Position numbers and translations under genes: made by a program
Shown here: piece by piece, positions 1 to 64,000 of the stretch
Layout of the letters: each line of letters opens with the position of its first letter
Position numbering within the stretch: position 1 is the first letter of the stretch
Notes under the pieces: generated by a model
Database searches by the model: none
Told to the model about the DNA's origin: nothing
The model's input: the letters and a program-made list of their open reading frames with translations, nothing else
Assembly: GCF_039555755.1 (NCBI RefSeq)
Contig: NZ_CP154631.1
Coordinates: 1,054,001-1,118,000 of the forward strand
Length of the DNA: 64,000 nucleotides
From: Pseudomonas sediminis
Lineage (GTDB): Bacteria > Pseudomonadota > Gammaproteobacteria > Pseudomonadales > Pseudomonadaceae
Direction: 5' to 3'

Positions 1-643
1 AGGCCGTCGGAAATATCCAGTGCTGCCGTGGCTCGGCCGCGCAGTGCCTGCCCCAGGGCCAGTTGCGGTTGCGGCGACCAGTAACGAGCCAGCAAAGGCT
101 CGGCGACTTCAGGCATTGCATCACGCTGGGCTAATACCAGCGGCAGGGCGCCAGCAGCGTCACCCAGCTCGCCACCCACGCACAGCAGATCACCCTCCTG
201 CGCACCGCTGCGCAACAGTGCCTGCCCGGCCGGCACTCGGCCGAACACGGTCAGCGTCAGGCTCAGCGGGCCACGCGTGGTGTCGCCACCGACCAACGCC
301 AGCGAGCAGTTCTCGGCCATCTGCTGCAGGCCACGCGCGAACTCGGCCAGCCAGGTTTCACTGGCGCTCGGCAAGGTCAGCGCGAGGGTAAAGGCCAGCG
401 GCGTAGCGCCCATGGCAGCCAGGTCACTGGCGGAGACGGCCAGCGCACGCTGACCGAGAAGAAAGGCATCGCAGGCGTTGGGAAAGTGCACCCCGGCAAC
501 CAGCGTATCGGTGGACACCGCCAACTGCTCGCCCGCTGGCAACGCCAGCAGGGCGCAGTCATCGCCGATACCGCGAACCACGCCGTCACCGCCCTGAGCG
601 CAACGGGCGGCGGCGAAATAGCGACGGATCAGCTCGAACTCAT
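1..643 (-). CDS. thiL: Thiamine-monophosphate kinase, 3' end beyond window
   Basis: ThiL phosphorylates thiamine monophosphate to thiamine pyrophosphate with ATP in the cytoplasm. The frame opens at the ATG directly after the nusB stop (TGAATG) and stays open to the window edge. Visible are the N-terminus [11 protein letters not shown], the GIGDDCALL metal/nucleotide segment near residue 26, STDTLV near residue 45 and GGDTTRG near residue 118, all typical of the ThiL/PurM-like fold. About 214 of the usual 320 or so residues are present. It is the distal gene of the rib-nusB-thiL operon, a normal Pseudomonas order. The truncation is only the window boundary. Confidence 0.93.
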
Positions 644-1123
644 TCACCGCTTGTTGGCGTTGACTTCGGCGGCACGCAGCTTGGGCGCTAGCTTGTCGAG
701 GATGCCGTTGACAAACTTGTGCCCGTCAGTGGCACCGAACACCTTGGCCAGCTCGATACCTTCGTTGATCACCACCTTGTAGGGCACATCAACGCGGTTC
801 TTCAGCTCGTAGGTGGACAGGCGCAGGATGGCCAGTTCGACCGGATCGATCTCTTCCAGCGGGCGATCGAGCAGCGGCGTGAAGGCCTCGTCCAGCTCGG
901 TCTTCTGCCGCGGCACGCCGTGCAGAATTTCGTGGAAGTAAGCGCCATCGACCTTGCTGAAATCGTTGTCGACACGAAACTGCGCTTCGATCTCGTTCAG
1001 CGGCTGCCCGGCAATATGCCAGGAATACAGCGCCTGCATGGCCAGGGTACGGGCCTCACGGCGTGCGAGAATCTTGCCGCTGGGCCCCTTCTTGGCCGGC
1101 TGGCCGTTACCGGAGTTGCTCAC
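644..1123 (-). CDS. nusB: Transcription antitermination factor NusB
   Basis: NusB is a 159-residue all-helical RNA-binding protein. With NusE (S10) it binds boxA RNA and supports antitermination, chiefly of rRNA operons. [16 protein letters not shown] near residue 22 is the NusB N-terminal helix, and the [11 protein letters not shown] segment near the C-terminus is also diagnostic. Its start overlaps the ribH stop by 4 bases (ATGA) and its stop abuts the thiL start, so it is translationally coupled on both sides within the riboflavin operon. Its partner S10 is encoded at 40995-41306 in this window. Confidence 0.97.
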
Positions 1124-1596
1124 TTGGCCTCCAACTGCGCCAGCAGGCTGACCATTTCCAGGGCAGACAGCGCAGCTTCGGCACCCTTGTTACCTGCCTT
1201 GGTGCCGGAACGTTCGATGGCTTGCTCGATGGAGTCGACAGTCAGCACGCCGAAGGCGACCGGTACGCCATATTCCATGGAGACCTGGGCCAGACCCTTG
1301 GTGCACTCGCCGGCGACGTATTCGAAGTGCGGGGTGCCGCCGCGGATGACCGCGCCGAGGGCGATGATCGCCGCGTACTCACCACGCTGAGCGACCTTCT
1401 GGGTGACCAGAGGAATCTCGAAAGCACCCGGTGCTCGGATGATGGTGATCTCGCTCTCGCTCACGCCGTGGCGTACCAGGGCGTCGATGGCGCCACTGAC
1501 CAGGCTCTCGACGACGAAGCTGTTGAAACGGCCTACCACCAGGGCGTATTTGCCCTTCGGGGCGATGAAGGTACCTTCGATGGTCTTCAGGGTCAT
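1120..1596 (-). CDS. ribH: 6,7-dimethyl-8-ribityllumazine synthase
   Basis: This enzyme condenses 5-amino-6-ribitylaminouracil with 3,4-dihydroxy-2-butanone 4-phosphate, the penultimate step of riboflavin synthesis. The protein has 158 residues. The core motifs APGAFEIPL and [14 protein letters not shown] are present. An upstream in-frame ATG (1608) would add MRPV, but [10 protein letters not shown] at 1596 matches the family start. It is separated from ribBA by 214 bases of hairpin-rich repeats and overlaps nusB by 4 bases. Confidence 0.96.
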
Positions 1597-1676
1597 GACG
1601 GGTCTCACATGGGTTAAAGAGCCGGAGCGCTGAGCGCTCCGAAAATAAAATTCGTGCTCCCTAGGGAGCGGGCTTT

Positions 1677-1783
1677 GCTCCCCTCTCCCACCTGTGGGAG
1701 AGGGGCCGGGGGAGAGGGTTAGGCGTTGGCCATAACACCCTCTCCCGCCCTGCGGGCACCCTCTCCCATAAATGGGAGAGGGT
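1677..1783. repeat. CCCTCTCCC inverted-repeat cluster between ribBA and ribH
   Basis: Three copies of a CCCTCTCCC/GGGAGAGGG palindrome occur in about 105 bases. One is a perfect 11-bp stem with a 4-base loop (about 1680-1705). A second is a looser stem spanning 1710-1746. The third is a perfect 11-bp stem at 1759-1782. The array lies in the ribBA-ribH spacer and would form stable RNA hairpins in the operon transcript. Similar intergenic palindromes are common in Pseudomonas; effects on mRNA stability or partial termination are inference. Confidence 0.75.
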
Positions 1784-1810
1784 CATCAGCTTTGGCCCTT
1801 CGGGCCGCTT

Positions 1811-2890
1811 TTAATCGGCCGGCAGGTATTCTACAACTTCGAGGTCGAAGCCGGATATCGCGTTGAACTTCATCGGCGAGCTCATCAGGCGCATCTTGCG
1901 TACGCCAAGATCGCGCAGAATCTGCGAACCGGCGCCCACCGTGCTGTAGGTCGCAGGATTGGCCGGTTGCTGACGACCGATCAGCGCCAGCAGCTCGGGC
2001 CCGGTCAGCGGGTTGCCGAGCAGCAGCACCACGCCGCTACCCGCCTTGGCCACTTCGGCCATGGCCGCACGCATGCTCCAGCGCCCCGGCTGGTTGACCA
2101 GGAACAGGTCGCGCAGCGGGTCCATGTTGTGCACGCGCACCAGGGTCGGCTCTTCGGCGCAGATGGTGCCCAGGGTCAGCGCCATGTGTGCGGTGTCCTC
2201 GACGCTGTCCCGGTAGGTCACCAGATTGAACTGACCCAGCTCAGTGTCCAGCGGCTGCTCGCTGATGCGCTCGACGGTACGCTCGTGGATCAGGCGGTAG
2301 TGGATCAGGTCGGCGATGGTGCCGATCTTCAGGCCGTGCTCTTCGGCGAACTTCTCCAGCTCCGGGCGACGGGCCATGGTGCCGTCGTCGTTCATGATCT
2401 CGCAGATCACCCCGCTCGGTTCGAAACCGCCCATACGCGCCAGGTCGCAGGCCGCTTCGGTGTGGCCGGCACGGGCCAGCACGCCGCCGGGCTGGGCCAT
2501 CAGCGGGAAGATGTGGCCAGGGCTGACGATATCCTCGGCCACCGCATTGCGCGCCACGGCAGCCTGCACGGTGCGCGCGCGGTCGGCGGCGGAAATGCCG
2601 GTGGTCACACCTTCGGCCGCCTCGATGGAGACAGTGAACTTGGTACCGAAACCGGAACCGTTACGCGGCGCCATCAGCGGCAGCTTGAGCAGCTCACAAC
2701 GCTCGCGGGTCATGGGCATGCAGATCAGGCCACGGGCGAAGCGGGCCATGAAGTTGATGTGCTCGGCGGTGACGCATTCGGAGGCGATGATGATGTCGCC
2801 TTCGTTCTCGCGGTCCTCGTCATCCATAAGGATGACCATCTTGCCGGCGCGGATGTCTTCGATCAGTTCTTCAGCGGTATTGAGCGCCAT
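1811..2890 (-). CDS. ribBA: 3,4-dihydroxy-2-butanone 4-phosphate synthase with degenerate GTP cyclohydrolase II domain
   Basis: The N-terminal ~200 residues form the RibB domain, which makes 3,4-dihydroxy-2-butanone 4-phosphate from ribulose 5-phosphate. DDEDRENEGD (near residue 22), GVTTGISAADRA and RAGHTEAACDLARM are the catalytic and metal-binding segments. The remaining ~150 residues align with GTP cyclohydrolase II. However, the zinc ligands normally in a CxxGD...CDCG stretch are absent (the corresponding region reads VHNMDPLRDLF), so this half is probably not an active GCHII. The protein has 359 residues. It follows ribE by 12 bases. A separate ribA elsewhere in the genome is expected. 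Confidence 0.94.
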   Translation of the reverse strand: MALNTAEELIEDIRAGKMVILMDDEDRENEGDIIIASECVTAEHINFMARFARGLICMPMTRERCELLKLPLMAPRNGSGFGTKFTVSIEAAEGVTTGISAADRARTVQAAVARNAVAEDIVSPGHIFPLMAQPGGVLARAGHTEAACDLARMGGFEPSGVICEIMNDDGTMARRPELEKFAEEHGLKIGTIADLIHYRLIHERTVERISEQPLDTELGQFNLVTYRDSVEDTAHMALTLGTICAEEPTLVRVHNMDPLRDLFLVNQPGRWSMRAAMAEVAKAGSGVVLLLGNPLTGPELLALIGRQQPANPATYSTVGAGSQILRDLGVRKMRLMSSPMKFNAISGFDLEVVEYLPAD

Positions 2891-2902
2891 CGGGGCGTCT
2901 CC

Positions 2903-3565
2903 TCAATTCTTCAGGTAGCCGTGTTCGGCGAGAAAGCTTTCGGTGAGGCCCGAGGCCTTGGGCTCTGCGGCCTTGTCGCCGAGCAGCAGGCGCTCCAGGT
3001 AACGCGCCAGCAGGTCGACCTCGAGGTTGACCTTACGCCCGGCCTGATAGTCGACCATGATGGTCTCGGCCAGGGTGTGCGGCACGATGGTCAGTTCGAA
3101 CTCGGCGCCATTGACCGCGTTGACCGTCAGGCTGGTGCCATCGACGGTGATCGAACCCTTGTGCGCGATGTACTTGGCCAGCTCGCGCGGGGCGCGCACC
3201 GTGAACTGCACGGCGCGGGCATTATCGGCGCGCGAGACGATCTCGCCGACACCGTCGACGTGACCGCTGACCAGATGGCCGCCGAGGCGACTGGTGGGCG
3301 TCAGGGCCTTTTCCAGATTGACGGCGCTGCCGGGCTTGAGGTCGACGAAGGCGGTGCGCGCCAGCGTCTCGCGGCTGACGTCGGCCCAGAAGCCGTCGCC
3401 GGGCAATTCCACAGCGGTCAGGCAGATGCCGTTGACGGCGATGCTATCGCCGAGCTTGACGTCGCCCAGGTCGAGTTTTCCGGTGGCCACGTAAACGCGC
3501 ACGTCGCCTCCTTTCGGCGTCATGGCGCGGATACTGCCGATGGCTTCGATTATGCCGGTGAACAT
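2903..3565 (-). CDS. ribE: Riboflavin synthase alpha subunit
   Basis: This enzyme dismutates two 6,7-dimethyl-8-ribityllumazine molecules into riboflavin and 5-amino-6-ribitylaminouracil. The protein has 220 residues with two tandem lumazine-binding domains: MFTGIIEAIG starts the first and LVSGHVDGVGEI near residue 97 starts the second. The GGAGG ribosome-binding site is only 4 bases from the ATG. It is the first gene after the FMN riboswitch, so it should be directly FMN-controlled. In P. aeruginosa this gene is called ribC. It is followed closely by ribBA. Confidence 0.96.
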   Translation of the reverse strand: MFTGIIEAIGSIRAMTPKGGDVRVYVATGKLDLGDVKLGDSIAVNGICLTAVELPGDGFWADVSRETLARTAFVDLKPGSAVNLEKALTPTSRLGGHLVSGHVDGVGEIVSRADNARAVQFTVRAPRELAKYIAHKGSITVDGTSLTVNAVNGAEFELTIVPHTLAETIMVDYQAGRKVNLEVDLLARYLERLLLGDKAAEPKASGLTESFLAEHGYLKN

Positions 3566-3606
3566 AAGCCCTCCGGTTTCACGTTGAAGGTGGTGCTGAA
3601 CAGCAT
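3550..3606 (-). CDS. Possible 18-codon leader ORF overlapping the ribE start
   Basis: Between the FMN riboswitch and ribE there is ATG with a good AGGAG seven bases upstream (3614-3618). The frame encodes MLFSTTFNVKPEGLCSPA and then TAA. It is out of frame with ribE, reads across the ribE Shine-Dalgarno and stops 16 bases inside ribE. This geometry would permit translational coupling. Part of its SD lies in the 3' arm of a hairpin at 3616-3636. No homolog is known to me; expression is inferred only from the SD and overlap. Confidence 0.35.
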   Translation of the reverse strand: MLFSTTFNVKPEGLCSPA

Positions 3607-3615
3607 GGACGAACT

Positions 3616-3636
3616 CCTGTTTTGGTCAAAAACAGG
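3616..3636 (-). promoter_or_regulatory. Hairpin masking the leader-ORF Shine-Dalgarno (candidate FMN expression platform)
   Basis: On the transcribed strand, CCTGTTTT and AAAACAGG form an 8-bp stem around a 5-base loop, and the last three stem bases are the first of an AGGAG. It lies about 60 bases downstream of the riboswitch aptamer, where an expression platform would be expected. There is no T-tract, so if it is the platform it would act on translation rather than as an intrinsic terminator. Confidence 0.45.
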
Positions 3637-3695
3637 GCAATGCCGATCGATAGGGATTTCGCGGACACGCACTAGGCGCCCGTGGAGGGAATCCC

Positions 3696-3844
3696 GCTCT
3701 CTCTTTATCCGGACTATACCGTCGGCCCCGGAATCACACCGGGTCTGCTGGACCTCGCCTGGCAGGTGCCGTGGCGAGCGCTCGCGGGCTAGGTTCTACG
3801 AACCATCACCGCCGGTGGGGAATTTCGCCCCGCCCTGAGAACGT
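3696..3844 (-). promoter_or_regulatory. FMN riboswitch (RFN element)
   Basis: Read on the minus strand, the segment opens with GGGCGGGGCGAAATTCCCC followed by ACCGGCGG. It continues with CAGCAGACCCGGTGTGATTC and GGGGCCGACGGTATAGTCCG, and closes with an AGAGAGAGC-type 3' strand. These are the conserved blocks of the FMN aptamer. It sits in the 345-base gap between ribD and ribE, so it controls ribE-ribBA-ribH and downstream genes but not ribD-nrdR, at least on transcripts starting upstream. The rest of the gap (3845-3910) shows no further gene. Confidence 0.95.
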
Positions 3845-3910
3845 TGCGGCCATGTGAAATGACCGCGTGGCGTTTTATCACATTTCTCGCCGCGACGCAT
3901 GGCCCGTGCG

Positions 3911-5026
3911 CTATCTGGCCTTGGGCACCGCGGTGATCTGCCAGTCGTCGCCGACGGCGCGAATATCGAGAATCTGCAACTCCGGCGCTTCGGCCATGCG
4001 GTTGAGCGGCAATTCGAACAACGGCCGCGCGCTGGAGCCGAGCAGCTTGGGCGCGACGAAGATGCGGTACTCATCCACCAAGCCGGAACGGGCGAAGGCG
4101 CCGGCCAGACGCGGCCCAGCCTCTACCAGCACTTCGTTGACGCCACGGCCGGCCAGCTCCAGCAGCAACTTGCGCAAGTCGACGTGACCATTGCTGCCCG
4201 GTACGGCGAGCAGTTCGTGACCATCGGCCAGATAGCGATCACGGGCGGCGGCAGCCGCACAGGTGGCCACCAGCGCCGGACCGGCCTGGAAGAAGGCCTT
4301 GCTCAGCGGCACGCGTAGACGACCATCGACCAATACCCGCAGCGGTGGTCGCGAAGCGGCCATGAAAGTGGCTTCGACCCCCAATCCCAGCTCGTCGGGA
4401 CGCACCGTCAGCCGGGCATCGTCCGCCAGCACGGTGTCGGCGCCACTGAGCACCACGCTGGACTGCGCGCGTAAACGCTGCACCTCCGCGCGCGCCGCCG
4501 GGCCAGTGATCCACTGACTCTCGCCGCTGGCCATGGCAGTGCGGCCATCCAAGCTCATCGCCGACTTGACCCGCACCAACGGCAACCCGCTCTCCATGCG
4601 CTTGATGAAACCGGCATTGAGCGCTCGCGCCTCGCTTTCCAGCACGCCACTGGCGACCTCGATACCGGCTTGGGCCAGGCGTAGCAGGCCACTGCCGGCC
4701 ACCTGCGGGTTGGGGTCCTGCATCGCCGCAACGACCCGGCTGACCCCGGCGGCGACCAGCGCATCGGCGCAAGGCGGCGTGCGCCCATGATGGCTGCAGG
4801 GCTCCAGTGTCACGTACGCCGTTGCGCCACGCGCCTTGTCGCCGGCCTGGCGCAGTGCGTACACCTCGGCGTGCGGCTCACCGGCACGGGCATGCCAGCC
4901 TTCGCCGACGATCTCGCCATCACGCACGATGACGCAGCCGACTCGTGGATTGGGATGGGTGGAGTACAGGCCTTTGCGCGCCAGCCGCAGGGCGCGCGCC
5001 ATGAAGAATTGGTCGCGTTCGCTCAT
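3911..5026 (-). CDS. ribD: Bifunctional pyrimidine deaminase/reductase RibD
   Basis: RibD carries out two consecutive steps of riboflavin synthesis on the GTP-derived pyrimidine: deamination, then NADPH reduction of the ribosyl side chain. The N-terminal cytidine-deaminase-like domain shows [10 protein letters not shown] (zinc ligand His and catalytic Glu near residue 50) and [13 protein letters not shown] (two Cys ligands near residue 75). The C-terminal reductase domain shows [11 protein letters not shown] and [11 protein letters not shown]. The length, 371 residues, is normal. Its start overlaps the nrdR stop by 4 bases. Confidence 0.96.
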
Positions 5027-5490
5027 CGGCTTTTCGACGGCTCGCGGGCCAGGCGTTCGATTTCCTCGCGGAATTCGTTGAGGTCCTGAAAACGGCGGTA
5101 GACCGAGGCGAAGCGGATGTAGGCCACCTCGTCGAGCTTGCTCAGTTCGGTCATCACCAACTCACCCAGCACCAGCGACTTCACCTCGCGCTCGCCAGTG
5201 GCGCGCAGTTGCTGCTTGATACGGGCGATGGCTTCCTCTAGGCGCTCGACGCTCACCGGGCGTTTTTCCAGCGCGCGCTGCATGCCGGCGCGCAGCTTTT
5301 CTTCGTCGAAAGGCTGGCGGCTGCCGTCCTGCTTGATCAGACGCGGCATCACCAGCTCGGCGGTTTCAAAGGTGGTGAAGCGCTCACCGCAGGCCACGCA
5401 TTCGCGGCGGCGGCGGACCTGGTCGCCCTCGGCGACCAGACGGGAATCGATGACCTTGGTGTCGTTGGCAGCGCAGAACGGACAATGCAT
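5023..5490 (-). CDS. nrdR: Transcriptional repressor NrdR
   Basis: NrdR senses ATP/dATP and represses ribonucleotide reductase operons. [17 protein letters not shown] begins a zinc ribbon whose second Cys pair is ECVACGERF, and the remaining residues form the ATP-cone. The true start is the MHCPFC ATG at 5490, giving the usual ~155 residues; a longer upstream frame (to 5544) lacks conserved sequence. It leads the rib operon (nrdR-ribD overlap of 4 bases), the normal Pseudomonas order. Confidence 0.95.
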
Positions 5491-5633
5491 GGTGAGGGCT
5501 GACGAATGGCGGCAAAGTCGCCATGGTAGCGCATAGCACGTCATTGAAAAATGTAAGGAGCCTTGAGATCACCTGCTTACGGCGGCAAGACAAATTAAGC
5601 TATGCCCATGCCCCGTCAAAAGCAGAACCTGCC

Positions 5634-6074
5634 ATGAATCAATATCTGCCCCTCCTACCCATTGCCCTGAGCGGCCTACTTGCGGCCTGCGCCGGCGAGC
5701 CCACGAGCACTGCGTCGCCACCCACTCCAGTACCTGCACAGGCAGAACCCATCGCAGCACCGATCCAGGGCCCAGGCCTGCGCGGCGAATTGCTTGGCGT
5801 CGCCGCAGACGCCGATGTCGACCTCGCATTATTGGGCGTAGACATGCGCGGTCGCCCGCGTGCGTTGCTTGGCCAGGTTCATCTGCGTGGTGACGGCGAA
5901 GCGCTGCCGTTCCATCTGCCACTGAACACGCAGCAGGCGCCTCAGGACCTGCGCCTGGAACTGCGCGGCCGCGTCAGTCAATCCGGACGCCTGGTACAGC
6001 GCTTGCCGGCACGCACCATCACCGAACTGAACGACCAGGACCTTGGCGCGCTGCATCTGGTGCCAGCGCCATGA
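5634..6074 (+). CDS. Small lipoprotein, YbaY/YscW-like
   Basis: The protein has 146 residues. It begins [22 protein letters not shown], a short signal peptide ending in the lipobox LAAC, so it should be lipidated at Cys17. A proline/threonine-rich linker follows. The mature part (LRGELLGV..., LPFHLPLN..., LRLELRGRV) resembles the beta-sandwich of YbaY/YscW lipoproteins, though the match is from memory and partial. The Shine-Dalgarno is weak. The stop overlaps the following methyltransferase start by 4 bases, suggesting coupled expression. Confidence 0.75.
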
Positions 6075-6730
6075 GGCCACCCGCACCGCTGCAGCATGCG
6101 CTCAGCGAATTACTCGGCGATGCCCGCCTGGTGGCCGAAACACTGCCCGGTACAGATATCGCCCTGTGGCTGATCGATGCCAGCAATATGGAGCGCGCCT
6201 TCAACCCCGAGGAGACCCGGCGCATCCTCGAGGAGCCGCCCTACTGGTGCTTCTGCTGGGCCAGCGGCCTGGTGCTGGCACGCTGGCTGGCCGAGCGCCC
6301 CGAATGGGTACGCGGCAAGCGCGTACTGGATTTCGGCGCTGGTTCCGGCGTAGCGGCCATTGCCGCGGCCAAGGCGGGTGCGGCAGAAGTGGTAGCCTGC
6401 GACCTCGACCCACTGGCGCTGGCCGCCAGCCGCGCCAACGCCGCACTCAACGGTGTGACGCTGAGCTACTCGGACGATTTCTTCGCCGAAGCGGATCGCT
6501 ACGACCTGATTCTGGTCTCCGACGTGCTCTACGATCGCGCCAACCTGCCGCTGCTCGACCACTTTCTCAGCCGCGGGCGTCAGGCCCTGGTGGCCGATTC
6601 ACGGGTCAAGGATTTCCAGCATCCGCTGTACCAGCGCCTGGCGCTGCTGGACGGCTGCACCTGGCCAGACCTGGCCGAGCCCGCCGAATTCCGCGAAGTC
6701 AGCCTGTATCACGCCGTGCGCCCCTTGTAA
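6071..6730 (+). CDS. Class I SAM-dependent methyltransferase, ETF-beta lysine methyltransferase-like
   Basis: The protein has 219 residues. The Rossmann SAM-binding motif [20 protein letters not shown] lies near residue 95. It is followed by the acidic CDLDPLAL loop and by [11 protein letters not shown], a motif resembling the METTL20/Nnt1 group that methylates lysines, for example on the beta subunit of electron-transfer flavoprotein. The substrate is not proven by sequence. The ATG overlaps the stop of the lipoprotein gene. A CnoX-type chaperone gene follows after 54 bases. Confidence 0.85.
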
Positions 6731-6784
6731 CCGCGCGGCAGTGCCCGCATTAATAGACCATTGCCCTGTTTTTCGAGACCGACC

Positions 6785-7657
6785 ATGAGCGACTCCCCCT
6801 ACATCTTCGACATCTCCGGCGCCGCCAACTTCGAGCAACTGGTGATCGAGAACTCCTTCCACAAACCGGTGCTGGTGGACTTCTGGGCCGAGTGGTGCGC
6901 GCCGTGCAAGGCGCTGATGCCAATGCTGGCGAAGATCACCGAGGAATATGCCGGTGAGCTGCTGCTGGCCAAGGTCAACTGCGATATCGAGCAGGACATC
7001 GTCATGCGTTTCGGCATTCGCAGCCTGCCAACCGTGGTGCTGTTCAAGGACGGCCAGCCGGTGGATGGTTTCGCCGGCGCCCAGCCGGAGGCGGCGATCC
7101 GCGAGATGCTCAAGCCTCATGTCGCTGAACCGGCCCCTACCGCCGCCGACCCGATGGAGGCCGCCCAGGCGCTGTTCGCCGAAGGCCGTTTTGCAGACAC
7201 CGAAACACTGCTCAAGCAGGTGCTGACCGAAGACAACGAAAATGCTGCCGCGCTGATCCTCTACGCGCGCTGCCTGGCCGAGCGCGGCGAGTTGGGCGAA
7301 GCGGAAACCGCGCTCAACGCCGTCAAGGGTGACGAGCACAAGCAGGCACTGGCCGGTGCCAAGGCGCAACTGACCTTCCTGCGTCAGGCCGCCGACCTGC
7401 CAGACGCCGCCACGCTGAAAAGCCGCCTGGCGCAGAATGCCGAGGACGACGAAGCGCTGTATCAGTTGGCCGTGCAGCAACTGGCGCGCCAGCAGTACGA
7501 AGCGGCGCTGGACGGCCTGCTCAAGCTGTTCGTGCGTAATCGCAGCTACAGCGAAGGCCTGCCGCACAAGACCCTGCTGCAAGTGTTCGACCTGCTCGGC
7601 GGCGACCACCCGCTGGTCACCACCTACCGCCGCAAGCTGTATCAGGCGATCTACTGA
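6785..7657 (+). CDS. Thioredoxin-TPR protein, CnoX/YbbN type
   Basis: The protein has 290 residues. The N-terminal thioredoxin domain carries FWAEWCAPCKALMP near residue 33, an intact CxxC. Unlike E. coli YbbN, which I recall having SxxC, it could therefore be redox active. Residues from about 115 on form TPR-like helical repeats (EAAQALFAEGRFADTETLL..., RCLAERGELGEAETAL...). The family cooperates with GroEL and DnaK as a holdase/redox chaperone. MSDSPYIFDISG at 6785 is the family start rather than a longer frame from 6761. Confidence 0.88.
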   Translation: MSDSPYIFDISGAANFEQLVIENSFHKPVLVDFWAEWCAPCKALMPMLAKITEEYAGELLLAKVNCDIEQDIVMRFGIRSLPTVVLFKDGQPVDGFAGAQPEAAIREMLKPHVAEPAPTAADPMEAAQALFAEGRFADTETLLKQVLTEDNENAAALILYARCLAERGELGEAETALNAVKGDEHKQALAGAKAQLTFLRQAADLPDAATLKSRLAQNAEDDEALYQLAVQQLARQQYEAALDGLLKLFVRNRSYSEGLPHKTLLQVFDLLGGDHPLVTTYRRKLYQAIY

Positions 7658-7678
7658 TCCCAGCGTTGGATCGCGCTC

Positions 7679-7735
7679 GCCGTAGGGCGGACCGGAACGC
7701 CGGCCACGCGTAGGGCGGACTCAGGAGCGCCAGCG
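7679..7735. repeat. GCGTAGGGCGGA direct repeats with flanking palindromes
   Basis: The 12-mer GCGTAGGGCGGA occurs at about 7679 and 7708. Further palindromic traces follow (CGGACT...AGTCCG, and GGTACGCACTACGCCC near 7827). This fills the 274-base gap between two convergent genes. It resembles REP-type intergenic sequence of Pseudomonas. No ORF with coding character is seen here. Confidence 0.5.
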
Positions 7736-7931
7736 AACAGTCCGTCGGGCCGCGCCAAGTTCTCCACCGCAACTCACGCCCAACACTCCCCTCAACGGCG
7801 TACTGTTTCCGAGCGGCCGGCGCCCCGGTACGCACTACGCCCCTCGCCTTGAGGTGCGCACCAGCGATGGGGGCGCTAGCGCCTCGTTGCACGCAGCATG
7901 GCAGCGCGCGACACCCTACCAGCCTGAGCAA

Positions 7932-8273
7932 CTACTCCTGCCAGTGATAGATCGGCGCATCCGCGCCGGTCTCCATGCGGATCTGTGCACAGTGGCGCAG
8001 ACGTACCAACAAGCGTTTGCCAGCGGCCTCGCCACCTGCCAGCGCGGCCAGTTGCGCCATCAGTTTCGGTCCTTCCACCTGCCCTGCATCGCGCACCAGT
8101 TGCAGCGCGGTTTGCCACAGGGCATCACCCGCATCTGCCGTGGGTGCCGACGCCATCGCACCAGCAGTAGGCGCAACGGCGACATGCTGCGCCAGTTGCG
8201 CCCAGTCCTCAGCATCCAGCTCCACCGTCAGATCCACCGGCCAGTCGCCAATGCGCCCACGTATTCGCACCAT
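7932..8273 (-). CDS. Uncharacterised 113-residue protein
   Basis: The start is set by GGAGG (8280-8284) six bases before the MVRIRGRIGDW ATG; a longer frame to 8300 has no SD. The N-terminal part (RIRGRIGDWPVDLTVEL) looks like a beta-hairpin, followed by an Ala-rich helical region and a basic C-terminal segment (GKRLLVRLRHCAQIR). No signal peptide or membrane helix is seen. It lies divergent to the zinc operon, matching in position a conserved hypothetical of P. aeruginosa. Function is unknown. Confidence 0.75.
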   Translation of the reverse strand: MVRIRGRIGDWPVDLTVELDAEDWAQLAQHVAVAPTAGAMASAPTADAGDALWQTALQLVRDAGQVEGPKLMAQLAALAGGEAAGKRLLVRLRHCAQIRMETGADAPIYHWQE

Positions 8274-8321
8274 GTTCAGCCTCCAGTCAGGATCTTGCAT
8301 GCTCCCATGACAGCGTCAGGC

Positions 8322-8358
8322 TGGCCAGTTCGCCACGAAAGTTGTTATAACGTAACAA
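8322..8358 (+). promoter_or_regulatory. Zur-type operator overlapping a sigma-70 promoter
   Basis: TTGTTA (8342-8347) and TAACAA (8353-8358) form a perfect inverted repeat around TAACG, the core expected of a gammaproteobacterial Zur box. TATAAC (8346-8351) inside it fits a -10, with TGGCCA (8322-8327) 18 bases upstream as a poor -35. Bound Zur would cover the -10. It stands 28 bases before the DUF2796 gene; the homologous P. aeruginosa PA4063-PA4066 operon is known to be zinc/Zur regulated. Confidence 0.75.
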
Positions 8359-8386
8359 TTAACTCGCACCCAAGCTGGAGACACCC

Positions 8387-8962
8387 ATGCGCCACCTGCT
8401 GCTCGCCCTGCCCTTCGCCCTGCTGCCCCTGGTCGCCGCCCAGGCCCATGAACACGGCCATGATCACGACCACGAACATTCCCACGACAGCCTGGGTGCC
8501 CACGAACACGGCGTCGCCAGCCTCAACGCAGCACTGGACGGCAACCTGCTGGAGCTGCAGCTCGAAAGCCCGGCAATGAACCTGGTGGGCTTCGAACATG
8601 CCGCCAAGAGCGATGCCGACAAGGCCAAGGTCGCCGCCGCCAAGCGGGAACTGGAGCAGCCCATCAGCCTGTTCGCCCTGAACAGCGGCGATTGCAAGGC
8701 CACCCAGGTCGAACTGGAAAGCCCACTGTTTGGCGACGCTGATCATGATCATGATCATGATCATGATCATGAAGGCGAGCACAGCGACATCCATGCGCAC
8801 TATCGCTTCGAATGCGCCAAGGCCAACGAATTGAAACAGTTGGATCTCGCCGAACTGTTCAAACGCTTCCCCGCCACCGAGAAGATTCAGGTACAACTGA
8901 TCGGCCCGAATGGTCAGCAGGGCGTGGAACTGACGCCAGCACAGCCACGCCTGAGCTTCTGA
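8387..8962 (+). CDS. Periplasmic histidine-rich zinc-binding protein, DUF2796
   Basis: The protein has 191 residues. A signal peptide (LLLALPFALLPLVAAQA) ends just before a His/Asp-rich stretch, HEHGHDHDHEHSHD. A second run of five Asp-His pairs lies near residue 120, encoded by a GATCAT tandem repeat. The rest matches DUF2796 proteins such as PA4063. GGAG seven bases upstream sets the ATG. As first gene of the Zur-box operon it probably collects periplasmic Zn(II) for the ABC ATPase/permease pair that follows. Confidence 0.88.
   Translation: MRHLLLALPFALLPLVAAQAHEHGHDHDHEHSHDSLGAHEHGVASLNAALDGNLLELQLESPAMNLVGFEHAAKSDADKAKVAAAKRELEQPISLFALNSGDCKATQVELESPLFGDADHDHDHDHDHEGEHSDIHAHYRFECAKANELKQLDLAELFKRFPATEKIQVQLIGPNGQQGVELTPAQPRLSF
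8741..8772 (+). repeat. (GATCAT)5 microsatellite encoding Asp-His pairs
   Basis: Five perfect GATCAT units plus GA lie within the DUF2796 gene. The unit is six bases, so changes in copy number keep the frame and change only the number of Asp-His dipeptides. Confidence 0.95.
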
Positions 8963-9037
8963 CCTGCCACGTCTCATTGCCGGAGTGAGCGCCCCTCGCT
9001 CCGGCAATAAATGCCTTCTCCCGACACGCAGCAGACA

Positions 9038-9745
9038 ATGACCGAACCTCTGATCGAACTCGCCAATCTCGGCTTCGCCTGGCCCGGCCAGGCGCAGCTG
9101 CTGGATATCCCCGTCTTCACCCTGGCACGCGGTGAAACCCTGTTTCTCAAAGGCCCAAGTGGCAGCGGCAAAACCACCCTGCTCGGCCTGCTCGGCGGCG
9201 TACAAAGGGCACAAAGCGGCCATATCCGCCTGCTCGGCCAGGACCTCGGCCAACTCTCCGCCGGTGCCCGCGACCGTTTTCGCGTCGACCACACTGGCTA
9301 CATCTTCCAGCAGTTCAACCTGCTGCCATTTCTTTCTGTGCGCGAGAACGTCGAGCTGCCCTGCCGCTTCTCGCGCCTGCGTGCCGAACGCGCACGCCAG
9401 CGCCACGGCAGCATCGATGTCGCCGCAGCGGCGCTGCTCGACCATCTCGGCCTGCGCGCCGACCTGCTCGGCCGTCGCGCCGACGAACTGTCCATCGGCC
9501 AGCAACAACGCGTTGCTGCCGCGCGAGCACTGATCGGCCAGCCGGAACTGGTGATCGCTGACGAACCGACTTCGGCACTGGACTTCGACGCCCGCGAGGC
9601 CTTCCTGCAATTGCTCTTCGCCGAATGCCGCGCTGCCGGCGCCAGCCTGCTGTTCGTCAGCCACGATCAGAGCCTGGCTTCGCTGTTCGACCGCAACCTG
9701 TCGCTGGCCGAACTTAACCGCGCCACGCGCCCACAGGAGGCCTGA
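9038..9745 (+). CDS. ABC transporter ATP-binding protein (LolD/MacB-type), zinc operon
   Basis: The protein has 235 residues from MTEPLIEL; an in-frame ATG at 9011 would add nine residues, and neither has a clear SD. Walker A GPSGSGKTT lies near residue 41, signature LSIGQQQRVAAARAL near residue 152, and Walker B LVIADEPTSALD near residue 172. It belongs to the group that pairs with FtsX-like permeases and acts mechanically rather than as a classical importer. The permease starts 1 base after its stop. Confidence 0.93.
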   Translation: MTEPLIELANLGFAWPGQAQLLDIPVFTLARGETLFLKGPSGSGKTTLLGLLGGVQRAQSGHIRLLGQDLGQLSAGARDRFRVDHTGYIFQQFNLLPFLSVRENVELPCRFSRLRAERARQRHGSIDVAAAALLDHLGLRADLLGRRADELSIGQQQRVAAARALIGQPELVIADEPTSALDFDAREAFLQLLFAECRAAGASLLFVSHDQSLASLFDRNLSLAELNRATRPQEA

Positions 9746-9746
9746 G

Positions 9747-11153
9747 ATGCACCTGATCCGCATCGCCCTGGCCAGCCTGGCCAACCGCCGCTTCACCGCC
9801 TTGCTCACGGTATTCGCCATCGCCCTTTCGGTGTGCTTGCTGCTGGCCGTGGAGCGTGTACGTACCGAAGCTCGCGCCAGCTTCGCCAACACCATCAGCG
9901 GCACCGACCTGATCGTCGGCGCCCGCTCCGGCAGCGTGAACCTGCTGCTCTACTCGGTGTTCCGCATCGGCAACGCCACCAACAACATCCGTTGGGACAG
10001 TTTCGAGCACTTCGCCAACCACCGTCAGGTGAAGTGGGCCATCCCCATTTCCCTCGGTGACTCGCACCGTGGCTATCGGGTAATGGGCACCAGCACCGCC
10101 TATTTCGAGCATTACCGCTACGCCCGTAGCCAGGCGCTGAAGCTGGCCCAGGGCCGCGAGTTTGCCGACGACCCGTTCGAGGTAGTACTCGGCGCGGAAG
10201 TGGCCCAGGCGCTGGGCTACGGTCTCGGCGAGAAGGTCGTCCTGGCACACGGCGTCGCCACCATCAGCCTGGTCAAGCACGACGACAAGCCGTTCACCGT
10301 GGTCGGCATCCTCGAACGCACCGGCACACCGGTCGACCGCACGCTGCACATTTCCCTGGCTGGCATGGAGGCGCTGCACATCGACTGGCAAAACGGCATG
10401 CCGGCACGCAGCGCGGCGCAGATCAGCGCAGATCAGGTGCGAGAGTGGGCAAGCGCCTGTTCACAAGCGTCGCGAGCGCAGACGGGGCAAGGCGAAAGCG
10501 GGCGAGGAAGCGCAGTTGAGTCGAGTCTCAATGAGCATTCCGAGCCTGCTTTCAACGCAGCAGCGTCAAGCGCAGTAGCTTGTGGACAGGCGCTGCAGCC
10601 CAAGCAGATCACTGCCTTCCTGCTCGGCCTCAACAGCAAGATCGCCACCTTCAGCCTGCAACGAGAAATCAATGAATTCCGCGGCGAGCCGCTGCTGGCG
10701 ATCCTACCAGGCGTAGCTCTGCAGGAGCTGTGGAACCTGATGGGTACGGCCGAAAAAGCACTGTTCGTGGTCTCGCTGTTCGTCGTGCTGACCGGTCTGA
10801 TCGGCATGCTCACGGCGATTCTCACCAGCCTCAACGAGCGCCGCCGGGAGATGGCCATTCTGCGTTCGGTAGGCGCCCGCCCCTGGCATATCGCCAGTCT
10901 GCTGGTGCTTGAGGCCTTCACTCTGGCGCTTGCCGGCGTGACCTTCGGTGTCGCGCTGCTCTATCTGGGTATCGCCGGCAGCCAGGGCTTCGTCCAGGCC
11001 AATTACGGTCTGTATCTGGCACTCAATGCGCCGTCGAGTTACGAATGGAAACTACTTGGTGGCATTCTCGCCGCAGCCGTGGCGATGGGCAGCGTGCCGG
11101 CCTGGCGGGCCTATCGGCAGTCGTTGGCCGATGGGTTGTCGATAAGGCTCTAA
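9747..11153 (+). CDS. FtsX-like ABC permease carrying an in-frame repeat-element insertion
   Basis: The protein has 468 residues. An N-terminal membrane helix (about residues 17-37) is followed by a large periplasmic domain. Three more helices, near 335-360, 378-405 and 433-450, form the FtsX/MacB-like module, with the conserved LNERRREMAILRSVGARPW loop between the first two. Residues ~236-283 (from SACSQASRAQTG to about VACGQAL) are low-complexity and are encoded by a 143-bp TIR element also found before uvrA. As I remember it, the PA4065 ortholog passes directly from the ...ISA/VR segment to LQPK. The frame remains open, so function may persist. Confidence 0.9.
   Translation: MHLIRIALASLANRRFTALLTVFAIALSVCLLLAVERVRTEARASFANTISGTDLIVGARSGSVNLLLYSVFRIGNATNNIRWDSFEHFANHRQVKWAIPISLGDSHRGYRVMGTSTAYFEHYRYARSQALKLAQGREFADDPFEVVLGAEVAQALGYGLGEKVVLAHGVATISLVKHDDKPFTVVGILERTGTPVDRTLHISLAGMEALHIDWQNGMPARSAAQISADQVREWASACSQASRAQTGQGESGRGSAVESSLNEHSEPAFNAAASSAVACGQALQPKQITAFLLGLNSKIATFSLQREINEFRGEPLLAILPGVALQELWNLMGTAEKALFVVSLFVVLTGLIGMLTAILTSLNERRREMAILRSVGARPWHIASLLVLEAFTLALAGVTFGVALLYLGIAGSQGFVQANYGLYLALNAPSSYEWKLLGGILAAAVAMGSVPAWRAYRQSLADGLSIRL
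10452..10594. mobile_element. MITE-like TIR element, copy A (inside permease)
   Basis: Left end AGCGCCTGTTCACAAGC and right end GCTTGTGGACAGGCGCT are inverted repeats of 17 bases with one mismatch. The interior shares GGCAAGGCGAAAGC..GGCGA.GAA and AATGAGCATTC.GAGCC.GCTTTCAACGCAGC-like blocks with the copy at 21552-21710. Length and phase leave the host reading frame open. No transposase is encoded and no clear target-site duplication is visible. Confidence 0.8.
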
Positions 11154-11211
11154 GGAAAAGTTGAGAGCGCCTGTCGTACACTGCACAGGCGTTCTCACTA
11201 CGAGGTTCCTC

Positions 11212-11733
11212 ATGTCCCGCCCCCTGCTCGCCACCCTGCTGCTGAGCCTGGCACTACCGCTGGCCGCCGCTGATGTGCGCGAACTCACCTGGTCCGAGCT
11301 GATTCCGCCGGATGCTCCGCCGCAGGTCATCAACCCTGCGCCGATCCACGACCTCTCTCAACTGGCCGACGCGCTGGCCGAGTCCGGGCCGGCCGCCATG
11401 CAGCAATCGCCGGCCGCACCAGTGGTCAAGGAGCTCAATGGTCAGCAGGTGAAGGTGCCCGGTTATATCGTGCCGCTGGATGTGACTGACGAAGGCCGGG
11501 TGGTGGAGTTTTTGCTGGTGCCCTACTTCGGCGCCTGCATTCACGTACCACCACCGCCCTCGAACCAGATCGTTCACGTCACCAGCGAGCTCGGCGTACT
11601 GCTCGACGCGTTGTACCAGCCGTTCTGGGTGGAAGGCCCGCTGAAAACCGAACATGTCAGCAGCGAGCTGGCCGAAGTTGGTTATAAGATGGAAGCGGAC
11701 AAGATCTACGCCTACGAATTGCCGGATAACTGA
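11212..11733 (+). CDS. Secreted DUF3299 protein of the zinc operon
   Basis: The protein has 173 residues from MSRPLLATLLLS, with GAGG 9 bases upstream; a TTG-started frame from 11161 is not supported. The signal peptide ends ALPLAAA before DVRELTWSELIPPD. The family hallmarks VPGYIVPLD and LLVPYFGACIHVPPPPSNQI are present. It has no lipobox. It is the last gene of the Zur-box operon (PA4066-like in position). The biochemical role is unknown; a periplasmic partner of the ATPase/FtsX complex is inferred from context. Confidence 0.88.
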   Translation: MSRPLLATLLLSLALPLAAADVRELTWSELIPPDAPPQVINPAPIHDLSQLADALAESGPAAMQQSPAAPVVKELNGQQVKVPGYIVPLDVTDEGRVVEFLLVPYFGACIHVPPPPSNQIVHVTSELGVLLDALYQPFWVEGPLKTEHVSSELAEVGYKMEADKIYAYELPDN

Positions 11734-11759
11734 CCCTGCCGGGCATTCGTAGGTGTGAC

Positions 11760-11825
11760 TGTAGGAGCGGCTTCAGCCGCGAAAAGATTCGCGGATAAAT
11801 CGGAACGCCGCCCGCCGCTCCTACA
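11760..11825. repeat. REPIN-like pair of inverted REP sequences
   Basis: TGTAGGAGCGGC with its adjoining CTTCAGCCGCGAA (from 11760) is the common Pseudomonas REP motif. The inverted copy GCCGCTCCTACA ends at 11825. The pair forms one long palindrome just after the zinc operon. Confidence 0.8.
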
Positions 11826-11840
11826 AATACGCCACCCAAG

Positions 11841-11870
11841 AAAAAGCCAGACCCAGGGGCCTGGCTTTTT
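11841..11870. terminator. Bidirectional intrinsic terminator
   Basis: AAAAAGCCAG and CTGGCTTTTT pair around a GC-rich loop that includes CCC/GGG pairing. Both strands end in a T-run, suiting the convergent DUF3299 and TPR genes. Confidence 0.85.
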
Positions 11871-11874
11871 ACTT

Positions 11875-11917
11875 GGTGCGCGCGGCGCATCCTACCGTAG
11901 GGTGCGCCGTGCGCACC
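11875..11917. repeat. 20-bp inverted repeat, TAGGGTGCGCCGTGCGCACC family
   Basis: Arms of 20 bases (11875-11894 and 11898-11917) pair with two mismatches around CCG. A diverged member lies at 62287-62349. It directly follows the terminator and ends 9 bases from the TPR gene stop. Probably a REP-type dispersed repeat. Confidence 0.75.
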
Positions 11918-11926
11918 GAGAACGAC

Positions 11927-13024
11927 TCAACTGCGACTGGCGACCCGGTTCTCCCGCTCGAAGCGCAGCTCGCTTTCCGCCCATTGCCGCCAGGAGCGCA
12001 CCTTGGCTCGCTCGGCACCACCACGCTCGGCACGCGCCAGTGCATCCAGGCCGGCCTGCCAGCGCGCCTGTTCCAGCTCCAACTGCGCGACATAAAGCCA
12101 ATGTTTGCCATTACCGCTGCGCTCGGCCAACGGGCGCAGCACGCGTACCGCAGCAGAACGATCACGCGCCTGCCACCAGAACAACCCCAGGCACTCCTGG
12201 CGCGCGGCGGTGTTGGCCAGCAGACCACTGTCGAGCATCCCGGCCAGCAGCTTGGCACCCTGCCAGGGCTGGTCGGCAGCGCCAGCCAGCAGCACCAGGT
12301 TGTCCAGCTCGGACTCGCTGAAACGCAGGCCCTTGCTATGCGCCGCACGCAGGGTCGCCAGCGCCTTGTCATTGCTACCGGCCATCTGCTGCAGGCCAGC
12401 CAGCTGACGCCAGCCCTTGGCTTCGTTCGGCTGGCGCGACAGCAACTGGCGCTGCCAGCGCTCGGCATGGGCATAACGTTTCAGGTCGGCATTGGCACCC
12501 ACCAGAAACTGCAGCCAGATATCGGCGGCGTTGGGGTTGGCCTGCACGTATCGCTCGGCCAGCGGCAACGCCTTGGCCGGCTGGTTCATGCCCTGATAGG
12601 CCTGCACCAGCATTTGCAGCACCTCCTCGGAGGCATTGCCCTGATTCGGTGCCAGCAACTCGACAACCTTGGCGTAGCGGCGCTCGCCCAGGTTGAGCTT
12701 GGCCAGATTGAGACGCTCGCCAGCCAGCATTTCATCGTCAAGCTTGCCGCTACGCACAGCCTTGTCCAGCCAGTCGATGGCCTGAGCATTGTTGCCGGCC
12801 GACCAGGCCACATAGGCCTTGCTACGCCAGACCAGTGCCTCTTCGAGGCTGCCGCTCTTGGCCTGGACGCCGTCGAGTGCGCGCTGTGCGGCGGCGTAGT
12901 CGCCTTTCTGCTGCGCAACCTGCGCCGTATTCAGGGCCTTGAACACAGCCGGATCGACGGTCTGCTGAGCCATGCCAGGCACGGCCGCAGCACTGAGCAT
13001 CACGAGCAACAACCAACGATACAT
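11927..13024 (-). CDS. Periplasmic TPR protein of the TonB operon
   Basis: The protein has 365 residues with a signal peptide (MYRWLLLVMLSAAAVPGMAQ). TPR-type helical repeats fill the mature part, for example AAQRALDGVQAKSGSLEEALVWRSKAY and ALPLAERYVQANPNAADIWLQFL. TPR proteins commonly end the TtpC-ExbB-ExbD-TonB2 gene set of Vibrio and Pseudomonas. It begins 2 bases after the tonB stop. A role in assembling or tuning the periplasmic side of the TonB complex is inferred. Confidence 0.87.
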   Translation of the reverse strand: MYRWLLLVMLSAAAVPGMAQQTVDPAVFKALNTAQVAQQKGDYAAAQRALDGVQAKSGSLEEALVWRSKAYVAWSAGNNAQAIDWLDKAVRSGKLDDEMLAGERLNLAKLNLGERRYAKVVELLAPNQGNASEEVLQMLVQAYQGMNQPAKALPLAERYVQANPNAADIWLQFLVGANADLKRYAHAERWQRQLLSRQPNEAKGWRQLAGLQQMAGSNDKALATLRAAHSKGLRFSESELDNLVLLAGAADQPWQGAKLLAGMLDSGLLANTAARQECLGLFWWQARDRSAAVRVLRPLAERSGNGKHWLYVAQLELEQARWQAGLDALARAERGGAERAKVRSWRQWAESELRFERENRVASRS

Positions 13025-13026
13025 GG

Positions 13027-13710
13027 TCAGCTCCTTTCCAGACGGAAGTAGAGGGTTTTTACCGCCTCGCGGTCTACAGCCAGACCACCCTCGGTACGTG
13101 GCGCGAAGCGCCAGCGAGAGGCGGCACGGCGCGCTTCGCGCTCGAACACGTTACGCGGATTGGCCTCCAGCACACGGATGTTTTCAACGTTGCCGGAACG
13201 ATTGATGGTGAACGCCAGTTTGACGAAGCCTTCAATGCCACGCTGCAGGGCGTATCGCGGGTAATCCGGGCGCACGTCATTGAGCGGCATGACTTCGCTC
13301 TCCATCCCGCCCATCTGCCCACCGGCCTCGGCTGCCTCACTCGGCGGCGTCGGTGCCGGAGCACCCGGTGCAAGACCGGACAAGCTCGGTGCCGGCGCGC
13401 TGTTGACGGCAATACCACTGGCCAGGCTGGGCAGTTGGATATCCAGCGCCGGCAGGCTGGCATTCGGCGTGGCCGTTTGCGGCGTCGGTGGCGTGGGTGG
13501 CTGCGGCGTCTGCGGTTGCGGCGGCTGCGGTGCCTGCTGACGGGTGCGGCTGGCGGTCTCGCTGGCGTTACCGTCCATGCGCACGAAATTGGCCACGCTG
13601 ACCGGTTCCTGACTCACCTTGGCGCTCGGTGGCGCGACCATGTACAGCATCAGGGCGAACAGCCCCAAGGCCATCAGGCAGGCGCCGAGAAAAGACAGCG
13701 GCAGGCGCAT
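13027..13710 (-). CDS. tonB: TonB-family energy transducer
   Basis: The protein has 227 residues. One N-terminal membrane anchor (LGACLMALGLFALMLYMV) is followed by a Pro/Gln/Thr-rich spacer near residues 62-85 (PQPPQPQTPQPPTPPTPQ). The C-terminal TonB domain includes DVRPDYPRYALQRGIEGFVKL and FEREARRAASRWRFAP. It carries proton-motive energy from ExbBD to outer-membrane receptors. Its ATG overlaps the exbD stop (TGATG). The compact spacer is like TonB2-type proteins. Confidence 0.92.
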   Translation of the reverse strand: MRLPLSFLGACLMALGLFALMLYMVAPPSAKVSQEPVSVANFVRMDGNASETASRTRQQAPQPPQPQTPQPPTPPTPQTATPNASLPALDIQLPSLASGIAVNSAPAPSLSGLAPGAPAPTPPSEAAEAGGQMGGMESEVMPLNDVRPDYPRYALQRGIEGFVKLAFTINRSGNVENIRVLEANPRNVFEREARRAASRWRFAPRTEGGLAVDREAVKTLYFRLERS

Positions 13711-14120
13711 CAGTTGACTCCGCTACCAGCGGCCAGAGCGACATCCTGCACACCGGCCAGACGCGCCTGATCCATCACCTGGACGACCAGGCCGGTACGC
13801 GCATCCTGATCGGCCTGCACCACCACGGCACCATCCGGCTGGTCGACGCGCATGCGCTCGACATGCGCCCGTACGCTGCGGATGTCCACCGGCTGCTTGT
13901 CCATCCAGATCTGCCCGTCGGCGGTGACGGCAATGAGGATATTGCCCTTGTCCTGCGGGCTGGCGGTTTCCGCCTGCGGGCGCTGCACTTCGACGCCAGA
14001 CTCACGAATGAAGGAGCTGGTGACGATGAAGAAGATCAGCATGATGAAGACCACGTCGAGCATCGGCGTGAGGTCGATACCGGTGTCTTCGTCCTGCTGG
14101 TGGTGACGACGCATTCTCAT
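13710..14120 (-). CDS. exbD: ExbD-family biopolymer transport protein
   Basis: The protein has 136 residues. A basic cytoplasmic tail (MRMRRHHQQDED) precedes the single membrane helix LTPMLDVVFIMLIFFIV, whose Asp22 matches the proton-relay aspartate of ExbD/TolR. The rest is the periplasmic domain. The tonB start overlaps its stop by one base. It forms the proton channel with the ExbB encoded directly upstream. Confidence 0.94.
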   Translation of the reverse strand: MRMRRHHQQDEDTGIDLTPMLDVVFIMLIFFIVTSSFIRESGVEVQRPQAETASPQDKGNILIAVTADGQIWMDKQPVDIRSVRAHVERMRVDQPDGAVVVQADQDARTGLVVQVMDQARLAGVQDVALAAGSGVN

Positions 14121-14131
14121 GTTGGGCGATC

Positions 14132-14680
14132 TCAGTCGTGACGCAGCTGGTCGGCCAGCCGCTCGATGGCCTGACTGGCTTCGCGTTCGAGGCGCGCCAG
14201 GCTGAACAATCCAGGAATGGCCAGAACCATGCCGGCCATGGTCGGCAGGGTCGCCTGCCAGACGCCTGCGGCCATGCCGCGTGGGTTACCGGTGCCGTTG
14301 AGGGCGAGCACATCGAACACGGCGATCATGCCAAGCACGGTGCCAAGCAGGCCCAGTAGCGGATACAGCGCCACCAGGGTCTTGCCCAGGCGCAGCGGCG
14401 TCGCCAGTTGCTGACGCGCCTGCGCCAGCCAGGCCAGGCGTACCGCGCGCTGCCAGTTGCCGTTGTCATCGGCGAGCACCTGCTGCCAGGCCTCGCGACG
14501 CTCCTGCACCCAGCGCGGGAAAATCCTGCGCATGTACCAGAAGCGCTCGAACACCAGGGTCCAGAACACCACGCAGAGCACTGCCAGCGCCCACATCACC
14601 ACGCCGCCAGCGCTCATGAAGTCGAGCAGTGCATGGGCACTGTCGACTGCACGCAGCCAGAAGGCGAACAGATCACTCAC
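14132..14680 (-). CDS. exbB: ExbB-family proton channel protein
   Basis: The protein has 182 residues from a GTG at 14680, which overlaps the previous gene by 8 bases with GGGAG upstream; a frame to 14710 exists but adds unlikely sequence. Three membrane helices are seen: GGVVMWALAVLCVVFWTLVF, LVALYPLLGLLGTVLGMIAVF and TMAGMVLAIPGLF. The central GLLGTVLGM is the ExbB/TolQ/MotA hallmark. It partners ExbD and TonB, which follow in the operon. Confidence 0.92.
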   Translation of the reverse strand: MSDLFAFWLRAVDSAHALLDFMSAGGVVMWALAVLCVVFWTLVFERFWYMRRIFPRWVQERREAWQQVLADDNGNWQRAVRLAWLAQARQQLATPLRLGKTLVALYPLLGLLGTVLGMIAVFDVLALNGTGNPRGMAAGVWQATLPTMAGMVLAIPGLFSLARLEREASQAIERLADQLRHD

Positions 14681-16022
14681 GGCGCGGCGCTCCCGACAGG
14701 TGCAAGGCAATGAGGCCGGCGCTCTGCTGCTCCAGAATCTGGATCAGGCCCTTGCTACGGCTGGCCAGCAGGCTGTGCAGGAACAGCAGCGGAATGGCCA
14801 CCACCAGACCGAGCACGGTGGTTACCAGCGCCTGGGAGATACCGTCGGCCATCAGGCGCGAGTCACCGCCACCGCTCTGGGTGATGGCCTGGAAGGTGAC
14901 GATCATGCCGGTCACGGTACCCAGCAGGCCGAGCAGCGGTGCCACGGCGGCGAGCAGCTTGAGCAGGCCCTGGCCTTTTTCCAGCGGCGGTGTCTCCTGC
15001 AGGATCGCTTCGTCGAGCTTCAGCTCCAGGGTTTCCAGATCCGCCAGTTGCGGCTTGGCGCCCAGCACGCCGATCACGCGGCCCAGCGGGTTGTCATTGC
15101 GCGGCGCGCTGAGGTCGTGTATCTGCGCCTTGACGCCGCTACCAACGCGAGCCAGGTAGACCATGCGCCACACAGCGAGAAGCAGGCCGAAAGCACCCAG
15201 CACGACGATCACCCAACCGACCAGACCACCCTGTTGCAGACGGTCCCACAGAGTCGGTTGCTGCTGCAGCTGCGCCAGCAGGCTGCCACGGCTCGGATCG
15301 ATGGGCAGCGTGGCGAGCGCATCGGTACTGCTCAGGTAGTCCTTGACCTGGCCCAGGCCGGACGGCTGACGCGGCGGCGCCACCAGTTGCCCGGCATCGG
15401 CGTCGTAACGCAGGAAGGCATCCTCGCCATACACAGCGAAGGCGCCAACACGCAGTACCTGCTGCTCCTGACGCGAACCATCTGCACTCACCACCGGCAG
15501 TTGCAGGCGCTCGATACGGCCGCTGGCAGCCAGGTCTTCGAGCAGCAGCATCCAGTAGCCGTCAAGATCGTCAGCGGACGGCAGCGAGCGGCTTTCGGCC
15601 AATGCTTTGAGGCGCGTCAGACGCTCCGGATACTGGGCGTTGAGCAGACTGTCCTGCCATTGACCAGCGACATCACCCGCGCTCTGGCGCACCACGCCAA
15701 ACAGCTCACCGAGGTGACCAACGCGCTGTGCCAGCAGTTTTTCCTGCTCGGCCAGTTCGACCTCCTGCCGGTCGAACTCGGCCTTGAGGCGTTCGCTTTC
15801 GGCTTTCTGGGTATTCAGCGCGGAACGTGCGGCAGCCAGCAACTGCGCCTGCTCACTACGTTTGGCGAGAAACGCCTGCTCGCGCTCCCGCATGGCGCTA
15901 ACTTCGGCAGCGCGCTCGCTACGGATGCGCTGCAGCAGTTGATCGGGGTTGAGGGTTTCGGCCACGGCGGCCAGTGCCGGCAACAGGCTGAGCGCCAATA
16001 CGGCTACAACACGACGACTCAT
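14673..16022 (-). CDS. TtpC-type long ExbB/MotA/TolQ-family protein
   Basis: The protein has 449 residues. It has a signal peptide (VVAVLALSLLPALAAVAE) and then a periplasmic coiled coil, about residues 40-110, rich in Glu/Gln/Ala. A linker follows, then a C-terminal ExbB-like module with GWVIVVLGAFGLLLAVW near residue 260 and the hallmark LAAVAPLLGLLGTVTGMIVTF near residue 365. This N-terminal extension distinguishes TtpC of TonB2 systems from plain ExbB. Its start overlaps the DUF3450 stop by 4 bases. Confidence 0.9.
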   Translation of the reverse strand: MSRRVVAVLALSLLPALAAVAETLNPDQLLQRIRSERAAEVSAMREREQAFLAKRSEQAQLLAAARSALNTQKAESERLKAEFDRQEVELAEQEKLLAQRVGHLGELFGVVRQSAGDVAGQWQDSLLNAQYPERLTRLKALAESRSLPSADDLDGYWMLLLEDLAASGRIERLQLPVVSADGSRQEQQVLRVGAFAVYGEDAFLRYDADAGQLVAPPRQPSGLGQVKDYLSSTDALATLPIDPSRGSLLAQLQQQPTLWDRLQQGGLVGWVIVVLGAFGLLLAVWRMVYLARVGSGVKAQIHDLSAPRNDNPLGRVIGVLGAKPQLADLETLELKLDEAILQETPPLEKGQGLLKLLAAVAPLLGLLGTVTGMIVTFQAITQSGGGDSRLMADGISQALVTTVLGLVVAIPLLFLHSLLASRSKGLIQILEQQSAGLIALHLSGAPRRE

Positions 16023-16792
16023 TGTGCGGCCTCCTCGGCCAGGGTCTTGATCGGCAGGGACAGCACGGCGGGCGCCTGTTGCTGACGGGCGATGGCGATG
16101 GCCTGGGTCAACGGACGACGCGCGCTACCATCGAGCACTTCCCAGGCGTCGGACTGCGGGTTCCACCAGCCGCTCTCATGAGCATCGAGGGTCTGGTAAT
16201 AGAGCATGCTGCGACCCAGACGCAGGAACTCGACGCTACGCGAGCCGCCATCGGCCTGGTTCAGTTCGCCACGCCAGGCCTCCAGGGTGCGACCGTAGTC
16301 GCTTTCAATCTGGTAAGCCTCGAGGATGCGGCGATATTTGTCGGCCAGGCTGACATCGGCGCGCGGTAGCAGGTCCTGCAGCTGAGCCAGACGGTCTTCA
16401 CGTTCCTCGGGCAGGAACGGCAGGTCCGCGGCGATGAACTCACCCAGCACCTCAACCATCTTGACCATCTGCGGGCTTACCGCTTCCTGGGTGCGTTCGA
16501 TGCCATCGAGCTGCTTCTGATAACTGGCCAGCTCCTGACGCTGGGCTTCGACCAGGTCACGAAGTTGACTGTTATAACCTTTCAAAGCCTCAGCCTGCTG
16601 CAAGGCATTTCGGTACTCATTGAGCATCTCACGGCTGGCGTCATCCAGCTGTTCAACACGGCCCTGGGAGGCTTTCGCCTCGGCGGCCAGGCGCTGGCTT
16701 TCGTCGAGCGCAGCATCCAGCGGCGCGGCGAGCAGCGAGCCGCTGCTCAACATCAGTGCCACGACCAGGGAACGGTGGGGGAAGCGATTCAT
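16019..16792 (-). CDS. DUF3450 periplasmic coiled-coil protein of the TonB operon
   Basis: The protein has 257 residues from MNRFPHRSLVVALML (signal peptide to SLLAAPLDA). An extended frame to 16873 places 27 non-signal residues first and is rejected. Residues ~30-105 form a long coiled coil. The family segment (EVLGEFIAADLPFLPEEREDRLAQL near residue 115, then the C-terminal GWWNPQSDAW) is intact. DUF3450 typically opens TtpC-ExbBD-TonB operons. Its exact role is unknown. Confidence 0.9.
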   Translation of the reverse strand: MNRFPHRSLVVALMLSSGSLLAAPLDAALDESQRLAAEAKASQGRVEQLDDASREMLNEYRNALQQAEALKGYNSQLRDLVEAQRQELASYQKQLDGIERTQEAVSPQMVKMVEVLGEFIAADLPFLPEEREDRLAQLQDLLPRADVSLADKYRRILEAYQIESDYGRTLEAWRGELNQADGGSRSVEFLRLGRSMLYYQTLDAHESGWWNPQSDAWEVLDGSARRPLTQAIAIARQQQAPAVLSLPIKTLAEEAAQ

Positions 16793-16830
16793 GCGCAGAG
16801 GGTCCTCGACAGACGGGCTTGCTTCAAAAA

Positions 16831-16849
16831 GAGAAACATTATCATCTAC
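16831..16849 (-). promoter_or_regulatory. Fur-box-like site before the TonB operon
   Basis: GTAGATGATAATGTTTCTC on the minus strand matches 13 of 19 positions of the GATAATGATAATCATTATC consensus, with the central ATGATAAT intact. It lies 39 bases before the DUF3450 ATG. Iron control suits a TonB system, but the promoter itself is not clear. Confidence 0.5.
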
Positions 16850-16900
16850 AGACGCATTCGAAGCAATGGACAAAACACCGCAGCAGAGCCCGTCGATCTA

Positions 16901-16941
16901 TTGAGCCAGGTCAAAAAGTGAATTGTTGCTTGGCTTAGCAT
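16901..16941 (+). promoter_or_regulatory. ANR/FNR-type site and -10 of oprG
   Basis: TTGAGCCAGGTCAA (16901-16914) matches TTGAN6TCAA of the ANR/FNR consensus. TAGCAT (16936-16941) fits a -10, which would put the site near -41, the class II activator position. In P. aeruginosa oprG is known to be anaerobically induced through ANR. Confidence 0.7.
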
Positions 16942-16985
16942 TGATTTCAGCCAAGACACACAACCGACTCGAACTGGAGCTCGCT

Positions 16986-17648
16986 ATGTACAAGTCACTG
17001 TTCACTGCCTCACTGCTGGCCCTGGCCATCGCCTCCCCCATTGCTCAAGCCCACCAGGCTGGCGACATCATCGTCCGCGCCGGCGCCATCACCGTCGATC
17101 CGCACGAAGACAGCTCAAACGTCAAAATTGGTGGCGTAAAAGCTGCCGGGACCGCAGCGACACTCGATAGCGATACCCAACTGGGTCTGAACTTCGCTTA
17201 CATGCTCACCGACAAGCTTGGTATCGAACTGCTGGCTGCCACACCGTTCAGCCACGACGTTGGCACCAAAGGTCTCGGCGGCCTGAAACTGGGCTCGGTC
17301 AAGCATCTGCCACCGACCCTGAGCCTTGTCTACTACCCGCTCGACAGCAAGTCGGCCTTTCAGCCTTACGTCGGTGCCGGCATCAACTACACGTGGTTCT
17401 TCGACGACAAGCTCAGCAGCGAAGCCGAAGGTGCCGGTTTCCGTGGCCTGGACATGAAGGACTCTTGGGGTTGGGCTGCACAAGTCGGTGCCGATTACAT
17501 GCTGACCGACAATCTGATGATCAACGCCCAGGTGCGCTACATCGATATCGACACCACCGGCACCACCTATCTGGCCGGCGACAAGGTCAAGGTCGACGTG
17601 GATGTCGACCCCTTCGTCTACATGGTCGGCCTGGGCTACAAGTTCTGA
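16986..17648 (+). CDS. oprG: OprG/OmpW-family outer-membrane protein
   Basis: The protein has 220 residues. The signal peptide MYKSLFTASLLALAIASPIAQA is cut before HQAGDIIVRAGAITVDPHED. The mature part is an eight-stranded barrel of the OmpW family, with FQPYVGAGINYTWFF mid-protein and a terminal Phe in YMVGLGYKF for BAM recognition. The start is the MYKSLF ATG; a frame opening at 16923 is not used. Neighbours (DUF3299 gene set, epimerase) match P. aeruginosa PA4066-PA4068, so OprG is preferred over other OmpW paralogs. Confidence 0.92.
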   Translation: MYKSLFTASLLALAIASPIAQAHQAGDIIVRAGAITVDPHEDSSNVKIGGVKAAGTAATLDSDTQLGLNFAYMLTDKLGIELLAATPFSHDVGTKGLGGLKLGSVKHLPPTLSLVYYPLDSKSAFQPYVGAGINYTWFFDDKLSSEAEGAGFRGLDMKDSWGWAAQVGADYMLTDNLMINAQVRYIDIDTTGTTYLAGDKVKVDVDVDPFVYMVGLGYKF

Positions 17649-17662
17649 TAGCCCACGCAGAA

Positions 17663-17694
17663 ACGAAAAAGCCGGCGACGCCGGCTTTTTTTCG
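17663..17694. terminator. Intrinsic terminator after oprG
   Basis: GAAAAAGCCGGC and GCCGGCTTTTTTTC form a strong GC stem around a 2-base loop with T-runs on both strands. It serves oprG and the convergent epimerase gene. Confidence 0.92.
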
Positions 17695-17704
17695 TGAACT
17701 CGAT

Positions 17705-18628
17705 TTACAAACCGAGCAGTTGGCGCAATCCTTCACACAGCGGCGTCTGCTCTGGCAGGCGGTAATGGGCCTGCAGGCGCGCATTGTCGGCACGCGAGTG
17801 GCGGATATCACCGGCACGGGCCGACAAATGCGTCACCTGCGGCAAGCCGCCACAAAGCGCGCCGATCTCCGCCAGCAATTGATTGAGGCTTACCGCCTGG
17901 CTCCACCCCACGTTGACCGGATCACTCACCACCTGATCGTTGAGCAGCGCCTGCATCAACAGCACAACCAGATCACCGACGTAGAAGAAATCTCGGGTCT
18001 GTTCGCCGTCGCCGAAGACGCTGATCGGCAGCCCCTGCTGCGCACGCTGGGTGAAGATGCTGATCACCCCGGAGTACGGCGAGGACGGGTCCTGGCGCGG
18101 GCCGAAGATATTGAAGAAACGAAACACCGCCGGTTCCAGGCCATGCTGACGACGGTAGAAGTCCAGATAGTGTTCGCCGGACAGCTTGTCGGACGCGTAA
18201 GGCGTCAGCGGCGCCTTGGCAGTGGCTTCGTCGATTGCCACGCCCTCGCCGTTGTTGCCGTAAATAGCCGCGCTGGAGGCATAGACCACACGTCGCACAC
18301 CATGCTGACGCATGGCCTCGCAAACATTCAGGGTACCGATGAAGTTGCTCTGGTGCGTGGACACGGGGTCATCCACCGAGGCCTGCACCGACGCCACCGC
18401 TGCCAGATGCGCTACCCCTGAACAACCGGCGACCGCCTGCGCGACCACTTCAGCATCAGCGACATCGCCCTCAATGAAGCGCAAGCGCGGATTGTCCAGC
18501 GGCAGGTTGCTGCGCTTGCCCATGGACAGATTGTCCAGCACTCGCACTTCGTGGCCAGCGGCCAGCAAGGCATCGACCAGGTGCGAGCCAATAAAGCCAG
18601 CGCCGCCAGTTACGAGAATTTCAGCCAT
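17705..18628 (-). CDS. NAD-dependent sugar epimerase/dehydratase (GalE/WbpP-like)
   Basis: The protein has 307 residues from MAEILVTGGAGFIGSHL, an SDR nucleotide-binding GxxGxxG. SSAAIYGNN supplies the catalytic Ser and TPYASDKLSGEHY the YxxxK dyad. FFNIFGPRQDPSSPY is typical of UDP-hexose 4-epimerases. The substrate cannot be told. The longer frame to 18748 adds 40 residues without the fold. It overlaps the upstream RmlD-like gene by 8 bases, so the two probably act together on a surface-sugar nucleotide. PA4068 is the positional match. Confidence 0.9.
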   Translation of the reverse strand: MAEILVTGGAGFIGSHLVDALLAAGHEVRVLDNLSMGKRSNLPLDNPRLRFIEGDVADAEVVAQAVAGCSGVAHLAAVASVQASVDDPVSTHQSNFIGTLNVCEAMRQHGVRRVVYASSAAIYGNNGEGVAIDEATAKAPLTPYASDKLSGEHYLDFYRRQHGLEPAVFRFFNIFGPRQDPSSPYSGVISIFTQRAQQGLPISVFGDGEQTRDFFYVGDLVVLLMQALLNDQVVSDPVNVGWSQAVSLNQLLAEIGALCGGLPQVTHLSARAGDIRHSRADNARLQAHYRLPEQTPLCEGLRQLLGL

Positions 18629-19505
18629 GACGGTAATAACGATCCAAAAGCGCTGGCAGACCGGAGCGCCAGGCGCGCGGCTTGATGCCGAAGGTGTGAA
18701 GAATCTTCTTGCAGGCCAGCACGGCGTGTTGCGGTTCATCGGCTGCATCCGGGCGAGCAGCGTGCGCCTGCGGCGCGACGTCCTCGACCAGATTGCTGCG
18801 ATAGTGACGCGCCTCGCTCAGCACCGCCTGCCCCAGGCTCAGCGATGTGCTGGTCTCGTGGCCACCGTAATGATAGGTGCCCCACAGCGGCGACTCGCAA
18901 TCTAGTTGCTTGAGCACGGCCAGAATCACCCGTGCGGCATCGTCCACTGGCGTCGGGTTGCCGCGCCGGTCATCGGCGAGATAAAGGGCATCGTCGCGCT
19001 CGGCACGTAATAGAAAGCGCCCCAGCAACCCTTCACGACTGTCATCGAGCAGCCAGCCAAAGCGCAGCAACACATGACGCGGACAGATCGCCCGCACACT
19101 CTGCTCCAGCCGCCACAGCGCCTGACCGCGCAGCCCGAGGGGCAGCGGCTCTTCCTTCTCGCTGTAGGCGGTGACCCGCGCGCCATCGAAAACCCGGTAG
19201 CTGGACGGCTGCAGCAAGACGATGCCGTGGTGCTGACACAACTCGGCCAGCCGCTCCACAGCGCGCTCCTGCGTTTGCAGGCGCGACTCGGCCACCGACT
19301 CAGCCTGGAACCAGTCGAAGTAGTAAGCCAGGTTGATCAGTGCATCCGGGCGGGTATCGTCGAGCAGCTCAGTCAGGCTGGCGGCATCCCAACCGTCTTC
19401 CGGCGGACGAGGCGCGAGGAAGCCGATGTCTTCCTCGGCGCCAAGACGGATCAGCGCTTGCCCCAGGGCACTACCGCCGCCAAGCAGCATCAGGCGCATT
19501 CGCAT
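18621..19505 (-). CDS. RmlD-like NAD(P)-binding sugar-nucleotide protein
   Basis: The protein has 294 residues. The Rossmann start MRMRLMLLGGGSALGQALI is followed by ALINLAYYFDWF, PSSYRVFDG and a NPTPVDDAARVIL segment like dTDP-4-dehydrorhamnose reductases. The usual YxxxK is not obvious (the region reads YSEKEEPLPLGLRGQALWRLE), so activity as a reductase is doubtful. It may begin at the second Met (19499). It sits between ssb (19 bases) and the epimerase with which it overlaps. Confidence 0.8.
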   Translation of the reverse strand: MRMRLMLLGGGSALGQALIRLGAEEDIGFLAPRPPEDGWDAASLTELLDDTRPDALINLAYYFDWFQAESVAESRLQTQERAVERLAELCQHHGIVLLQPSSYRVFDGARVTAYSEKEEPLPLGLRGQALWRLEQSVRAICPRHVLLRFGWLLDDSREGLLGRFLLRAERDDALYLADDRRGNPTPVDDAARVILAVLKQLDCESPLWGTYHYGGHETSTSLSLGQAVLSEARHYRSNLVEDVAPQAHAARPDAADEPQHAVLACKKILHTFGIKPRAWRSGLPALLDRYYRHG

Positions 19506-19524
19506 AGGCTAGAGCCCGCTCAGA

Positions 19525-20016
19525 TCAGAACGGGATATCGTCATCGAAGCTGTCGTAGTCAGGCGCTGGCTGGGCCTGCTGCGGAGCAGGACGCTCCTGA
19601 CGCGGAGCATGCTGCGGCTCACGCTGCGGAGCCGGACGCGATTGACGCGGAGCGCCACCTTCGTCGCCGCTAGGACGACCGCCCAGCAGCTGCATGGTGC
19701 CCTGCATGTCGACGATGATCTCGGTGGTGTAGCGCTTGATGCCGTCCTTTTCCCACTCGCGGGTCTGCAGCTTGCCTTCGATGTACACCTGCGAACCCTT
19801 GCGCAGGTACTCGCCGGCGATCTCGGCAACCTTGCCGAACAGCGCAACGCGGTGCCACTCGGTCTTCTCGACCTTCTGCCCGGTCTGCTTGTCGGTCCAC
19901 TGCTCGCTGGTGGCCAGGCTCAGGTTGGTCACTGCGTTGCCGCTGGGCAGGTAGCGTGTTTCCGGGTCCTGGCCGCAGGTACCGACCAGAATGACTTTGT
20001 TAACCCCACGGGCCAT
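19525..20016 (-). CDS. ssb: Single-stranded DNA-binding protein
   Basis: The protein has 163 residues. The OB-fold occupies residues 1-110 ([19 protein letters not shown]..., [19 protein letters not shown]). A Gln/Pro/Arg-rich linker with repeated RPAPQ-like units follows, then the acidic tip SFDDDIPF that recruits repair and replication proteins. Here it follows the MFS gene by 18 bases and is divergent from uvrA across it, the Pseudomonas order. Confidence 0.97.
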
Positions 20017-20034
20017 AACGTTCTCCTAGACTCC

Positions 20035-21420
20035 TCACGCCCCGGGCGCCGATGCGATCAGGCGCTCGATTGACGTGCGATCCACTTGTTGGGTATCGAC
20101 TTTAATGTAGATGGCCGCTTCATCGACCACCACCACGGCGTCCGCCACTCCCGGCGTCGCCCTGAGGCGTTCGACCAGTCCGACATCGGCCAGTGCCGCG
20201 GCATCGAGCGGCAGGCGCAAACTGGTCACGTACGGCGGTTCGCGCATAGTAACAGCAATAGCCAGCCAAATTGCACAGAGCGCTGCGCAGCCGATGAAGA
20301 CACCGCCAAGGCCAACGTGCTGATACAGCCAACCGCCAAGAATGCCGCCCAATGCCGCGCCGAGGAACTGACTGGTGGAGTACACCCCCATCGCCGTGCC
20401 CTTGCCTCCAGCTGGCGCCACCTTGCTGACCAGCGACGGCAGCGAGGCTTCGAGCAAGTTGAACGCGGTGAAGAACACCACGATGCCCAGTACCAGCGCA
20501 CGCAAACTGCTGCCGAAGAAGGCAAAGTAAAGCTCGCAGACCAGCAATACGCTGACGGCGCCGAGCAGCACGCGCTTCATCTGGCGTTTTTTCTCGCCGT
20601 AAATGATGAAGGGCACCATGCCAAAGAAACCGATCAACAGCGCGGTGAGATACACCCACCAGTGTTCCTCCTTGACCAGTCCGCCCTGCTCCACCAGCGC
20701 CAGCGGCAGGGCGACGAAACTGGCCATGAGCACTGCATGCAAGGCCAGGATGGCGAAGTCCAGGCGCAACAAATCGGCGTGCTTGAGCGTCGGCCACAGC
20801 GCCTGCGCCGCTACGCCGGACTCGCGATGTTGTAGCGGGCCGGCGTCTTTGGGCACGATGCCAGCGACGATCAGAATGCCGAGCAACGCCATCGCCCCGG
20901 TGGCCCAGAACAGCCCGGACAGGCCGAAGGCGCGAGTCAGCAGCGGGCCAATGACCATGGCCACGGCGAACGACAGGCCAATGCTCATGCCGATCATGGC
21001 CATGGCCTTGGTGCGATGTTGCTCGCGAGTCAGGTCCGACAACAGTGCCATCACCGCCGCGGAAATCGCGCCAGCGCCCTGCAGCACGCGTCCGGCGATA
21101 ACGCCCCAGATCGAATCGGCATTGGCCGCCAGCACGCTGCCAGCGGCGAAGATCAGCAACCCGACGTAGATCACCGGGCGTCGGCCAATACGATCACTGA
21201 GCATACCGAAGGGAATTTGCAGCACAGCCTGGGTCAAACCATAGGCACCGATGGCCAGGCCGATCAGCGCGGGGGTACTGCCCGCCAGATCCATGCCGTA
21301 GGTGGCCAGCACCGGCAGCACCATGAACATGCCCAGCATACGAAACGCGAACACCATAGCCAGGCCGCCGGCCGCGCGGGTCTCGCTACTACTCATGCGC
21401 TCGCTGTGCGAATCGTGCAT
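20035..21420 (-). CDS. MFS transporter with C-terminal YAM-like domain (YajR-like)
   Basis: The protein has 461 residues from MHDSHSERMSSSETRAAGG; a frame to 21477 is less likely. Twelve membrane helices span about residues 20-385. Motif A appears as GMLSDRIGRRPVIYVG. The last ~75 residues (PLDAAALADVGLVERLRATPGVADAVVVVDEAAIYIKVD) form a ferredoxin-like soluble domain as in E. coli YajR. The substrate is unknown. The gene is divergent from uvrA. Confidence 0.9.
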   Translation of the reverse strand: MHDSHSERMSSSETRAAGGLAMVFAFRMLGMFMVLPVLATYGMDLAGSTPALIGLAIGAYGLTQAVLQIPFGMLSDRIGRRPVIYVGLLIFAAGSVLAANADSIWGVIAGRVLQGAGAISAAVMALLSDLTREQHRTKAMAMIGMSIGLSFAVAMVIGPLLTRAFGLSGLFWATGAMALLGILIVAGIVPKDAGPLQHRESGVAAQALWPTLKHADLLRLDFAILALHAVLMASFVALPLALVEQGGLVKEEHWWVYLTALLIGFFGMVPFIIYGEKKRQMKRVLLGAVSVLLVCELYFAFFGSSLRALVLGIVVFFTAFNLLEASLPSLVSKVAPAGGKGTAMGVYSTSQFLGAALGGILGGWLYQHVGLGGVFIGCAALCAIWLAIAVTMREPPYVTSLRLPLDAAALADVGLVERLRATPGVADAVVVVDEAAIYIKVDTQQVDRTSIERLIASAPGA

Positions 21421-21488
21421 CGAATAAACCCTGAGGAAATCAGCCGGCGATTCTAGCAGCCGCCATCGTTTCGGCACAGGCGCACACT

Positions 21489-21518
21489 TTGCCGCAGGGC
21501 AGCAGCAAGCCCTATACT
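21489..21518 (+). promoter_or_regulatory. Candidate sigma-70 promoter for uvrA
   Basis: TTGCCG and TATACT are 18 bases apart. A transcript would begin near 21526 and run through the whole TIR element before uvrA. No CTG-N10-CAG LexA box is evident beside it. Confidence 0.4.
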
Positions 21519-21551
21519 CGACCGTTTTCCGCCCGCCCAGCGAGGCCGTTG

Positions 21552-21710
21552 TAGGGAGCCTGTAAAAGCGTTAGCGAGGCAGCTAGCGCAAGGCGAAAGC
21601 AGGCGAAGAATGCACTGGGCCCGCATCCGGGTTTACGAGCTGTAAATGAGCATTCTGAGCCGGCTTTCAACGCAGCGCTTGCAACGCAGATAGCTTTTAG
21701 AGGTTCCCTA
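21552..21710. mobile_element. MITE-like TIR element, copy B (abuts uvrA)
   Basis: The ends TAGGGAGCCTGTAAAAGC and GCTTTTAGAGGTTCCCTA are 18-base inverted repeats with two mismatches, each with TA outermost. The interior shares GCAAGGCGAAAGC and AATGAGCATTCTGAGCC-type blocks with the copy at 10452-10594. The right end lies one base before the uvrA GTG, and its AGAGG (21699-21703) is the only plausible Shine-Dalgarno for uvrA. Confidence 0.82.
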
Positions 21711-21711
21711 A

Positions 21712-24546
<2,835 letters not shown>

Positions 24547-24612
24547 GGCTACAGGCTACAGGCTACAGGCAGAGCATGGACGCCTGCAGCCTGAGGCCTA
24601 AAGCCTGCAGCC
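24547..24612. repeat. GGCTACA triplet repeat and inverted GCCTGCAGCC copies
   Basis: Three tandem GGCTACA units (24547-24567) are followed by GCCTGCAGCCTGAGGC and GCCTGCAGCC in opposite sense. This makes a fold-back sequence between the convergent uvrA and ferritin genes. It may act as terminator; there is no T-run. Confidence 0.7.
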
Positions 24613-24619
24613 CAAAGAC

Positions 24620-25084
24620 TTACATCTGGCTTTGCAGGTACTTCTCCAGCCCCAGCTTGTCGATTAGCTGCAGCTGAATCTCCAGCCAATAGGCGTGGTC
24701 TTCCTCGGTATCCTTGAGCTGTGCCAGGAGGATGTCGCGAGTCTGGTAATCCTGATGCTTCTCGCACAGTTCGATACCCTTGCTCAGGGCCGCGCGCACT
24801 TCGTACTCCAGCGCCAGATCCAGCTTCAGCGCCTCAGGCACGGTCTGCCCGAAGGAGAAGGCGTTGGGCACCATATCCGGCACACCCTCGAGGAAGATGA
24901 TGCGCTTGAGCAGCGCGTCGGCGTGCTGGGTTTCCTCTTCCATCTCGTGGTTGATGCGCTCGTAGAGCTTGCTGAAACCCCAGTCCTCATACAGCCGCGA
25001 ATGGATGAAATACTGGTCACGAGCGGCCAGCTCACCTTTGAGCAGATGCTTGAGATAGTCGACGACTTCGGTATGGCCTTTCAT
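24620..25084 (-). CDS. bfr: Bacterioferritin-family ferritin, BfrA/FtnA-like
   Basis: The protein has 154 residues from [13 protein letters not shown], with AAGGA 9 bases upstream; the ATG at 25105 is not used. Di-iron ligands are seen in [10 protein letters not shown] (Glu18), [13 protein letters not shown] (Glu51, His54) and [13 protein letters not shown]. The haem-ligand position of bacterioferritins (Met52) is Thr, so haem binding is doubtful. This agrees with the P. aeruginosa PA4235 protein, which behaves as a ferritin. It stores iron as a 24-mer shell beside catalase. Confidence 0.93.
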
Positions 25085-25151
25085 GCCGGGCATTCCTTGT
25101 AGCATTCATGAACAAGTGGCAATGCTCCGCCTGACGCGGGGTTCGGTCAAG

Positions 25152-25183
25152 CAAAAGCACAACGCCTCCACGAGGGAGGCGTT
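25152..25183 (-). terminator. Putative terminator after katG
   Basis: AACGCCTCC and GGAGGCGTT form a 9-bp stem with a 5-base loop, followed on the minus strand by GTGCTTTTGCTT, an imperfect T-tract. It begins 22 bases past the katG stop. Confidence 0.65.
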
Positions 25184-25204
25184 GCGTTACCGCTCAGTGA
25201 AGCG

Positions 25205-27328
25205 TCAGGCCAGATCGAAACGATCCAGGTTCATCACCTTGGTCCAGGCCGCGACGAAGTCCTTGATGAACTTCTGCTGGCCGCCGTCCTGGGCATACAC
25301 CTCGGCATAGGCGCGCAGCAGCGAGTTGGAACCGAACACCAGGTCGGCACGGCTGGCCGTGTACTTCTTCGCCCCGGTCTTGCGCTCCAGCACATCGAAG
25401 CCCGCGCCACTGGGTTTCCACTCCAGGCCCATGCTCAGCACATTGACGAAGAAGTCATTGCTCAGCACGCCCACCTTGTCGGTGAACACACCCCGCAGGC
25501 TGCCATCCCAGTTGGCGCCCAGCACACGCAGGCCACCGAGCAGCGCGGTCATCTCCGGCGCTGTCAGCGTCAGCTGCTGAGCCTTGTCGATCAGCAGCAC
25601 CTCGTCGCCGATACCGACACCATCGGCCTTCCAGTTACGGAAGCCATCGGCCGGGCCACGCAGGTATTCAACGCTGTGCACGTCGGTCTGCTCCTGCGAG
25701 GCATCGACGCGACCAGCGGCGAACGGCACCTCGATCGACGTACCGGCAGCACTGGCGGCCTGCTCGACGCCGAGATTACCGGCCAGGACGATCAGGTCGG
25801 CCAGAGACAGGCGAGTCGAAGCCTGGATGCCCTCGATCTTGGCCAGCGCGGCAACCGCGATCTTGTTCACCGCCCAGCCGCGCTGCGGTTGCAGCGCCAG
25901 GCGCGCACCGTTGGCACCGCCGCGCTTGTCGCCGCCCCGGAAGGTGGCCGCCGAGGCCCAAGCCAGGGAAACCAGTTCGGATACGCTCAGGCCCAGCGCC
26001 GCGATCTTAGCTTTGGCATCGGCGATGTCGGCAGCGGACGGCAGCGGGCCGGCTGGCGGCAGCGGGTCTTGCCAGATCAGGTCTTCCTTCGGCACTTCCG
26101 GGCCGAGGTAACGAGCCTTCGGCCCCATGTCGCGGTGGGTCAGCTTGAACCAAGCGCGGGCGAAGGCTTCGCTGAACGCCTGCGGGTCGTTGAGGAAACG
26201 CCGCGAGATTTTCTCGAAGGCCGGATCGAAACGCAGGGTCAGGTCGGTGGTGAGCATGGTCGGCTTGTGCTTGACCGCCGGATCGAAAGGATCGGGCATG
26301 ATCTCCGGGGCATCCTTGGCTACCCACTGGATCGCGCCGGCCGGCGACCTGACTTGCTCCCATTCGTACTGGAACAGGTTCTCGAAGAAGTAGTTGCTCC
26401 ACTGGGTCGGCGTTTGCGTCCAGGTGACTTCGATCCCCGAGGTGATGGCGTCCTTACCCTTGCCACTGCCATGGCCGCTGAACCAGCCCAGGCCCTGCTG
26501 CTCGATGGGAGCGGCTTCCGGGTCGGGGCCGATCTTGTCGCCCGGCACCGCGCCGTGCGTCTTGCCCAGGGTGTGACCACCGGCGATCAGGGCGACGATT
26601 TCCTCGTCGTCCATCGCCATGTTGCCGAAGGTGGCACGGATGAACGGCGCCGCCGACAGCGGATCGCCACTGGCTTCCGGGCCTTCCGGGTTGACGTAGA
26701 TCAGGCCCATTTCGGTGGCCGACAGCGGGCTGTCTTTCAGCGCCTCGCTATGACGGTGCTTGAGCCATTCCTTTTCCGTGCCCCAGTTGACGTCGTTATC
26801 CGGCTCCCAGGTGTCCGCGCGCCCGGCAGCGAAGCCGAAGGTACGGAAACCCGAAGACTCCAGGGCAACGTTGCCGGCCAGCATGAACAGGTCGGCCCAG
26901 CTGATCTTCTGTCCATACTTCTGCTTCACCGGCCACAGCAGGCGACGAGCCTTGTCCAGGTTGGCGTTGTCCGGCCAGGCGCCCAGCGGCGCAAAACGCT
27001 GCTGACCACGTCCCGCACCACCCCGGCCATCGACCAGACGGTACGTGCCGGCGCCATGCCAGGCCATGCGGATGAACAGACCGACGTAGCTGCCCCAGTC
27101 GGCCGGCCACCAGTCCTGCGAATCGGTGAGTACCTTGCGGATGTCGCCCTTGAGGGCGGAATAGTCGATCTTCTTAAATTCGTCGGCGTAGTTGAATGTC
27201 TCGCCCAGCGGGTTGGAGCGCTCAGAATGCTGGTTCAGCAGATCCACACGCAACTGATTCGGCCACCAATCCAGATTGGTCGTCCCCTGGCCTGCGACAT
27301 GAAACGGGCATTTACCTGTGTTCGACAT
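25205..27328 (-). CDS. katG: Catalase-peroxidase KatG
   Basis: KatG decomposes hydrogen peroxide and has a broad peroxidase activity with haem b. The protein has 707 residues from [13 protein letters not shown] with strong GGAGA upstream; a frame to 27400 is rejected. The distal triad lies in [13 protein letters not shown] (Arg87, Trp90, His91), the Met-Tyr-Trp crosslink Tyr in IYVNPEGP, and the proximal haem His in [13 protein letters not shown] duplicated C-terminal domain follows. In P. aeruginosa this position holds the monofunctional catalase katA. No OxyR site was confirmed. Confidence 0.96.
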
Positions 27329-27521
27329 GCTTCTCTCCTTCTCCTCATCGTGTCGGTTCCAATGGCTGTGGCCGACAATGAAAGGAGAGTAGTCCTGCAC
27401 TTACGAAAGAGCCAATATATGAAACACAACGACAAGATAGTCATTTTCTTTCGATAGACGCCCGGACGCGTCCAAACCGAGCACCACCGCAACAGGAGAA
27501 AAGCCAGGATTTTTCCGCCGC

Positions 27522-27557
27522 AAAAACAAACGCCCCAACACTGTTGGGGCGTTTGTC
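27522..27557 (-). terminator. Intrinsic terminator of the alpha operon (after rplQ)
   Basis: ACAAACGCCCCAACA and TGTTGGGGCGTTTGT form a long stem followed by TTTTG on the minus strand. It lies about 60 bases after the rplQ stop. The remaining 27329-27616 spacer holds only the katG upstream region. Confidence 0.9.
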
Positions 27558-27616
27558 GTTGCCTTGACCTGAACTGGCTGCTTGACGCAAGCCGGCTCGG
27601 TGTAGGGAACAGAGAC

Positions 27617-28003
27617 TTACTCGGCAGCTTCTACCGAACCGCCGACCGGACGGTCGACCAGTTCAACGTAAGCCATCGGAGCGTTGTCGCCAGCGCGGAA
27701 GCCGCACTTGAGGATGCGCAGGTAGCCGCCGTTACGGGTGGCGTAGCGCTTGCCCAGATCGTTGAACAGTTTGCCAACGATGGCTTTCGAACGGGTACGG
27801 TCGAAGGCCAGACGACGGTTAGCAACGCTGTCTTCCTTGGCCAGGGTGATCAGCGGCTCGGCAACGCGACGCAGTTCCTTGGCTTTCGGCAGGGTAGTTT
27901 TGATCAGCTCGTGCTCGAACAGCGAGACCGCCATGTTCTGGAACATGGCCTTGCGGTGAGCGCTGGTGCGGCTAAGGTGACGGCCACTTTTACGATGACG
28001 CAT
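27617..28003 (-). CDS. rplQ: 50S ribosomal protein L17
   Basis: L17 has 128 residues and sits near the peptide-exit side of the 50S subunit. [24 protein letters not shown] is the conserved N-terminal block, seen from the first Met. The C-terminus carries a short acidic extension (GGSVEAAE). It is the last gene of the alpha operon, 44 bases after rpoA, and is followed by a strong terminator. Confidence 0.98.
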
Positions 28004-28047
28004 GGTTCAATTCCTTACCAAACTTGTTCGTTCGGTGATGATGACGA

Positions 28048-29049
28048 TCAGGCAGTAGCCTTATCGTCTTTCTTCAGACTTGCCGGCGGCCAGTTGTCGA
28101 GGCGCATACCGAGGGACAGACCGCGAGAAGCCAGAACATCCTTGATTTCGGTCAGGGATTTCTTGCCCAGGTTCGGGGTTTTGAGCAGCTCTACTTCAGT
28201 GCGCTGAATCAGGTCACCGATGTAGTAGATGTTCTCTGCCTTGAGGCAGTTGGCCGAACGTACGGTCAGTTCCAGGTCATCAACAGGGCGCAGCAGGATC
28301 GGATCGATCTCGTCTTCCTGCTCGACCACCACAGGCTCACTGTCACCTTTGAGGTCGACGAACGCGGCCAACTGCTGCTGCAGAATGGTCGCGGCACGAC
28401 GGATAGCCTCTTCAGGGTCCAGAGTACCGTTGGTTTCCAAGTCGATAACCAGTTTGTCCAGGTTGGTGCGCTGCTCGACACGGGCGTTTTCCACCACGTA
28501 AGCAACCCGACGCACAGGGCTGAACGAAGCATCCAGCTGCAAGCGACCAATGCTGCGGCTTTCATCTTCGTCGCTCTGACGCGCGTCAGCCGGCTCATAG
28601 CCGCGACCACGAGCTACGGTCAGCTTCATGTTCAGCGCGCCATTGGAGGCCAGGTTGGCGATTACGTGGTCGCCATTGACGATTTCGACATCGTGATCCA
28701 GCTGAATATCGGCAGCGGTAACTACGCCCGGGCCCTTTTTAGCCAGAGTCAGGGTCACTTCGTCACGGCCGTGCAGCTTGATAGCCAGACCTTTCAGGTT
28801 GAGCAGGATCTCAATGACATCTTCCTGCACACCTTCGATCGCGGAGTACTCATGGAGTACGCCATCGATCTCGGCCTCGACTACTGCACAGCCAGGCATG
28901 GAGGACAACAGGATGCGACGCAGCGCGTTGCCCAGGGTATGGCCAAAGCCACGCTCGAGAGGCTCGAGGGTGATCTTGGCGCGGGTCGAACTGACCTCCT
29001 GCACATCAATGTGACGGGGGGTCAGGAACTCATTTACCGAAATCTGCAT
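28048..29049 (-). CDS. rpoA: RNA polymerase subunit alpha
   Basis: RpoA has 333 residues. The N-terminal dimerisation domain (residues ~1-230, with [25 protein letters not shown]) nucleates beta and beta' assembly. After a linker rich in acidic residues ([15 protein letters not shown]), the C-terminal domain ([25 protein letters not shown]) binds UP elements and activators. It lies between rpsD and rplQ in the alpha operon, co-expressed with r-proteins. Confidence 0.98.
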
Positions 29050-29071
29050 GGATGCACCTATTTTCTAGCCC

Positions 29072-29692
29072 TTACTTGGAGTAGAGCTCGACAATCAGGC
29101 TCTCGTTGATGTCAGCGGACAGATCGCCACGAGCCGGTACGTTCTTGAACACACCAGACTTCTTCTCGGCGTCTACTTCTACCCACTCAACACGGCCACG
29201 TTGGGCGCAGAGCTCGAGAGCCTGAGCGATGCGCAGCTGATTGCGCGATTTCTCGCGAACAGCAACGACGTCGCCAGCCTTAACTTGGTAGGACGGTACG
29301 TTTACGGTCTGACCGTTGACGCTGATCGCTTTGTGCGAAACCAGCTGACGGGACTCGGCACGAGTAGCGCCAAAACCCATACGGTAAACCACGTTGTCCA
29401 GACGGCACTCCAGCAGTTGCAGTAGATTCTCGCCGGTGGCGCCTTTCTGGCTGGCAGCTTGCTTGTAGTAACCGCTGAATTGACGCTCCAGTACGCCGTA
29501 GATACGACGAACTTTTTGCTTCTCACGCAGCTGGGTGCCGTAGTCGGACTGACGGCCACGGCGCTGGCCGTGGATACCCGGAGCTGCTTCGATGTTGCAC
29601 TTAGATTCAAGCGCGCGAACACCACTCTTCAGGAAGAGATCGGTGCCTTCACGACGAGACAGTTTGCATTTGGGACCAATGTAACGAGCCAT
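29072..29692 (-). CDS. rpsD: 30S ribosomal protein S4
   Basis: S4 (206 residues) is a primary 16S 5'-domain binder and a translational repressor of its own operon in E. coli. [24 protein letters not shown] is the family start, and the S4 RNA-binding domain begins near [20 protein letters not shown] (residue ~96). It falls between rpsK (17 bases) and rpoA (22 bases). Mutations here affect fidelity in other bacteria; the sequence is unremarkable. Confidence 0.98.
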
Positions 29693-29709
29693 TTCTCACT
29701 GTCTCCTGA

Positions 29710-30099
29710 TTACACGCGACGCTTCTTCGGCGGACGGCACCCGTTGTGCGGGATTGGCGTCACGTCGGTGATGCTGGCGATTTTGTAGCCGCAGGCGTTC
29801 AGAGCACGCACGGCGGATTCGCGACCCGGACCTGGACCTTTGACGTTGACGTCGAGGTTCTTCAGACCGTATTCCAGTGCAGCCTGACCAGCACGCTCAG
29901 CGGCGATCTGGGCAGCGAATGGAGTGGACTTACGCGAGCCGCGGAAACCCGAACCACCGGAGGTAGCCCAGGACAGGGCGTTACCCTGACGGTCGGTAAT
30001 GGTCACGATAGTGTTGTTGAAAGACGCATGGATGTGGGCGATGCCATCAACCACTGTCTTTTTGACTTTTTTACGAGTACGAGCAGCAGGTTTTGCCAT
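29710..30099 (-). CDS. rpsK: 30S ribosomal protein S11
   Basis: S11 (129 residues) binds 16S rRNA at the platform near the mRNA exit. [23 protein letters not shown] and the C-terminal [18 protein letters not shown] block are diagnostic. It is the second gene of the alpha operon, 30 bases after rpsM. Confidence 0.98.
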
Positions 30100-30129
30100 G
30101 ACTAAATTCCTGTCGATTCGCGAATGCGA

Positions 30130-30486
30130 TTACTTGCGGATCGGCTTACGCGGGCCCTTACGGGTGCGAGCGTTGGTCTTGGTACGCTGACCGCGAACCG
30201 GCAGACCTTTACGATGACGCAGGCCGCGGTAGCAACCCAGATCCATCAAGCGCTTGATCTTCATATTCACTTCACGACGCAGGTCGCCTTCGGTATTCAC
30301 CTTGGCTACTTCGCCACGCAGCTGTTCGATCTGCTCGTCAGTCAGATCCTTGATTTTCGCAGCCGGATTTACACCGGTAGCGGCACAGATTTTCTGTGCA
30401 GTGGTGCGACCAACACCAAAGATGTAGGTCAGCGAGATAACAGTGTGCTTGTTATCCGGAATGTTAACGCCTGCAATACGGGCCAT
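30130..30486 (-). CDS. rpsM: 30S ribosomal protein S13
   Basis: S13 (118 residues) forms intersubunit bridges in the 30S head and its basic tail contacts P-site t[29 protein letters not shown] starts the helix-turn-helix region, and the C-terminal [25 protein letters not shown] is the tail. It is the first gene of the alpha operon, with a promoter 60 bases upstream (30546-30574). Confidence 0.98.
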
Positions 30487-30545
30487 TCAGTGGAACTCCA
30501 ATTGACAGCTACCTACGCCCCGGAAGCCAAGAAATAGGGCGCGAG

Positions 30546-30574
30546 ATATTAACGCTGTAATAACAAATAATCAA
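30546..30574 (-). promoter_or_regulatory. Sigma-70 promoter of the alpha operon (rpsM)
   Basis: TTGATT and TAATAT are spaced by exactly 17 bases. The -35 begins directly at the edge of the hairpin that follows rpmJ, so this unit can be initiated independently of the spc operon. Confidence 0.75.
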
Positions 30575-30598
30575 CCCGGCAGCGCACTAGCTGCCGGG
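30575..30598 (-). terminator. Terminator-like hairpin after rpmJ
   Basis: CCCGGCAGC and GCTGCCGGG form a 9-bp GC stem around a 6-base loop. TTGATTATTTGTTA follows on the minus strand, a T-rich but interrupted tail. It lies 21 bases past the rpmJ stop, at the end of the spc operon. Confidence 0.7.
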
Positions 30599-30619
30599 CT
30601 TATCACGCGTGGTTCACAC

Positions 30620-30736
30620 TCAGCCTTGGCGCTGCTTGTGACGCGGCTCTGCGCTGCAGATCACCCGCACGACACCTTCGCGACGGATAATTTTGCAGTT
30701 ACGGCACAGCTTTTTCACCGATGCACGAACTTTCAT
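30620..30736 (-). CDS. rpmJ: 50S ribosomal protein L36 (zinc-ribbon form)
   Basis: This 38-residue gene is translated from CAT at 30734-30736. The sequence runs [20 protein letters not shown] and ends [12 protein letters not shown]. Cys11, Cys14, Cys27 and His32 give the zinc-binding C+ type of L36. It lies 28 bases after secY, its usual place at the end of the spc operon. A zinc-free paralog elsewhere would be expected in a genome with Zur control, but none is in this window. Confidence 0.96.
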
Positions 30737-30764
30737 TACCAACTCCTCGAACCTTACGGGTGGA

Positions 30765-32093
30765 TCAGCGGAGCATGCCGCTGCCATAGCCCTTCAGGTT
30801 GGCTTTCTTCATCAGGGAATCGTACTGGTGAGACACGAGGTGCGATTGCACTTGAGACATGAAGTCCATCACAACCACGACCACGATCAGCAACGAGGTC
30901 CCGCCAAGGTAGAACGGAACGTTGGCTGCAACCACCAGGAACTGGGGCAGCAGGCACACGGCCGTCATGTACAGAGCACCGAACATGGTCAAGCGAGTCA
31001 GAACGCCATCGATATAGCGCGCAGACTGCTCGCCCGGACGGATGCCCGGAATAAAGGCACCGGACTTCTTCAGGTTTTCCGCTACGTCTTTCGGGTTGAA
31101 CATCAGCGCTGTGTAGAAGAAGCAGAAGAAAATGATCCCTGCACTAAACAGCAAAATGTTCAACGGCTGACCAGGAGCGATAGCCTGCGAAATGTCCTGC
31201 AGCCAGCCCAAACCCTCGGACTGACCAAACCAGGCACCCAGCGAGGCCGGGAACAGCAGAAGGCTGCTAGCGAAGATGGCCGGGATTACGCCCGCCATGT
31301 TCACCTTCAACGGCAAGTGGCTGGTCTGCGCAGCAAAGACCTTGCGGCCCTGCTGACGCTTGGCGTAGTGCACCGCAATGCGACGCTGACCACGCTCGAT
31401 GAACACCACAAAACCGATGATCGCTACTGCCAACAGGCCGATGGCGATCAGAGCGAAGATGTTGATATCGCCCTGGCGAGCAGACTCGAAAGACTGCCCG
31501 ATTGCCGACGGCAGACCGGCTACGATGCCCGCAAAAATCAGCATCGAGATACCGTTACCGACACCGCGCTCAGTGATCTGCTCGCCCAGCCACATCATGA
31601 ACATCGCGCCCGCCACGAAAGTGGTGACCGCCACGAAGTGGAAGCCGAAATCGCCCGAGAACGCAACGCCCTGGCTAGCCAGACCAGCGGACATACCGAT
31701 GGCCTGAACGAACGCCAGGACGAGTGTGCCGTAGCGGGTGTACTGGCTGATCTTGCGACGGCCAGCTTCACCTTCCTTCTTCAACTGCTCCAGCTGCGGG
31801 CTGACGGCGGTCATCAGCTGCATGATGATCGATGCCGAGATGTACGGCATGATCCCCAGTGCAAAGATGCTCATCCGCTCCAGCGCGCCGCCGGAAAACA
31901 TGTTGAACAAGCTAAGAATGGTCCCCTCATTCTGTCGAAACAGATCGGCCAGACGGTCAGGGTTTATACCGGGAACTGGGATATGCGCGCCGATTCGATA
32001 GACGATGATCGCCATGAACAGAAAACGCAGACGAGCCCAGAGTTCGGACAACCCGCCACCAGCCAGAGCAGAGAGAGCACCTTGCTTAGCCAT
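30765..32093 (-). CDS. secY: Protein translocase subunit SecY
   Basis: SecY (442 residues) forms the channel of the Sec translocon in the inner membrane with SecE (57452-57820) and SecG. Ten membrane helices are apparent; [15 protein letters not shown] and the loop before [14 protein letters not shown] are characteristic. It starts directly after the rplO stop and precedes rpmJ in the spc operon. Confidence 0.98.
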
Positions 32094-32525
32094 TTATTCC
32101 TCGAACTTACCGCCAGCTGCTTCGATAGCCGCACGCGCACCTTTGGTGGCAGCGATACCTTTCAGGGTGACCGCACGGGTAACCTCACCGGACAGCATGA
32201 TTTTCACACGCTGCACGTGCTGGCCAACCAGATTGGCATCCTTCAGAGCCTGCAGAGTTACAACACCCTCTACCTTGTTCAGCTCGGAGGTACGCACTTC
32301 GGCGCGATCCATAGCCTTCAGGGAGACGAAGCCGAACTTCGGCAGACGGCGGTGCAGCGGCTGCTGACCACCCTCGAAGCCCGGAGCGATGGAGCCACCG
32401 GAGCGGGAGGTCTGACCTTTGTGGCCACGGCCACCAGTCTTACCCAGACCGCTACCGATGCCACGGCCCGGACGGTGCTTCTCGCGACGGGCACCCGGCG
32501 CGGAACGCAGATCGTTCAGTTGCAT
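32094..32525 (-). CDS. rplO: 50S ribosomal protein L15
   Basis: L15 (143 residues) has a flexible Gly/Arg-rich N-terminal arm that penetrates the 50S core. [22 protein letters not shown] sets the start at 32525; the longer frame is noise. [14 protein letters not shown] is the conserved arm. It is adjacent to secY (no gap) and 2 bases after rpmD. Confidence 0.98.
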
Positions 32526-32527
32526 GA

Positions 32528-32707
32528 TTAACCCTCCACCTTCAGCAGGTAGTAAGCCTTGTTGATCATGCCGCGGTTTTCCGGAGTATCCAGAACCTCT
32601 ACGGTGTGACCGATGCGACGCAGGCCCAGGCCCTTGACGCAAGCTTTGTGATTGGCCAGACGGCCATTGGTGCTCTTGATCAGAGTCACTTTGACGGTAT
32701 TAGCCAT
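32528..32707 (-). CDS. rpmD: 50S ribosomal protein L30
   Basis: L30 is a 59-residue late-assembling 50S protein. It begins [20 protein letters not shown], and [23 protein letters not shown] is diagnostic. The start is at 32707, inside a longer open frame that is not used. It sits between rpsE (2 bases) and rplO. Confidence 0.97.
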
Positions 32708-32709
32708 GG

Positions 32710-33210
32710 TTAGAGAATCTCCTCGACGCTCTTGCCACGCTTGGCTGCAACGGATGCTGGAGACTGCATGGTCTTCAGACCCTTGAAGGTGGCATGAACC
32801 ACGTTCACCGGATTGGTCGAGCCGTAGCACTTGGCCAGAACGTTCTGCACACCAGCCACTTCCAGAACGGCACGCATGGCGCCGCCGGCGATGATACCGG
32901 TACCTTCGGACGCCGGCTGCATGTACACCTTGGAGGCGCCATGAGCGGACTTGACCGGGTACTGCAGAGTGGTGCCGTTCAGATCAACTTGGATCATGTT
33001 ACGACGAGCAGCTTCCATCGCTTTCTGGATAGCAGCTGGAACTTCACGGGATTTGCCACGGCCGAAACCGACGCGACCCTTACCATCACCCACCACGGTC
33101 AGCGCGGTGAAAGTGAAGATACGGCCACCCTTTACGGTCTTGGCAACGCGGTTAACCTGAACCAGCTTCTCGATGTAGCCTTCGTCGCGCTTTTGGTCGT
33201 TATTTGCCAT
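32710..33210 (-). CDS. rpsE: 30S ribosomal protein S5
   Basis: S5 (166 residues) lies at the 30S neck and shapes decoding fidelity and mRNA entry. [21 protein letters not shown] is the N-terminal RNA-binding loop where spectinomycin-resistance changes map; no unusual change is evident. The C-terminal domain shows [14 protein letters not shown]. It follows rplR by 3 bases. Confidence 0.98.
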
Positions 33211-33213
33211 AAC

Positions 33214-33564
33214 TTAGAACTCCAGCCCGCCTTCACGAGCAGCATCAGCCAGCGCCTTGACGCGGCCGTGGTACTTGAAGCCAGAACGGTCGAATGCCAC
33301 CTGGGTCACACCAGCGGCTTTCGCACGCTCAGCAACCAGCGCACCAACTTTCTTGGCTGCGTCGACGTTGCCGGTGGCGCCATCACGCAGTGCTTTGTCC
33401 AAGGTAGAGGCGCTGGCCAGAACCTTGCTGCCGTCGGCCGAGATGACCTGGGCGTAGATGTGCTGCGAAGAGCGGTACACGCACAGACGCACGGCTTCGA
33501 GCTCGTGCATTTTCAGGCGTGCTTTGCGAGCGCGACGCAGACGAGTAACTTTTTTGTCGGTCAT
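33214..33564 (-). CDS. rplR: 50S ribosomal protein L18
   Basis: L18 (116 residues) binds 5S rRNA with L5 and L25. [21 protein letters not shown] and the C-terminal [26 protein letters not shown] are typical. It follows rplF by 11 bases in the spc operon. Confidence 0.98.
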
Positions 33565-33575
33565 TTTTCAGCCCC

Positions 33576-34109
33576 TTACTTCTTCTTGGCTTCTTTACGA
33601 CGGACAACTTCATCCGCGTAACGAACGCCTTTGCCCTTGTAGGGCTCAGGACGACGGAAGTCACGGATTTCCGCAGCCACCTGACCCACCAGTTGCTTGT
33701 CGATACCCTTGATCAGGATTTCGGTCTGGTTCGGGGTTTCAGCCACGACGCCTTCCGGCAGTTCGTAGTCGATCGGGTGGGAGAAGCCCAGTGCGAGGTT
33801 CAGCACCTGGCCTTTGGCTTGAGCTTTGTAGCCCACGCCGACCAGCTGCAGCTTACGCTCGAAGCCTTGGCTGACACCGATGACCATGTTGTTCACCAGG
33901 GCGCGAGTAGTACCGGCCATAGCGCGGTTCTGCTGGTCGCCATTACGAGCGGCGAAACGCAGTTCGCTACCTTCCTGGATCACTTCAACGGACGAGTGAA
34001 CATTCAGTTCCAGAGCGCCCTTGGCACCCTTGACCGAGAGCTGCTGACCGGCGAGTTTGATCTCGACACCAGCTGGCAGCACTACGGGGTTCTTAGCAAC
34101 GCGAGACAT
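33576..34109 (-). CDS. rplF: 50S ribosomal protein L6
   Basis: L6 (177 residues) stands near the sarcin-ricin loop and GTPase centre, with two similar domains. [19 protein letters not shown] sets the start at 34109; extra codons to 34157 are not conserved. The C-terminal domain shows [26 protein letters not shown]. It follows rpsH by 13 bases. Confidence 0.98.
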
Positions 34110-34122
34110 GCTTATCCCCCCC

Positions 34123-34515
34123 TTAGAACACGGTGCAGAGCACTTCGCCGCCGACACCGGCAGCGCGCGCAGCGCGATCCGTCATCACACCTTTGTTGGT
34201 GGAGACGATGGAAACACCGAGACCGCCGCGAACCTTCGGCAGGTCATCGACGGATTTGTACTGACGAAGGCCAGGACGGCTCACGCGCTTGACTTCCTCG
34301 ATGACCGGACGGCCTTCGAAGTACTTCAGCTCGATGGACAGTTGTGGCTTGGCTTCACCATTGACTTCATAACCCGCAATGTAACCTTCGTCTTTGAGAA
34401 CTTTGGCTACGGCAACCTTCAGAGTGGAAGAAGGCATGCTTACGACGGACTTTTCAGCCATCTGGGCATTACGGATACGAGTTAGCATGTCCGCTAACGG
34501 GTCCTGCATACTCAT
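34123..34515 (-). CDS. rpsH: 30S ribosomal protein S8
   Basis: S8 (130 residues) binds 16S helix 21; in E. coli it also represses the spc operon m[23 protein letters not shown] starts the protein and GGEVLCTVF ends it. AGGAG stands 10 bases upstream. The 194-base gap before it contains three hairpins and a promoter, so here rpsH may open a separately initiated half of the spc operon. Confidence 0.98.
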
Positions 34516-34532
34516 GGGCTAGACGCTCCTGA

Positions 34533-34558
34533 TACAAAAAGAACAGCCCGAGGGCTGT
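34533..34558 (-). terminator. Attenuator/terminator-like hairpin before rpsH
   Basis: ACAGCCC and GGGCTGT form a 7-bp stem with a 2-base loop, followed by TCTTTTTG on the minus strand. It lies 18 bases before the rpsH ATG, inside the leader of the promoter at 34610-34638, where it would have to be read through. Confidence 0.75.
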
Positions 34559-34609
34559 GGGATCATCCAAAAGCTCGGCATGGAAATGCCAGGCTCAGGA
34601 GAGCCGGAC

Positions 34610-34638
34610 ATTCTAGAGACCGATCAAAAATGAAGCAA
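34610..34638 (-). promoter_or_regulatory. Internal sigma-70 promoter of the spc operon (rpsH)
   Basis: TTGCTT and TAGAAT are 17 bases apart on the minus strand; the -10 matches five of six consensus bases. It would give a leader of about 85 bases, holding an AGC-GGCAT...ATGCC-GCT hairpin and then the terminator-like hairpin. Confidence 0.6.
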
Positions 34639-34655
34639 GCCCCAAAAGGGGCTTG
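34624..34655 (-). terminator. Second terminator-like hairpin after rpsN
   Basis: CAAGCCCC and GGGGCTTG pair around TTTT, with CTTCATTTTTG following on the minus strand. It overlaps the -35 of the candidate rpsH promoter. Confidence 0.65.
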
Positions 34656-34659
34656 TTCA

Positions 34660-34693
34660 ATAAAAGGCAAAGCCGGCACAAGGCCGGCTTTGC
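34660..34693 (-). terminator. Terminator directly after rpsN
   Basis: GCAAAGCCGGC and GCCGGCTTTGC form a perfect 11-bp stem with a 5-base loop, followed by CTTTTATTG. It starts 16 bases past the rpsN stop. Confidence 0.8.
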
Positions 34694-34709
34694 TTTTAGC
34701 GACTGCTGA

Positions 34710-35015
34710 TTACCAGCTGGCTTTCACCAGACCCGGTACGTCACCGCGCATGGCGGCTTCGCGCAGCTTGTTACGCGACAGACCGAACTTGCGATAAACG
34801 CCGTGCGGACGGCCGGTGATGCGGCAACGGTTACGCAGGCGCGAGGCGCTGGCGTCACGTGGTTGCTTCTGCAGAGCGACCTGGGCTTCCCAACGCGCTT
34901 CCGGACTGGTGTTCGGATTAGCGATGGTAGCTTTCAGCTCGGCACGCTTCTTGGCGTACTTGGCAACCGTTTGCTGACGCTTCAGCTCGCGGTTCTTCAT
35001 GCTTGTCTTGGCCAT
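34710..35015 (-). CDS. rpsN: 30S ribosomal protein S14 (zinc-independent form)
   Basis: S14 (101 residues) binds the 16S head domain. [20 protein letters not shown] starts the protein and [26 protein letters not shown] is diagnostic. The CxxC-x-CxxC zinc motif of short S14 is absent, so this is the long zinc-free type. It follows rplE by 15 bases and is followed by terminator-like hairpins instead of rpsH at normal close spacing. Confidence 0.98.
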
Positions 35016-35030
35016 TGTCCAGGACTCCGA

Positions 35031-35570
35031 TCAGTTGCGGAACGGGAAGTTGAAAGCACGCAGCAGAGCGCGGCCTTCATCATCGTTACGGGCAGTGGTA
35101 GTCAGGGTGATGTCCAGACCACGCAGCGCATCGATTTTGTCGTAATCGATTTCCGGGAAGATGATCTGCTCTTTCACGCCCATGCTGTAGTTGCCACGGC
35201 CATCGAAGGACTTGGCATTCAGGCCGCGGAAGTCACGCACGCGCGGCAGGGAGATGGACAGCAGACGATCCAGGAACTCGTACATACGCTCGCGACGCAG
35301 AGTGACCTTGACGCCAATCGGCCAACCTTCACGAACCTTGAAACCTGCGATCGACTTACGGGCATGAGTCACAACGACTTTCTGACCGGTGATCTTCTCG
35401 AGGTCGGCTACAGCGTTTTCGATGATCTTCTTGTCACCGATAGCTTCGCCCAGGCCCATGTTCAGGGTGATCTTGGTGATGCGCGGAACTTCCATCACGT
35501 TCGCCAGCTTCAGTTCTTCCTTCAGCTTGGGCGCGATTTCCTTCCGGTAAATCTCTTTCAGTCGTGCCAT
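35031..35570 (-). CDS. rplE: 50S ribosomal protein L5
   Basis: L5 (179 residues) binds 5S rRNA and contacts S13 across the subunit interface. [20 protein letters not shown] starts it; [23 protein letters not shown] and [20 protein letters not shown] are conserved. It follows rplX by 19 bases. Confidence 0.98.
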
Positions 35571-35589
35571 GGTATTTACCTACGGATTC

Positions 35590-35904
35590 TCAAGCGCCAA
35601 CCGGCTTCTGGGTGGACTTGAAGACACGAATTTTCTTGCCGTCTTCGGTCTTGAAGCCAACGCGGTCAGCCTTGTTGGTTTCAGAGTTGAAGATGGCAAC
35701 GTTGGAAGCGTGCAGAGGCGCTTCTTTCTCGACGATACCGCCTTGAACGCCCGACATCGGGTTCGGCTTGGTATGACGCTTCACCAGGTTGATGCCACCG
35801 ACGACCAGACGGTCGTCAGCGAGAACCTTGAGCACCTTACCGCGCTTACCTTTGTCTTTACCGGCGATCACGATGATCTCGTCGTCACGACGAATCTTTT
35901 GCAT
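35590..35904 (-). CDS. rplX: 50S ribosomal protein L24
   Basis: L24 (104 residues) initiates 50S assembly near the exit tunnel. The KOW motif is seen in [24 protein letters not shown]. It follows rplN by 11 bases in the spc operon. Confidence 0.98.
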
Positions 35905-35915
35905 GTCGGATCTCC

Positions 35916-36284
35916 TTAAAGCACTTCAGGGGCGAGCGAGACGATCTTCATGAACTTCTCGGAACGCAGTTCACGGGTCACTGGCCCGAAGATACGGGTA
36001 CCAATCGGCTCTTGCTTGTTGTTCAGCAGAACAGCAGCGTTGCCGTCGAAGCGGATGATCGAACCGTCGGCACGACGAACGCCGTGACGGGTACGAACAA
36101 CCACTGCGGTCATGACCTGACCTTTCTTCACTTTGCCGCGCGGAATTGCTTCCTTGACGGTGACCTTGATGATGTCGCCGATGCCGGCGTAGCGACGATG
36201 AGAGCCACCCAGCACCTTGATGCACATAACGCGACGTGCACCGCTGTTGTCAGCAACATCGAGCATGGATTGAGTCTGAATCAT
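35916..36284 (-). CDS. rplN: 50S ribosomal protein L14
   Basis: L14 (122 residues) makes intersubunit bridges with 16S r[30 protein letters not shown] and the C-terminal [11 protein letters not shown] are conserved. It is the first gene of the classical spc operon, 23 bases after rpsQ; no separate promoter is evident. Confidence 0.98.
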
Positions 36285-36307
36285 AAAATTTCTCCGACCC
36301 CTAGCCC

Positions 36308-36574
36308 TTAGACGTCAACTGCGCGTTCGACGACTTCAACCAGAGCCCAGGACTTGGTCTTGGACTGCGGACGGGTTTCGCAAATGGAAACCTTGTCGCC
36401 GATCTTGCACTGGTTGGTTTCGTCGTGAGCGTGCAGTTTGGTCGAACGCTTGACGTATTTACCGTAGATCGGGTGCTTGACGCGGCGCTCGATCAGAACG
36501 GTGATGGTCTTGTCCATCTTGTCGCTGACAACACGGCCGGTCAGCGTACGGACTGTTTTTTCGGCTTCAGCCAT
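36308..36574 (-). CDS. rpsQ: 30S ribosomal protein S17
   Basis: S17 (88 residues) binds the 16S 5' domain early in assembly. Start [23 protein letters not shown]; a frame two codons longer is not used. [19 protein letters not shown] is the OB-fold signature. It is the last gene of the S10 operon and starts 2 bases after the rpmC stop. Confidence 0.97.
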
Positions 36575-36576
36575 GA

Positions 36577-36768
36577 TCACTTACCTGCCTGCTGGTTGAG
36601 CACAGTTTTCACACGAGCGATGTCGCGCTTAACTTGCGAGAGCAGGTGAGACTGCCCCAACTGGCCAGTTGCTTTCTGCATACGCAGATTGAACTGGTCG
36701 CGCAGCAGACCGAGCAGTTGCTCGTTCAGTTGCTGTGCGGTTTTTTCACGAAGTTCGGTCGCTTTCAT
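36577..36768 (-). CDS. rpmC: 50S ribosomal protein L29
   Basis: L29 (63 residues) is a two-helix protein beside the exit tunnel, near L23, where trigger factor and SRP dock. [20 protein letters not shown] and [13 protein letters not shown] are diagnostic. Its ATG overlaps the rplP stop by one base. Confidence 0.97.
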
Positions 36769-37181
36769 CACATCACCGTCCGCTTAACAAAGGTGGTGGC
36801 GAGCGGCAGCTTTGCAGCAGCCAGGGCGAAAGCCTCACGCGCCAGCTCTTCGGAAACGCCTTCGATCTCGTACAGGACTTTACCTGGCTGGATCTGGGCT
36901 ACCCAATATTCGACGCCACCCTTACCTTTACCCATACGCACTTCGAGAGGCTTCTTGGTAACCGGCTTGTCCGGGAATACGCGAATCCAGATCTTGCCGC
37001 CACGTTTTACGTGACGAGTCAGAGCACGACGAGCGGACTCGATCTGACGGGCGGTGAGACGACCGCGGGCTACAGACTTCAGCGCGAACTCGCCGAAGCT
37101 GACCTTGCTACCGCGCTGAGCCAGACCACGGTTGTGGCCGGTCATCTGCTTGCGGAACTTCGTACGCTTTGGTTGCAACAT
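36768..37181 (-). CDS. rplP: 50S ribosomal protein L16
   Basis: L16 (137 residues) positions tRNA at the A and P sites of the 50[22 protein letters not shown] and [23 protein letters not shown], which carries the conserved Arg-hydroxylation region, are present. It follows rpsC by 12 bases. Confidence 0.98.
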
Positions 37182-37193
37182 GATGCGTACTCC

Positions 37194-37880
37194 TTATTTC
37201 TTAGCAGCTTTACGAGGAGCGGGCGCTTGCGGCTTCAGCTCTTCAGTGCGGCCACCAATGACCTCACCCTTGAAGATCCAAACCTTGACGCCGATCACAC
37301 CGTAAGTGGTGTGCGCTTCGTAGGTGGCGTAATCGATATCTGCACGCAGGGTGTGCAGGGGCACACGACCTTCGCGATACCACTCGGTACGGGCGATTTC
37401 AGCGCCACCAAGACGACCACTCACCTGGATCTTGATGCCCTTGGCACCAATACGCATGGCGTTCTGTACGGCGCGCTTCATGGCGCGACGGAACATTACG
37501 CGGCGCTCCAGCTGCTGAGCTACGCTCTGTGCAACCAGCATACCGTCGAGTTCCGGCTTGCGGATCTCTTCGATGTTGATGTGCACCGGCACACCCATTT
37601 GCTTGGTCAGGTCCTGACGCAGCTTCTCAACATCTTCACCTTTCTTGCCGATCACGATGCCGGGACGAGCGGTGTGGATGGTGATGCGTGCGGTTTGAGC
37701 CGGGCGAGCGATGTCGATACGGCTAACGGACGCGCTTTTTAGTTTGTCTTGCAGGTATGCACGAACCTTCAGGTCGGCATTCAGGTAGTCGGCGTAAGTG
37801 CGACCATCTGCATACCAAACCGAAGTGTGATCCTTGACGATTCCCAGGCGGATGCCAACGGGATGTACTTTCTGACCCAT
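37194..37880 (-). CDS. rpsC: 30S ribosomal protein S3
   Basis: S3 (228 residues) forms the mRNA entry helicase site with S4 and S5. [20 protein letters not shown] sets the start at 37880. The KH domain includes [21 protein letters not shown] (GxxG). The Ala/Pro/Lys-rich tail is normal. It follows rplV by 13 bases. Confidence 0.98.
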
Positions 37881-37893
37881 CTGATCGACTCCG

Positions 37894-38226
37894 TTACTTG
37901 TCCGCAACCTTGACAGTGATATGGCAAGACCGCTTGACGATGCGATCAGCACGGCCTTTGGCACGCGGCATGATGCGCTTAAGCGAACGCCCTTCGTTGA
38001 CGAAAACGGTGCTGACCTTCAGGTCATCAACGTCTGCGCCTTCGTTGTGCTCGGCGTTGGCAACGGCCGACTCCAGCACTTTCTTCATGATCTCGGCGGC
38101 TTTCTTGCTGCTGAAAGCCAGCAGGTTGAGCGCTTCGCCCACCTTCTTCCCGCGGATCTGGTCGGCGACCAGGCGAGCTTTCTGGGCGGAGATGCGAGCG
38201 CCCGACAACTTAGCGGCTACTTCCAT
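37894..38226 (-). CDS. rplV: 50S ribosomal protein L22
   Basis: L22 (110 residues) lines the exit tunnel through its long beta hairpin ([19 protein letters not shown]), the macrolide-resistance region; no unusual residues are noted. The start is [26 protein letters not shown] at 38226. It follows rpsS by 11 bases. Confidence 0.97.
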
Positions 38227-38237
38227 TTCCAAACCCC

Positions 38238-38513
38238 TTAACGCTTGCCTTTCTTGTCGGCAACGTGACCACGATAGGTACGCGTGCCGGCAAATTCGCC
38301 CAGTTTGTGGCCGACCATGTCTTCGTTCACGAGGACCGGGACATGTTGACGACCGTTATGCACAGCAATGGTCAGACCGACCATCTGCGGCAGGATCATG
38401 GAGCGACGCGACCAGGTCTTAACCGGTTTGCGCTCGCCCTTTTCCACCGCCGCTTCGACCTTCTTCAGTAGGTGAAGATCGATAAAAGGACCTTTTTTCA
38501 GAGAACGTGGCAC
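38238..38513 (-). CDS. rpsS: 30S ribosomal protein S19
   Basis: S19 (91 residues) pairs with S13 in the 30S head. [20 protein letters not shown] and [24 protein letters not shown] are conserved. It follows rplB by 16 bases in the S10 operon. Confidence 0.98.
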
Positions 38514-38529
38514 TGTCGTATCCCTCTAT

Positions 38530-39354
38530 TTACTTGCGACGACGGACGATCATGTTGTCGGTGCGCTTGTTAGCACGGGTTTTCGCGCCCTTGGTCGGGA
38601 AGCCCCATGGCGACACCGGATGACGACCACCGGAGGTACGACCCTCACCACCACCGTGCGGGTGATCAACCGGGTTCATGGCAACACCACGAACGGTCGG
38701 ACGAACACCGCGCCAGCGCTTGGCACCGGCCTTACCCAGCGAACGCAGGCTGTGCTCGGAGTTCGAGACTTCGCCCAGGGTCGCACGGCACTCGGACAGG
38801 ACTTTGCGCATTTCGCCGGAGCGCAGACGCAGAGTCACATAGGCACCTTCACGAGCGACCACCTGAGCGGAAGCGCCAGCGGAACGAGCGATCTGAGCAC
38901 CTTTACCCGGTTTCAGCTCGATACCGTGAACGGTCGAACCTACCGGAATGTTGCGCAGCTGCAGGCTGTTGCCCGACTTGATCGGAGCCATGATGCCCGC
39001 AATCAGCTGGTCGCCAGCAGATACGCCCTTCGGAGCGATGATGTAGCGACGTTCGCCGTCAGCGTATTTCAGCAGAGCGATGTGAGCAGTACGGTTCGGA
39101 TCGTATTCCACGCGCTCGACGGTGGCAGGGATGCCATCCTTGTCGTTGCGACGGAAGTCGACCAGACGGTAATGCTGTTTATGACCACCACCGATATGAC
39201 GGGTGGTAATACGGCCATTGTTGTTACGACCACCGGACTTCGACTTTTTCTCGAGCAGCGGAGCGTACGGAGCGCCTTTGTGCAGCTCCTGATTGACCAC
39301 CTTGACCACAAAACGGCGGCCAGCGGAAGTCGGTTTGCATTTAACGATTGCCAT
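38530..39354 (-). CDS. rplB: 50S ribosomal protein L2
   Basis: L2 (274 residues) is needed for subunit joining and peptidyl-transferase function. [17 protein letters not shown] and [29 protein letters not shown] (conserved His-rich loop) identify it. It follows rplW by 14 bases. Confidence 0.98.
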
Positions 39355-39368
39355 GATGCACCCCTTCC

Positions 39369-39668
39369 TTACTCAGCACTGCTGGTGAAATCGAGTTCTT
39401 GGCCCGGCTGAAGGGAGATAACTGCCTTCTTCCAGTCGTTACGCTTGCCCAGACCGCGAGCGGTGCGCTTGCTCTTACCCAGAACGTTCTGAGTAGTAAC
39501 ACGCTCAACCTTCACGCCGAACAGGCCTTCGACAGCCTTCTTGATTTCCAGCTTGGTCGCATCGGTAGCGACTTTGAAAACGAACTGACCTTGCTTGTCA
39601 GCCAGAACCGTGGCCTTCTCGGAGATGTGCGGGCCAAGCAGCACTTTGAATACGCGTTCCTGGTTCAT
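39369..39668 (-). CDS. rplW: 50S ribosomal protein L23
   Basis: L23 (99 residues) is the docking protein for trigger factor at the tunnel exit. [20 protein letters not shown] and [20 protein letters not shown] are diagnostic. The start overlaps the rplD stop by 4 bases, so translation is coupled. Confidence 0.98.
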
Positions 39669-40267
39669 CCCAGCAGCTCCTCGAATTTCTTCACGGCCGA
39701 AACGGTGACCAGCACCTTCTCGTACGCGATCAGGCTGACCGGATCGGAACCCTGAACGTCACGTACATCAACGTGCGGCAGGTTGCGGGCAGCCAGGTAC
39801 AGGTTCTCATCGACAGCGTCGGATACGATCAGCACGTCGGTCAGGCCCAGGCCATTGAGTTTGGCCAGCAGAGTCTTGGTCTTCGGCGCATCAACGGCGA
39901 AGTCTTCGACTACGACCAGACGGTCGGTACGAACCAGCTCAGCAAGGATGGAGCGCAGAGCTGCGCGGTACATCTTCTTGTTCAGCTTTTGATCATGGTT
40001 ACGGGTGGACGCTGCGAAGGTCACGCCACCGCCACGCCAGATCGGACCACGAGTGGTACCAGCACGAGCACGACCGGTGCCTTTCTGACGCCACGGGCGC
40101 TTGCCGCCACCGGAAACGTCGGAACGGGACTTCTGGCCTTTGGTACCCTGACGGCCGCCAGCCATGTAGGCCACGACTGCTTGGTGAACCAGGGTCTCGT
40201 TGAACTCGCCACCGAAGGTCGCATCGGACACTTCGATCGCCTGAGCGCCATTTACATTCAATTGCAT
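39665..40267 (-). CDS. rplD: 50S ribosomal protein L4
   Basis: L4 (200 residues) lines the exit tunnel and in E. coli represses the S10 operon through its leader. The loop [25 protein letters not shown] is intact. The leader before rpsJ here is short, so the E. coli-type L4 attenuation may not operate. It follows rplC by 14 bases. Confidence 0.98.
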
Positions 40268-40281
40268 CTCAGATTCTCCCC

Positions 40282-40911
40282 TTACGCCTTGACAGCCGGA
40301 CGAACGATAACGTCGCCGCCAGTAGCGCCAGGAACGGCACCCTTGACCAGCAGCAGGTTACGCTCGGCGTCTACGCGTACGACTTCCAGGGACTGAACGG
40401 TAACGCGCTCGGCACCCAGGTGACCGGACATCTTCTTGCCCTTGAATACGCGACCCGGGGTCTGGCACTGGCCAATGGAACCCGGAACACGGTGGGACAC
40501 GGAGTTGCCGTGAGTGTTGTCCTGGCCGCGGAAGTTCCAACGCTTGATGGTACCGGCGAAGCCTTTACCTTTGGACTGACCGGTGACATCCACCAGTTGA
40601 CCAGCTTGGAAAATTTCAGCGTTGATCAGATCGCCAGCCTGGTAGTCGCCTTCTTCAAGACGGAACTCCAGAACGGTACGACCTGCCGCGACGTTCGCCT
40701 TGGCGAAGTGGCCAGCTTGAGCTGCTGTGACACGCGAAGCACGACGCTTGCCAACAGTGACTTGCACTGCGCGATAGCCATCGGATTCTTCGGTTTTAAA
40801 CTGGGTGACGCGATTCGGCTCGATCTCAATGACCGTAACCGGAATGGAGACACCTTCTTCGGTGAAAATACGGGTCATACCCGCTTTACGACCGACTACA
40901 CCAATAGTCAT
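40282..40911 (-). CDS. rplC: 50S ribosomal protein L3
   Basis: L3 (209 residues) reaches the peptidyl-transferase centre by its central loop ([23 protein letters not shown]). The start is [16 protein letters not shown] at 40911, with GAGG upstream; the longer frame to 40944 is noise. The Gln in GSIGQ is the residue methylated by PrmB in relatives. It follows rpsJ by 83 bases. Confidence 0.98.
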
Positions 40912-40994
40912 GTTGTAAACCTCATGAGTGTACGGGGCTTTCACCCGCTATGGCCGCCCATTTCAGAGCGTTACACGACTAAAACCGCCAGGTT

Positions 40995-41306
40995 TTAGCC
41001 GAGGCTGATCTGCACTTCCACGCCTGCCGCAAGGTCGAGCTTCATCAGCGCATCAACGGTTTTATCCGTCGGCTGGACGATGTCCAGAACGCGCTTATGA
41101 GTGCGGATTTCGTACTGATCGCGCGCGTCTTTGTTGACGTGCGGGGAGACCAGAACGGTATACCGCTCCTTACGAGTAGGCAGAGGAATCGGACCACGCA
41201 CCTGAGCACCAGTACGTTTCGCGGTTTCCACGATTTCCTGGGTAGATTGATCGATCAGGCGATGGTCAAAAGCCTTCAACCGAATACGGATTTGTTGGTT
41301 TTGCAT
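40995..41306 (-). CDS. rpsJ: 30S ribosomal protein S10 (NusE)
   Basis: S10 (103 residues) has a second role as NusE, pairing with NusB (644-1123) in antitermination. [20 protein letters not shown] sets the start at 41306; a longer frame to 41399 includes the promoter and is rejected. [15 protein letters not shown] is conserved. It opens the S10 operon under a near-consensus promoter. Confidence 0.98.
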
Positions 41307-41370
41307 TTTGACCTCAGATTCCAAGCTGCTAATCCCCACAGACGGACTACGCCCGTTCAAGGGAGGCGCA

Positions 41371-41399
41371 ATTGTACGGATGCCCCCTGGGGGTGTCAA
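41371..41399 (-). promoter_or_regulatory. Sigma-70 promoter of the S10 operon (rpsJ)
   Basis: TTGACA and TACAAT are separated by 17 bases, a near-perfect promoter. The spacer contains the palindrome CCCCCAGGGGG. The predicted leader to rpsJ is only about 55-60 bases. Confidence 0.9.
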
Positions 41400-41411
41400 C
41401 TTTTAACCAAT

Positions 41412-41445
41412 CCAAAAGAAAAGGGCCCCGCAGGGCCCTTTTCTA
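41412..41445 (-). terminator. Intrinsic terminator after tuf
   Basis: AGAAAAGGGCCC and GGGCCCTTTTCT form a long stem around a short loop, followed by TTTTGG on the minus strand. It ends the str operon just before the S10 promoter. Confidence 0.9.
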
Positions 41446-41461
41446 TACCGCGGATCGTTGA

Positions 41462-42655
41462 TTACTCGACGATCTTGGCAACCACGCCAGCACCAACGGT
41501 ACGACCACCTTCGCGAATTGCGAAGCGCAGGCCGTCTTCCATGGCGATCGGCTTGATCAGGGTGACAACCATTTTGATGTTGTCGCCCGGCATTACCATC
41601 TCAACGCCTTCCGGCAGTTCGCACGAACCGGTCACGTCAGTGGTACGGAAGTAGAACTGAGGACGGTAGCCTTTGAAGAACGGGGTGTGACGACCACCTT
41701 CTTCTTTGGACAGAACGTATACTTCAGCTTCGAACTTGGTGTGCGGCTTGATGGTGCCCGGCTTGGCCAGAACCTGACCACGCTCGACTTCATCACGCTT
41801 GGTGCCGCGCAGCAGCACGCCGCAGTTCTCACCAGCACGACCTTCGTCCAGCAGCTTGCGGAACATCTCAACGCCGGTGCAGGTAGTTTTGGTGGTCGGA
41901 CGCAGACCAACGATTTCGATTTCTTCCTGGATCTTGACGATACCGCGCTCTACACGACCGGTCACAACAGTACCGCGGCCGGAGATCGAGAATACGTCTT
42001 CGATCGGCATCAGGAACGGACGGTCGATGGCACGAACCGGCTCAGGGATGTAGGTATCCAGCGTTTCAACCAGCTTCTTGACGGCAGTGGTGCCCATCTC
42101 GTTGGTGTCTTCGCCGTTCAGCGCCATCAGCGCGGAACCGATGATGATCGGAGTGTCGTCACCCGGGAAATCGTAGGTGCTCAGCAGGTCGCGAACTTCC
42201 ATCTCGACCAGCTCCAGCAGCTCAGCGTCGTCAACCATGTCAGCCTTGTTCAGGAAGACAACGATGTACGGTACGCCAACCTGACGGGACAGCAGGATGT
42301 GCTCACGGGTTTGCGGCATGGGGCCGTCGGCAGCCGAGCAGACCAGGATCGCGCCGTCCATCTGGGCAGCACCGGTGATCATGTTCTTCACATAGTCGGC
42401 GTGACCCGGGCAGTCAACGTGCGCGTAGTGACGAATGGTGGAATCGTACTCTACGTGCGCAGTGTTGATGGTGATACCACGAGCCTTCTCTTCCGGCGCG
42501 CTGTCGATCTTGTCGAAGTCAACACGGGCCGAACCGAATACTTCGGAGCAGACACGGGTCAGAGCAGCGGTCAGAGTGGTCTTACCGTGGTCAACGTGAC
42601 CGATGGTGCCGACGTTGACGTGCGGTTTGTTACGTTCGAATTTTTCCTTAGCCAC
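41462..42655 (-). CDS. tuf: Elongation factor Tu (str-operon copy)
   Basis: EF-Tu (397 residues) brings aminoacyl-tRNA to the ribosome with GTP. P-loop GHVDHGKTT, switch [18 protein letters not shown] and SALMALNG are the G motifs; domains 2 and 3 follow. It differs from the copy at 57992-59185 at only four positions: Arg44, Thr73, Thr184 and Thr201 here, against Lys, Asn, Ala and Ser there. It is the last gene of the rpsL-rpsG-fusA-tuf operon. Confidence 0.98.
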
Positions 42656-42685
42656 GACAGTAAACCTCTTACTTAAAGGGCGGGA

Positions 42686-44821
42686 TTAGCCTTGTTTTTT
42701 AACCAGAGCTTCGACGATGTTCGACGGAGCTTCTGCGTACTTGGAGAATTCCATGGAGTAGCTGGCGCGACCCTGGGACATGGAACGAACGTCGGTAGCG
42801 TAACCAAACATCTCGCCCAGCGGAACTTCGGCACGGATTACCTTACCGGATACCGAATCTTCCATACCCTGGATCAGACCACGACGACGGTTCAGGTCAC
42901 CCATCACGTCACCCATGTAGTCCTCAGGAGTTACCACTTCCACCTTCATGATCGGCTCGAGCACCTTGCCGCCGCCCTTTTGGGCCAGCTGCTTGGTCGC
43001 CATGGAGGCAGCGATCTTGAACGCCATCTCGTTGGAGTCGACGTCGTGGTAGGAACCATCGAACACGGTAGCCTTCAGGCCGATCAGCGGATAGCCGGCA
43101 ACGACGCCGTTCTTCATCTGCTCTTCGATACCCTTCTGGATCGCCGGGATGTATTCCTTCGGAACCACACCGCCCACGACTTCGTTGGTGAACACCAGAC
43201 CTTCGGTGATGTTGCCCTTGTCGTCCACGTCCGGAGTCGAGAAGCGAATCCAGCAGTGACCGAACTGACCGCGACCACCGGACTGACGAACGAACTTGCC
43301 TTCGATCTCGACATTGTCCTTGGTGATGGTTTCACGGTAGGAAACCTGCGGCTTACCAATGTTGGCCTCAACGTTGAACTCGCGCTTCATGCGGTCAACG
43401 AGAATGTCCAGGTGCAGCTCACCCATACCGGAGATGATGGTCTGACCAGTCTCTTCATCGGTCTTGACGCGGAACGACGGGTCTTCCTGAGCCAGCTTGC
43501 CCAGCGCGATACCCATCTTCTCCTGGTCAGCCTTGGTCTTCGGCTCTACAGCTACCGAGATGACCGGCTCCGGGAAGTCCATACGCTCGAGGATGATCGG
43601 CTTGTCCGGATCACATAGGGTTTCACCAGTGGTGACGTCCTTCATGCCGATCAGAGCAGCGATGTCGCCAGCGCGTACTTCTTTGATCTCTTCACGCTGG
43701 TTGGCGTGCATCTGCACCATACGACCAACACGCTCTTTCTTGCCCTTCACGGAGTTGATGACCGATTGGCCAGACTCCAGAACGCCCGAATAGACACGAA
43801 CGAAAGTCAGCGTACCGACGAACGGGTCGGTAGCGATCTTGAACGCCAGAGCCGAGAACGGCTCGCTGTCGTCAGCGTGACGCTCGTCTTTCGGCGCTTC
43901 GTCACCCTGCTCAATGTGATCCGGATGGATACCCTGAATGGCAGGGATCTCGGTCGGAGCGGGCAGGAAGTCGATGACGGCATCGAGAACCAGGGGAACA
44001 CCCTTGTTCTTGAACGAGGAGCCGCAGACAGCAGGAACGATCTCGCTTGCCAGAGTACGGGCACGCAGACCAGCCTTGATGTCTTCGACGGACAGATCAC
44101 CTTCTTCAAGGTACTTGTTCATCAGCTCTTCGTTGGCTTCGGCAGCAGCTTCGACCATGTTCGAGCGCCACTCGTTGGCCAGGTCCACCAGCTCGGCAGG
44201 AATCTCTTCCTCACGATAGGTAGTACCCTTGTCGTCATCGTTCCAGTAGATGGCCTTCATCTTGATCAAGTCGACCTGACCAGCGAAGTTCTCTTCCGAA
44301 CCGATGGCGATCTGAATTGGAACCGGGGTGTGACCCAGACGATTCTTGATCTGACCGACGACGCGCAGGAAGTTGGCACCAGCGCGGTCCATCTTGTTCA
44401 CGTAGACGATACGCGGAACACCGTATTTGTTGGCCTGACGCCATACGGTTTCGGACTGCGGCTCAACGCCCGAGGTACCGCAGAACACAACGACAGCGCC
44501 GTCGAGTACGCGCAGCGAGCGCTCTACTTCGATGGTGAAGTCAACGTGACCGGGGGTATCGATGACGTTTACGCGGTAGTTGTCGTACTGACCAACCGAA
44601 CCCTTCCAGAACGTGGTGATGGCAGCAGAAGTAATGGTAATACCACGCTCCTGCTCCTGAACCATCCAGTCGGTGGTCGCGGCGCCATCATGCACCTCGC
44701 CCATCTTGTGGCTCAGGCCTGTGTAGAACAGGATCCGCTCGGTAGTGGTGGTCTTGCCCGCGTCAACGTGGGCACAGATACCGATGTTACGGTAGCGGTT
44801 AATTGCTGTATTACGAGCCAT
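42686..44821 (-). CDS. fusA: Elongation factor G
   Basis: EF-G (711 residues) drives ribosomal translocation with [27 protein letters not shown] and NKMDRAGA are the G motifs; domain IV has [10 protein letters not shown] and GVVPKEYIP. The sequence resembles the main FusA1 type rather than a paralog. It follows rpsG by 30 bases in the str operon. Confidence 0.98.
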
Positions 44822-44851
44822 AAAGCCCTCGCAAGGTTAGTGGAGCCGGGA

Positions 44852-45322
44852 TTAGAAGCGGTAGTGCGAGAAAGCCTTGTTGGCTTCAGCCATACGGTGC
44901 ACGTCTTCACGCTTCTTGACAGCAGCGCCTTTGCCTTCAGCGGCATCCAGCAACTCACCAGCCAGACGCAGAGCCATGGACTTCTCGCCGCGCTTGCGGG
45001 CGTAGTCTACGAGCCAGCGCATTGCCAGAGCGTTACGACGGGACGGACGAACTTCGACCGGAACCTGGTAGGTAGCACCGCCTACACGGCGGGACTTGAC
45101 TTCGACCAGCGGAGCGATGGCGTCGAGAGCTTTCTCGAAGATCTCCAGGGGATCGCTGTTCTTGCGTGCTTTGACAGTGTCCAGAGCACCGTAAACGATG
45201 CGCTCGGCCACGGCCTTCTTGCCGCTTTCCATCACGTGGTTCATGAATTTGGCGAGGATCTGGCTTCCGTATTTCGGATCGTCCAGGATCTCACGCTTGG
45301 CTGCTACACGACGTCTTGGCAT
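44852..45322 (-). CDS. rpsG: 30S ribosomal protein S7
   Basis: S7 (156 residues) organises the 30S head and represses the str operon in E. coli. [20 protein letters not shown] starts it; [25 protein letters not shown] is diagnostic. The gap to rpsL is 104 bases and shows no obvious S7 target helix by eye. Confidence 0.98.
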
Positions 45323-45426
45323 TGATAAGCCCTCAAACGGTCTTCAGGTTAGCTCGGGACCAACGACGAATGCCGCGCCCGACCTTACTCTTATCGACTC
45401 AACTAAATAAAAAGGATCAAGCGGCC

Positions 45427-45798
45427 TTATTTCGGACGCTTGGTACCGTACTTGGAACGACCCTGCTTACGGTCTTTAACGCCGGAGGTATCCAGCGAAC
45501 CACGCACGGTGTGGTAGCGCACACCCGGAAGGTCTTTTACACGACCGCCACGGATCAGCACGACGCTGTGCTCTTGCAGGTTGTGGCCTTCACCGCCGAT
45601 GTACGAAGACACTTCGTAGCCGTTGGTCAGACGCACGCGGCACACTTTACGCAGTGCCGAGTTAGGTTTTTTCGGCGTGGTGGTGTACACGCGGGTGCAC
45701 ACGCCACGACGCTGCGGGCAGTTCTGCAGCGCAGGCACGTCGGATTTCTCGACGATACGCTTACGCGGCTGACGTACCAGCTGGTTGATAGTTGCCAT
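45427..45798 (-). CDS. rpsL: 30S ribosomal protein S12
   Basis: S12 (123 residues) acts at the decoding centre. [20 protein letters not shown] starts it; [12 protein letters not shown] and VRYHTVRG are intact. Lys43 (in PKKPNSA) and Lys88 (in RVKDLPG), whose changes cause streptomycin resistance, are unchanged, so the target looks wild type. Asp89 is the beta-methylthiolation site in relatives. It is the first gene of the str operon. Confidence 0.98.
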
Positions 45799-45879
45799 CT
45801 ACTAGCTCCACTGTTGTCTTTCGACGCTTACAAATAAAGATGGCAGAGCCAATCGCCCTGCCAAATTTAGGGGTGCATG

Positions 45880-45908
45880 AGTCTAAAGAGACTCAAGCCC
45901 CCAGTCAA
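45880..45908 (-). promoter_or_regulatory. Sigma-70 promoter of the str operon (rpsL)
   Basis: TTGACT and TAGACT are 17 bases apart on the minus strand, two bases downstream of the rpoC terminator. The leader to rpsL is about 75 bases and includes a GGCAGGGCGATTGGCTCTGCC hairpin. Confidence 0.85.
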
Positions 45909-45910
45909 GG

Positions 45911-45940
45911 CAAAGCCCCGCTAGCGAACTAGCGAGGCTT
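45911..45940 (-). terminator. Terminator after rpoC
   Basis: AAGCCTCGCTAG and CTAGCGGGGCTT pair (one G-T) around TTCG, followed by TGCCTTG. A stable tetraloop hairpin with a weak T-tract, 4 bases past the rpoC stop. Confidence 0.8.
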
Positions 45941-45944
45941 CGAC

Positions 45945-50144
<4,200 letters not shown>

Positions 50145-50207
50145 GGCCTTTCCTCCTGGCGGAGCGGGCAGCGGGCTGGACTAGCCCCGCTGCCGATTCA
50201 CGTCGTG

Positions 50208-53200
50208 TTATTCGGTTTCCAGATCGATATCGATGCCGAGCGAACGGATCTCTTTGATCAGTACGTTGAAGGACTCGGGCATGCCCGGCTCCATACGGTG
50301 ATCGCCATCCACGATGTTCTTGTACATCTTGGTACGGCCGTTCACGTCGTCCGACTTCACGGTCAGCATTTCCTGCAGGGTGTAGGCGGCGCCATAGGCT
50401 TCCAGCGCCCAGACCTCCATCTCCCCGAAACGCTGACCACCGAACTGCGCCTTACCACCCAGCGGCTGCTGGGTAACCAGGCTGTAGGAACCAGTGGAAC
50501 GGGCGTGCATCTTGTCGTCCACCAGGTGGTTCAGTTTGAGCATGTACATGTAGCCGACGGTGGTCGGGCGCTCGAACTGGTTACCGGTACGACCGTCGAA
50601 CAGGCGCATCTGGCCGCTCTCCGGCAGATCAGCCAGCTTCAGCATGGCCTTGATCTCGGTTTCCTTGGCACCGTCGAACACGGCAGTTGCCATCGGTACA
50701 CCGCCTTTGAGGTTCTTCGCCAGCTCGAGAATCTCGGTATCGGAGAACTCGTCGAGGTTTTCCTGACGGCCACCGATCTCGTTGTAGATCTCGGCGAGGA
50801 ACTTGCGCAGCTCGGCGATCTTGCGCTGCTCTTCGAGCATGCGGTTGATCTTCTCGCCCAGGCCCTTGGCCGCGAGGCCCAGGTGGGTTTCGAGAATCTG
50901 ACCGACGTTCATACGCGACGGTACGCCCAGCGGGTTCAGCACGATGTCGACCGGAGTACCGTTGGCGTCGTGCGGCATGTCTTCGACCGGCATGATCACC
51001 GAGACGACACCCTTGTTACCGTGACGACCGGCCATCTTGTCACCCGGCTGGATGCGACGGCGGATGGCCAGGTAGACCTTAACGATCTTCAGTACGCCCG
51101 GAGCCAGGTCATCGCCCTGCTGCAGCTTGCGCTTCTTGTCTTCGAACTTGTCGTCGAGCATCTGACGGCGGTCGGAGATGTAGGCCTGAGCCTTCTCCAA
51201 CTGCTCATTCAGAGCGTCTTCGGCCATGCGCAGTTTGAACCACTGGCCACGCTCGAGACCGTCGAGGAACTCGTCGGTGATCACAGTGCCTTTCTTCAGA
51301 CCAGCGCCGCCTTCGGCAGTCGCGCCAACCAAAGCGGAACGCAGACGCTCGAAGGTTGCGCCTTCGACGATGCGGAACTCTTCGTTGAGGTCTTTGCGGA
51401 TCTCGTCCAGCTGCATCTTCTCGATGGACAGGGCACGCGAGTCGCGCTCCACGCCGTCACGGGTGAAGACCTGCACGTCGATCACGGTACCCTTGGTGCC
51501 AGTCGGCACACGCAGGGAGGTGTCCTTAACGTCGGACGCCTTCTCACCGAAGATCGCACGCAGCAGCTTCTCTTCCGGAGTCAGCTGGGTCTCACCTTTC
51601 GGGGTGACCTTACCGACCAGGATGTCGCCCGGGCCAACTTCGGCACCGACGTAGACGATACCGGCTTCATCCAGCTTGTTCAGCGCAGCTTCGCCAACGT
51701 TCGGGATGTCAGAGGAGATTTCCTCTGGGCCGAGCTTGGTGTCACGCGCCACACAGGTCAGTTCCTGGATGTGGATCGTGGTGAAGCGATCTTCCTGAAC
51801 CACGCGCTCGGACAGGCAGATGGAGTCTTCGAAGTTGAAGCCGTTCCACGGCATGAACGCCACGCGCATGTTCTGACCCAGCGCCAGTTCACCCATGTCG
51901 GTGGACGGGCCGTCGGCCATGATGTCGCCACGCGCTACCTGATCACCCTTGCTCACTAGCGGACGCTGGTTGATGCAGGTGTTCTGGTTGGAGCGGGTGT
52001 ACTTGGTCAGGTTGTAGATGTCGACACCGGCTTCGCCAGTTTCGACTTCGTCGTCATTGACGCGAACCACGATACGGCTGGCGTCGACCGAGTCGATCAC
52101 GCCGCCACGGCGGGCCACGACGCAGACGCCGGAGTCACGGGCGACGTTGCGCTCCATGCCGGTACCTACCAGCGGCTTGTCAGCACGCAGAGTCGGTACA
52201 GCCTGGCGCTGCATGTTCGAACCCATGAGTGCACGGTTGGCGTCGTCATGCTCGAGGAACGGAATCAGCGAGGCAGCAACGGAAACAACCTGCTTCGGCG
52301 AAACGTCCATCAGGGTGACGTCTTCCGGCGCCTTGACGGTGAACTCGTTGAGGTGACGTACGGCAACCAACTCGTCGATCAGCTGACCCTTGTCGTTCAG
52401 GGTAGCGGATGCCTGAGCGATCACATGATCGGCTTCTTCGATGGCGGACAGGAACACGATCTCGTCGGTAACCTGACCTTCCTTGACCACGCGGTACGGG
52501 CTTTCCAGGAAGCCGTACTGGTTGGTGCGGGCGTAGGCCGCCAGGGAGTTGATCAGACCGATGTTCGGACCTTCCGGCGTTTCGATCGGGCACACGCGAC
52601 CATAGTGAGTCGGGTGTACGTCGCGGACTTCGAAGCCAGCGCGCTCACGAGTCAGACCGCCTGGGCCGAGTGCAGAAACACGGCGCTTGTGGGTGATCTC
52701 GGAGAGCGGGTTGTTCTGGTCCATGAATTGCGAGAGCTGGCTGGAACCGAAGAACTCTTTCACCGCCGCCGCAACCGGCTTGGCGTTGATCAGGTCTTGC
52801 GGCATCAGGCCTTCGCTTTCGGCCATCGACAGACGTTCCTTGACCGCGCGCTCTACACGCACCAAGCCAACGCGGAACTGGTTCTCGGCCATCTCGCCGA
52901 CGCAACGTACGCGGCGGTTACCCAGGTGGTCGATGTCGTCGACGATGCCCTTGCCGTTACGGATATCGACCAGGGTCTTCAGTACGGCAACGATGTCTTC
53001 CTTGCTCAGCACGCCCGAACCTTCGATCTCGGTGCGACCGATACGACGGTTGAACTTCATACGGCCAACGGCGGACAGGTCGTAACGCTCGGCGCTGAAG
53101 AACAGGTTGTTGAACAGGGTCTCGGCAGCATCCTTGGTTGGCGGCTCGCCAGGACGCATCATGCGGTAGATCTCGACCAGCGCTTCCAACTGATTGGTGG

Positions 53201-54281
53201 TGCTGTCGATCTTCAGCGTGTCGCTGATGAACGGGCCACAATCGATGTCGTTGGTGTACAGGGTCTCGAAGCGAACCACCTGCGCCTTGGCCATCTTGAC
53301 CAGCAGGTCAGCGGTCAGCTCGGTGTTGCACTCGGCGATGATTTCGCCGGTAGCCGGGTGCACGATCGCCTTGGCAGTGGTACGGCCAATCACGTAGTCG
53401 AGCGGAACTTCCAGCTCTTTGATGCCAGCCTTGTCCAGCTGGTTGATGTGGCGAGCCGTGATACGACGCCCCTGCTCCACGATCACCTTGCCGCTGCCGT
53501 CCTTGATGTCGAGAACGGCGACTTCGCCGCGCAGACGCTGCGGAACCAGCTCCAGGTTCAGGCTCTCGCCCTTCACGTGGTAAACGTTGGTGTCATAGAA
53601 GGCATCCAGCACTTCTTCAGTGCTGTAGCCGAGTGCGCGCAGCAGGACGGAAGCCGGCAGTTTGCGGCGACGGTCGATACGCACAAATACCGCGTCCTTC
53701 GGGTCGAACTCGAAGTCCAGCCAGGAACCGCGGTAAGGAATGATGCGAGCGGAGTACAGCAGCTTGCCCGAGCTGTGGGTCTTGCCGCGGTCGTGGTCGA
53801 AGAACACACCCGGCGAACGGTGCAGCTGGGACACGATGACGCGCTCGGTACCGTTGATGACGAAGGTACCGTTCTCGGTCATGAGCGGAATCTCGCCCAT
53901 GTACACTTCCTGCTCTTTGATGTCCTTGATCGCTTTGTTCGACGATTCTTTGTCGAAAATGATAAGGCGTACTTTCACGCGCAGCGGCACGGCGAAGGTC
54001 ACGCCACGCAGGACGCACTCCTTGACGTCGAACGCCGGCTCGCCCAGGCGATAGCCGACGTACTCCAGGGCAGCGTTGCCGGAGTAGCTGATGATCGGGA
54101 ATACCGATTTGAAGGCCGCATGCAGGCCGATGTCACGGAATTGTTCCTTGCTCACCCCTTGCTGCAGGAATTCGCGATAGGAATCCAGCTGGATGGCCAG
54201 GAGGTAAGGCACATCCATGACATCCGGCAACTTGCTAAAGTCCTTGCGGATACGTTTTTTCTCAGTGTATGAGTAAGCCAT
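50208..54281 (-). CDS. rpoB: RNA polymerase subunit beta
   Basis: RpoB (1357 residues) forms the upper catalytic cleft. The rifampicin-binding cluster ([28 protein letters not shown] region near residue 515) matches the susceptible consensus apart from Val for Ile, a normal variation. [13 protein letters not shown] and [15 protein letters not shown] are the conserved late regions. It is preceded by the rplL-rpoB attenuator and followed by rpoC. Confidence 0.99.
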
Positions 54282-54424
54282 CAGCGTTCCCCAGCTTGGT
54301 CACCTGCTTATTTGGTCAACGCCGGCGGCGGTGACCAGAAAATCGTGCAAACCCTCGGTTTGCAACCGCCTCTCGGGCGGAATTTCTCTGCTCCAGGCCA
54401 ACTGACGAACAGTCGACCTAGAAC

Positions 54425-54455
54425 GGAAAAAGGCCGGTGGCAAAAGCCACCAGCC
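54425..54455 (-). terminator. rplL-rpoB intergenic attenuator
   Basis: GCTGGTGGC and GCCACCGGC pair around TTTT, followed by CTTTTTCC on the minus strand. In E. coli a partial terminator here lowers rpoBC relative to rplJL. The rest of the 220-base gap holds another hairpin (TGCAAACC/GGTTTGCA, about 54347-54365) and no gene. Confidence 0.88.
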
Positions 54456-54501
54456 ATCAGCCTTGTGCGAGTCGCGCGGGCTGTAGACGCAAGGTGCGAG
54501 C

Positions 54502-54870
54502 TTACTTGAGCTCGACCTTGGCGCCAGCTTCTTCCAGCTTCTTCTTGGCGTCTTCAGCAGCTTCTTTGCTCAGACCTTCAGCGATAACCTGAGGAGCGGT
54601 GTCGACCTTCTCCTTGGCTTCTTTCAGGCCCAGACCGGTCAGCTCGCGAACAGCCTTGATCACGTTCACTTTCTTGTCGCCAGCTTCAGCCAGAACAACG
54701 TTGAACTCGGTCTGCTCTTCAACAGCAGCAGCGGCAGCAGCCGGGCCAGCGGCAACAGCAGCAGCAGCGGTAACGCCGAAGGTTTCTTCCATCGCCTTGA
54801 TCAGCTCAACGATTTCCATAACGGATTTCTGGCCGATAGCTTCGATGATTTGCTCGTTAGTCAGAGACAT
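54502..54870 (-). CDS. rplL: 50S ribosomal protein L7/L12
   Basis: L12 (122 residues) forms the stalk that recruits translation factors. N-terminal dimer helices ([20 protein letters not shown]) are followed by the Ala-rich hinge near residues 35-52 and the C-terminal domain ([24 protein letters not shown]). Start at 54870, not the frame three codons longer. It follows rplJ by 80 bases. Confidence 0.98.
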
Positions 54871-54950
54871 GACTATCAATTCCTGTATTGGGGTGACGGC
54901 CTAGGCGACCATCAAATTAAACGTTTGATTTCGAAAGTGCTCACGCCGCC

Positions 54951-55451
54951 TTAGGCAGCAGCAGCTTCTTTCTGGTCGCGAATGGCTGCCAGGGTGCGAG
55001 CGAGTTTGCTGGTGGCGCCTTGAATAACGCTCATCAGCTGGGCGATGCCCTCGTCGCGCGTCGGCAGACTTGCCAGTACGTCGATCTGGTTTGCTGCGAG
55101 GTACTTGCCCTCGAACGCAGCTGCCTTGATCTCGAACTTGTCCTGACCCTTGGCAAACTCCTTGAACAGACGGGCAGCAGCGCCCGGGTGTTCGTTGGAG
55201 AAAGCGATCAGGGTCGGGCCTTTGAACACGTCGTTGAGCACGTCAAACTGAGTGCCTTCAACGGCGCGCTTGAGCAGGGTGTTACGCACGACTTTCACGT
55301 ACACACCAGCTTCGCGGGCCTCTTTACGGAGTCCGGTCATTGCGCCGACGGTCACGCCACGGGCATCAGCCACGACAGCGGACAGACCGGCTTTGGCAGC
55401 CTCGTTGACTTCAGCGACGATGGCCTTCTTGTCTTCGAGTTTAATTGCCAC
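54951..55451 (-). CDS. rplJ: 50S ribosomal protein L10
   Basis: L10 (166 residues) anchors L12 dimers to the 50S and represses its own operon. The start is a GTG at 55451, in [20 protein letters not shown], with AGGAG seven bases upstream; the ATG-started frame to 55538 adds 29 unconserved residues. [16 protein letters not shown] and the C-terminal helix EAAAA are typical. Confidence 0.97.
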
Positions 55452-55662
55452 GGGTTTACTCCTGGTTTTTACCGTATCGCCAAACCGAGGCTTGGCGGCG
55501 TTTTGGTGTCTGATTCGGTAACGAATCGGGAGCACCATCTGCGTAGGCCATCAGGCGAACCTGACATTTAAAACGTGTGTCACCTACGGTCTTGGATAGC
55601 CCCCGCCAGGCAGGGACCCCAATCTTCCATGGCCGGCAGCACGCGGCTACCGGCCCAATCAC
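55452..55662 (-). promoter_or_regulatory. rplJ leader region (candidate L10 autoregulatory leader)
   Basis: These 211 non-coding bases between rplA and rplJ are the position where L10(L12)4 binds its mRNA in E. coli. Pairable segments such as AACGCCGCCAAGCC with GGTTTGGCG occur just before the SD. I could not fold the whole region, so the assignment is by position. Confidence 0.5.
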
Positions 55663-56358
55663 TTACGCGTCGAGCGAAGCCTGATCGATGATCAGACCCG
55701 GACCCATGGTGGTGCTCAGGGTCACACGCTTGACGTAGATACCTTTCGAGGTCGACGGCTTCAGACGCTTGAGGTCAGACAGCAGGGCTTCCACGTTCTG
55801 CTTCAGCGCAGCGGCTTCGAAGCCGACCTTGCCAACGGAGGTGTGGATGATGCCGTTCTTGTCGGTACGGAAACGCACCTGACCAGCCTTGGCGTTCTTG
55901 ACAGCGGTAGCGACGTCCGGAGTCACGGTGCCGACTTTCGGGTTCGGCATCAGGCCGCGCGGGCCCAGAACCTGACCCAACTGGCCAACAACACGCATAG
56001 CGTCCGGAGAGGCGATGACCACGTCGTAGTTGAGATCGCCGGCTTTCATTTCGGCAGCCAGATCGTCCATACCGACCTTGTCGGCACCGGCAGCCAGGGC
56101 TGCTTCAGCGCCCGGACCTTGGGTGAACACGGCAACGCGTACGGTCTTGCCAGTGCCGTTCGGCAGAACGGTGGCGCCACGTACGACCTGGTCGGATTTA
56201 CGCGGGTCTACACCCAGGTTCACCGCGACGTCAAAGGACTCTACGAATTTGGCAGCAGGCAGCGAAGCCAGCAGAGTTGCCGCTTCTTCGAAACTGTAGG
56301 CCTTGCCTGCTTCGACTTTCTCGGCAATGGCCTTTTGGCGCTTGGTCAACTTAGCCAT
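55663..56358 (-). CDS. rplA: 50S ribosomal protein L1
   Basis: L1 (231 residues) forms the E-site stalk and represses rplKA m[24 protein letters not shown] starts it; [15 protein letters not shown] is the signature near residue 131. It overlaps the rplK stop by one base (TAATG-type junction). Confidence 0.98.
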
Positions 56359-56789
56359 TACACACCCTCCACGTTGAGGCCCATGCTACGAGCGGAGCCG
56401 GCGATGGTGCGCACGGCCGCATCCAGGTCAGCGGCAGTCAGATCGGCCTGCTTGGTCTTGGCGATCTCTTCCAGCTGAGCACGGGTAACGGTGCCTACTT
56501 TGACGGTGTTCGGACGCGCGGAACCACTGGTCAGGCCAGCAGCCTTCTTCAGCAGCACGGCGGCCGGGGTGCTCTTGGTTTCAAAGGTGAAGCTGCGGTC
56601 ACTGTATACAGTGATGATCACAGGAGTCGGCAGACCCGGCTCGACGCCTTGAGTCTTGGCGTTGAACGCCTTGCAGAATTCCATGATGTTTACACCGTGC
56701 TGACCCAGAGCAGGACCAACGGGTGGCGACGGGTTTGCCTGACCGGCTTTAACCTGCAGCTTGATATAAGCCTGAATCTTCTTAGCCAT
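56358..56789 (-). CDS. rplK: 50S ribosomal protein L11
   Basis: L11 (143 residues) binds the GTPase-associated centre of 23S r[35 protein letters not shown] and [15 protein letters not shown] are diagnostic. The ~70 bases before it contain a candidate L1 target (AAGTAACCTCGGGGAGCCG) but no clear promoter. Confidence 0.98.
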
Positions 56790-56861
56790 TAGCTACTCCA
56801 ATTTCGGGTTCGAACGCCTTACGGCTCCCCGAGGTTACTTACGCATTTATCCCAATGACGA

Positions 56862-56890
56862 CAAAACCCCGCAGCCTAGGACTGCGGGGT
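56862..56890 (-). terminator. Terminator after nusG
   Basis: CCCCGCAG and CTGCGGGG pair around a 7-base loop, followed by TTTTG on the minus strand. It lies about 20 bases past the nusG stop and separates secE-nusG from rplKA. Confidence 0.9.
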
Positions 56891-56908
56891 GGGGGATGCT
56901 TATGTCAG

Positions 56909-57442
56909 TTATGCCTTCTCGACCTGACTGAACTCCAGCTCGACCGGGGTGGAGCGACCGAAAATGGTCACAGCAACCTGGATGCGGCTTTTCTCGTAAT
57001 TCACTTCTTCGACGACACCGCCAAAGTCGGCGAACGGACCATCGATAACACGAACCATCTCGCCCGGCTCAAACAACGTTTTCGGCTTGGGCTTGTCGCC
57101 ACTATCGGCAACACGACGCAGAATGGCCTCGGCTTCTTTCTCGGTAATCGGCGCCGGCTTGTCAGCCGTACCACCAATGAAACCCATGACACGCGGCGTA
57201 TCCTTGATCAAGTGCCAAGTCGCCTCGCTCATTTCCATCTGCACAAGAACGTAGCCAGGGAAGAACTTGCGCTCACTCTTGCGCTTCTGACCATTGCGCA
57301 TCTCGACCACTTCTTCAGTGGGCACGAGAATCTCGCCAAAGTCATCTTCCATCCCAGCCAGCTTCACGCGCTCGATGAGCGAGCGCATGACATGCTTCTC
57401 GTAACCCGAGTAAGCATGCACGACGTACCAACGCTTAGCCAC
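56909..57442 (-). CDS. nusG: Transcription factor NusG
   Basis: NusG (177 residues) binds RNA polymerase through its NGN domain ([22 protein letters not shown]) and contacts Rho or S10 through the C-terminal KOW domain ([24 protein letters not shown]). It follows secE by 9 bases, the universal order. Confidence 0.98.
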
Positions 57443-57451
57443 GAGACACCC

Positions 57452-57820
57452 TTAACCAACAATCAGCGAAATCAGCAAACCGAGCAGGGAATCGAGCCCC
57501 CACAACAGCAGCGCCATGACCAACACCACAGCAACCACGATCAGGGTAGTCTGAGTGGTCTCCTGGCGAGTCGGCCAAACAACCTTACGAATCTCGACGC
57601 GCGCTTCTTTCAGCAGCACCGCGAAAGCCTGACCGCGAGCAGTCTGAAACGCCACGAAAGCGGCAACAGCGCCCAGCACAACCAAACCCAGAACACGATA
57701 CAGAACAGGCTCTGCAGAAAAGTACTGATTACCCACCACACCCACCGCAACCAGGGCAGCGACAACCAGCCACTTGACCAGATCAAAGCGAGAGTCTTTG
57801 GCTTCAGCCTTAACATTCAT
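57452..57820 (-). CDS. secE: Preprotein translocase subunit SecE
   Basis: SecE (122 residues) clamps SecY in the inner membrane. Three membrane helices are present (WLVVAALVAVGVVGNQYF, VLGLVVLGAVAAFVAF, LIVVAVVLVMALLLWGLDSLLG), the long enterobacterial/Pseudomonas form. The conserved amphipathic stretch EVRIEIRKV-like (LKEARVEIRKVVWPTRQETTQ) precedes the last helix. The start is MNVKAEAKDSRF at 57820. Confidence 0.97.
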   Translation of the reverse strand: MNVKAEAKDSRFDLVKWLVVAALVAVGVVGNQYFSAEPVLYRVLGLVVLGAVAAFVAFQTARGQAFAVLLKEARVEIRKVVWPTRQETTQTTLIVVAVVLVMALLLWGLDSLLGLLISLIVG

Positions 57821-57862
57821 TCGAGAGGATCCTGTGAAAGACACGCCAAATTCGTTAGAAAA

Positions 57863-57938
57863 TGGCAGGTCAGGAGGGAATCGAACCCCCAACCTGCGGT
57901 TTTGGAGACCGCCGCTCTGCCAATTGAGCTACTGACCT
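57863..57938 (-). tRNA. tRNA-Trp (CCA)
   Basis: A 76-base cloverleaf begins AGGTCAGTAGCTCAATTGG and ends with encoded CCA. The anticodon loop CTCCAAA gives CCA, and the T-loop GGTTCGATTCC is intact. It sits between tuf and secE, as in P. aeruginosa and E. coli relatives. Confidence 0.98.
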
Positions 57939-57942
57939 AAAG

Positions 57943-57971
57943 CAAAATCAGGCCGGCCATTATGCCGGCCC
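57943..57971 (-). terminator. Hairpin between tuf and tRNA-Trp
   Basis: GGCCGGC and GCCGGCC pair around a short AT-rich loop, followed by TGATTTTGC on the minus strand. It may end the tuf transcript partially or serve processing of tRNA-Trp. Confidence 0.6.
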
Positions 57972-57991
57972 GAGAGGAACAGATCAACCGA

Positions 57992-59185
57992 TTACTCGAC
58001 GATCTTGGCAACCACGCCAGCACCAACGGTACGACCACCTTCGCGAATTGCGAAGCGCAGGCCGTCTTCCATGGCGATCGGCTTGATCAGGGTAACAACC
58101 ATTTTGATGTTGTCGCCCGGCATTACCATCTCAACGCCTTCCGGCAGCTCGCACGAACCGGTCACGTCAGTGGTACGGAAGTAGAACTGAGGACGGTAGC
58201 CTTTGAAGAACGGGGTGTGACGACCACCTTCTTCTTTGGACAGAACGTATACTTCAGCTTCGAACTTGGTGTGCGGCTTGATGGTGCCCGGCTTGGCCAG
58301 AACCTGACCACGCTCGACTTCATCACGCTTGGTGCCGCGCAGCAGCACGCCGCAGTTCTCACCAGCACGACCTTCGTCCAGCAGCTTGCGGAACATCTCA
58401 ACGCCGGTGCAGGTGGTCTTGGTGGTCGGACGCAGACCAACGATTTCGATTTCTTCCTGGATCTTGACGATACCGCGCTCTACACGACCGGTCACAACAG
58501 TACCGCGGCCGGAGATCGAGAATACGTCTTCGATCGGCATCAGGAACGGACGGTCGATGGCACGAACCGGCTCAGGAATGTAGCTATCCAGAGTCTCAAC
58601 CAGTTTCTTGACGGCAGTGGTGCCCATCTCGTTGGCGTCTTCGCCGTTCAGCGCCATCAGCGCGGAACCGATGATGATCGGAGTGTCGTCACCCGGGAAA
58701 TCGTAGGTGCTCAGCAGGTCGCGAACTTCCATCTCGACCAGCTCCAGCAGCTCAGCATCGTCAACCATGTCAGCCTTGTTCAGGAAGACAACGATGTACG
58801 GCACGCCAACCTGACGGGACAGCAGGATGTGCTCACGAGTTTGCGGCATCGGACCATCGGCAGCCGAGCAGACCAGGATCGCGCCGTCCATCTGGGCAGC
58901 ACCGGTGATCATGTTCTTCACGTAGTCGGCGTGACCCGGGCAGTCAACGTGCGCGTAGTGACGAATATTGGAGTCGTACTCTACGTGCGCAGTGTTGATG
59001 GTGATACCACGAGCCTTCTCTTCCGGCGCGCTGTCGATCTTGTCGAAGTCGACCTTGGCCGAACCGAATACTTCGGAGCAGACGCGGGTCAGAGCAGCGG
59101 TCAGAGTGGTTTTACCGTGGTCAACGTGACCGATGGTGCCAACGTTGACGTGCGGTTTGTTACGTTCGAATTTCTCTTTAGCCAT
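57992..59185 (-). CDS. tuf: Elongation factor Tu (tRNA-operon copy)
   Basis: This 397-residue EF-Tu is the second copy, in a tRNA(Tyr-Gly-Thr)-tuf-tRNA-Trp-secE unit. G motifs are the same as in the other copy. The four differences (Lys44, Asn73, Ala184, Ser201) all lie in or next to the G domain, while domains 2 and 3 are identical in protein and nearly identical in DNA, as expected from gene conversion. It is preceded by a hairpin after tRNA-Thr. Confidence 0.98.
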
Positions 59186-59228
59186 CTTGACCGTCTCCTA
59201 GCGAAGAATTGAGCAAGCCATGCCGCCA

Positions 59229-59262
59229 TTAAAACAAAGGCAGATACTTTCATATCTGCCTT
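59229..59262 (-). terminator. Terminator-like hairpin between tRNA-Thr and tuf
   Basis: AAGGCAGATA and TATCTGCCTT pair around a 6-base loop, followed by TGTTTTAAT on the minus strand, only 8 bases past the tRNA 3' end. Probably partial termination setting the tRNA to tuf ratio. Confidence 0.7.
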
Positions 59263-59269
59263 CATTAGA

Positions 59270-59345
59270 TGGAGCTCATGAGCGGATTTGAACCGCTGAC
59301 CTCACCCTTACCAAGGGTGTGCTCTACCAACTGAGCTACATGAGC
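59270..59345 (-). tRNA. tRNA-Thr (GGT)
   Basis: A 76-base cloverleaf starts GCTCATGTAGCTCAGTTGG with encoded CCA end. The anticodon loop TTGGTAA gives GGT and the T-arm is GCGGTTCAAATCCGC. It is the third tRNA of the operon. Confidence 0.98.
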
Positions 59346-59371
59346 CAGACCCTGTTGCGCCAACCACAAAC

Positions 59372-59445
<74 letters not shown>

Positions 59446-59469
59446 GGAGCTTGCAGCTCACGCTAAATC

Positions 59470-59554
<85 letters not shown>

Positions 59555-59567
59555 AAAGTGAGGCGGC

Positions 59568-59596
59568 ATTTTCTAGATCCGCCACCCTGCTGTCAA
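59568..59596 (-). promoter_or_regulatory. Promoter of the tRNA-Tyr/Gly/Thr-tuf operon
   Basis: TTGACA and GAAAAT are 17 bases apart on the minus strand (TAGAAA at 15 is the alternative). An A/T-rich UP-like tract (GATTTTAATGAGAAAAAGC) lies just upstream and a GC-rich discriminator (GCCGCC) downstream, as in stringently controlled stable-RNA promoters. Confidence 0.8.
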
Positions 59597-59695
59597 GCTT
59601 TTTCTCATTAAAATCTTGAGGTTAGCTACTTCGACAACATCTTCGCCGGGAACCAACTTTGACCACCCTGCGAAGCGGGCGCCATTCTATGCAAA

Positions 59696-60382
59696 CTACT
59701 GGAGCAATGCAACGCCTTCACAAGGCATTAATTGATGCTGCAAACCGGCAAAGTCTCCGGCAAGTCGCCCAAGCAAAAACTCGTCAGCCAAGCGCCGACT
59801 TTCCGGGGCCACGCGCACCCAAAAACTGCGATGCGCACGTGAGAGTTCGCGAATCTGCGGCTCGTAACCCACATCACGCAAACGCTGCATAACGCTATTG
59901 GCCGAGTCATTACGAGGGAATATCCCCAGCGATATGCCATTCGCCAGCTCACCCTGAGTGATGATGTAGCTATCGATACGCCGGGCCTGCAGCTCACGCA
60001 ACTGCCTCAGCGAGGCCTGACGCGAAGCCAGAGGTGGCAGATAAACCCAATACTCGACACCAGCTGCAGCATCGACGCTGCGCACTTCAGCCTGGATATC
60101 CAAGCTCAAAAGCCGCTGCTCCACAACCCTGGCTCTCGACTCCTCTTCGAAACTCCCCAGATAGAGGCAGACTGCCGCCTCAGGAGCAACGGCATCAGCC
60201 GGCGCCGAAGATTCTGCGCGCACGCGCGGCGCATCCGCCTCACTCAACAGACGAATATCTTTACGCGCCGACTGATAAGCACCGGCTGGAGCCACCTCCT
60301 TGGCGCGCAAGGGGCCCTGCTGCTGATGCCAGACGTAATAGAAAGCGTTAAGTAGCAGGAGCAATAGCAGAATCCAGCGCAT
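59696..60382 (-). CDS. Membrane-anchored SPOR-like domain protein
   Basis: The protein has 228 residues. An N-terminal anchor (MRWILLLLLLLNAFYYVW) is followed by a linker to about residue 70, then a region starting CLYLGSFEEESRARVVEQRL that reads as an SPOR-like alpha/beta repeat (later GISLGIFPRNDSANSVMQRLRDVGYEP). SPOR domains bind denuded septal peptidoglycan. A conserved hypothetical stands here in P. aeruginosa next to coaX. It follows coaX by 8 bases; function is otherwise unknown. Confidence 0.8.
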   Translation of the reverse strand: MRWILLLLLLLNAFYYVWHQQQGPLRAKEVAPAGAYQSARKDIRLLSEADAPRVRAESSAPADAVAPEAAVCLYLGSFEEESRARVVEQRLLSLDIQAEVRSVDAAAGVEYWVYLPPLASRQASLRQLRELQARRIDSYIITQGELANGISLGIFPRNDSANSVMQRLRDVGYEPQIRELSRAHRSFWVRVAPESRRLADEFLLGRLAGDFAGLQHQLMPCEGVALLQ

Positions 60383-60390
60383 GCCTCGCC

Positions 60391-61140
60391 TCAGCTCAAG
60401 GGACAGGCGATAGCCAGTCCGACAAATACCAGATCAGGAACAACATGCGCCCCCGGAACCACGTCTCGCACCAGGCCCGCATCGCCGCCAGTCAGGAAAA
60501 CCTCGAATCCGTCAGGAAAACGAGCCTGCGCTTGCAGCAACTGTTCGGCAACAAAACCACGCAGCATCAATACGCAGCCTCGCTCGACAGCCTCCGCAGT
60601 GGAGCGCCCAGGCTCCAACTCCTGCAAAGCGGCGAGCGCCACCTGACGATCGTAGCGAATACGCCGAGTGTGCGTGCTCAACTGATCACGCATCAGCGGC
60701 AACCCAGGGCAGATGAAACCACCCTGATGCCTACCATCGGCCGATACGAAGTCTGCGGTCACCGCAGTTCCAAGATCCACTACCAGACAAGCGCGCTGCC
60801 CCAGGTGATAGGCGCCCAGCACAGCCAGCCAACGGTCCAGACCAAGGCGCCGGAAGTCTTCATAACCGTTCTGCACCACCCCGACCTGACTAGCAGATTG
60901 AGCGCAGACCGCATCCACCCCTAAGGACTCACGGATACGCGCAACCAACTGCTCGGTCTCAGCATCGCTACGCACACTGACCAGGCGACAGCGACTCACC
61001 CGCAACTGAGACGCAGCAGCCAAAGACTCGAAAAGCGCGGCATCGGAGTCGACCACGCCAGCAAGAACGCGCTGCGCTCCATCCACGGAGATGACCCGCC
61101 ACTTGATAAAGCTATTACCGCAGTCGAGCTCAAGAATCAT
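60391..61140 (-). CDS. coaX: Type III pantothenate kinase
   Basis: CoaX (249 residues) phosphorylates pantothenate, the first step to coenzyme A, and does not show CoA feedback inhibition. [16 protein letters not shown] carries the phosphate-binding loop, [13 protein letters not shown] the catalytic Asp region, and [13 protein letters not shown] the third ASKHA motif. Its start lies within birA (11-base overlap), so the two are translationally linked. Confidence 0.95.
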
Positions 61141-62095
61141 GCTGCAACCTCAGGCTCAACTCGCCACCACTGAAGGAGCGATCAACGCCTTCCACGCTCA
61201 GCCTAATAGCGCCTCGCTCATCAACTCCAAGCACGACACCCAGCGTCGCATTGCTTCCTGCCGTCAACGCAACAGAGCGCCCACGCCACGCATGCAAGGC
61301 TTCCCACTCCTCGCGCAAACCAGCAAAGCCGTGCTGCCAATGAGTGGACAGGCTGCTCCGAAGCTGCAACAACAGCTCAGCAGCCAATTCATTACGATCG
61401 AGCATCCGCCCAAGGCATTGCCGCACCGAGGTCCAAGGCTGATCGATCACAGCGGGCGCATCGACTGCCATGTTGACGTTGATACCGATACCAATCACCA
61501 CATGACAGACATCGGCCGGGTCTCCAGCGAGCTCCAGGAGAATTCCGGATATCTTGCGACCTTCAACAAGCACATCATTCGGCCATTTGAGTCGCGCGTC
61601 ATCGACGCCACAGGATTGCAGTGCTTTGGCGACAGCAAGGCCTACAGTCAGACTCAAGGCCTCCACCTGACTCATCCCACCTTCTACACGCAGAACGACA
61701 CTGCAATAAAGGTTCTCGGCAAAAGGGCTGGCCCAGACACGCCCCCGCCGACCGCGGCCAGCGGTCTGACGCTCCGCAAGCAGCACGAAAGGCGCACTCA
61801 CCCCAGCATCGAGGCGACGAAAGATCTCGGCGTTCGTCGAATCCACGCTGGACTCAACAGAGATCGGCCAATCCAAGCCATCTGCGCCACGAGAGATATC
61901 TCCGGCATCGAGCAAAGTCATGGGTGAAGACAGCCGATAGCCCCGACCAGGAACCTTGAACACCTCGATCCCCAGCTCGGCCTCCAGGCCTTGCAGTTGC
62001 TTCCAGATGGCACTGCGACTTATCCCAAGCTTCGCCCCCAGGGCTTCACCGGAATGGAATCGACCATCCTGCAGAAGTTTCAACAATTCCAGCAT
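61130..62095 (-). CDS. birA: Biotin-protein ligase/biotin operon repressor BirA
   Basis: BirA (321 residues) attaches biotin to carboxylase carrier proteins. [34 protein letters not shown] is the winged-helix DNA-binding domain, so it may also act as repressor. The catalytic [12 protein letters not shown] loop and [18 protein letters not shown] (biotin/ATP binding) follow, then the C-terminal SH3-like domain. Start at 62095; a frame to 62167 is not conserved. Confidence 0.95.
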
Positions 62096-62235
62096 GCCAG
62101 GCCCCGCCACGAACAAGGCTGGCATGATAACGATGAGGCTCCGGCTTGCATAGAAAACGGGAAGCATAAGAAATCTATATAAAGGAAAGATCCTGCCCCA
62201 CGCACAGGACCAAACCCTCAGAACCTATAAACAGC

Positions 62236-62263
62236 AAAGGCCACCTTCAGGTGGCCTTTTTCT
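62236..62263. terminator. Terminator-like hairpin upstream of birA
   Basis: AAAGGCCACC and GGTGGCCTTT pair around TTCA; the plus strand continues TTTTTC-like and the minus strand TGCTG. No gene is seen on the plus strand that would end here within the window, so it may be the end of a minus-strand unit interrupted by the IS, or simply a hairpin. The rest of 62096-62400 holds a repeat and no gene. Confidence 0.6.
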
Positions 62264-62286
62264 TGATGCCAATAACGCATTACTCC

Positions 62287-62349
62287 GCAGGGTGCACCGT
62301 GCGCCCCACGATAACCTCGCCCTGGTCGGTGCGCGCAGCGCGCCCTACG
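62287..62349. repeat. Diverged REP-type inverted repeat
   Basis: CGCAGGGTGCACCGTGCGCC and GGTGCGCGCAGCGCGCCCTACG are imperfect inverted arms around a ~22-base loop. They belong to the same sequence family as the repeat at 11875-11917. Confidence 0.6.
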
Positions 62350-62414
62350 CGTTTGCTGGAACGACTTCGTAACCGTCCGGGCAACACACCTCCCCGATTT
62401 CTCCAGCTAGCGGC

Positions 62415-62445
62415 ATGGTGTCCACCTGTTTTTGGTGGACACCAT
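62415..62445 (+). promoter_or_regulatory. Perfect 12-bp palindrome before IS66 tnpA
   Basis: ATGGTGTCCACC and GGTGGACACCAT are perfect inverted arms around TGTTTTT, ending 26 bases before the tnpA GTG. It may be an operator, a translation-damping hairpin or part of the IS end. Confidence 0.6.
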
Positions 62446-62471
62446 TTCAAGCCCCTTGCGGAGGATCTCCC

Positions 62472-62807
62472 GTGCCAGGCCAACGCCGCTCCTATCCCAA
62501 ATCTTTCAAGGCCCAGGTCGTCGATGAGTGCACCCAGCCCGGCGCCTCGGTTGCCGGCGTGGCCTTGAGCCACGGCCTCAACGCCAATCTCGTGCATAAG
62601 TGGATTCGCCGCCAGCAGGCACAGCTGCCCGCTGTGCCTTCAGGTTTTATTCCGATTCCTCTCGTCCCGAGCCTGCTGGCTACCCCGAGTGCGGCCGACA
62701 GGGCCATCCAGATCGCCATTCCCCATCGGGCCGGCAAGCTGTCGGTGCATTGGCCGGGCAACGACCCTGAAGGCTGCGCCCGCTTCCTGCGCGAGCTGCT
62801 GAAGTGA
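62472..62807 (+). CDS. tnpA: IS66 accessory protein TnpA
   Basis: The protein has 111 residues from a GTG with GGAGG 8 bases upstream. PGQRRSYPKSFKAQVVDECT and GVALSHGLNANLVHKWIRRQQ form a transposase_8-type helix-turn-helix. In IS66 elements this small protein is needed for transposition. It overlaps tnpB by 4 bases (ATGA). Confidence 0.9.
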   Translation: MPGQRRSYPKSFKAQVVDECTQPGASVAGVALSHGLNANLVHKWIRRQQAQLPAVPSGFIPIPLVPSLLATPSAADRAIQIAIPHRAGKLSVHWPGNDPEGCARFLRELLK

Positions 62808-63139
62808 TCCGCATCGAGCGCATCTGGCTCGCCACCGAGCCGCTGGACATGCGCGCCGGCACTGAAACCGCGTTGGCCCGGGTGGTTCAAGTGTTCGGTG
62901 CGGCGCAGCCGCACTGCGCCTACCTGTTCACCAACAAGCGCGCCAACCGGATGAAGGTGCTGGTGCACGATGGCTTCGGCATCTGGCTGGCCGCTCGCAG
63001 GCTCAATCGAGGGCGCTTCGTCTGGTCGGGCAATTGGCAGGGACAGCAGTTGGAACTCAGTCCCGAGCAGTTGCAGGCCCTGGTGGTCGGCCTACCTTGG
63101 CAGCGTCTTGGGCCCAATGCCGAGATCAGACTCCTGTAG
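62804..63139 (+). CDS. tnpB: IS66 Orf2-type protein TnpB
   Basis: The protein has 111 residues starting MIRIERIWLATEPLDMRAGTE. RANRMKVLVHDGFGIWLAARRLNRGRF is the hallmark of IS66 Orf2 (DUF1153/TnpB-like). Its mechanism is not known. It is followed by 63 bases and then tnpC. Confidence 0.95.
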   Translation: MIRIERIWLATEPLDMRAGTETALARVVQVFGAAQPHCAYLFTNKRANRMKVLVHDGFGIWLAARRLNRGRFVWSGNWQGQQLELSPEQLQALVVGLPWQRLGPNAEIRLL

Positions 63140-63202
63140 CCGGGGTGCAATTAGGCCAATGGCCTATCGCCGAGGGGGCCGACAATCAGCACACTCGGCG
63201 CC

Positions 63203-64000
63203 ATGAGTCCTGCCGCTTTCGATCACCTGACACCCGAGCAACTGCGCCAACTGGCCGCGCAGTTGAGTCAGCGCGTCGAACACCTGGAAACGCTCAACCA
63301 GCGGTTGAACCACGAACTCGCCGTGCTGCGGCGCCACCGCTTCGCCCGACGCAGCGAGCAGCTCAATGCCGACCAGCTCAATCTGCTCGACGAGATGATC
63401 GAGGCCGACATCGCCGCCATCGAGGCAGAGCTTGAGGCGGCCCGACCAGAGTCCGCCAAGCGCGAGCTACGGCAGCAGCCCAAGCGAGCGCCTCTGCCGG
63501 CCGAACTGCCGCGCACGCTGATACTTCACGAGCCGGACAGCACCCAGTGTGCCTGCGGCTGCCAGCTCAAGCGCATCGGTGAAGACGTCAGCGAGAAGCT
63601 CGACTACACCCCGGGCACCTTCACCGTCGAGCGGCATATCCGTGGCAAGTGGGTCTGCGCCCAGTGTGAAACGCTGATCCAGGCCCCAGTGCCTGCGCAG
63701 GTGATCGACAAGGGCATCCCGACTGCCGGGCTACTGGCTCAGGTCATGGTGGCCAAGTTCGCCGATCATCTGCCACTGTACCGCCAGGAAAAGATCTTCG
63801 CCCGCGCCGGGCTGGCCATCGCGCGCTCCACGCTGGCGCGATGGGTCGGCGCATGCGGCGTCCAACTGCAACCCCTGGTCGATGCCCTGCGCGACTGCCT
63901 GCTTCAGCAGGACGTCATCCTCGCCGACGAAACCCCAGTGCAGATGCTTGCCCCGTGCACAAAGAAGACCCAGCGGGCTTACGTCTGGGCTTATGCACCC
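63203..64000 (+). CDS. tnpC: IS66 transposase TnpC, 3' end beyond window
   Basis: The frame from ATG at 63203 is open for 266 codons to the window edge. An N-terminal leucine-zipper-like coiled coil (LAAQLSQRVEHLETLNQRLNHELAVL) is followed by a zinc-finger region (CACGCQLKRIG...CAQCETL). The DDE domain begins at QDVILADETPVQML, whose Asp is the first catalytic residue. The ~510-residue family length means about half is outside. Confidence 0.95.
   Translation, partial: MSPAAFDHLTPEQLRQLAAQLSQRVEHLETLNQRLNHELAVLRRHRFARRSEQLNADQLNLLDEMIEADIAAIEAELEAARPESAKRELRQQPKRAPLPAELPRTLILHEPDSTQCACGCQLKRIGEDVSEKLDYTPGTFTVERHIRGKWVCAQCETLIQAPVPAQVIDKGIPTAGLLAQVMVAKFADHLPLYRQEKIFARAGLAIARSTLARWVGACGVQLQPLVDALRDCLLQQDVILADETPVQMLAPCTKKTQRAYVWAYAP

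Follow-up and report, generated by a model that had tools for sequence, protein, structure and literature searches.

A mobile hairpin repeat inserted in frame within a MacB-type permease gene of Pseudomonas sediminis

We analysed a window of 64,000 nucleotides from Pseudomonas sediminis (contig NZ_CP154631.1, positions 1,054,001 to 1,118,000) and found that its MacB-type permease gene contains a full-length copy of a dispersed hairpin repeat, inserted without loss of the reading frame. The inserts of eight carrier genomes form one clade with common junctions; the frame, two cysteines and most of the base pairing are kept in them, and a recombination tract spans the insert in the window. The account that joins these observations is drawn from sequence, and we put its probability at roughly 0.8: a mobile repeat would have entered the gene once, with a 6-nt apical loop keeping the frame, it would be translated as a cysteine-bounded loop, and the allele would have moved between species by recombination while the hairpin was mostly kept. 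Below, G000 denotes the genome of the window and other G numbers denote the genomes compared with it.

The permease gene and its operon

The permease displays a MacB_PCD domain at residues 19-231 and an FtsX domain at residues 341-459 (Pfam), and its gene lies among those for a ZrgA-family zinc-binding protein, an ABC ATPase and a DUF3299 protein.

8387 to 8962, + strand: ZrgA-family zinc-binding protein, operon member (PF10986, 3.3e-56)
9011 to 9745, + strand: ABC ATPase, operon member (PF00005)
9747 to 11153, + strand: MacB/FtsX-type permease, 468 aa with the insert (reading frame open through the insert; Pfam domains)
11212 to 11733, + strand: DUF3299 protein, operon member (PF11736; start from a simple gene model, scanned against Pfam as the longer open frame from 11161)

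This domain pair and these gene neighbours identify a MacB-type permease of the PA4063-PA4066 kind and an operon of the type found in P. aeruginosa. In P. aeruginosa, PA4064-PA4065 are reported to form a MacB-type exporter with links to pyochelin and cobalt (PMC11481552). An earlier reading of this DNA, made from the letters alone and referred to here as the sequence-only reading, had named an FtsX-like permease in a zinc operon. Going by the Pfam boundaries, the insert follows just past the matched periplasmic core, a position that MacB topology suggests is itself periplasmic. Among the database matches listed, orthologs free of the insert are mostly 420-421 aa long.

The insert belongs to a family of hairpin repeats

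The inserted element is bounded by terminal inverted repeats that are complementary at 16 of 17 nt (94%), just as the sequence-only reading had described them (143 bp, 17-bp inverted repeats, one mismatch).

10452 to 10594, + strand: inserted repeat element, 143 bp, with the sense strand as the apparent folding strand (inverted repeats, own-genome BLASTN, covariance model and fold)
10452 to 10468, + strand: left terminal inverted repeat, 17 nt
10458 to 10460, + strand: codon of Cys238, present in 8 of 8 carriers (seven distinct sequences)
10487 to 10562, + strand: conserved core of the repeat (GCAAGGC ... GCAGCA), the most invariant columns of the copy alignment
10515 to 10532, + strand: apical stem-loop, its stem altered by paired substitutions between carriers
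10521 to 10526, + strand: apical loop, 6 nt in the permease copy and usually 5, sometimes 4 and once 6 nt in other aligned copies
10578 to 10594, + strand: right terminal inverted repeat, 17 nt
10581 to 10583, + strand: codon of Cys279, present in 8 of 8 carriers (seven distinct sequences)

The 143 bases of the insert fold at -83.1 kcal/mol (z -7.9), and none of 200 shuffles folds as well. BLASTN of these 143 bp against their own genome returns 26 matches, itself included, and a covariance model of the repeat, which is about 142 nt long, finds 71 copies there, 76 in G276 and 44 in G012. Under stricter filters and with rough E-values, the model has matches in 47 of 115 genomes from the order and, for the phylum, in 40 of the 200 drawn, own genome included. 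Matches also occur in other classes of the phylum (G573, G582, G545 and others); in some of them many scores are identical, a hint that the repeat has amplified there recently.

Of 50 copies considered, 37 went into the family alignment (A3), where they form one long hairpin with changes on both sides at 30 of 39 pairs. In the paired columns 94.8% of cells pair, a value that no shuffle out of 500 reaches and that compares with 30-40% in slid controls. The drawn strand has 61 G-U cells against 16 A-C cells (P 2e-7, with cells treated as independent although they are not); this excess suggests that folding occurs on that strand, which in the permease is the sense one. Rfam gave no match on a copy, either in the window with its two copies or in 20 loci with other copies, and a search with E up to 5 over 351 bases surrounding the element yielded only two opposite-strand matches, at 17.3 and 13.2 bits against cut-offs of 45 and 100.

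With a length of 142-143 bp, terminal inverted repeats, no transposase gene, 71 copies at different sites and an empty permease site in other genomes, the repeat has several properties of a miniature inverted-repeat transposable element (MITE). Among 30 compared non-permease copies of G276 and G012, two share their site with a G000 copy. The repeat ends fall in several classes, one of which resembles the ends of ISPsy19, and the repeat would be mobilised by a transposase supplied from elsewhere. A search of the own genome for a partner insertion sequence by one inverted-repeat pattern gave 20 sites (2 for the reversed control), six of them outside the listed copies; no transposase was seen by eye at these six in frame listings and, for three, in ORF translations. 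A lone perfect end, CTTAGAACCTGTTCACGATC, at G000:C1:1499591 (L202, about 2001) is not among the 71 copies and perhaps belongs to another element with the same ends.

A single insertion at a site that is empty elsewhere

The insert peptide was found inside the permease in 8 of 398 genus genomes, and five further genomes match it elsewhere; this is a count of peptide matches rather than of permeases read genome by genome. G085, which is of the same species as the window genome, has an empty permease allele of 421 aa. When the permease was compared across 36 genus genomes, three matched over all 468 residues, and in the other 33 the match breaks near residue 232 and resumes near residue 282. Reading out 30 permease loci gave a plain junction in 27 and the insert in 3; the neighbouring residues are QAR or EAR in each of the 27 empty loci and QVR in the 3 carriers. 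A length of 468 aa occurs in 5 of the 120 protein clusters listed in one search and in none of 120 in another, and a similar intact junction is seen in empty alleles across the order. The sequence-only reading had proposed a mobile palindrome inserted in frame, a proposal that the repeat family and the same-species empty allele uphold; it had also held that finding the segment in most orthologs would overturn this, and the segment proves to be rare. Two of its details need correction. The frame is indeed read through, with a net gain of 47 residues (468 against 421 aa) in place of about 48, and orthologs do have an uninterrupted junction, which reads ISADQARxMDLxP or similar and does not run from ISA/VR straight to LQPK. 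The insertion junction has therefore replaced a few residues as well.

In a tree of 102 copies the eight from the permease group together as one clade (support 0.967); G000 copies shorter than 130 or longer than 160 nt were excluded from this tree, as were some of those retrieved from other genomes. The eight also share both junctions and the neighbouring Ala-to-Val change, and one clade with common junctions points to a single insertion event. The insert of G287, a genome that fits P. cavernae, is the weakest member of the clade, matching the inserts of the remaining carriers at 82-85% and a free copy from the G287 genome itself at 82%; replacement by another repeat copy is less firmly excluded there.

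Lengths and junctions suggest how the frame came to be kept. The permease copies are 143 nt long in 8 of 8, and the 94 other copies include 53 of 142 nt and 13 of 143 nt. At least one of the six frames is open in 25 of 42 free copies, the frame used in the permease in only 2 of the 42. The insertion site was probably an out-of-frame TGA within the Met-Asp-Leu-Gln/Thr-Pro codons; in G287 the sequence C-TGA-CG of empty Leu-Thr alleles is still present at the right junction. Around the copies in general, TNA or TA flanks are frequent and would fit insertion at stop codons, but equal flanking triplets occur in only 8 of 71 copies (shuffled mean 3.6, P 0.017), the permease copy having none. A usual body of 140 bp with a 3-bp target duplication would add 143 bp and shift the frame. 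The permease copy would have added 141 + 3 = 144 bp, counting the outer A and T in a TNA duplication, and would have landed in frame, probably because its apical loop has 6 nt instead of the usual 5. Since the net gain is 141 bases and not 144, the loss of one codon near the left junction would have followed, and 47 extra residues would remain.

Probable exchange of the allele between species

On a partial rpoB tree of 24 genomes, in which rpoB was identified by RNA polymerase beta domains, the carriers form two groups, with empty genomes within and between them. Informative sites along 8.2-12.4 kb of the window mostly follow the same-species genome G085. The exception is a tract around the insert that resembles G223, a carrier of another species.

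10169 to 10661, strand not applicable: tract like G223 and not like G085 (runs of informative sites; edges uncertain)

Sites at 9.83-10.17 kb are mixed, and another G223-like run lies at 7.79-7.99 kb, where G085 aligns poorly. A segment of about 0.5 kb that includes the insert has therefore probably crossed from one species to another, in either direction. The allele would thus have passed between species by homologous recombination, with its frame and most of its hairpin kept since.

Pairing, codons and cysteines within the gene

Seven distinct permease inserts allow the hairpin to be followed pair by pair inside an open reading frame. In these, 97.8% of 364 cells pair (shuffled mean 95.8) and six pairs have changed on both sides (shuffled mean 1.4), five in G287 and one in G014; none of 500 shuffles reaches either value, under a null that ignores codon constraint and with the structure taken from the G000 sequence. 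Out of 52 pairs, G208 keeps 52 with 11 differences, G014 49 with 12 and G287 49 with 22, each better than random placement (P 0.03 or less). Pairing is no better than chance in G276, G012 and G291, which have 1, 2 and 5 differences, and G291 breaks 2 of the 52 pairs. The apical stem reads TTTAC/GTAAA in G287 and most free copies and TTGAG/CTCAA in the other carriers, a difference that alters the protein (VYEPV in G287, against VESSL, VESNL or VETRL).

Synonymous differences are fewer in the insert than in the permease flanks. They number 8 of 34 against 174 of 321 for G000-G014 (P 0.0005; P 0.02 against the nearest 150 bases), 9 of 34 against 167 of 328 for G014-G287 (P 0.005; P 0.13) and 1 of 34 against 96 of 324 for G012-G276 (P 0.0002; P 0.0003), and the reduction for G000-G287 against the nearest 150 bases has P 0.05. 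These genome pairs are interdependent, and the nearest carriers have recent tracts in common. G208 entered the DNA, pairing and cysteine tests and not the codon comparison. Non-synonymous change in the insert is no different from that in the conserved permease flanks. Compared columns are free of indels in all six pairs among four orthologs; for free-copy pairs that differ by up to 16 substitutions, the figure is 51 of 111.

Cys238 and Cys279 are present in all seven distinct inserts, and the host domain is nearly always without cysteine: among 41 empty proteins chosen from 240 listed, one has a cysteine at about residues 47-300. The gene would be translated through the insert, giving a periplasmic loop bounded by the two cysteines, between which a disulfide could form. 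Domestication of the insert, which the sequence-only reading had asserted, is in this way supported indirectly, through the kept frame, both cysteines, most of the pairs and the reduced synonymous change. That reading had not noticed that the hairpin, too, is largely preserved within the gene.

Location of the copies in the genome

According to gene calls from a simple codon-usage script rather than annotation, the permease copy is the only one of the 71 that lies inside a gene. Contacts within 20 nt were counted at 37 gene 3' ends and 12 gene 5' ends (without a random-placement control), and in 19 cases a copy and a gene end share exactly one base, 8 in the same and 11 in the opposite orientation; L106, L114, L129 and L150 are examples of such overlaps. 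Insertion at or beside stop codons may be a habit of the repeat. Of the 37 contacts at 3' ends, 26 place the folding strand opposite the gene's own strand and 11 place it on that strand. A general function as sense RNA is not favoured by this, and the orientation, taken with the intergenic copies, speaks against a general RNA role. Ten pairs of intergenic copies at the same site are 0.936-1.000 identical in the element and 0.808-1.000 in the flanks. Since 13 of their 23 changed pairs still pair, one by a double change, they give no sign of strong in-place selection on copies generally.

The window holds a second copy just 5' of a gene with UvrA domains and a GTG start codon, confirming the homologous element that the sequence-only reading had placed ahead of uvrA.

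21553 to 21709, + strand: second repeat copy (covariance model, 82.7 bits), ending 2 nt before the uvrA start at 21712

The right end of this copy supplies AGAGG, 8 nt upstream of the uvrA start, and the repeat may provide the uvrA ribosome binding site. Alignment with the same-site copy of G085 (L103) shows 17 gap positions, apparently extra bases in the upper hairpin, and copies of 157-158 nt (L007, L020) likewise have an extra arm in the upper hairpin.

Outside the permease, the insert peptide occurs at five places in the 398 genomes (open frames of 76-155 aa, three with an internal stop) and at four further places in named Pseudomonas. A stop-to-stop script, which covered seven of these nine places (all except L065 and L066), gave frames of 67-90 aa at the four places in named Pseudomonas and printed none for L063, L064 and L067.

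Alternative explanations

The favoured account takes the repeat as a non-autonomous, MITE-like, rod-shaped hairpin that inserted once in the permease gene. Most probably the insert is translated and the protein tolerates it as a loop, which a disulfide may close. That the peptide never appears, the hairpin being bypassed by the ribosome or excised from the mRNA, is highly improbable: the sense RNA does fold very stably, but a stop-free frame and both cysteines are kept in 7 of 7 distinct inserts, which would be needless if the segment were skipped. We give no more credence to an ancestral segment lost in most lineages, or to several independent insertions. Such histories would suit the two separate carrier groups, with empty genomes among and between them, and the G287 insert, nearly as close to a free copy as to the other carriers; they sit badly with the similar intact junction in empty alleles across the order and with eight inserts that form one clade with one pair of junctions and a common neighbouring Val.

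The preservation of the hairpin could reflect selection on the nucleic acid, templating of mutations between the arms or, in part, recent common history; for the permease copy we modestly favour the first, and would ascribe it to a mild effect of an mRNA or DNA hairpin at this site. A benefit-free loop, carried along at a permissive periplasmic place with its frame kept for the sake of a needed permease and its likeness due to recent spread of the allele, seems to us rather unlikely, although it has points in its favour: Rickettsia palindromic elements (RPE) are a reported precedent with near-neutral effect (PMC2229807), inserts within one carrier group are 96-100% identical to that of the window, G000 carries an exchange tract, and pairing in the three nearest carriers tested no better than chance. 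What weighs on the other side is that, between carrier groups, the adjoining flanks have diverged and the insert less so (weaker for pairs with G287), that non-synonymous change in the insert is like that of the conserved permease, and that six pairs have changed on both sides. Correction of one arm from the other in replication or repair would produce paired changes without selection and would account for covariation in other copies too. It is nevertheless unlikely, as arm correction alone would leave Watson-Crick arms without strand bias, whereas G-U exceeds A-C by 61 to 16 (in non-independent cells), and conserved unpaired positions have not been corrected away. The most far-reaching reading would make the repeat a widespread, uncatalogued structured nucleic acid whose fold is selected even in a gene, with selection acting on the permease copy in two forms, a protein loop closed by a disulfide and a hairpin formed by RNA or a single strand. 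Judged from the DNA, this is doubtful, and it is held low by the strand orientation at gene ends, the intergenic pairs and the fact that five of the six double changes lie in G287.

Discussion

Ever since the studies in Rickettsia, in-frame mobile palindromes have been discussed as raw material for new parts of proteins. The permease case offers a single insertion that eight genomes carry and that another genome of the species lacks, with a fold traceable pair by pair inside an open reading frame. It allows a test of whether inserts of this kind are tolerated, serve as protein or are retained for their nucleic acid, and the DNA concerned may be maintained for its peptide and for its fold alike.

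Comparison with known systems draws on the accessible portions of the papers cited here. MITEPsy1 of Pseudomonas syringae is another short repeat of the MITE kind in Pseudomonas, with a short target duplication of 4 nt where the permease repeat would have 3; it differs in its ends and its 100-nt length, and its insertion is reported to change the frame (PMC3189936). The same source gives ISPsy19 the ends GAGGGTGTAGACAAAAT and a 3-nt duplication, and it is these ends that one end class of the permease repeat family resembles. R178 of P. fluorescens (Silby 2009), 101 bp with internal inverted repeats in three strains (PMC2718517), might be the core of the family, a likeness that was drawn by description and not by comparison with its consensus. 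QMITE2 of Coxiella burnetii is a hairpin MITE that lies at the 3' ends of genes and is also reported to overlap a gene end by 1 bp (PMC5896051); it differs in its direct repeats of 7-11 nt, its length of 150-190 bp and the REP that it contains; here the likeness is one of description, not of compared sequences.

In-frame insertion of palindromic, MITE-like elements is, according to these sources, already established for Rickettsia and enterobacteria. RU-1/ERIC, RU-2 and RU-3 of enterobacteria are MITE-like hairpin repeats fused in frame to genes (PMC2759123); those cases mostly extend the ends of genes or belong to small ORFs, whereas the permease copy is full-length, internal and present in eight genomes. 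RPE are palindromic repeats of 100-150 bp that lie in frame in conserved protein genes and are translated as extra residues, nearly half of them reported in ORFs in R. conorii (PMC2229807, PMC10969869). The permease insert matches them as an in-frame palindromic insertion in a protein gene with an empty ortholog, a resemblance in way of working rather than one of compared sequences, and departs from them in host group and in that 1 of 71 copies, not nearly half, lies inside a gene. A literature search found no description of the Pseudomonas permease repeat among the papers listed, and its DNA-word part brought up five papers on unrelated subjects. As far as this search reached, what the present case adds is the repeat family as a covarying structure, an example from Pseudomonas, and pairing kept inside an open reading frame.
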